From positions 1-24,140 of the IMG/VR virus record IMGVR_UViG_3300034062_004470: a DNA stretch of 24,140 nucleotides; one strand, 5' to 3'. Shown here one piece after another: positions 1-24,140 of the stretch. The position numbers and the translations under genes are program-made. The notes under the pieces are model-generated. The model was not told the origin of the DNA. It was given only the letters and a program-made list of their open reading frames with translations, and made no database searches. Positions within the stretch are counted from its first letter, which is position 1; each line of letters starts with the position of its first letter. Source of the stretch: a virus.

Positions 1-141
1 TAAGGTGCCTGAAGGGCCCTGTGGGCCTGGATTAGCGGCAATGAATGTCGCAATGTCAGCGCCAAGGTTTCCTAGGTCTCTAGGTACGTCTGGGGTGTCT
101 GTGTAGTCTGGAAATCTCCAGCCATTTACTCCTGTGCTCAT
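1..141 (-). CDS. Collagen-like protein, N-terminal part only (runs off the window edge)
   Basis: Forty-seven codons are visible, read leftward from an ATG at 141; the 3' end lies outside the window. The visible protein starts MSTGVNGWRFPDYTDTPD and has an amphipathic stretch (LGNLGADIATFIAAN). It then enters GPQGPSG, the first Gly-X-Y triplets of what looks like a collagen-like segment. Phage tail fibres often carry such triplets after a short N-terminal domain, so a tail or virion-associated protein is likely. No Shine-Dalgarno site is present. Instead an extended -10 box lies six bases before the ATG, which suggests a leaderless message. The gene follows the oxygenase cassette in the same direction. 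The collagen assignment rests on only two triplets at the window edge. Confidence 0.7.
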   Translation of the reverse strand, partial: MSTGVNGWRFPDYTDTPDVPRDLGNLGADIATFIAANPGPQGPSGTL

Positions 142-147
142 TTTTTT

Positions 148-156
148 ATTATACCA
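148..156 (-). promoter_or_regulatory. Extended -10 promoter, leaderless type
   Basis: The minus strand reads TGGTATAAT followed by six A residues and then the ATG at 141. Initiation about seven bases after the -10 box would fall on the A of the start codon. No clear -35 box was found. Confidence 0.6.
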
Positions 157-161
157 CCTAT

Positions 162-812
162 CTACTTAATATATACGTGTGCTGGGCTCATGTATCTAGT
201 ACCAGACACAATAGGCTTTACTTCGTGTATGTAAGGCTCTTGTGATGGAAACATTATTAGGCTTCCAGCTTTTGGCTTTATAGTCACATTATGGTTTGGG
301 AAATTAATCTCTCCGCCCTCATAATCATCATTAATATATGCTACTAAAGAAAATGCTAAATCTTTATTTCCATCTTGTCCATCAAAATGTGGGCCCATTG
401 ATTGTCCTTCATTCCAAGCTTTTATTGTTATGCGATCAAGATTTAGGTTATATTTATTTTTATCTAACTTTCTAGATTCCAAATATCTATCGGTGCACAT
501 TTGAAAAGCCATTGAAAAACTATTAGCAATATAAAGAGTTTTTTTATCTACCATGTCAGATCCAGTAGTTTTTTTTAAGGCAGACGCATTTATTGTTTTT
601 GTTTTACCGTATACTAGACTAGAATCATTGCTAGCAGTCCAATTTTCCCATTTAGATATTCTGGAATATGATTCTGGCTCTTGGTCTATTTTGTCTATAA
701 AATCTTTTAAATGTTCTGGAAAGCTTAAGGCATTTTCCCAATACCATATGTCGTTTGAAAGCATTTTAAGATCAAACATTATAAACTGCTTAAACTCTAC
801 ATTATTTTGCAT
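162..812 (-). CDS. 2-oxoglutarate/Fe(II) oxygenase, prolyl 4-hydroxylase-like (paralogue A)
   Basis: This 216-residue protein has the double-stranded beta-helix signature of 2OG-Fe(II) dioxygenases: H142-F-D144 (in GPHFDGQ), distal H196 (in YIHEVKP) and the 2-oxoglutarate-binding R206 (in SGTRY). Between them is the P4H-type stretch YINDDYEGGEINFP followed by KPKAGSLIMFPS. Such enzymes couple oxidative decarboxylation of 2-oxoglutarate to hydroxylation of a substrate, which cannot be read from sequence here. The N-terminal ~125 residues are not assigned. The start overlaps the end of the upstream oxygenase region by a TAAC-ATG junction (stop, one base, start), indicating co-transcription. An internal Met at residue 12 is a possible alternative start. 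It is the last of five paralogues and sits just before the collagen-like gene. Confidence 0.88.
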   Translation of the reverse strand: MQNNVEFKQFIMFDLKMLSNDIWYWENALSFPEHLKDFIDKIDQEPESYSRISKWENWTASNDSSLVYGKTKTINASALKKTTGSDMVDKKTLYIANSFSMAFQMCTDRYLESRKLDKNKYNLNLDRITIKAWNEGQSMGPHFDGQDGNKDLAFSLVAYINDDYEGGEINFPNHNVTIKPKAGSLIMFPSQEPYIHEVKPIVSGTRYMSPAHVYIK

Positions 813-813
813 G

Positions 814-1566
814 TTAGCTCTCTACTTCTGATGCTGGATATACTTCTCCACGGGGAGTTATTCTTAATCCTTTATTTCTGTAGTCTTCCCACTCAATAGC
901 CTCATCTGCTTGCATTGCTCTAACCTCAGCAAGTTCTGCCGCCCAAGCATCTCTAACTTCCTGTGGATAATCACTTTCTTCTCTATCATCCCAGAATGAT
1001 CCAAGAGTGTATCTTATAGATTTTTTAACTGTTGTAACTTCGTGCATGTTATGGAATCCTCCAGCAAATGTTACTAGGGTTCCAGTTTTTGGAACAATTG
1101 TTAATCCATGCTTAAAGTTTAAAATACCATCTTCAAAATCATCGTTTAAATAAAGAAAAGTTGCATATCTACTTCTAGTAAATGCTCCTGAAACTCCATC
1201 ATTAGAGGTATTGTCCGAATGCATATTTGCAAAAGCTCCTGGAGCCCATCTTTGAGAGTGCCAGCTTATTTGCGACAATTGTGCTGGATCTTTTTCAGCC
1301 ATATCTGCAGTAGCATCTATAACTCTTTGTCTAAGATCTACAAAAAAATCTCCTGGTAAGCCACAGGCAATTGTGTCTGGGTCATTTAGTTCTGGAGTGC
1401 CTGATGAGTATGACTCATAAAATGAAATTGGCATCCACTTCAATTGTTCTTTTTCCATCTTAATAGCTAGAACATCAATAATTGATTTACATTCATCTGG
1501 GGTTAAAAAATTGTCATATTGCACAATATCTGGCTTGTGTCTAGTTATAACCATATCTCTTTCCAT
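814..1566 (-). CDS. 2-oxoglutarate/Fe(II) oxygenase, prolyl 4-hydroxylase-like (paralogue B)
   Basis: This 250-residue protein carries H116-S-D118 (in ANMHSDNTS), distal H175 (in FHNMHEV) and R185 (in KSIRYTL), the complete Fe/2OG-binding set. The linking strand is LYLNDDFEDGILNF, a diverged version of the NDDYEGGE motif of its neighbours. A charged C-terminal tail of about 55 residues (from WDDREESDYP) is absent from paralogues A and D. Two starts are possible: ATG at 1566, two bases after the preceding stop, or the internal Met5. The first is used here because AAGGGGAT lies a dozen bases upstream. A GATAAT also lies six bases before this ATG, but it lacks the first T of a -10 box. Substrate unknown. 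Confidence 0.87.
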   Translation of the reverse strand: MERDMVITRHKPDIVQYDNFLTPDECKSIIDVLAIKMEKEQLKWMPISFYESYSSGTPELNDPDTIACGLPGDFFVDLRQRVIDATADMAEKDPAQLSQISWHSQRWAPGAFANMHSDNTSNDGVSGAFTRSRYATFLYLNDDFEDGILNFKHGLTIVPKTGTLVTFAGGFHNMHEVTTVKKSIRYTLGSFWDDREESDYPQEVRDAWAAELAEVRAMQADEAIEWEDYRNKGLRITPRGEVYPASEVES

Positions 1567-1568
1567 AA

Positions 1569-2414
1569 TTACATTATCCCCTTTTCTTTTTCAGCATCAA
1601 ATGGGACGCCAAATTGCTTTTCAACATGCTCTTCATATGTAACTGGAACTCCGTCATTAAAATAAACCATGTTTCTTTTATCGTCGTAATCAATTCTTTC
1701 TTGCTCCATTTTTGCCCATTTGTAAGCACCAAATTTTCTTTGGTTGGCAAGCCATTCTTCTGTGCCATTGTGAGGGGTCATTATAAAATTTCTAACAAAA
1801 AATTTCTCATTGCTATTAATTGTTTTTACCCCATGATAATATGGCTCTGTTGAGGGAAATACTAAAATGTCACCAGCTTTTGGCTTATGATTAATGAATT
1901 GCCCATTAATATAAAACTCTATATCTCCGCCATCGTAATCATCATTAATATACATTGTGCAGGTAATTGAAAATTTATCCCCAGGCATATCTTTTTGTGA
2001 TGTTATATGGTCTGTATGATACTGCATGGTAAGTTTACTCTTAAGGTTGTCAACTCCTGCATGATATTTAGAATAAGAGGATCCGCTGAAGCGCCAGCCT
2101 TCTGGCAACTCGATGTTGTGTCTTTCTATGTAGTCAGTGATAACTTTATTATATGCCGCCTCAACTTCTTCAACAAATGCCTTTTCTTTGATAAACATTT
2201 CTGTAGATTGAATTTCTGCAGGAACTTGCCTTATATCTTTTTTCTGAGTATACGTTCCAAAATGGGCCCATGGATCCCAAGTTTTTAAAAAATATTTTCC
2301 TTCTGAGGTCTTTTCTGAAGCGTTCATTACTTCATATAGTTGTGCTGGGTCTTTTAAGACATTTCTATAAACATCAACTTTTGGATAAAGCTCTATATGT
2401 TCTAATTCACTCAT
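1569..2414 (-). CDS. 2-oxoglutarate/Fe(II) oxygenase, prolyl 4-hydroxylase-like (paralogue C)
   Basis: This is 281 residues from the chosen start MSELEHIELYPK. The frame is open upstream to 2450, but ATG 2414 has AGGAGA upstream and overlaps the preceding stop as ATGA, so it is preferred. Metal ligands are H133-T-D135 (in MQYHTDHIT) and H194 (in PYYHGVKT). The position that normally holds the 2OG-binding Arg, ten residues after the distal His, is K204, as in paralogue F. The core contains YINDDYDGGDIEF and KPKAGDILVFPS. The N-terminal region resembles that of paralogue F (ELYPKVDVYRNVLKD against ELFPGVWVYRDVIKKD), so C and F form a subfamily. The C-terminal ~65 residues are an extra charged segment. 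Substrate unknown. Confidence 0.87.
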   Translation of the reverse strand: MSELEHIELYPKVDVYRNVLKDPAQLYEVMNASEKTSEGKYFLKTWDPWAHFGTYTQKKDIRQVPAEIQSTEMFIKEKAFVEEVEAAYNKVITDYIERHNIELPEGWRFSGSSYSKYHAGVDNLKSKLTMQYHTDHITSQKDMPGDKFSITCTMYINDDYDGGDIEFYINGQFINHKPKAGDILVFPSTEPYYHGVKTINSNEKFFVRNFIMTPHNGTEEWLANQRKFGAYKWAKMEQERIDYDDKRNMVYFNDGVPVTYEEHVEKQFGVPFDAEKEKGIM

Positions 2415-3088
2415 GGTTGTTTTTCTCCTGTATGTTTTTGTATCGTCCAAAAGAATGGAGATGTAAATCTATTTCCAGATTTTACTGGTCTTACCCCGTG
2501 TGTATAATTCATGTCACCTGGGAAAAAATATGCTGCTCCAGCTACTGGCTGAAATTCAATTCCATGTTGTGGGAAATATAATTCTCCACCTTCATAATCA
2601 TCGTTAAAATAAAATAAACCAGCCAGGTCATACCAAGGAAAATCATTTGCTCTTCCTTTTTCTGGGCCAGAATGAAATTCTTTGTCTGCATGTGGCTCTT
2701 GTCTTGCACCAACAGGCCACCTAACAATTGCTGGACCAGTTTCTTTTGCATCAACATTAAAAAATGCGTCTACCTCTATTTTAAGTCTTGCTATCATGCT
2801 ATAAATTAATTCTAAAATTGATGGGTCTGATGCCATTAAAGAGTTATATGTGCAAACTCTATCTTCCCAAACCTTATGGTCATATAAAACTAAACCATCG
2901 GCATCCCTATGTGTTTCTGTTATGTCCCAAATTTTATTATTGAGGGCAAAATCCATCAGCCTCTTACGTTCTTCTATTGTAAGGAAGTCTCTAATTTCAA
3001 CAATGTTGTCTGTTGAATTTCCAAAAAATCCAGACGGAGTAATAGATTTTGGTTTTTGATCTTCTGTCCATTGGTTTGCTAGCTTCAT
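2411..3088 (-). CDS. 2-oxoglutarate/Fe(II) oxygenase, prolyl 4-hydroxylase-like (paralogue D)
   Basis: This 225-residue protein has H133-A-D135 (in EPHADKEFH), distal H197 (in YTHGVRPV) and R207 (in SGNRF). The intervening core is FYFNDDYEGGELYFP then PVAGAAYFFPG. It is the most typical P4Hc-like member of the set. Its start overlaps the stop of the DUF6065-like gene as ATGA, and its stop overlaps the start of paralogue C the same way, so translational coupling is likely. TGATATAAT also lies six bases before its ATG, so it may in addition be made from a leaderless internal transcript. The substrate is not determinable from sequence. Confidence 0.9.
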   Translation of the reverse strand: MKLANQWTEDQKPKSITPSGFFGNSTDNIVEIRDFLTIEERKRLMDFALNNKIWDITETHRDADGLVLYDHKVWEDRVCTYNSLMASDPSILELIYSMIARLKIEVDAFFNVDAKETGPAIVRWPVGARQEPHADKEFHSGPEKGRANDFPWYDLAGLFYFNDDYEGGELYFPQHGIEFQPVAGAAYFFPGDMNYTHGVRPVKSGNRFTSPFFWTIQKHTGEKQP

Positions 3089-3813
3089 TTATCTATTATA
3101 TCATTTCCCCTGTTTAATTCATGATTGACTTTAAATCTAATAGCTTTTACTTGATGGCTTCCTATGGAATTTTTAAGATGATCTACGGCATCTCTATAAA
3201 AATTGGACCAAACTGCTTTTCTATTTAAATCGTAAATAACATTAGAGTATTCGGTTGAATCGAACTTGGGGTCTGGCAAAGATTCTACGCTATCAAAATT
3301 TATTTCTGAGTTTTGTAGGCCCTCTAGATCTATTGGCAATATTGCAATTATAGGTGTTCCCGCCTTTATCGTAATAACCTCGTTTGGCTTGGTTATCATC
3401 CAGGCACATGGCAATTCTCCTCTAAAAAATGATGTGCTTATTAGAGTTGTAAAAGGCACAGCACCGTCAATAAATAAATTTGGAACTGGCATAGATAGAA
3501 GACTTAAATTTTCTTCAGTAGAAAACATTATTCCTGTATTAAAACTTATAGTTGCATTGGCTCTACCAGAATAAGCATATTTTTCACCAGATAAAATTTT
3601 AACATGATCTGGGGTGCTGTCCGTTATTCCATCCCATATAAAAGATATATCTTCGGGAAACGATATTCCCCAGCCAAGCTGATTAGTTAGCCCTACTGGA
3701 AAACATTTGTATGCGTGAGAGTCCCAAGTGTTATCCATCCAATCTCTTTTAATTGAAAGAGGAAAAACTTCTCCGTAGCCATCTCTTATTGTATATGCCT
3801 TAATTTTATGCAT
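3085..3813 (-). CDS. DUF6065-like protein of unknown function
   Basis: This is 242 residues from MHKIKAYTIRDGYGEV; an upstream Met at 3837 would add eight residues inside the previous gene. The start at 3813 nearly abuts the stop of paralogue F. No metal-ligand HxD...H set is visible, so it is not another oxygenase of the flanking type. The features FPVGLTNQLGWGI (about residues 38-50), SGRANATISFNTGIMF (about 82-97) and a beta-rich middle with KPNEVITIKAGTPIIAILP resemble, from memory, the DUF6065 proteins often met in phages and in bacterial genomes near 2OG oxygenases. The C-terminal 45 residues look helical. Its position inside the oxygenase operon, overlapped at both ends, suggests a shared pathway. 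No biochemical role is claimed. Confidence 0.75.
   Translation of the reverse strand: MHKIKAYTIRDGYGEVFPLSIKRDWMDNTWDSHAYKCFPVGLTNQLGWGISFPEDISFIWDGITDSTPDHVKILSGEKYAYSGRANATISFNTGIMFSTEENLSLLSMPVPNLFIDGAVPFTTLISTSFFRGELPCAWMITKPNEVITIKAGTPIIAILPIDLEGLQNSEINFDSVESLPDPKFDSTEYSNVIYDLNRKAVWSNFYRDAVDHLKNSIGSHQVKAIRFKVNHELNRGNDIIDK
3095..3103 (-). promoter_or_regulatory. Extended -10 box inside the oxygenase operon, leaderless type
   Basis: The minus strand reads TGATATAAT, then AGATAA, then the ATG at 3088. The spacing of six bases is the same as at 141, 4519, 22438 and 23683. The box lies within the last codons of the DUF6065-like gene, so coding constraint could also explain it. Confidence 0.45.
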
Positions 3814-4519
3814 ACGAATTCTTGCCAGTTTTTGCATCTTCTTCTAGCCATCTGGTTCTTGCTTCAAAAAACTCTTGTCTGTGAGCATGATCATTATAAT
3901 CAAGCATTGTTACAATAGAAAACTTCATGCCATCTTCTACTGGCATTGCTCTATGTGAAAACAAATAAGTAGATGGGAAAATATATAAATCACCAGCTCT
4001 TGGCTTAATGTCTAAGCCTAATTTAGGGAAAAATAAATTTCCTCCCGCATAATCGTCATTTACATAAGCAACTAATGATACTGTAGCACTATATGAAAAT
4101 CCATGGTCGGCATGCTCTTGGAAATGTTGTCCCTTGCCGTATCTAATACAGTTCATGACTTCCCAATAATTCATCTTTACGTTATATTTAGCGCAATAGT
4201 CTGCAACTGCCACATCTTGTGCTTTTTTTAAATCAGACCATAATTCTCCAACTAGTTTCTGGGTTTCATTAGCTGGACTAATTATCTCTCCAATTTTAAT
4301 ATCTTCGCAATCTCTATATGATGGTATTCTATCACTATATCCAACAAAGCCGAATGTCCAATTGTATCTGGAATCTCCTTCTTTATTAGCAGAATTTCCT
4401 ATCGTGTTTAATCTATTAATAACATCTAAATCTTTTTTAATTACATCTCTGTATACCCACACGCCTGGGAAAAGCTCTTCTTTTGAAGAAAATCCATATT
4501 GGTCATTTATAGTAGTCAT
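3806..4519 (-). CDS. 2-oxoglutarate/Fe(II) oxygenase, prolyl 4-hydroxylase-like (paralogue F)
   Basis: This 237-residue protein is the first gene of the oxygenase operon. Ligands are H136-A-D138 (in FQEHADHGF) and H189 (in FSHRAMPV). The usual Arg ten residues later is K199 (in GMKFSIV), as in paralogue C. The core is AYVNDDYAGGNLFFP then KPRAGDLYIFPS. No Shine-Dalgarno site precedes the ATG, but TGATACAAT lies six bases upstream, so this message is probably leaderless. A strong terminator (4561-4594) insulates it from the tail operon. Its last codons overlap the start region of the DUF6065-like gene. Substrate unknown. Confidence 0.88.
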   Translation of the reverse strand: MTTINDQYGFSSKEELFPGVWVYRDVIKKDLDVINRLNTIGNSANKEGDSRYNWTFGFVGYSDRIPSYRDCEDIKIGEIISPANETQKLVGELWSDLKKAQDVAVADYCAKYNVKMNYWEVMNCIRYGKGQHFQEHADHGFSYSATVSLVAYVNDDYAGGNLFFPKLGLDIKPRAGDLYIFPSTYLFSHRAMPVEDGMKFSIVTMLDYNDHAHRQEFFEARTRWLEEDAKTGKNSYA

Positions 4520-4525
4520 GCCTTT

Positions 4526-4534
4526 ATTGTATCA
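4526..4534 (-). promoter_or_regulatory. Extended -10 promoter of the oxygenase operon, leaderless type
   Basis: The minus strand reads TGATACAAT, then AAAGGC, then ATG at 4519. It lies directly downstream of a terminator, in a gap that needs a new promoter. The -35 region is not recognisable. Confidence 0.6.
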
Positions 4535-4560
4535 TTTTGAATTTACAAATACAATAGCAA

Positions 4561-4594
4561 AAAGAGGGGCAGCTTGTGGGCTACCCCTCTTTTA
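4561..4594 (-). terminator. Strong intrinsic terminator after the tail operon
   Basis: A 10-bp stem AAAAGAGGGG / CCCCTCTTTT is followed, after one mismatch, by three more pairs (AGC/GCT) and a six-base loop. The minus-strand transcript ends in a U-run. The A-run on the other arm makes it potentially bidirectional, but no plus-strand gene reads into it. Confidence 0.9.
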
Positions 4595-4601
4595 TAGATA
4601 T

Positions 4602-5807
4602 TTAAGCTATTACTAGGAAGGAATTAACGATAAACCATGGCTGTGGAGATGTTCTAACATCATAAACAGTTGATTCTGCTTCACCCTTTTCAATTGAGGT
4701 TACTGGAGTTTCTTGGACTAGTCCATTTGAATCTACTCCTAGGATTATTTCTCCTATTTCAATTTCTCCTGCATTCTTATAGGTAATACCATTTGAGGTT
4801 TTTACAAATAAAGGCTGAGTTTCTGAGTAGTCTTTACCTCTGTAATTAAATCCAACTAGCTTTCCAGTTTTTTCTGTTACTGAAATAACTTCTGAATTTG
4901 TAAACTTAACTGTTGAATCTAATTGTCCAGATGTCTTATTTGCGGTTATAGATTCAAGATTAATATTAGAGCTATCAACTGTTACTACTTGATCCCCAAC
5001 TTTAATATCTTTAGCCTTTACCCATCCAGTATTAGTGAAAATAACTGATTCTGGTGCTAAACATTTACCCTTAAATCCTGGTGGGGAAAAGAACCCTGGT
5101 GGGGCAAAGAACCCTGGTGGGGCAAAGAACCCTGGTGGGGCAAAGAACCCTGGTGGGGCAAAGAACCCTGGTGGGAAGAACGGTGGGAAGAACGGTGGGA
5201 AGAACGGTGCCTGAGTAGTAATAGTTGCTGTATTATCTGAGGCTGCTGACCGACCATTAGCATTATCTGCATAAACATTATAATACTGAGATGTATTAGC
5301 AGTATCTGCAATAGTTATTGTTAGGGCTGTTGTATTTCCACTTGTTCCATCATTACCTGCAACATAATAGTTGGTTATTGCAGATCCACCATTTGCTGGT
5401 TGTGTCCAAGTAATTGTGTTTTGGTTAACTCCTGCAGTTGCGCTTGGGCTTTGTGGAGCTTGAGGTACAGTTGTTGCAGTAATGCTATTTGAGGCAGCAG
5501 ATGCTGCGCCAGTTCCTACTGCATTTGTTCCTGTTACTGTAAATGTATATGCTGTATTTGATTGTAAACCAACTACAGATATTGGAGAAGATGCTCCTGA
5601 AGCAGTAAATGATCCTGGGGAGGATGTTACTGTAAAGGATGTGGCAGCAGGTGAATTTTCTGGCAAAGAAAACGTTACGTCAGCCCGTCCATTATTATAT
5701 GCACGATTTGCTGGTACGTTTGTTGCTGTTACTGACGTTGGTGCCATTGGCTCCAAAAAGTCATTTGATGCCTGTGCCTTTTTACCGAATTTCTTACCTA
5801 CTGCCAT
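4602..5807 (-). CDS. Tail adhesin-like protein: two Fn3-like domains, Phe/Pro/Gly repeats, C-terminal Hint domain
   Basis: This 401-residue protein has GGAGAT ahead of its ATG. Residues 20-113 and 114-200 look like two fibronectin type III or Ig-like domains (LQSNTAYTFTVTGTNAVG; NTITWTQPANGGSAITNYYV). Residues 201-247 are low complexity: three FFPP units and then five units of GFFAPP type. At C249 (GKCLAP) a Hint domain begins and runs exactly to the C-terminus (153 residues). It has the typical start GWVKAKDIKVGDQVVT and typical ending VYDVRTSPQPWFIVNSFLV. Two catalytic features look lost: the block-B His is Gln (SETQPLF), and the terminal His-Asn is Ile-Ala. The nucleophile position C249 is kept. 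It is a paralogue of the protein at 10691-12868. It is probably a virion surface protein; autocleavage is uncertain. Confidence 0.82.
   Translation of the reverse strand: MAVGKKFGKKAQASNDFLEPMAPTSVTATNVPANRAYNNGRADVTFSLPENSPAATSFTVTSSPGSFTASGASSPISVVGLQSNTAYTFTVTGTNAVGTGAASAASNSITATTVPQAPQSPSATAGVNQNTITWTQPANGGSAITNYYVAGNDGTSGNTTALTITIADTANTSQYYNVYADNANGRSAASDNTATITTQAPFFPPFFPPFFPPGFFAPPGFFAPPGFFAPPGFFAPPGFFSPPGFKGKCLAPESVIFTNTGWVKAKDIKVGDQVVTVDSSNINLESITANKTSGQLDSTVKFTNSEVISVTEKTGKLVGFNYRGKDYSETQPLFVKTSNGITYKNAGEIEIGEIILGVDSNGLVQETPVTSIEKGEAESTVYDVRTSPQPWFIVNSFLVIA
5077..5212. repeat. Tandem 18-bp and 12-bp coding repeats (Phe/Pro/Gly linker)
   Basis: Plus-strand units of CCTGGTGGGGCAAAGAAC repeat about six times. 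A shorter unit, GGTGGGAAGAAC, then repeats three times. They encode GFFAPP and FFPP on the minus strand. Near-identity of units points to recent slippage and likely copy-number variation. Related FFPP units occur at 11160-11290. Confidence 0.9.
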
Positions 5808-5840
5808 TTTGAATCTCCTTTTTTACTATTTAAATTTGTG

Positions 5841-7676
5841 TTACGCCATCAAGTCGCCGTAGACAACCCATGTATTTGCTGCTCTCTTAAAGAGAGTACA
5901 AGATGACCAGGTTGTACGAAGTTTTAGGCCAGGTGTTGCGTTAACTGTAACTGTTCCTGATACTGGGGCAATTGTTACTTGTCCAGCTCCAGTCTGCAGA
6001 ATATCAATAGATGTTCCGATTGGGAAATCTAGAGTTGCATCTGCTGGTATTGTTAAAGTTATAGGTGATCCTGATCCCATTTCGATCAAGTCATCTCTTT
6101 CAGTTAGTGATGAAAGTGTATATGATTCTGTCTTCCGAACGATTGGTGTTAAAGAATCTACCTTTAATCCAAGGCTAGTTGTTACTGATGCTGCAAAGTT
6201 TGCGTCATCTCCAAGTGCTGCAGCAAGTTCATCAAGTGTATTCATTGCTGCTGGTGCACCAGATATAAGTGCACTTACCTGTGATGTTGCGTCTGCAATT
6301 GCTTCAGACTTTGCTGTTGCGATTGCTGTGCTTGTTGCTGTTGATACTGGCTTATTAGCATCAGAAGTATTATCAACATTACCAAGTCCTAAAGTGGCTG
6401 GTGTTACCGCAGCAACCTCTGACTTAAGTGCTAGAAGTGCTGTATCTGCAATTCCATGAACATTTGTAGTATCTGATTCATGGGTTGAAAGAGCGGTAAC
6501 CGCTGCTGTAATTTGTGTTTGAACTGATGATGTAACTCCATCTAGGTATCCAATTTCTGTTGAAGAAACTGTACCAATTGATGTTGTACTTGGAAGAGTT
6601 ACTGTACCAGTAAATGTTGGTGATGCCAAATCTGATTTAGCTGCAAGAGATGCACCAAGTCCAGAAATTTTGTCTTGGTGAATTGCTGCAGTACCACTTA
6701 CATGATCATTTGTAATTGCAAGATCTGCAATTTTTTCTGCAGTTACTGCATCAGCTGCAATTTTTTCTGCAGTTACTGCGCCAATTGAAATTTTTGCTGC
6801 AGTTATTGAATCGGTTGCTAAATCTGCTGTCTCTACAGAACCTGCAGGAAGTGTTACTGATCCTGTTGCTACTAAATTAGTTAAGCTGACATCTGTTGCT
6901 GTAAGGCCTCTAAGTTCAAGGTCGTCTAGGCTTCCCTGGGCAAAATTAATTGTAGGGCCTGGGGTATCAGTTACTCCTGTAAATAGTTTCCATTTATTAG
7001 CAGATGCATCTCTTACAAATCCTGTGTGATTAGCAACTCCATCATTGTGTTTAGCTACAAATCCTAGATCTAAAGCATTGCCTGCGTTGGTTGAACCCAA
7101 TTGAATCATTGGGTCTTCTGTTGTAAAGGTAGCTGTGTCTAATGTTACAGTTGTTCCGTTAACAAAAAGGTTTCCAGCTAATGTTAAATTTTGTGCCTCT
7201 ATGTTTTCACTTGTTGTAATATTTGTTGATAATCCTATTAGATTCAATTGTGATTTTGGCACTTGAGTGTTTGCATCAAGAGAGGCGACTCCGTTTGCTG
7301 CTCCACGATCCGCATTCTCTAAGTATGTACTGGCTGTTGAATTTGTAAGTCCAGTTACTGCTGAATCTACGTATGACTTAAGAGCAACAACGTTGCTGTC
7401 TACGTTAATTGTAATTGTGTTTGAGCCATCATTGTAGGTCTTTGTTAAACCTGCACCCATTGTAAGTGCTGTATTGATTGCGTCTTGTGAAATTTCTCCA
7501 ATTTCAGGTGCATCGGCTGCTATGTAAGAAAGGGAATTCCATGCGGTGGATCCGTCTCCAACTTTGATTTTTCTAGTGTCTGTTTCAACGCCTAGTTCTC
7601 CTGCTGCAAGTATTGGATTTACTCCAGACCAGTCTGATGCTGATCCTCTTCGAACTTGAATTCTTACTGTTGACAT
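5841..7676 (-). CDS. Large tail fibre protein with Mtd-like N-terminal domain
   Basis: This 611-residue protein has GGGAGA upstream of the ATG. The first ~55 residues (RIQVRRGSASDWSGVNPILAAGELGVETDTRKIKVGDGSTAWNSL, with internal breaks not shown) match the N-terminal trimerising domain found in phage tail fibres and in Bordetella phage Mtd. The middle contains heptad-like and collagen-free shaft repeats, including TAEKI units near residues 295-315 and the IGYLDGVTSSVQTQI motif typical of tail fibres. The C-terminal ~100 residues form a beta-rich domain (FPIGTSIDILQTGAGQVTI ... TWVVYGDLMA), a common distal receptor-binding type in phages. No C-type lectin variable region or reverse transcriptase was seen, so Mtd similarity is limited to the N-terminus. 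It has its own promoter at 7709-7717. Confidence 0.85.
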   Translation of the reverse strand: MSTVRIQVRRGSASDWSGVNPILAAGELGVETDTRKIKVGDGSTAWNSLSYIAADAPEIGEISQDAINTALTMGAGLTKTYNDGSNTITINVDSNVVALKSYVDSAVTGLTNSTASTYLENADRGAANGVASLDANTQVPKSQLNLIGLSTNITTSENIEAQNLTLAGNLFVNGTTVTLDTATFTTEDPMIQLGSTNAGNALDLGFVAKHNDGVANHTGFVRDASANKWKLFTGVTDTPGPTINFAQGSLDDLELRGLTATDVSLTNLVATGSVTLPAGSVETADLATDSITAAKISIGAVTAEKIAADAVTAEKIADLAITNDHVSGTAAIHQDKISGLGASLAAKSDLASPTFTGTVTLPSTTSIGTVSSTEIGYLDGVTSSVQTQITAAVTALSTHESDTTNVHGIADTALLALKSEVAAVTPATLGLGNVDNTSDANKPVSTATSTAIATAKSEAIADATSQVSALISGAPAAMNTLDELAAALGDDANFAASVTTSLGLKVDSLTPIVRKTESYTLSSLTERDDLIEMGSGSPITLTIPADATLDFPIGTSIDILQTGAGQVTIAPVSGTVTVNATPGLKLRTTWSSCTLFKRAANTWVVYGDLMA

Positions 7677-7708
7677 TTTTTTCTCCCTTTGTTACTTTGT
7701 ATTAGATT

Positions 7709-7717
7709 ATTATACCA
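7709..7717 (-). promoter_or_regulatory. Extended -10 promoter with short leader
   Basis: TGGTATAAT on the minus strand lies 32 bases before the ATG at 7676. The leader of about 25 bases contains a Shine-Dalgarno site (AAAGGGAGA), unlike the leaderless class. Confidence 0.55.
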
Positions 7718-7726
7718 TTTATTTAT

Positions 7727-8260
7727 TTATACTAAAGTGCCTGAATCAAAAGTTAATTCGTATACTAAAGTACTTGGATATCCACCATTGGCATATTTAT
7801 TTGCCGATGTTGAAACACCGTTACCTTGAACTGTATATACTGGTTGACCATTATAATCAATTGCAAGGCCTATATCCATGAAGCTTATATCTGGGGTTGA
7901 TTCCCAGTCTACGTTTCCAGAATCAAAGACCATTCCATAAATTGGAGTTGATGGGCTTCCGCCATCAGCAAATTTAGTTGCTGTTGTAGATACCCCATTA
8001 GCTTGAATTGTATAGATTGGCTCACCATTGTAATCAATTGCAAGACCTACGTCCATTAAATTGATCATTGTGTTTTCGTCTGGAACTTCTGAATTTAAAG
8101 CTATTGGCATCCATTGGCCATTTAGCTGAATTTGTAATTTATTTGTTACGGTATCAAATCTTAAGGGAGTAGACCCTAATACAACATTAGACTCAAACGT
8201 AGCAGTCCCTGCGACATTTAGTCCATTCTTAACTTTAAAGTTCTTATTTACTGTTGCCAT
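7727..8260 (-). CDS. Small tail fibre-like protein with two internal repeats
   Basis: This 177-residue protein starts MATVNKNFKVKNGLNVAGTATF, nearly the same opening as the next gene upstream (8326-9525), a common N-terminal anchor of tail fibre proteins. Residues about 70-115 and 127-173 are a duplicated unit of ~46 residues: GLAIDYNGEPIYTIQANG in the first and GLAIDYNGQPVYTVQGNG in the second, each ending in FDSG. A weak Shine-Dalgarno site (TAGGGGAT) lies about 13 bases before the ATG. It is in the same direction and same run as the other tail genes. Function beyond tail or virion structure is not readable. Confidence 0.75.
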   Translation of the reverse strand: MATVNKNFKVKNGLNVAGTATFESNVVLGSTPLRFDTVTNKLQIQLNGQWMPIALNSEVPDENTMINLMDVGLAIDYNGEPIYTIQANGVSTTATKFADGGSPSTPIYGMVFDSGNVDWESTPDISFMDIGLAIDYNGQPVYTVQGNGVSTSANKYANGGYPSTLVYELTFDSGTLV

Positions 8261-8325
8261 TTAAGTTCACATATCCCCTAAGTGTTTTGTTGGGGTTTTG
8301 GAAGGACCCCATACCTTTTATTTAA

Positions 8326-9525
8326 TTATTTAAGAAGTGTTCCAGATACTTTAACTGTTGAGTTATCTACTGGAGTTACTCTTATTCTTACATTTGAACC
8401 TGATACATCTGCTGTAATGGTTCCTCTTGATCCATTAGTTCCGACAATTGCATATTCTGTAATTGCTACGTTATCTGATGCATCTAGTGTTATTAAAACT
8501 TCTGAAACTTCATTGTGTGTTGCGTTGTCAATCTTAACAAGAACTTTAGCTGAGCGATAATCTGACTTTGCCCACTCATAAGCTGTTCCAGCAACTGCTG
8601 CTGTCCCAGATGATGAAGCCGCAAATTGCTTAGCTTGATCATTTACGTTTAATGCTGTAAATGCTGTAGTTCCATTTTGCTGAGCTGTATTAGCAGCTGC
8701 TGCTGTTGCTTCTGCTGCTGCTTGAGCTGCGTTAGCCTTGGTTGTTGCGTCAGCTGCTGCTGTCGCTACTGATGCTGCATCGCCTGATACTCTAAGTGCT
8801 GCTTCTGCTGCTACCTTAGTTGTTGCATCTGAAGCGGCATCTGAAACTGCTGTAGAAATTGCTGAAGTAACATCTGCTGAATTAGCTTTTGTGGCTAATG
8901 CTGATGTAAGAGTTGTTGTGTAATTAGCGTCATCATTTATTGCTGCTGCCAATTCATTTAATGTATTAAGAAGAGCTGGTGCTCCATCTACCAATGAATC
9001 TACTGCAGTTGAAATTGCTGTGTTACGGTTTGAAACCTCTGTTGATATTGCAGATGAAAGAGCAGCTGCTGCTGTTGCTTCGGCTGCTGCTTGAGCGGCG
9101 TTGGCCTTTGTAGTAGCGTCTGCTGCTGCAGTGGCTACTGATGCTGCATCGCCAGATACTCTAAGTGCTGCTTCTGCTGCTACCTTAGTTGTTGCATCTG
9201 TTGCTGCTGCTGTAATTGCTGCAGACTGTGCTGCAGATGCCTTAGTTGTTGCATCTGATGATGCTGCAGAAATTGCTGCTGATTGAGCAGATGAAGCTGA
9301 TCCATATGCATCAAATGTATTAGGCTTTACTGTAAGATTGCCTGCGCCATCGACTGCAAATGTTCCTGCGTCTACGGATTTTACAAGAGTGGCACCGCCA
9401 ACAAGGTTGAGGATGTAAGCATTTCCGCCTGTTTCTGTAAGTATATTTTGACCATTGATTGTACCTGTAGCACCTTCAACTATAAGGCCCGATTTAATTC
9501 TAAAGTTTTTTGTTACTGTTGCCAT
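8326..9525 (-). CDS. Alanine-rich coiled-coil tail fibre protein
   Basis: This 399-residue protein has AGAGGAGT before the ATG. It starts with the shared anchor MATVTKNFRIKSGLIVEGATG. Residues ~75-285 are a long Ala/Ser/Thr-rich, probably triple-stranded coiled-coil shaft, with ATTKANAAQAAAEATAAA present twice. The C-terminal ~95 residues (AYEWAKSDYRSAKVLVKID ... VRIRVTPVDNSTVKVSGTL) form a beta domain. A related one ends the next gene upstream (9553-10110, ending LRVTPVSGSISVRYVRSAL). The shaft contains a 139-bp direct DNA repeat 370 bp apart, so length variants by recombination are likely. It is probably a side or distal fibre. Confidence 0.82.
   Translation of the reverse strand: MATVTKNFRIKSGLIVEGATGTINGQNILTETGGNAYILNLVGGATLVKSVDAGTFAVDGAGNLTVKPNTFDAYGSASSAQSAAISAASSDATTKASAAQSAAITAAATDATTKVAAEAALRVSGDAASVATAAADATTKANAAQAAAEATAAAALSSAISTEVSNRNTAISTAVDSLVDGAPALLNTLNELAAAINDDANYTTTLTSALATKANSADVTSAISTAVSDAASDATTKVAAEAALRVSGDAASVATAAADATTKANAAQAAAEATAAAANTAQQNGTTAFTALNVNDQAKQFAASSSGTAAVAGTAYEWAKSDYRSAKVLVKIDNATHNEVSEVLITLDASDNVAITEYAIVGTNGSRGTITADVSGSNVRIRVTPVDNSTVKVSGTLLK
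8692..8830. repeat. 139-bp direct repeat, copy 1 (partner at 9062-9200)
   Basis: This copy encodes the Ala-rich shaft unit ending ATTKANAAQAAAEATAAA on the minus strand. It is highly similar to 9062-9200 (370 bp apart, same orientation), with the CATCGCC...TTGCATCTG half almost identical. Confidence 0.85.
9062..9200. repeat. 139-bp direct repeat, copy 2 (partner at 8692-8830)
   Basis: Second copy of the in-frame repeat in the Ala-rich fibre gene. Differences from copy 1 are mainly silent third-position changes such as TTGGCCTTTGTAGTAGCG against TTAGCCTTGGTTGTTGCG. Confidence 0.85.
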
Positions 9526-9552
9526 TTATATGACTCCTCTTACTGCTTTTAT

Positions 9553-10110
9553 TTATGCTTTAAGCGCTGATCTGACGTATCTTACTGAGATTGAACCAGA
9601 AACAGGGGTGACTCTTAAACTAATTATACCTGAGTTTTCTTCAAAGGTATAAGAAAATATACTATTGTTTGTGTTTGAAATTATGTTTGATTCTGAAACC
9701 ATTATGTCTGTTCCATCGTGGGAAACAAGAATCTCTGATGTATACACATCGGATCCCCTTGTCACCTGAATGTTATACTTAGCAGTTCTCCATACGCTTT
9801 TTGCAAAAGAATCTAAGTTGGTAGCGTTTTCAATACCATAGACTGCAAGGTCATTGTTGCCTTCTAATCCAAGAAGCTCTATAACGTTGTCTGTGCTATT
9901 GTCTAAATTGATTAACGTAGTTTCAATATTTGAAACTTTGTATGACAGTGAGTTTGGATCTGTTGAACCATTTACACCGACTTTTGTTTCTAATGCCTCA
10001 ATAGCATCATTTGCATTTATATGTTGCTGCGAATGAGATGGTGATGATAGCTCGTCGGAAGAATTAGGATTAACTAATTGATCTAAGCTAGTTGGATAAT
10101 TGGTGGCCAA
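9553..10110 (-). CDS. Tail fibre-like protein (TTG start)
   Basis: This 185-residue protein is read from a TTG codon at 10110, chosen because TAGGGGGT lies six bases upstream and the reading MATNYPTSLDQLVNPNSSDEL is a typical phage start. Residues 1-45 include SPSHSQQHINANDAIEALETKVG, a motif common in phage tail proteins, followed by a short helical segment. Residues ~90-185 are the beta domain shared with the neighbouring Ala-rich fibre (VWRTAKYNIQVTRGSDVYTSE ... ISLRVTPVSGSISV). A promoter with TATAAT lies at 10148-10153. It probably encodes a short fibre or a fibre-attachment protein. Confidence 0.8.
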   Translation of the reverse strand: MATNYPTSLDQLVNPNSSDELSSPSHSQQHINANDAIEALETKVGVNGSTDPNSLSYKVSNIETTLINLDNSTDNVIELLGLEGNNDLAVYGIENATNLDSFAKSVWRTAKYNIQVTRGSDVYTSEILVSHDGTDIMVSESNIISNTNNSIFSYTFEENSGIISLRVTPVSGSISVRYVRSALKA

Positions 10111-10147
10111 TTGACTACCCCCTATATTTGATTGTGTTGCTTAGATA

Positions 10148-10153
10148 ATTATA
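10148..10153 (-). promoter_or_regulatory. -10 promoter upstream of the TTG-start fibre gene
   Basis: The minus strand reads AAGGTATAATTATC, 37 bases before the TTG start. The gap to the upstream gene (10111-10181) holds no ORF. The -35 region is weak. Confidence 0.45.
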
Positions 10154-10181
10154 CCTTATTATTTTCTATAAATAAGATTTT

Positions 10182-10421
10182 TTACCATTTTGATAAAGGA
10201 CAGACTGCTGCTTCCATTGCTGTTTTCATTTTCATAATACAGCCACATTGTTTACATTGTGTGGTTAATGATATGAACTCAGGGCATCCCCTGCAAATAT
10301 TTAGTCTTTGTTCTTTTTTTTCGTCAGTAGTCCATACGGTATTTGGATTTAGCATGTCCCATGGCTTTACGGTATTTGGGTCAACTAGGTTAGCTTTTAT
10401 TGTTTGCCACCTTGAAGTCAT
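10182..10421 (-). CDS. Small Cys-rich protein, probable zinc-binding
   Basis: This 79-residue protein has AAGGAT before the ATG, which is two bases after the preceding stop. Residues 40-79 hold the pattern C43-x2-C46, C56-x2-C59-x-C61 and C74, in NICRGCPEF ... QCKQCGCIMKMKT ... CPLSKW. This pattern recurs in small proteins of tailed phages, often beside tail genes, and is probably a zinc ribbon. The N-terminal half (PWDMLNPNTVWTTDE) has no recognised domain. A role in virion assembly or structure is possible but not shown. Confidence 0.75.
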   Translation of the reverse strand: MTSRWQTIKANLVDPNTVKPWDMLNPNTVWTTDEKKEQRLNICRGCPEFISLTTQCKQCGCIMKMKTAMEAAVCPLSKW

Positions 10422-10423
10422 AA

Positions 10424-10654
10424 TTAATCCTTATTAAATGATGTGCCGTCCCATTTCCATCCAGATGCTGGGGTTGGAAGTTGTGATATTTCTATAGGCA
10501 AATCTGTAAAATTTATTATCTTAGGGTTACTTGATAGCCCTGATCTTAATATTTCTGTTTCAAGGTCCCCTGTTGGTATACTAAACCATCCAGCAAACTC
10601 ATTATCAACGAGAACTAAAAATACTTCTCCATCAATATCTCTTTTTATAGACAC
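10424..10654 (-). CDS. Small hypothetical tail-region protein (GTG start)
   Basis: This 76-residue protein starts at GTG, chosen because GGAGA lies eight bases upstream and no ATG is available nearby. It begins with a beta-rich segment (GEVFLVLVDNEFAGWFSIP) and ends PASGWKWDGTSFNKD. The W-x-W-D/N-G-x-x-F ending resembles the tip of many tail and fibre-associated phage proteins. It is co-transcribed with the Cys-rich gene (two-base gap). Function unknown. Confidence 0.7.
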   Translation of the reverse strand: MSIKRDIDGEVFLVLVDNEFAGWFSIPTGDLETEILRSGLSSNPKIINFTDLPIEISQLPTPASGWKWDGTSFNKD

Positions 10655-10675
10655 GGTAAATCTCCTTTTTTAAAA

Positions 10676-10699
10676 ATTATAGCATAATTTTTATGCTAT
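10676..10699 (-). terminator. AT-rich terminator hairpin overlapping an extended -10 promoter
   Basis: A perfect 9-bp stem ATAGCATAA / TTATGCTAT with a 3-base loop (10679-10699) is followed on the minus strand by AATTTTT. The hairpin's second arm is part of TGCTATAAT (10676-10684), an extended -10 box for the GTG-start gene at 10654. The stem overlaps the stop codon of the adhesin gene. Confidence 0.6.
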
Positions 10700-12868
10700 G
10701 GCTATAGTAGAATTAACAATAAACCAAGGTTGTGGAGAGGTTCTAATATCATAAACTATTGACTCAAAGTTATCCGTCTCAATAGATTCTACTACGATAT
10801 CTGAAACCACGCCATCCAAGCCTATACTTATAATGACATCCCCAATATTGATATCTCCAGCATTTCTGTATTCTATACCGCCCGAATTCTTAATAAATAT
10901 AGGCTGAGTAATAGAATAGTTCTTCCCTATTTCATTAAATCCAATTAGCGTTGAAGTTTTTTCTGTTACAGAAATTACCTTAACGTTTTCAAATTGAATA
11001 TTTTCTGATAAGCTTTGTGATGTTTTATCTTTTAGTACAGAATCAAAGCTTATGTCTGATTTACTAATAGATATTAGCTCGTCTCCAACTCGTATATCTT
11101 TTGCTTTAACAAAACCATTTTTAGATAGAGCCAAAGCATCTGGTGCTAAACATTTACCCTTAAATCCTGGTGGGAAGAACGGTGGGAAGAACGGTGGCGC
11201 AAATGTTGGTAGGGGTCCTTTGCCTCCAAAAGTTGGTGGAGAAAAAAACTCTGGTGGAGAAAAAAACTCTGGTGGGAAGAACGGTGGCGCAAATGTTGTT
11301 GCGGGATTTGTTGATTGACATTCTGGATAGCTTGTTCCAAATGTGCACTGGCGAGAGTAGCCGCTGCCAGAGCCAGAGTTATCAAAACCAGGATCGGTGT
11401 AACTACAATTACCTACGCCAGCTCCAGGACTAGATGTTGTGCATTTCCATGTGTTAGTTTGTACGGGAGCTGGGTTAGTTGATTGACATTCTGGATAGCT
11501 TGTTCCAAGTGTGCACTGGCGAGTATAACCGCTGCCAGAGCCAGAGTTATCAAAACCAGGATCGGTGTAACTACAATTACCTACGCCAGCTCCAGGACTA
11601 GATGTTGTGCATTTCCATGTGTTAGCTGGTGGAGGATTAGTTGATTGACATGCTGGATAAGCTGTTCCAAATGTACACTGGCGAGAGAAGCCACTGCCAG
11701 AGCCAGAGTTATCAAAACCAGGTTTTGTATAATCACAATTACCCACGCCTCCACCATTAATAGAAGTTGTGCAGTACCAGTCATTTGGTGCTGGTGGATA
11801 TGTTATAGTTAAAGCTGGAGAAGAAAGCCAAGCGGTTTCTGAAAATCTTGGAGATGTTCCAATAATTAATACTACAAAAGACCCGAATGTATCTGGAGAC
11901 GCACCAGGTCGATCTATGTCTAAGAAATTAGTACTAGGACTTGAGGATGCAGAGGTTGCATATACCGAACCATCATTGTACACTGTCCAACTAGTTACAG
12001 TTATGTTATTAGCAGACCAAACCATCTTGCCTCCGTAACTATAAGAAAGCATTCCTGCTGCAACAGAAGGTTTATTTGGTTTCAAATCCGTAACCGATGC
12101 ATTTTTACCGTATCCGCTTAATGACGTTCCAGAAACGTTTGATGTATTCATTGGGTTAATTAATATTCCTAAAGTTCCCGAAGCAGAGCCTGTGTCAATT
12201 GTAAACTTACATGTAGTTCCTGATGTAGAATAAACTCCCTTTGCAGAATCTGTATTGTTTACCATACTTGTAACTTCTGTAAGTGCTACTTCTGGTCCTT
12301 GGTATTGTATATAGTAATCATTAGCACCCCTTACCTTTTCCCATGTAAATTCTACTACACCATTTGATACAACATTAACAGTTATATCTCCTAGGTTGGC
12401 GGGAGCAATTACTGGGCTTGATAGAGTGTATATATCTCCTGAATTTTTGCCATCTGCATTAGTAGCCGAAACTTTACATCTAACAGCGTAACCAACATAT
12501 TTTAATGTTTGTTGTGAATCCCATTCATCTTCAGTTAATGCCAAAGAACTTGATGTTTTATCAAGTATGTTAGACCAATTTGATGTAGGATATGGAGCTT
12601 TTTGCCATTGATATTCAAATGTTGTTGGCGAATTTTCCCAAGTGCCATTTGTTGTTAAAACTGTTTGTTCTGCAGCATAAAGAAATGATGAGCCTTGTAA
12701 AGAAAGGGTTGGTAAAACTGTATTAACTGGAACTATTCCTAGTAAGTTTTTCCACTCAGACCCATTCCATACATAGGCTGCTTTAGAATCATTCCAAGAT
12801 GTTCCATCGTGGACTTGAATCTTTTTTAAAGGATTCCAACTGGAACCATCAAAAATGTTTAGCGGCAT
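10691..12868 (-). CDS. Large tail adhesin-like protein: Ig/Fn3-like domains, three Cys-rich repeats, Pro/Phe linker, Hint domain
   Basis: This 725-residue protein opens with a triple SWN-type tail motif (DGSSWNPLKKIQVHDGTSWN). Residues ~50-360 are Ig/Fn3-like (ADGKNSGDIYTLSSP; VVEFTWEKVRGANDYYI). Residues 362-523 are three ~50-residue modules, each with four Cys: W-x-C-T-T, G-N-C, R-Q-C-T and a final C-Q. Residues 524-571 are an FFPPEFFSPP-type linker. At C573 a 153-residue Hint domain runs to the C-terminus, the same length as in the paralogue at 4602-5807 and with the same changes (block-B His to Gln in SITQPIF; final His-Asn to Ile-Ala). It is probably displayed on the virion. Whether the Hint domain cleaves is open. 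Confidence 0.82.
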   Translation of the reverse strand: MPLNIFDGSSWNPLKKIQVHDGTSWNDSKAAYVWNGSEWKNLLGIVPVNTVLPTLSLQGSSFLYAAEQTVLTTNGTWENSPTTFEYQWQKAPYPTSNWSNILDKTSSSLALTEDEWDSQQTLKYVGYAVRCKVSATNADGKNSGDIYTLSSPVIAPANLGDITVNVVSNGVVEFTWEKVRGANDYYIQYQGPEVALTEVTSMVNNTDSAKGVYSTSGTTCKFTIDTGSASGTLGILINPMNTSNVSGTSLSGYGKNASVTDLKPNKPSVAAGMLSYSYGGKMVWSANNITVTSWTVYNDGSVYATSASSSPSTNFLDIDRPGASPDTFGSFVVLIIGTSPRFSETAWLSSPALTITYPPAPNDWYCTTSINGGGVGNCDYTKPGFDNSGSGSGFSRQCTFGTAYPACQSTNPPPANTWKCTTSSPGAGVGNCSYTDPGFDNSGSGSGYTRQCTLGTSYPECQSTNPAPVQTNTWKCTTSSPGAGVGNCSYTDPGFDNSGSGSGYSRQCTFGTSYPECQSTNPATTFAPPFFPPEFFSPPEFFSPPTFGGKGPLPTFAPPFFPPFFPPGFKGKCLAPDALALSKNGFVKAKDIRVGDELISISKSDISFDSVLKDKTSQSLSENIQFENVKVISVTEKTSTLIGFNEIGKNYSITQPIFIKNSGGIEYRNAGDINIGDVIISIGLDGVVSDIVVESIETDNFESIVYDIRTSPQPWFIVNSTIAIA
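11300..11785. repeat. Three tandem coding repeats (~162-168 bp) of a four-Cys module
   Basis: Units starting at TTGATTGACA occur at 11311, 11479 and 11641. The first two are almost identical over ~145 bp, while the third is diverged. They encode the Cys modules with GFDNSGSGSG in the adhesin-like protein. Confidence 0.9.
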
Positions 12869-12878
12869 TTCAGGCTCC

Positions 12879-14372
12879 CTAGTATTGTATGTAAATATCT
12901 CCAGCAGAATTACCGCTTGCAGGTGGTGTTAAGTTTGTACTATATGTAATTTTATTTATGTTAGAAGAAGAAGTTCCGTTAGTATATGTTCCGTTAATAT
13001 TAGCAGATGCAGCAGTGGCAGCCGCTGTAATTGCTGATGTAATAGATGTTGGAATTACAGATTCTAATATTTTGCTATTAGAGTCTAGTCCAGCTATTCC
13101 ATTCTCAGAATTTCGATCTGAATCAAGTACATAACTATCAAGAGAGTTTTCTAATCCATTTTTTGCTGTATCAGTGTATGATTTTGCTTCTGCTAAAGCA
13201 GCTGCAAGATTAGCAGAGGTTGCATAACCAGGAATTATTGGAGTTCCTGTAAATGTCGGAGATGAAATTGGTGCATATGTAGTTGCTGCCAAATCAGAAG
13301 ACAATTTTGTTCCAATTAAAGTTGTTAATGTTGATGCACCAGTTTGATCTGATGCAATATAATCTGCAATTTCTTTAAGTGTGTCAAATGAGGCTGGTGC
13401 TGCGTCTACAACATTTGCTATTGCTGCAGAAATATCTGATGTCCTTGCTATAGAAGATGGAATCAATGATAATGGTATTAAAGCAGAAGCATCTAGCCCC
13501 GCTACTCCATTTAACATATTCCTATCTGACATTGGAATATATGCGCTAGAAATTTCTGTTCTTAAATCATCTACAGCTGAAAGAGCAGCATTTAAAGAAG
13601 CGGTACGTGCAGCATTTGTTGCCGTAACGGCTCTTGCATTTGTAAAATATAAATTTGTGCCTTCTGGTAATTGGGTTGTTGATGTAATTGGTGACGGAAC
13701 TTCAAAATTAGCTAATGAAGAATCAACATAGCTTCTAGTGTCAGTAATTAATGGGTCTACTATTGCGGATACCCTATTTGTTGTGAAATATAAGTTTGTT
13801 CCTTCTTCTATGTCTGAAGTAGTAATAAGATTAATTGCGGTGTTAATTTTTTGATCTGTAATTTCTCCCGCTGCAGTTACTGCGCTTGCAGATTTTGTTG
13901 TTGCATCTGCCGCTGCGGTAGTAATTGCTTCTTGGAATTTTGATGCTGTATGTGAATTGGCTGAATTTAAAGCTTGTGCTGAAGATCCATAAACATCAAA
14001 ATATCCGTCTCCTGCAGTCCTTGCTCTTGCATTAGTAAAAAATAAATTTGTTCCTTCTAGAAGACTTGATGTTGTAAATGGACCAGAATTATTTATAGCG
14101 TTTTGAATTGCAGTAGCAGCCTCTGTATCTAACGAAATTTGATCTGGTAATTGTGACAAAGGTATCTTGCCGTCAGAATTCAGGGTAGCAATTCCATTTG
14201 CTTGTCCTGGCTTGAATGCATAGTTTGTAAGTAGATTCCATCTTTGGAATCCGTTTCCAATTTTAAATTTAAGTGTATCGGTTTCTATTCCAATTTCACC
14301 ATTTAAAAGAAGTGGATTGTTTGTTGTCCAATTTGCTGCAGTGTCTCTTCTTAATTGAATTTTAAATGCCAT
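12879..14372 (-). CDS. Tail fibre protein with Mtd-like N-terminal domain and EGTNLYFTNARA repeats
   Basis: This 497-residue protein has a strong GGAGGT site before the ATG; the ATG shares its A with the stop of the upstream gene (TAATG). The N-terminal ~50 residues (FKIQLRRDTAANWTTNN, GEIGIETDTLKFKIGNG) are the same fibre-head domain as in 5841-7676. The shaft contains three copies of EGTNL(Y/F)FTNARA or the variant EGTNLYFTTNRV, and two units with GVAGLD or GIAGLD followed by short helices, typical of long tail fibres. The C-terminus ends SGNSAGDIYIQY, resembling a receptor-distal tip. It is part of the tail operon. Confidence 0.83.
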   Translation of the reverse strand: MAFKIQLRRDTAANWTTNNPLLLNGEIGIETDTLKFKIGNGFQRWNLLTNYAFKPGQANGIATLNSDGKIPLSQLPDQISLDTEAATAIQNAINNSGPFTTSSLLEGTNLFFTNARARTAGDGYFDVYGSSAQALNSANSHTASKFQEAITTAAADATTKSASAVTAAGEITDQKINTAINLITTSDIEEGTNLYFTTNRVSAIVDPLITDTRSYVDSSLANFEVPSPITSTTQLPEGTNLYFTNARAVTATNAARTASLNAALSAVDDLRTEISSAYIPMSDRNMLNGVAGLDASALIPLSLIPSSIARTSDISAAIANVVDAAPASFDTLKEIADYIASDQTGASTLTTLIGTKLSSDLAATTYAPISSPTFTGTPIIPGYATSANLAAALAEAKSYTDTAKNGLENSLDSYVLDSDRNSENGIAGLDSNSKILESVIPTSITSAITAAATAASANINGTYTNGTSSSNINKITYSTNLTPPASGNSAGDIYIQY

Positions 14373-14827
14373 TATGAATTACCTCCATCGAGTGATGGTG
14401 CAGCGAAATCGTCAGACCCGCCACCCCCTAAAATCTCTTCTTCTGTTATTGCTGTTCCATCAAATAGTCCTGCGTCGAACAATGTCTCATCTACATATGA
14501 TGGTTGATTTAAATTACTTAATGGGTTTCCTCCATCATATCCTACAATTTGTGGTAAAACTATTCCTGGTGTATTTGGATTAGATAATGATTTAAAGTCA
14601 ACTTGGTTTTGAATATCAATTGTGTGTACGTCTCCATCAAATGTGTGCGTATGCATATAAAATGGAGTAGGGTCTGTACTTGGTGGAGTTAACTCTATCC
14701 ACATTGTTCCATTATGAACACGTAAATTTTTAGTTACGGTATTGATGTATATTTCACCTACTTGTCCAAATACTGGGTCTGTTGACAAAGCTAACAGTTT
14801 AAGTGGTACTAGCATTTGTCTTGACAT
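14372..14827 (-). CDS. Small tail fibre-like protein
   Basis: This 151-residue protein starts MSRQMLVPLKLLALSTDPVFG and then GQVGEIYINTVTKNLRVHNGTMWIEL. The latter is the common fold unit of tail fibre proteins (GxiYyNt..k.lrvyNGs.W). The next stretch, PFYMHTHTFDGDVHTID, is His-rich and may bind a metal. The C-terminus is acidic and Gly-rich (ITEEEILGGGGSDDFAAPSL). The stop overlaps the next ATG by one base. Its role is probably structural, connecting or adapting a fibre. Confidence 0.75.
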   Translation of the reverse strand: MSRQMLVPLKLLALSTDPVFGQVGEIYINTVTKNLRVHNGTMWIELTPPSTDPTPFYMHTHTFDGDVHTIDIQNQVDFKSLSNPNTPGIVLPQIVGYDGGNPLSNLNQPSYVDETLFDAGLFDGTAITEEEILGGGGSDDFAAPSLDGGNS

Positions 14828-14829
14828 TA

Positions 14830-15801
14830 TTATCCTACTACAACTACTCTGTATTCTCCAGCAGTTGGTGCTAAAGCAAAGTTAACGACTACAGCATTTG
14901 CATTTGATCTCTGAACATCTGCTTCTACCTGAGCAAAAGGAGTAGCAGCCTCAAATATTTGAACAGTTACATCTGTTGTTCCAAGATTGTGTGTTATCGT
15001 GTAAGAGGTTGCTGATGCGCCTAATGTTTCTGAATATTTTCTAGCAATTGCATGATATGCGGTTCCATTATTTGTTAATGTCCATGTATCAGATGTTTCA
15101 TTCCATAAAATTTCTGTATCTGTTGAAGTTCCACGCTCTACAACAATTCCTGCATCTGTTGTGGGTGTTCCAGTAAATCCGCTATTAAGCTTTACCTTAT
15201 TGTCTTCAATATTAATCTGTGTGGTATTTACAGAGTTAACAGTTCCAATAACATTTAAGTTTCCGCCAACTTGTAAGTTACCAGTTATTTCTACATTGTC
15301 TGGCAAACCAATTGTTACTGCGGCATTGTGTCCACTATTTGGAGAAACTGTAACTTCATTTGCTGTTCCAACAATAGTTGCTACATAGTCACCTGTTGTT
15401 TGCGTATCTAATGGTATAACTAAATTTGTATCGCTTGCTGATGTTAAACGACCCTGTTGGTCTACTGTAAATGTTGGTACTTTTGTAATTGATCCGTATG
15501 TGCCTGCTGTTACTGCGGTATTATCTAAATCTATTGTTGTTACATTCGTTGCGTCGTCAAATGTTTTTGTTAAGCCAACTCCGCCTTCTACGTAAGACCC
15601 AATTGCGTCTGTAATTACTTCTAGAGAGCCAGAAGTAGAAATCCACTCTGTACCATTCCAGAAATACAGAATATTGTTGCCAGTGTTATAGTAAATCTGA
15701 CCTGATACTGGGCTACTTGGTGCTGCGCCTAAGTTTTGAATTCTAGCATTGAGCAACTCATTTTTGTTGAGGTCAATACTAACTAAAAATTTTCTTGCCA
15801 T
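14830..15801 (-). CDS. Tail fibre protein
   Basis: This 323-residue protein has AAAAGGAGAT before its ATG. It starts MARKFLVSIDLNKNELLNARIQ, a frequent opening of phage fibre proteins, then SGQIYYNTGNNILYFWNGTEW. The middle has beta-helix-like segments (EVTVSPNSGHNAAVTIGLPDN; NLQVGGNLNVIGTVNSVN). The C-terminal ~70 residues (ATSYTITHNLGTTDVTVQIFE ... GEYRVVVVG) are a globular domain widely found at the ends of phage tail fibres. It is in the middle of the tail operon. Confidence 0.84.
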   Translation of the reverse strand: MARKFLVSIDLNKNELLNARIQNLGAAPSSPVSGQIYYNTGNNILYFWNGTEWISTSGSLEVITDAIGSYVEGGVGLTKTFDDATNVTTIDLDNTAVTAGTYGSITKVPTFTVDQQGRLTSASDTNLVIPLDTQTTGDYVATIVGTANEVTVSPNSGHNAAVTIGLPDNVEITGNLQVGGNLNVIGTVNSVNTTQINIEDNKVKLNSGFTGTPTTDAGIVVERGTSTDTEILWNETSDTWTLTNNGTAYHAIARKYSETLGASATSYTITHNLGTTDVTVQIFEAATPFAQVEADVQRSNANAVVVNFALAPTAGEYRVVVVG

Positions 15802-15816
15802 TTTTCTATCTCCTTT

Positions 15817-16254
15817 TTAGGACAGATATGCTGTCCCTGAAAATGGCTGGGCCATTGTCAATGTTAGTCTACTAGTACTATTATAGTCTATACCTGTTTC
15901 CAGTATATCACCTGAGCTTGATTTAACAGATACGTTTGGATGAAAAAGTAAATTGTGGTTTATTACTACTGAATACAGTCCATTTACTGGACCAGTGATC
16001 TGACTCATTTCCCAAGAATACATAAAGGATACCTGTTTATCTAAAACAAAGCTCTTCTCTACGCTCCAAGTATTTGAGGTTGGGGATTTTGGCCCCCAAA
16101 ATCTTGTTGTTAAGGTATCAAAATAAAAATCTCCAGGGACGCCTAGAGAATTTGCTGGATTTCCCTCTCCGCTAATAATTGTTCTTCCAGGGGAACCTGA
16201 AGCTCTTACTACTACTAATGGATTATTTTCGGTGACAATTAGGCGGGTTGCCAT
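15817..16254 (-). CDS. Tail-associated hypothetical protein
   Basis: This 145-residue protein starts MATRLIVTENNPLVVVRASGSPG. It has a short Gly-rich collagen-like hint (SGSPGRTIISGEGNP) followed by GVPGDFYFDTLTTRFWGPK, the G-x-(Y/F)-x-(D/N)-T tail unit with a WGPK motif common in fibre proteins. The C-terminal half resembles a beta-sandwich (GLYSVVINHNLLFHPNVSV ... SGTAYLS) like fibre end domains. The start overlaps the previous stop as TAATG, with no good Shine-Dalgarno site, so coupling is likely. Confidence 0.75.
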   Translation of the reverse strand: MATRLIVTENNPLVVVRASGSPGRTIISGEGNPANSLGVPGDFYFDTLTTRFWGPKSPTSNTWSVEKSFVLDKQVSFMYSWEMSQITGPVNGLYSVVINHNLLFHPNVSVKSSSGDILETGIDYNSTSRLTLTMAQPFSGTAYLS

Positions 16255-16598
16255 TATAGGGTTACCGCCCTATTTAATGTTAAATATCCTTCTAGCAATC
16301 TTGTTACATTTACACTAGGGTCAACTAAAACTAAATCATAAGCAGATTTTGGATAAAAAAGCTTTTTTGTTCTATCTGCTGAAATAGAAACTGAAAGTTT
16401 TCCAAGTGAAGGTGTTATTGTTATTCCATCTATTTCTGAAAGGCTAAAGGCTAATTTTTTTCCACCTTGAGTATCTCTTACTTGCATTTTTGCTGTGTGG
16501 TGATTTAATTGTATAGGTTGATTGTCTTCATCGAGATATTGCAACTCAAAAGTAAACGTTGCATTCTCGTCTACTTGAAAATTTTTTTGAGCTGCCAT
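16254..16598 (-). CDS. Baseplate or tail-tip associated protein, Ig-like fold
   Basis: This 114-residue protein has AGGGGT ahead of the ATG. The pattern NFQVDENATFTFELQYLDED..., then HTAKMQVRD, then SVSISADRTKKL, then SAYDLVLVDPS and VTRLLEGYLTLNRAVT is typical of a small beta-rich phage protein that lies next to tail fibre genes in many tailed phages. It is the first gene of the tail operon. Its promoter (TGCTAAAAT, 16633-16641) lies within the hairpin after the holin gene. Confidence 0.75.
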   Translation of the reverse strand: MAAQKNFQVDENATFTFELQYLDEDNQPIQLNHHTAKMQVRDTQGGKKLAFSLSEIDGITITPSLGKLSVSISADRTKKLFYPKSAYDLVLVDPSVNVTRLLEGYLTLNRAVTL

Positions 16599-16622
16599 TT
16601 TTTACCCCTAAAAAAGAAAATA

Positions 16623-16647
16623 CCCTTACACTATTTTAGCATAAGGG
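16623..16647 (-). terminator. Terminator-like hairpin containing an extended -10 box
   Basis: CCCTTA and TAAGGG pair, with inner CTA/TAG pairs. The minus-strand hairpin is followed by the T-rich TATTTTCTTTTTT. The loop side contains TGCTAAAAT (16633-16641), an extended -10 box about 35 bases before the ATG at 16598. It separates the nrdJ-holin unit from the tail operon. Confidence 0.5.
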
Positions 16648-16667
16648 CATTCCCAATTGACTAATAA

Positions 16668-16910
16668 TTATTTAGCCACAAATCCGAATTCTTTGTTGCT
16701 TGGGCTTAAGGCCTTTAAAATTACTGGGGCAACTGCTGCTACTCCAGCTGCAATTAAATCCTTTGGATTTGTATTGCCAGTCATATATAGAGCCGTGGCT
16801 GCTGCCAGAAATGCTCTTCCGTATGTTCCAATTGCTGCTAGTATCTGCTCTTGCATGGTTACTTTCCCATCTTTATTTAAATCAGCTTTATCAAAGTTTT
16901 TGATAGCCAT
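16668..16910 (-). CDS. Holin-like membrane protein with an N-terminal EF-hand loop
   Basis: This 80-residue protein has GAGGAGAT before its ATG. Residues 23-43 (ILAAIGTYGRAFLAAATALYM) and 51-68 (DLIAAGVAAVAPVILKAL) are two probable membrane segments, as in class II-like holins. Residues 10-21 are a complete EF-hand calcium loop, D-x-N-x-D-G-x-V-x-x-x-E (DLNKDGKVTMQE), just before the first segment. Holins make the inner-membrane lesion that releases endolysin; here the lysozyme-like gene lies 2.3 kb away on the other strand. The assignment rests on size, topology and context. An alternative is a small tail-associated membrane protein. Confidence 0.65.
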   Translation of the reverse strand: MAIKNFDKADLNKDGKVTMQEQILAAIGTYGRAFLAAATALYMTGNTNPKDLIAAGVAAVAPVILKALSPSNKEFGFVAK

Positions 16911-16980
16911 TTTTTATCATCTCCTCGTGGGCGGGGTGCCCATGAATTTTGGGTGTTATCCCAATCCTATAAGTCTACCA

Positions 16981-18915
16981 CTAAGATGAAATATCTACAA
17001 GTTCGCAATTTCCGTCTGAGCTGCAAGCCAGGGTTGCATTTGTTGAAGTTCCGTCTTCTGTCTCATAAAATGATAGATCTTCCCAGCGAATATTAATAGG
17101 CATTTTTGCTACTAAGGTTTCGTATTCTTCTTTTGAAATTTCTTGATATGGGGCCTGCTTGTATGTATGCTCTGAGTGAGGCAGAAATGAAATACCAGAA
17201 ACTTCATCAAAGTTTTTATATACCCATGCTCCTACTTCCATCCACTCATCTTCTTTTACAGAAACTGTAATAGAAGGCTTGTGTTCACACCAAGCACGTT
17301 GATATACAAGCCAAATGTTTAGGTGATCAATTGCTGTTAAATCATTTCTTACGATTGCACCCTCTGGTGCTTTTACTGGAAATGAAAATACATAAGTTTC
17401 ATTCGGCTTCATAAAATCATCTTCTACTGGAATACCAACTTCTTTTAAAAATGTTGAGATTGGATCTCCTTTTGAACCACGAACTGTACGAACATAATAT
17501 GGTGAATGCCAAGGATGCATGCCTGAAGATACTCCAACTAATTGAGATACTGTTCCAGAAGGTTTTACACATGTAATTGCCGCAGATTCAGGAATTCCAA
17601 TTTTTCCAGACTCTTCTTTGTTTACTTCTCTTGCTTTTTCACGCAATGTCATCAAGAATGCTTCAAGTGCAATTAAGTCTTCTTTACCAGACATAAACTT
17701 ATGACCAAATTGTCCAGTTAAAGAAACACCCAATAGTCTTTCTTCTTCTGTGTTGTCTTTCCAAATTTTACGAAGGTACTTAAAGTCTGTTAATGTAGAC
17801 TGCCATGTCCCAAGAATAGTTGCTAGCTCTACCTTACGCTGAATGTCTTTTTTAGTATCGTTTTCACGCAATACGACTTCTGAAAGATTACAGAATTGAT
17901 ATGGGCGCAAAATAATTTCAGAACATGGGTTAGTTCCATAATGAATGTCTGGATCTCTTCGACCAAACTTTGCAGCCTGTGCTTGTGCTGCAGCTACATT
18001 ATATATACCACGTTCTCCAGATTTAGAATCGTATAGAGATTTCCATTCTGCAATAAACTGTTCCATTTCTGGTTTACGAGAATATGCAACTGAGTTATTA
18101 GACAAAGCACGTTGTGGACTCTGCTCCCACCAATTACCAGATTTGGCTTGTGCCATTTCTATATCATTAATATTAGAAAGAGAAATCATTGCAGAGCGTC
18201 TAACGCCACCCACAACTACAACTTCTCCAATTTTACACATAATGTCGTGGCACTCAATTGGCTTAAGGTTTCTACCAGTTGCATTCTTAAATTTTGCAAT
18301 AGTGAAATCAAAAAGATTTACCAAGGGTTGAGGTCCAGATGATCTTCCACCCATTGTCTTGAGTCTTGCTCCTGCTGGTCTAACTTTAGAAACATCTATG
18401 GCTGGAATTTGTCCAGACCAAAGTAATGCAAGTAATTCACGATATGCCCTTGCCCATCCTTGTTTTGAATCTTCTACAGTTATTACAGTAGTAGATTTTT
18501 CCAAAGATTCTGGAACGGCAGGAAGCTTATTAATATACTTATACTCAACGGAGAATCCAACCCCAGTACCACACATCAAAACATACATTGTTTCGTCAAA
18601 AGATCTTGGAGAATCTACTGGCAAAAAAGCGCAGTTATATCCTGCTACATTATCTCTTTCTAGTGCGGCGCCAGATGTCATTACTGCTCTCATTGATGGC
18701 ATTACATTTCTTTCAAACACAAACTCTTTTAATTCCGCAACTAGCTTTTCATTTGGAATATAATTACAATTTTGTTTTAAATGATTTGTCATAAAAGAAA
18801 AATATCTATCTACTGTTTCTCCCCATGTTTCTCTGCGTGATTCTGACTCTACCCATTTAGCATATCTAGATAGTGCAATAAAATTTTCATAAGGATTATC
18901 AATAGTATTTTTCAT
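16981..18915 (-). CDS. nrdJ: Adenosylcobalamin-dependent ribonucleoside-triphosphate reductase (class II)
   Basis: This 644-residue protein has the class II monomeric layout: C95 (in GYNCAF), C331 and E333 (in NPCSEI), and C342 (in FCNLSE). The 11-residue spacing of 331 and 342 is that of Lactobacillus leichmannii C408 and C419, where C408 carries the thiyl radical and C419 pairs with C119 (here C95). The C-terminus ends CSSDGNC, two cysteines with five residues between that could act as the redox shuttle. Motif KPSGTVSQLVG (451-461) is a substrate-binding loop typical of the family. It makes deoxynucleoside triphosphates for phage replication and needs B12 from the host. It is transcribed with the holin-like gene from a consensus promoter at 19104-19131 via a leader of about 180 bases. 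Start at ATG 18915, with AAAGGCG upstream. Confidence 0.95.
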   Translation of the reverse strand: MKNTIDNPYENFIALSRYAKWVESESRRETWGETVDRYFSFMTNHLKQNCNYIPNEKLVAELKEFVFERNVMPSMRAVMTSGAALERDNVAGYNCAFLPVDSPRSFDETMYVLMCGTGVGFSVEYKYINKLPAVPESLEKSTTVITVEDSKQGWARAYRELLALLWSGQIPAIDVSKVRPAGARLKTMGGRSSGPQPLVNLFDFTIAKFKNATGRNLKPIECHDIMCKIGEVVVVGGVRRSAMISLSNINDIEMAQAKSGNWWEQSPQRALSNNSVAYSRKPEMEQFIAEWKSLYDSKSGERGIYNVAAAQAQAAKFGRRDPDIHYGTNPCSEIILRPYQFCNLSEVVLRENDTKKDIQRKVELATILGTWQSTLTDFKYLRKIWKDNTEEERLLGVSLTGQFGHKFMSGKEDLIALEAFLMTLREKAREVNKEESGKIGIPESAAITCVKPSGTVSQLVGVSSGMHPWHSPYYVRTVRGSKGDPISTFLKEVGIPVEDDFMKPNETYVFSFPVKAPEGAIVRNDLTAIDHLNIWLVYQRAWCEHKPSITVSVKEDEWMEVGAWVYKNFDEVSGISFLPHSEHTYKQAPYQEISKEEYETLVAKMPINIRWEDLSFYETEDGTSTNATLACSSDGNCELVDISS

Positions 18916-19020
18916 GTTTCGCCTTTTTTCTTCCGATTTACGGATTAATTATTTTGAGTGAGGTATAAGTGTATCAAACTTTTTTCTAAAAGAAAAGAAA
19001 AAATATTTTTATTGTTGTTT

Positions 19021-19040
19021 TTTAGTTAACTGTAATATAT
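19021..19040 (+). repeat. Copy 1 of a 20-bp intergenic repeat (partner at 22049-22068)
   Basis: TTTAGTTAACTGTAATATAT differs from 22049-22068 at two positions only. The core TAGTYAACT also occurs at 22466 and inverted at 23710. Function unknown. Confidence 0.6.
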
Positions 19041-19081
19041 AATACTATATATATAATATATATTGATTTGTTTGATTTGCT

Positions 19082-19097
19082 GACCCCCCGACCCCCC
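19082..19097. repeat. Tandem GACCCCCC repeat at the nrdJ promoter
   Basis: Two adjacent copies of GACCCCCC lie just downstream of the minus-strand -10 box, around the likely start of the nrdJ transcript (G-rich in the RNA). A related pair of C6 boxes is at 23874-23898. Confidence 0.75.
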
Positions 19098-19103
19098 TAT
19101 GGA

Positions 19104-19131
19104 ATTATACTAAATAGATATTCTTTGTCAA
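19104..19131 (-). promoter_or_regulatory. Consensus promoter for nrdJ and the holin-like gene
   Basis: On the minus strand TTGACA (19126-19131), a 16-bp spacer and TATAAT (19104-19109) form a near-perfect vegetative sigma promoter. Confidence 0.8.
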
Positions 19132-19143
19132 GAAAAAAATTAT

Positions 19144-19173
19144 TTGACATATTCTTGCTTAGAATGGTATGAT
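19144..19173 (+). promoter_or_regulatory. Consensus promoter for the lysozyme-like gene
   Basis: On the plus strand TTGACA (19144-19149), an 18-bp spacer ending in TGG and TATGAT (19168-19173) form an extended -10/-35 promoter, about 35 bases before the gene. It is back to back with the nrdJ promoter. Confidence 0.8.
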
Positions 19174-19206
19174 TATACTTCGCTATCTCTAAAGGAGGAA
19201 ATGCCA

Positions 19207-19755
19207 ATGGAGAATATAAAGAAAAGCTTAAGCGATATTGTTCATCAATATGCTGCGATTACATTAACAGTAATGTTTTTGTTTTCCAACACAGTTCATG
19301 CAACAAATGCACAAGCTTTAATAGTACAACCAAAGACAGAAGTACAACTTAAGAAAGAAACCTTAGAGAAGTACAGCAATACTGTTTATAAGCCTTCACA
19401 AATGCTTTCAGACATTGAATTGAAAGAACTACTGGTTGCAGTAGGCTTTGAAGGAAAAGCCCTTAAAACGGCTTGGGCCATTGCTAAGAGTGAGTCTAAT
19501 GGACGACCACTAGCGTATAATGGTAACAGGAATACTGGAGACAGTTCTTACGGAATTTTTCAGATCAATATGTTGGGTCAACTCGGCGTAGATCGTAAAG
19601 AAAAATTTAGCTTAAAGTCAAATGAGTCATTGTTTGACCCAACTAGAAATGCAGAGATAGCGTATTATATGACTGATGGCGGAAACAATTGGTCAGCTTG
19701 GAAGGGTTTAACCCCAAGAGCACAGGAATTTTATTTAAAGTTCCCAAACAGTTAG
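19207..19755 (+). CDS. Exported lysozyme-like / transglycosylase-fold endolysin
   Basis: This is 182 residues from the chosen ATG at 19207. AAAGGAGG lies eight bases before it and only two bases before an alternative ATG at 19201. Residues ~11-37 are a hydrophobic export signal (AAITLTVMFLFSNTVHATNAQA), with a possible signal-peptidase site after AQA. Residues ~85-170 form a lysozyme-fold (SLT-type) domain: E96 in SESNGRP is the probable catalytic acid, followed by GDSSYGIFQIN and FDPTRNAEIAYYM, then NWSAWKG. It would cleave peptidoglycan glycan strands. A virion-associated lytic enzyme is possible, but its own promoter and position fit lysis. The holin-like gene lies divergently beyond nrdJ. 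Confidence 0.85.
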   Translation: MENIKKSLSDIVHQYAAITLTVMFLFSNTVHATNAQALIVQPKTEVQLKKETLEKYSNTVYKPSQMLSDIELKELLVAVGFEGKALKTAWAIAKSESNGRPLAYNGNRNTGDSSYGIFQINMLGQLGVDRKEKFSLKSNESLFDPTRNAEIAYYMTDGGNNWSAWKGLTPRAQEFYLKFPNS

Positions 19756-19767
19756 AAAGGAAGTGTA

Positions 19768-19983
19768 ATGAGGATACAGTACGTGTCTACTTACATTAAA
19801 CTTTCGGAAGAGGGCCTTGTTCCTAAGCTTTTATGCCCACAGGATCAGGGCTCTCTTTTATGTAATGGAGACGGGGAGTCTCTTATATATCTATATTGCC
19901 TTGAATGCGATTATAAAAATACTATGGGTATATCTAAGTATGAAAATATAGTAGAATTAGTAGATGAACAAAAAAGAATTTAA
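19768..19983 (+). CDS. Small zinc-ribbon-like protein
   Basis: This 71-residue protein has AAAGGAAG ahead of its ATG, 13 bases after the lysozyme-like gene. Cysteines are C23, C32, C44 and C47 (CPQDQGSLLC ... YCLECDY), consistent with a zinc ribbon. The rest, ending in NIVELVDEQKRI, is not recognised. It overlaps the next small gene by 20 bases. Function unknown; it is part of an operon of small proteins after the lysis gene. Confidence 0.7.
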   Translation: MRIQYVSTYIKLSEEGLVPKLLCPQDQGSLLCNGDGESLIYLYCLECDYKNTMGISKYENIVELVDEQKRI

Positions 19984-20074
19984 TTTTGAGTACGACACAG
20001 TTTCCGAAACGGATGCTATGGGTAGAGAAATTTGGTGGTTAGATGCAGGAAGACCAGAAGACGGAAACAAATAA
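19964..20074 (+). CDS. Very small hypothetical protein (36 residues)
   Basis: The ATG at 19964 lies within the end of the zinc-ribbon gene, in another frame. The product, MNKKEFNFEYDTVSET then DAMGREIWWLDAGRPEDGNK, is acidic with a Trp-Trp pair and is not a translation of a repeat. No strong Shine-Dalgarno site is visible, so translational coupling to the upstream gene is assumed. It fills an otherwise empty gap between two genes. Supported only by reading frame and composition. Confidence 0.45.
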   Translation: MNKKEFNFEYDTVSETDAMGREIWWLDAGRPEDGNK

Positions 20075-20267
20075 TTTAGAAGATAACCTGCCTATGGTTA
20101 ACTACATAATGCTACACAGAATTTATGATTTACTAAGCCTTATTTCAAATAAAATAGTGGGATCTGAAGATACGCAAAAAATGGTATCTTATCATGAAGC
20201 AGGATATTTACTCGGCCCAGTTCCATCATTTTCACCAGCAGAAGACATAGATGATATCAAGAACTAA
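20043..20267 (+). CDS. Small hypothetical phage protein
   Basis: This is 74 residues if started at ATG 20043, or 57 residues from ATG 20094 (MVNYIMLHRIYDLLSLI). The shorter form would not overlap the preceding small ORF. The segment YIMLHRIYDLLSLISNKIVG is an amphipathic helix, followed by VSYHEAGYLLGPVPSFSP. The C-terminus overlaps the start of the methyltransferase gene by 17 bases. Function is not known. Confidence 0.6.
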   Translation: MQEDQKTETNNLEDNLPMVNYIMLHRIYDLLSLISNKIVGSEDTQKMVSYHEAGYLLGPVPSFSPAEDIDDIKN

Positions 20268-20880
20268 TGTCTGGGCTAATGACGAAGACTTTAAAAAATG
20301 TTTTAAAGAATTTATGGCTATAGGAAATTTTGACAATTCTATAGAAGACCCGATTAATGAAAGACTTTATGTTTTACAGCAATTTGCAAAAAGACAACAG
20401 AGGCTAGATTCTAATTTTGTTGAAATAGGTGTTTATGCTGGAATGTCTATGTATTTCATGGCAGATTATTGCAAAAAAATATTTCTAGGAATAGATTCAT
20501 TTGAAGGTGTTTCGGAGCCAACCCCAGGAATAGATACTAATTATTTTGTTAAGGGTTCCCTATCCTGTGATATCTCACATGCAAAAAATTATTTAAATAA
20601 ATTTAATAATGTTAATTTGCTTAAGGGTTGGGTTCCAGATGTTTTTAGTTTACTCCCAGAACTACAATATTCTTTGGTACACATTGACGTTGACCTGTAC
20701 GCCCCCACAAAACAATCTATAGAGTATTTTTGGGATAGATTGCTGCCTGACGGGGTTTTAATTTGTGACGATTTTGGCTCAATCAACACGGTTGGCGCAA
20801 AAAAAGCAATGGTGGATTTTTTTGGAAGAGAAAATATAATTGAATTCAGTACACAGCAAGCTTTTGTAATTAAGCGTTGA
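20251..20880 (+). CDS. TylF-like class I SAM-dependent methyltransferase
   Basis: This 209-residue protein has the SAM-binding pattern of class I methyltransferases: FVEIGVYAGMS (57-66), acidic D82 in GIDSFEG, then VHIDVDLYAPT (143-153) and LICDDFG (170-176). The D146-x-D148 and D173-D174 pairs are the metal-binding carboxylates seen in the TylF/MycF family, which methylates sugar hydroxyls of macrolides. In phages such proteins may methylate glycans or small molecules, but the substrate is not evident. It starts inside the end of the preceding gene (17-base overlap). A Rho-independent-like hairpin lies 75 bases after its stop. Confidence 0.82.
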   Translation: MISRTNVWANDEDFKKCFKEFMAIGNFDNSIEDPINERLYVLQQFAKRQQRLDSNFVEIGVYAGMSMYFMADYCKKIFLGIDSFEGVSEPTPGIDTNYFVKGSLSCDISHAKNYLNKFNNVNLLKGWVPDVFSLLPELQYSLVHIDVDLYAPTKQSIEYFWDRLLPDGVLICDDFGSINTVGAKKAMVDFFGRENIIEFSTQQAFVIKR

Positions 20881-20954
20881 CTTAATTCTGATAATATATT
20901 ATAATTAATATTCAGGTTGAGATTGTAAGATTTCCCTGATTGCATGAAAATGCA

Positions 20955-20990
20955 CAAACCCCCTACGGATCCGCCTCTGTAGGGGGTTTG
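20955..20990 (+). terminator. Long perfect hairpin, probable terminator of the lysis operon
   Basis: Arms CAAACCCCCTAC and GTAGGGGGTTTG form a perfect 12-bp stem with a 12-base loop. No U-run follows directly; AT-rich sequence does. It lies between the methyltransferase and the oxygenase unit. Confidence 0.8.
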
Positions 20991-20992
20991 CA

Positions 20993-21001
20993 TGATATAA
21001 T
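20993..21001 (+). promoter_or_regulatory. Extended -10 promoter after the terminator
   Basis: TGATATAAT lies immediately after the terminator stem and ten bases before the ATG at 21012. The transcript would have a leader of only about three bases. Confidence 0.55.
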
Positions 21002-21011
21002 ATATATTACT

Positions 21012-21155
21012 ATGGCACATCATTTCGCTAACTTTATGAGAAGTCCACAATTCACTCATCCGCAAAAATGTAAGGATGACTGTAAGGTTGAACACGAAAA
21101 TAAAAATCATCAATCAAAATTTGAAAAAATTTTAAAAAGAATGATGGGTAAATAA
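21012..21155 (+). CDS. Small basic His-rich protein (47 residues)
   Basis: The product is MAHHFANFMRSPQFTHPQKC then KDDCKVEHENKNHQSKFEKILKRMMGK. The reading frame is open 72 bases further upstream, but this ATG lies just after a good -10 box and the terminator hairpin occupies the upstream part, so 21012 is preferred. It has two Cys (C-x3-C) and five His, possibly metal-binding. Its stop overlaps the next ATG as TAATG, so it is coupled to the oxygenase gene. Function unknown. Confidence 0.6.
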   Translation: MAHHFANFMRSPQFTHPQKCKDDCKVEHENKNHQSKFEKILKRMMGK

Positions 21156-22003
21156 TGTTTTACGACAGAGAAGATTGTATAAAAGCTTCATTTTTCCCAG
21201 ATGATTACGGCACACAAAGCGGAGTGTTTATATTTAAAGGATTTTATACAGACGAAGAGTGCAAGACCGTGGAAAACGAGTTAAAAGATTACGATATGAA
21301 AGAAAAATATAGAGATACTTTAATCAGCTGGTATTCTAATAAAATTAGCCCCCCACTTGCTTCCATACATCCACTTTGGGAAAAGGCAAGCGAACTTTTG
21401 TATCCAGAGTATGTTATGCATCCTCAAGGCAACGTATTAATTATTACTCCAGAAATGAACGAGGGAATGTTTACACACTCTGATTCTCCTGGAAAAGGAG
21501 AATGTCACAGACTTTCCCAAGTAGACGTTTGGAAAACTTGTTGTGAATTAGATTTTGGCTTAGTTGCATATTTTGGAGAGTTTGAAGGCGGAGAAATATT
21601 TTACGTAAACATAGACAAAGACGGAAACAGATCTGAAGGAGTTCCCGCAGAAAATAATTTAAAAATAAAGCCAGAAAGAGGAGATCTAGTAATTCACGGG
21701 GCATTTTCTCCACACGCTCACGGAGTTAATCCAGTCACATCTGGTAGAAGATATGCCTTCTCAAACTTTGTGTTAAAGGCAGAAGATAATCCTGGATCTT
21801 TTTATAACTACAAGACCCCAGAGTATTACGAGCAAATTAAAGATAAAGATACTCTTACACTAGAAGAATTTACTGCTATATGGATGAAACCATTAAAAGA
21901 AAATCCTCAATTTACAAAAGAAAAAATTAAGAAGTACCAGGCTTCTGGCCTAGAGGGTCCAGAGCTATCTGATGCATATATGGGTGAATTTAAAGAACAT
22001 TAA
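21155..22003 (+). CDS. 2-oxoglutarate/Fe(II) oxygenase (sixth member, separate locus)
   Basis: This 282-residue protein has H108-S-D110 (in MFTHSDSPG), H189 (in PHAHGVNP) and R199 (in SGRRY), the complete metal and 2OG-binding set. Core motifs are LVAYFGEFEGGEIFYVN and KIKPERGDLVIHGAFSPH. It lacks the NDDY start of the cassette motif, so it belongs to a more distant branch than paralogues A-F. The C-terminal ~65 residues (TPEYYEQIKDKDTLTLEEF) are an added helical segment. It is translationally coupled to the small His-rich gene. The neighbouring methyltransferase suggests, but does not prove, a role in small-molecule or glycan modification. Confidence 0.87.
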   Translation: MFYDREDCIKASFFPDDYGTQSGVFIFKGFYTDEECKTVENELKDYDMKEKYRDTLISWYSNKISPPLASIHPLWEKASELLYPEYVMHPQGNVLIITPEMNEGMFTHSDSPGKGECHRLSQVDVWKTCCELDFGLVAYFGEFEGGEIFYVNIDKDGNRSEGVPAENNLKIKPERGDLVIHGAFSPHAHGVNPVTSGRRYAFSNFVLKAEDNPGSFYNYKTPEYYEQIKDKDTLTLEEFTAIWMKPLKENPQFTKEKIKKYQASGLEGPELSDAYMGEFKEH

Positions 22004-22048
22004 ACGCCATATAGTGCGAAAAAAAGTGCGTCGGCGAGAAGAACACAT

Positions 22049-22068
22049 TTTAGTCAACTGTAACATAT
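22049..22068 (+). repeat. Copy 2 of the 20-bp intergenic repeat
   Basis: TTTAGTCAACTGTAACATAT matches 19021-19040 at 18 of 20 positions. It abuts the parS-like site. Confidence 0.6.
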
Positions 22069-22084
22069 TGTTTCATGTGAAACA
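22069..22084. promoter_or_regulatory. parS-like ParB-binding site
   Basis: TGTTTCATGTGAAACA has perfect 7-bp inverted arms (TGTTTCA/TGAAACA). It differs from the canonical bacterial parS TGTTTCACGTGAAACA at one base of the central CG. No parA or parB gene lies in the window. Confidence 0.6.
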
Positions 22085-22126
22085 TATTATCTGAACTGCA
22101 GCAACTTCCTGACATACCCCATATAA

Positions 22127-22160
22127 AGCCTCTAGAGGCTCTCTAAGCCTTTACTAGGCT
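22127..22160. repeat. Two adjacent short inverted repeats
   Basis: AGCCTCTAGAGGCT (22127-22140) is a perfect 14-bp palindrome. Five bases later AGCCT-TTACT-AGGCT (22146-22160) forms a second hairpin with the same AGCCT arm. Neither has a U-run. They sit between convergent transcription units and may act as a processing or termination structure. Confidence 0.5.
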
Positions 22161-22300
22161 ATTTGCCTACCCAAGGGCGGGGAGGGCCAAAATAACCCTT
22201 TACGTGAATATTCTAGAGTTTCCCAGAAGCAAGTAAGACGAGAAATAGACTAAATAGAAACATAGATGCTCTAAATAGGAATAGATATACTTTCCACTTC

Positions 22301-22438
22301 TTATAGGTCATCTTCGTCCTCTATATCAAAGATATCTTTTATCCCGCCCATTTTTCTAATTTGATCAGCTAAGAATATGCTTGCAGAAAAAAATAGCAAT
22401 GTAGGTATCATCCATTTTTTACAGTATTTATTAATCAT
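22301..22438 (-). CDS. Small single-pass membrane protein (45 residues)
   Basis: The product begins MINKYCKKWMIPTLLFFSAS and continues IFLADQIRKMGGIKDIFDIEDEDDL. It has a basic N-terminus, one membrane segment (about residues 9-25) and an acidic C-terminus, so a cytoplasm-in, membrane-anchored topology with an acidic tail is likely. It has no Shine-Dalgarno site but a good -35/-10 promoter whose start would be the A of the ATG. It follows the SGNH-like gene by 26 bases. A spanin, holin or antiholin role is possible on size alone, but nothing specific supports it. Confidence 0.6.
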   Translation of the reverse strand: MINKYCKKWMIPTLLFFSASIFLADQIRKMGGIKDIFDIEDEDDL

Positions 22439-22444
22439 AAATCA

Positions 22445-22472
22445 ATTATACTATACATAATATTCTAGTCAA
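22445..22472 (-). promoter_or_regulatory. Promoter of the small membrane protein, leaderless type
   Basis: The minus strand reads TTGACT (22467-22472), a 16-bp spacer, TATAAT (22445-22450), six bases, then the ATG at 22438. The -35 box overlaps the last codons of the SGNH-like gene. Confidence 0.7.
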
Positions 22473-23130
22473 CTGCAATAATACTAAGTTTATCTGAAAA
22501 CAATTTCCAGATCTTTTCCATATACTCAGGTTTTAATCCATCTACTGGATGAGGAGCATCTGTATGTGTCATAGATGGAGTTAGCTCAGGAACTCCTAAT
22601 GAATCTAATATATCTTGTTGAGTAATAATTATATCGAATCCAGCTTCACTTGAATACTTGTGCAATGCAGCCAAGAACTCTCTATTCTGATCTATTCTTT
22701 CTATAATTGTGTAGTAAGGACTAATTCCTTCATGTTTTAAAAGCATCTCAGTAAACTGAGGCAATGGCTCTATTACAACTACTTTAGAATTAGGGAAATT
22801 GTCCTTTATGTTCTGAATGAACATTTTTACCGTATTGTCCGCATTTTTATATTTAGGTAAAAATGTTCTAGTATCAACATATCCCATCCATAAGGCCAAT
22901 ATGCCATCATCCTTAATGATTGAGAATGGTTGTGGCATATGATTAACGGTTCTAGCAATTTCAACTCCAGAAGACATCTCATCTTCTTCCCGCATTTGCT
23001 CAACACTAAATCCATGCATTTTTTTAGCAGCTTTGGGCCAAGGTATGAATTTAACCTCGTGTTTTTCTGGATAGTAGTGCTCTATTGCCCTAGATAGATG
23101 ACAATCGCTAATCATGTATACATTTTTCAT
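22465..23130 (-). CDS. SGNH/GDSL-like hydrolase-fold protein
   Basis: This is 221 residues from MKNVYMISDCHLSR; an in-frame Met at 23160 lies inside the preceding gene and is not chosen. Block I is represented by ISDCHLS with S8 as candidate nucleophile, a block III-like turn by MGYVDTR (G83), and block V by DAPHPVDG (D191, H194), the D-x-x-H pair of SGNH hydrolases. The residues before block V and the helix EFLAALHKYSSEAGFD (151-166) fit the fold. The canonical GDS and GxND are altered, so activity as an esterase is uncertain. It starts one base after the stop of the cupin-like gene, implying a functional pair. Confidence 0.65.
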   Translation of the reverse strand: MKNVYMISDCHLSRAIEHYYPEKHEVKFIPWPKAAKKMHGFSVEQMREEDEMSSGVEIARTVNHMPQPFSIIKDDGILALWMGYVDTRTFLPKYKNADNTVKMFIQNIKDNFPNSKVVVIEPLPQFTEMLLKHEGISPYYTIIERIDQNREFLAALHKYSSEAGFDIIITQQDILDSLGVPELTPSMTHTDAPHPVDGLKPEYMEKIWKLFSDKLSIIAVD

Positions 23131-23131
23131 A

Positions 23132-23683
23132 TTATATAAACTCTCTTCCTGCCGCAGCATATTGTTTTACAAGAAAATCTTTAAGTATGTTTTTTTCATT
23201 AAAAATAATAGAAAATTTGTCTTCTAAATTTTGAACAGAATGATTTTTGCCTTTTTTAAACCATACAACATCTCCAGCGTTTAATATAATTTTTGTTTCA
23301 AACTGTATTGAATCTGTTGGATTATCATAAAAAGTCCATTCTGATTTACCCATGCATTGCCAATGTATTACGTCATTTTCATCTGAATGTTTAGTTGTTG
23401 GACTTCCCCCACCCACTCCTTCTATGAGTAAAAGTGTAGTTTTTACGCCGTAAAGACTTGAACATTCATTATAAAAATTATCTACGTTTGCGTCTTCAAA
23501 AAAATATTCAGGTACTACTTTCATTGAGCCCAAAGGCTTTCCATCATCACTATTTGTTACATTCTCTTTTTGTTTATATGCTTTATCAAATAAAGATCTT
23601 GCTGGTGGAGTAGCATAATTTCTAAAGACCACGTAGTTATTTGTGTCAAGGATTGCACGTGCTTCTTCAGAGCTTATTTTCAT
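23132..23683 (-). CDS. Cupin/JmjC-like putative Fe(II)-dependent protein
   Basis: This 183-residue protein has an HxD...H pattern: H99-S-D101 (in TTKHSDENDVIHW) and H148 (in KGKNHSVQN). The stretch WTFYDNPT and the strand LNAGDVVWFKKGKNH are typical of the cupin_8/JmjC-like double-stranded beta-helix. Iron and 2-oxoglutarate are therefore likely cofactors, though a 2OG-binding Lys or Arg is not assigned. The N-terminal ~60 residues, starting MKISSEEARAIL, are a helical lead. It is leaderless by the same -10/ATG spacing as other oxygenases (promoter 23690-23698) and is one base away from the SGNH-like gene. Confidence 0.7.
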   Translation of the reverse strand: MKISSEEARAILDTNNYVVFRNYATPPARSLFDKAYKQKENVTNSDDGKPLGSMKVVPEYFFEDANVDNFYNECSSLYGVKTTLLLIEGVGGGSPTTKHSDENDVIHWQCMGKSEWTFYDNPTDSIQFETKIILNAGDVVWFKKGKNHSVQNLEDKFSIIFNEKNILKDFLVKQYAAAGREFI

Positions 23684-23689
23684 TTATTA

Positions 23690-23698
23690 ATTATACCA
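23690..23698 (-). promoter_or_regulatory. Extended -10 promoter, leaderless type
   Basis: TGGTATAAT, then TAATAA, then ATG at 23683 on the minus strand. The six-base spacing is identical to that at 141, 3088, 4519 and 22438. Confidence 0.65.
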
Positions 23699-23826
23699 GT
23701 ATAGATTTTAGTTGACTACTATTTAAGATTTATCAAAATGTTAATAAATTTTTAATTTGTATGATACACGTATTTCAGATGTCCGTTTTGTCTATATAGT
23801 CCGCACATATATAAATGACCTTGAGC

Positions 23827-23861
23827 GTGAGTGTGGTGTAACTCACAAAAATAGTTTGTGA
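23827..23861 (+). promoter_or_regulatory. Mutually exclusive hairpins, possible attenuator
   Basis: GTGAGT (23827-23832) can pair with ACTCAC (23841-23846). TCACAAA (23843-23849) can instead pair with TTTGTGA (23855-23861). The two structures share TCAC and cannot form together. Confidence 0.4.
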
Positions 23862-23873
23862 ATACTAGCGAGT

Positions 23874-23898
23874 AACCCCCCTAAATGTCAGACCCCCC
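23874..23898. repeat. Pair of C6 boxes resembling the nrdJ promoter repeat
   Basis: AACCCCCC (23874-23881) and GACCCCCC (23891-23898) lie nine bases apart. The flank downstream, TGCTAGGATTATAGTATAAA, resembles that after the 19082-19097 repeat (TATGGAATTATACTAAATAG). Confidence 0.55.
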
Positions 23899-23954
23899 TG
23901 CTAGGATTATAGTATAAAGAAAGTAAGAAAGTCTTACTAAGAAAGGTAGTTAAA

Positions 23955-24137
23955 ATGACTACACTAATCCGAGAGATTACTCTCTCTAATGTCCGAGCCG
24001 ATGAGGCTAATCTAATTGTCTGCGCTTTCTGCTCAGACTACGCAAGCGAAATGTTTTGCGGTAAATGTAAAGAATACAAGGGCTTAATGACCCTTGGTGA
24101 GTGGTTATCTTACACTCAGGAAAGTTGGGTGATGTAA
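23955..24137 (+). CDS. Small zinc-ribbon protein
   Basis: This 60-residue protein has AAAGGTAG before its ATG. It contains C23-x2-C26 and C35-x2-C38 (VCAFCSDYA, MFCGKCKEY), a compact zinc ribbon. Its stop TAA is followed by an overlapping ATG at 24137, probably the start of another gene beyond the window. Function unknown; small zinc-ribbon proteins are common in phage early regions. Confidence 0.72.
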   Translation: MTTLIREITLSNVRADEANLIVCAFCSDYASEMFCGKCKEYKGLMTLGEWLSYTQESWVM

Positions 24138-24140
24138 TGT

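Follow-up and report, generated by a model that had tools for sequence, protein, structure and literature searches.

What do five prolyl hydroxylase-like oxygenases, encoded one after another in a single phage operon, act on? This question is raised by a viral DNA stretch of 24,140 nucleotides (IMG/VR record IMGVR_UViG_3300034062_004470; hereafter, the window), the features of which are listed in Table 1. We propose, with a probability of about 0.7, that the cassette is devoted to the modification of tail proteins and hydroxylates the PP-repeat prolines of the neighboring protein T1 (and of T6); catalysis, the proline target and the tail location are what we infer from the results below.

Table 1. 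Positions of the oxygenase cassette, the repeat proteins and other features in the window
Feature	Position	Strand	Remarks
Oxygenase A (PF13640)	162..812	-	iron triad H142-x-D144...H196
Oxygenase B (PF13640)	814..1566	-	H116-x-D...H175
Oxygenase C (PF13640)	1569..2414 from ATG	-	H133-x-D...H194
Oxygenase D (PF13640)	2411..3088	-	H133/H197; profile also matches prolyl 3-hydroxylase 1
E, DUF6065 (PF19541)	3085..3837	-	predicted dUTPase-like fold
Oxygenase F (PF13640)	3806..4519	-	H136/H189; adjoins repeat protein T1
T1, likely tail protein, proposed substrate	4602..5807	-	fn3 domain, PPxFF repeat tract, weak Hint match
FFAPPG / FFPP repeat tract of T1 (DNA)	5077..5209	-	18-bp and 12-bp units
Hint-type domain of T1	4605..5063	-	Hint_2 and Intein_splicing matches, both below cut-offs
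T2, tail-fibre-like, upstream of T1	5841..7676	-	Mtd_N (major tropism determinant N-terminal) domain
T6, second candidate substrate	10691..12868	-	PPxF repeats and Hint-like C terminus
Oxygenase G (PF13640, borderline)	21155..22003	+	sixth oxygenase of the window, outside 162-4519

The initial annotation described five oxygenase paralogues (A, B, C, D, and F) in one phage operon, with overlapping or abutting genes. All five are real open reading frames on the minus strand within 162-4519, and the coordinates agree with that layout. The C frame extends to 2450 from a TTG start; the in-frame ATG gives 281 residues, and the residue numbers of C are counted from this ATG. T1 and G had been absent from that annotation.

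A, B, C, D, and F are PF13640 2OG-Fe(II) oxygenases of the prolyl 4-hydroxylase type, as had been claimed; profiles, iron triads and the fold of F all bear this out. In the Pfam scan, every one of the five exceeded the PF13640 cut-off of 27 bits (A 47.5, B 31.9, C 37.3, D 33.3, F 49.9), and G was borderline (26.1 bits in one scan and 27.4 in another). The iron ligands were confirmed at the predicted residues (Table 1). The DDYxGG core, described for four of the five, is present in A, C, D, and F, and B has DDFEDG. In an alignment of 170 oxygenases from the window and 29 other loci, the HxD...H triad and the 2OG-binding K/R were intact in all 170. The best solved relatives in profile searches were prolyl 4-hydroxylases for F (E 8.7e-8), and prolyl 4-hydroxylases together with prolyl 3-hydroxylase 1 for D. 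F was modelled with AF2 (pLDDT 90.6). The model has the double-stranded beta-helix fold of prolyl hydroxylases, and over 173 residues it superposes on an algal prolyl 4-hydroxylase bound to a (Ser-Pro)5 peptide (Z 19.8, rmsd 2.2). Of the 50 fold matches listed, 47 were prolyl hydroxylases, including the first 24; AlkB was the last (rank 50, Z 16.3). The five cassette oxygenases and G all match phrog_61, and some relatives of these oxygenases are annotated as 'DNA endonuclease' in PHROGs.

The cassette is old. All 64 relatives for which the sequence sufficed share the gene order F-E-D-C-B-A, and G orthologues lie directly after A in several related phages. Each of A, B, C, D, and F formed its own clade across phages in the oxygenase tree, a test limited to tips at least 45% identical to the window gene and biased towards purity. 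Pairwise identity among the five is 22.8-50% over partial stretches (matches with E > 0.01 omitted). Recent tandem duplication is ruled out by this divergence and by the separate clades. The paralogues are therefore old orthologous groups with an order conserved in many phages, and not the local expansion within one phage operon that had been supposed. A collection of isolated phages, searched with E and T1, gave no match to either.

The DUF6065-like gene reported inside the operon was recovered: E matches PF19541 with 99.7 bits against a cut-off of 26.6, and DUF6065 was the only family in the Pfam scan at E <= 1. The predicted fold of E aligned with dUTPase over 122 residues (Z 11.2, rmsd 5.0), and all 50 listed matches were dUTPases. 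E is a fixed partner of the cassette with a predicted dUTPase-like fold, and it may perhaps bind the substrate. No mention of DUF6065 was found in the open-licence PMC literature.

The gene next to F encodes T1, the repeat unit of which is PPxFF[A/S/G]. At the DNA level, an 18-bp unit is repeated in 5.5 copies with 98% match (5077-5175). An earlier count of Phe after PP was biased by the repeat pattern used for selection, and an unselected recount is given instead. Among 36 dereplicated T1 proteins chosen independently of the pattern, Phe stands two residues after PP in 528 of 558 cases, and PP spacing is mostly 6 or 4. PPG is among the commonest units (477 of at least 1380 repeat units). The first Cys of the Hint-type domain of T1 comes immediately after the repeat tract (Intein_splicing E 4.5e-4 and Hint_2 E 0.0035). 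A similar match was obtained for T1 of locus L063 (E 2.9e-4), and none for T1 of L068 in the Pfam scan. Other T1 proteins simply end at the repeat tract.

Linkage of the repeats with the oxygenases was analyzed from three starting points. Starting from F-E pairs with E at least 45% identical to that of the window and at least 2.6 kb of upstream sequence, a PP-repeat frame ended within 1.7 kb of F in all 97 loci (redundant) and, just before F, in all 28 dereplicated ones. Starting from the repeats, an oxygenase was found within 1.6 kb downstream in 55 of 63 dereplicated repeat genes among the matches listed; for other genes of related phage loci, the corresponding count was 3 of 251. Starting from T1, the cassette follows 32 of 36 repeat-bearing T1-like genes, whereas it follows 0 of 8 without PP repeats. 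The distance from T1 to a common neighbor gene, 82-85% identical between phages with and without the cassette, is 7.3-9.1 kb where the cassette is present and 0.86-5.0 kb where it is absent. Unrelated scaffold proteins bearing the same PP repeat also adjoin these oxygenases. As a cellular control, the repeat pattern was searched in genome_contigs and gave 32 stretches, 30 of them single matches. No oxygenase was near any of the 15 repeat frames with room (24 frames in total); this control is weak because the matched cellular stretches are not long repeats.

The exceptions are second repeat genes. In the repeat-first scan there were 10 of 78 (8 of 63 dereplicated) among the matches listed, all of the T6 or short type. 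In six of the eight dereplicated exceptions, the contig has the cassette, or its oxygenases and E, elsewhere, and in two (L168 and L178) the contig ends within T1. The two lost on dereplication were a record with E and five PF13640 matches (L260) and a 13.5-kb record with neither (L217). The four T1-first exceptions are also second repeat genes. On the short contig L143, the first oxygenase alone is visible beside the other repeat copy. Records G008 and G009 possess the cassette and lack the strict repeat pattern; they are not exceptions, because the upstream T1 has PP repeats of another spelling, PPHFPPFFPPYF, in 21-26 copies. By eye, the short repeat carrier resembled PASTA domains, but Pfam gave nothing in the two members scanned.

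Four of the 10 PP-less loci have PF13640-type genes: one gene 1.5 kb behind T1 (L138), two genes each at 5.5-6.7 kb from T1 (L102 and L111), and two at 7.0-7.6 kb (L109). Relatives of these oxygenases in cyanophages have other locations: one copy in ACG-2014f is flanked by replication genes and has no PP repeats beside it. Close relatives of F or D also occur in two cyanophages and in two records from marine single cells; in the stretches examined, PP counts and repeated 4-mer counts detected no PP-Phe repeat gene.

The position of the cassette next to PPxF tail proteins suggests that the set exists to decorate T1, and the neighborhood suggests that the enzymes have a single type of substrate in common, namely the PPxF repeats in the adjoining tail proteins. 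According to our proposal, A, B, C, D, and F would hydroxylate the repeat prolines with O2 and 2-oxoglutarate during tail protein synthesis. A need for several enzymes might stem from the two prolines of each unit, the two ring positions open to hydroxylation and the large number of copies. The Hint domain, where present, probably cleaves itself off, which would leave the modified tract as a free C-terminal tip. Hydroxylation might confer stiffness, solubility or receptor binding. As a separate observation, five enzymes are not readily explained by one substrate.

The PP state switches only about twice on the T1 tree, and thus the 0 of 8 represents far fewer than eight independent cases. These few switches also favor another reading, in which the cassette acts on some other protein of the tail or virion, or on T1 residues other than proline, such as Phe, and the PP repeat is correlated only by descent. 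PF13640 enzymes differ in substrate, and Phe stands beside nearly every repeat unit, as this reading would have it. However, the unrelated repeat carriers have the same oxygenase neighbors, T1 proteins that are rich in Phe but without PP have no cassette, and fold and profile favor prolyl hydroxylases. We therefore consider such a target unlikely. A role of the enzymes in host metabolism or signalling, such as drawing down 2-oxoglutarate, with their place in the tail operon being incidental, seems quite unlikely. Drawdown is a published proposal for cyanophage 2OG oxygenases (in passages of PMC3037559, repeated in part of PMC4164917), and further PF13640 genes do occur outside the cassette, in records of about 110 kb. 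However, this role predicts neither that the cassette tracks PP repeats, unrelated carrier proteins included, nor the likeness to peptide-binding prolyl hydroxylases. Action on nucleic acid (AlkB-like demethylation or DNA hypermodification) is highly improbable: a passage of PMC3037559 suggests DNA repair for cyanophage 2OG proteins, and the PHROGs label and the AlkB match lean that way, but nearly all listed fold matches of F are prolyl hydroxylases, and the genes belong to a tail operon.

Loci with other types of repeat differ in gene content. Loci with Phe-rich single-proline repeats have, in 8 of 8 cases, two or three copies of a separate, unrecognized family, putatively of 2OG oxygenases to judge by its motif pattern. 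An HxH...H...R pattern is kept by 20 of 22 family members at these loci and by 0 of 10 members in the PP phages having the family. This HxH family (18 of the 22 dereplicated members aligned) had no useful PDB relative (best E 0.32) and no Pfam match over the cut-off among the four members scanned, and hhalign with F and D gave no clear relationship either way. The two loci with a proline-free tract, from near-identical phages, have neither enzyme family, only an E-like protein; such proteins occur in 6 of 10 PP-less loci and in 4 of 8 single-proline loci. Phages might, tentatively, pair each type of tail repeat with particular modifying enzymes: the cassette and E for PP repeats, the HxH family for single-proline repeats, and neither for proline-free tracts, although we regard this as doubtful. 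If true, phage tail tips would be finished according to a general enzymatic code.

Virus-encoded prolyl hydroxylases have a precedent. The substrates of vCPH from chlorovirus PBCV-1 are of the collagen type, and a 1999 paper by Eriksson et al., cited in PMC9301287, reportedly concerns, by its title, 4-hydroxyproline in viral proteins. vCPH (PDB 5c5t) has the same fold as F (Foldseek E 1.9e-10; Z 17.2), but it is a single enzyme of an algal virus, whereas five paralogues are found here in a tailed phage beside a PP-Phe repeat protein. The prolyl 4-hydroxylase of Bacillus anthracis (3itq, 5hv0) is closest to F by sequence profile and among the closest by fold, as is by fold that of Pseudomonas putida (4iw3); these are cellular enzymes, and the titles of the solved entries concern EF-Tu, not repeat tail proteins. 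Collagen-like phage tail fibres share with T1 a fibre-type protein with proline-containing repeats, PPG being common. However, they have a Gly-X-Y register, and no continuous Gly-X-Y was found in T1, with its different unit and spacing.

Aquatic phages commonly carry accessory genes for 2OG-Fe(II) oxygenases, the use of which is unsettled. Cyanophages have several copies per genome, according to a passage of PMC3037559, and pelagiphages have eight non-orthologous types, which lie close to one another without being adjacent (PMC9599517). A Baltic Sea survey states that viral use of prolyl 4-hydroxylase 'remains cryptic' (PMC9301287). For marine phage oxygenases of PHROG 61, neither a substrate nor a row of adjacent genes has been reported, whereas those of the window stand side by side in a fixed order, together with E and a gene that bears repeats. 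In the open-licence PMC literature, covered mostly by listing, no paper was recognized that connects prolyl hydroxylases of phages with tail repeats. If our proposal is true, phage tails undergo O2-dependent post-translational modification by a dedicated multi-enzyme cassette, and PP-Phe repeat material has its own enzymes. Within the operon itself, the locus offers a specific candidate for the substrate, and related T1 proteins without PP repeats serve as natural negative controls. The earlier idea of phage tail peptides as test substrates is sound, and a candidate peptide lies within the same window.

On the minus strand, a series of tail-fibre-like genes, Mtd_N being detected in two of them, runs into T1, the likely tail protein with PPxFF[A/S/G] repeats, and then into the F-E-D-C-B-A cassette at the left end of the window. 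The five oxygenase ORFs of the initial annotation all scored above the PF13640 cut-off, with the iron ligands at the residues it had named, and the DUF6065-like gene that it placed in the operon (E) was identified as DUF6065 by profile match. A sixth PF13640 member, G, was found beyond these five. Since G orthologues directly follow A in a number of relatives, among them L062, L063, L065, and L079, G probably belongs to the cassette set. Elsewhere in the window, a protein with a weak JmjC_2/cupin match (E 2.7e-4, below the cut-off) is perhaps a further, different 2OG oxygenase of the same phage, judging from this match. For the window, which is an IMG/VR virus record of 24,140 bases, megablast found no match in 50,697 phage records; the contigs of the closest relatives reach about 110 kb.

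The cassette had been regarded initially as a local expansion in one phage operon, and this did not hold. From an F-based search, the best 80 of 105 loci were kept, in which F identity ranged from 100% down to 57%. Among these, 64 loci extended 4.2 kb or more behind F, and the F-E-D-C-B-A order was observed in all 64; the row was uninterrupted in 50, and an extra gene of the cassette types was inserted in 14. A tree was built from 170 oxygenases (the window plus 29 loci), and each paralogue formed a pure clade in it, with support of 0.93-1.0 (A, 15; B, 27; C, 22; D, 28; F, 31; and G, 7 tips, counting those at least 45% identical to the corresponding window gene). Thus, the cassette is old and is not a local expansion. 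The H, D, H, and K/R residues were present in all 170 aligned rows, and sites intact in this alignment argue against idle copies.

Linkage between the PP repeat and the cassette was analyzed by searches from three directions, whose contigs were partly common. The cassette-first search sampled loci that had the F-E pair together with 2.6 kb or more of upstream sequence; in all 97 of them (28 of 28 when dereplicated), a PP-repeat ORF ended within 1.7 kb of F. In the repeat-first search, a degenerate DNA pattern gave at least 119 loci; 8 of the 119 listed had no in-frame repeat ORF after filtering. Among the matches listed, 78 repeat ORFs had 2.5 kb downstream, and 63 remained after dereplication, with an oxygenase within 1.6 kb of 55 and E within 3.5 kb of 49. 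As a control, an oxygenase was equally near only 3 of 251 dereplicated other genes of related phage loci. The T1-first search used peptide patterns from outside the repeat, and genes with 4 kb downstream were counted. The repeat was present in 36 of the 44 dereplicated T1-like genes and absent in 8. The cassette followed 32 of the 36 repeat-bearing genes, the other four being second repeat genes, and none of the eight repeat-less genes, a single oxygenase being found in one. The Fisher p value of this contrast (2.8e-6) overstates the case, because just two state changes suffice on the T1 tree. The system is real, old, and unusually coherent.

T1 homologues without PP repeats (PP-less) carry Phe-rich tracts at the same position, such as GAFGAFGAF, FGFTPFGFTP, and FSPFGVFG; the tracts of L118, L119, and L122 have one PP at the very end, and the others have none. 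Behind T1, phages of both kinds possess the same neighbour gene of about 677 residues (82-85% identity across the two kinds in comparisons with L065). The interval from T1 to this gene is 7.3-9.1 kb with the cassette (the contig of L065 and L100; L135) and 0.86-5.0 kb without it (L101, L104, L109, L118, L122, and L139); the third repeat gene of L135 lies 16.9 kb from the neighbour gene. At 8 of 10 PP-less loci, two or three copies of a family with the pattern H[DE]H...HG...PH...RIT.AYD stand in place of the cassette. H[DE]H was kept in 20 of 22 members at PP-less loci versus 0 of 10 in PP phages, and neither a Pfam nor a PDB relative was found for the members tested. This family is missing from L101 and L104, in whose tract proline is not repeated; both possess an E-like phrog_7084 protein. 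Six of the 10 PP-less loci have such a protein, and none was found in L118, L119, L122, or L138. L102, L111, and L109 also have PF13640-type genes at a greater distance, and in L138 one lies 1.5 kb behind T1.

Coordinates of features in the window and in related loci
Feature	Locus	Coordinates
G, sixth PF13640 member	window	21155-22003
Weak JmjC_2/cupin match	window	23132-23683
Small DUF6171 protein	window	10182-10421
T6, second PPxF repeat protein	window	10691-12868
Ribonucleotide-reductase-like gene	window	16981-18915
Tandem H[DE]H...H...R family behind PP-less T1	L102	14672-15984
Tandem H[DE]H...H...R family behind PP-less T1	L109	13546-16305
Tandem H[DE]H...H...R family behind PP-less T1	L118	7374-9283
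Tandem H[DE]H...H...R family behind PP-less T1	L139	8652-9907
GPxGPx collagen-like protein	L317	15655-16635
GPxGPx collagen-like protein	L320	15661-16641
GATG-repeat arrangement	L362	1122-8618

In T1, an fn3 match is followed by the tract FFPPFFPPFFPPGFFAPPGFFAPPGFF... and a weak Hint match, the Cys of which lies directly behind the tract. The 124 repeat proteins left after dereplication comprise 51 whose C terminus lies no more than 60 residues past the last PP, 60 that are Hint-like by the sole criterion of a Cys within 20 residues plus at least 100 more residues, and 13 in which another sequence follows. The cassette-first loci supplied 36 T1 proteins after dereplication; in these, 528 of 558 PP have F as the second residue beyond them. 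The position immediately following PP is occupied by F (172), G (130), S (102), or others, and the PP-to-PP spacing is chiefly 6 (262) or 4 (221). In T6, the PPxF tract and a Hint-like end come after an array of Cys-containing repeats (unit of about 56 residues, 168 bp; 2.7 copies); among related phages, the length of T6-like ORFs differs strongly. The small DUF6171 protein, with several Cys, lies between repeat genes in many relatives.

The repeat also occurs in other proteins. A short protein of about 100-150 residues, which occupies the position after the tail-fibre-like gene T2 (L185, L228, L230, L258, and others), carries it, as does a 785-residue protein of L257. Beside most short carriers lie E and an F-like gene, together with a D-like gene encoded on the other strand, and the end of the L257 repeat gene is overlapped by an F-like ORF. 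BLAST at E 1e-5 matched none of the carriers compared to a protein of the window. These carriers give the strongest reason to link the enzymes to the repeat rather than to the carrier protein.

The cassette enzymes belong to a known type. Against the PDB, the F profile matched prolyl 4-hydroxylases (E 8.7e-8), and the D profile matched these and prolyl 3-hydroxylase 1 (E 1.1e-5). The structure of F predicted from 43 sequences (pLDDT 90.6) resembled 3gze, an algal P4H with (Ser-Pro)5 (Z 19.8, rmsd 2.2, 173 residues), and prolyl hydroxylases made up 47 of the best 50 fold matches listed. For E (47 sequences, pLDDT 90.9), all 50 fold matches listed were dUTPases, the best with Z 11.2 and rmsd 5.0 over 122 residues; thus, its predicted fold is dUTPase-like. 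A profile search of E gave no dUTPase sequence profile, and E of the window matched phrog_7084 weakly (E 7.3e-5).

We propose that the cassette enzymes would hydroxylate the repeat prolines of T1, which would be part of the virion; the Hint domains may cleave, and E may assist the enzymes. Proline is preferred to phenylalanine as the target because of the enzyme fold and because the cassette is absent where Phe-rich tracts occur without PP. The five enzymes could possibly act on distinct prolines, on distinct ring positions, or in order.

Multiple 2OG oxygenases have been described in cyanophages, with 2OG modulation and DNA repair as proposed roles (PMC3037559). In pelagiphages, eight non-orthologous types are reported to be near one another, not adjacent, often with ferrochelatase alongside (PMC9599517). 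Phage 2OG proteins structurally similar to human EGLN3 have been reported (PMC12774648), and one article states that the use of P4H by viruses 'remains cryptic' (PMC9301287). Our searches of open-licence PMC literature turned up no description of a repeat substrate for a phage prolyl hydroxylase, and none of a cassette of several enzymes accompanied by its own tail protein with PP-Phe repeats.

Several further arrangements were observed. A ribonucleotide-reductase-like gene lies within the tail region of the window, and other phages have a second, distant one (about 27%) behind the cassette. In the L317 and L320 phages, whose T1 repeat is PPHFPPFFPPYF, a collagen-like protein is encoded behind the cassette, and a second protein, matching phrog_7084 in L317, also follows E. 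In Synechococcus phage S-CAM7 (L362), GATG occurs 62 times in one long protein and 22 times in another, and a glycosyltransferase and then a 2OG-Fe(II) oxygenase come next, possibly another repeat-plus-modifier arrangement.
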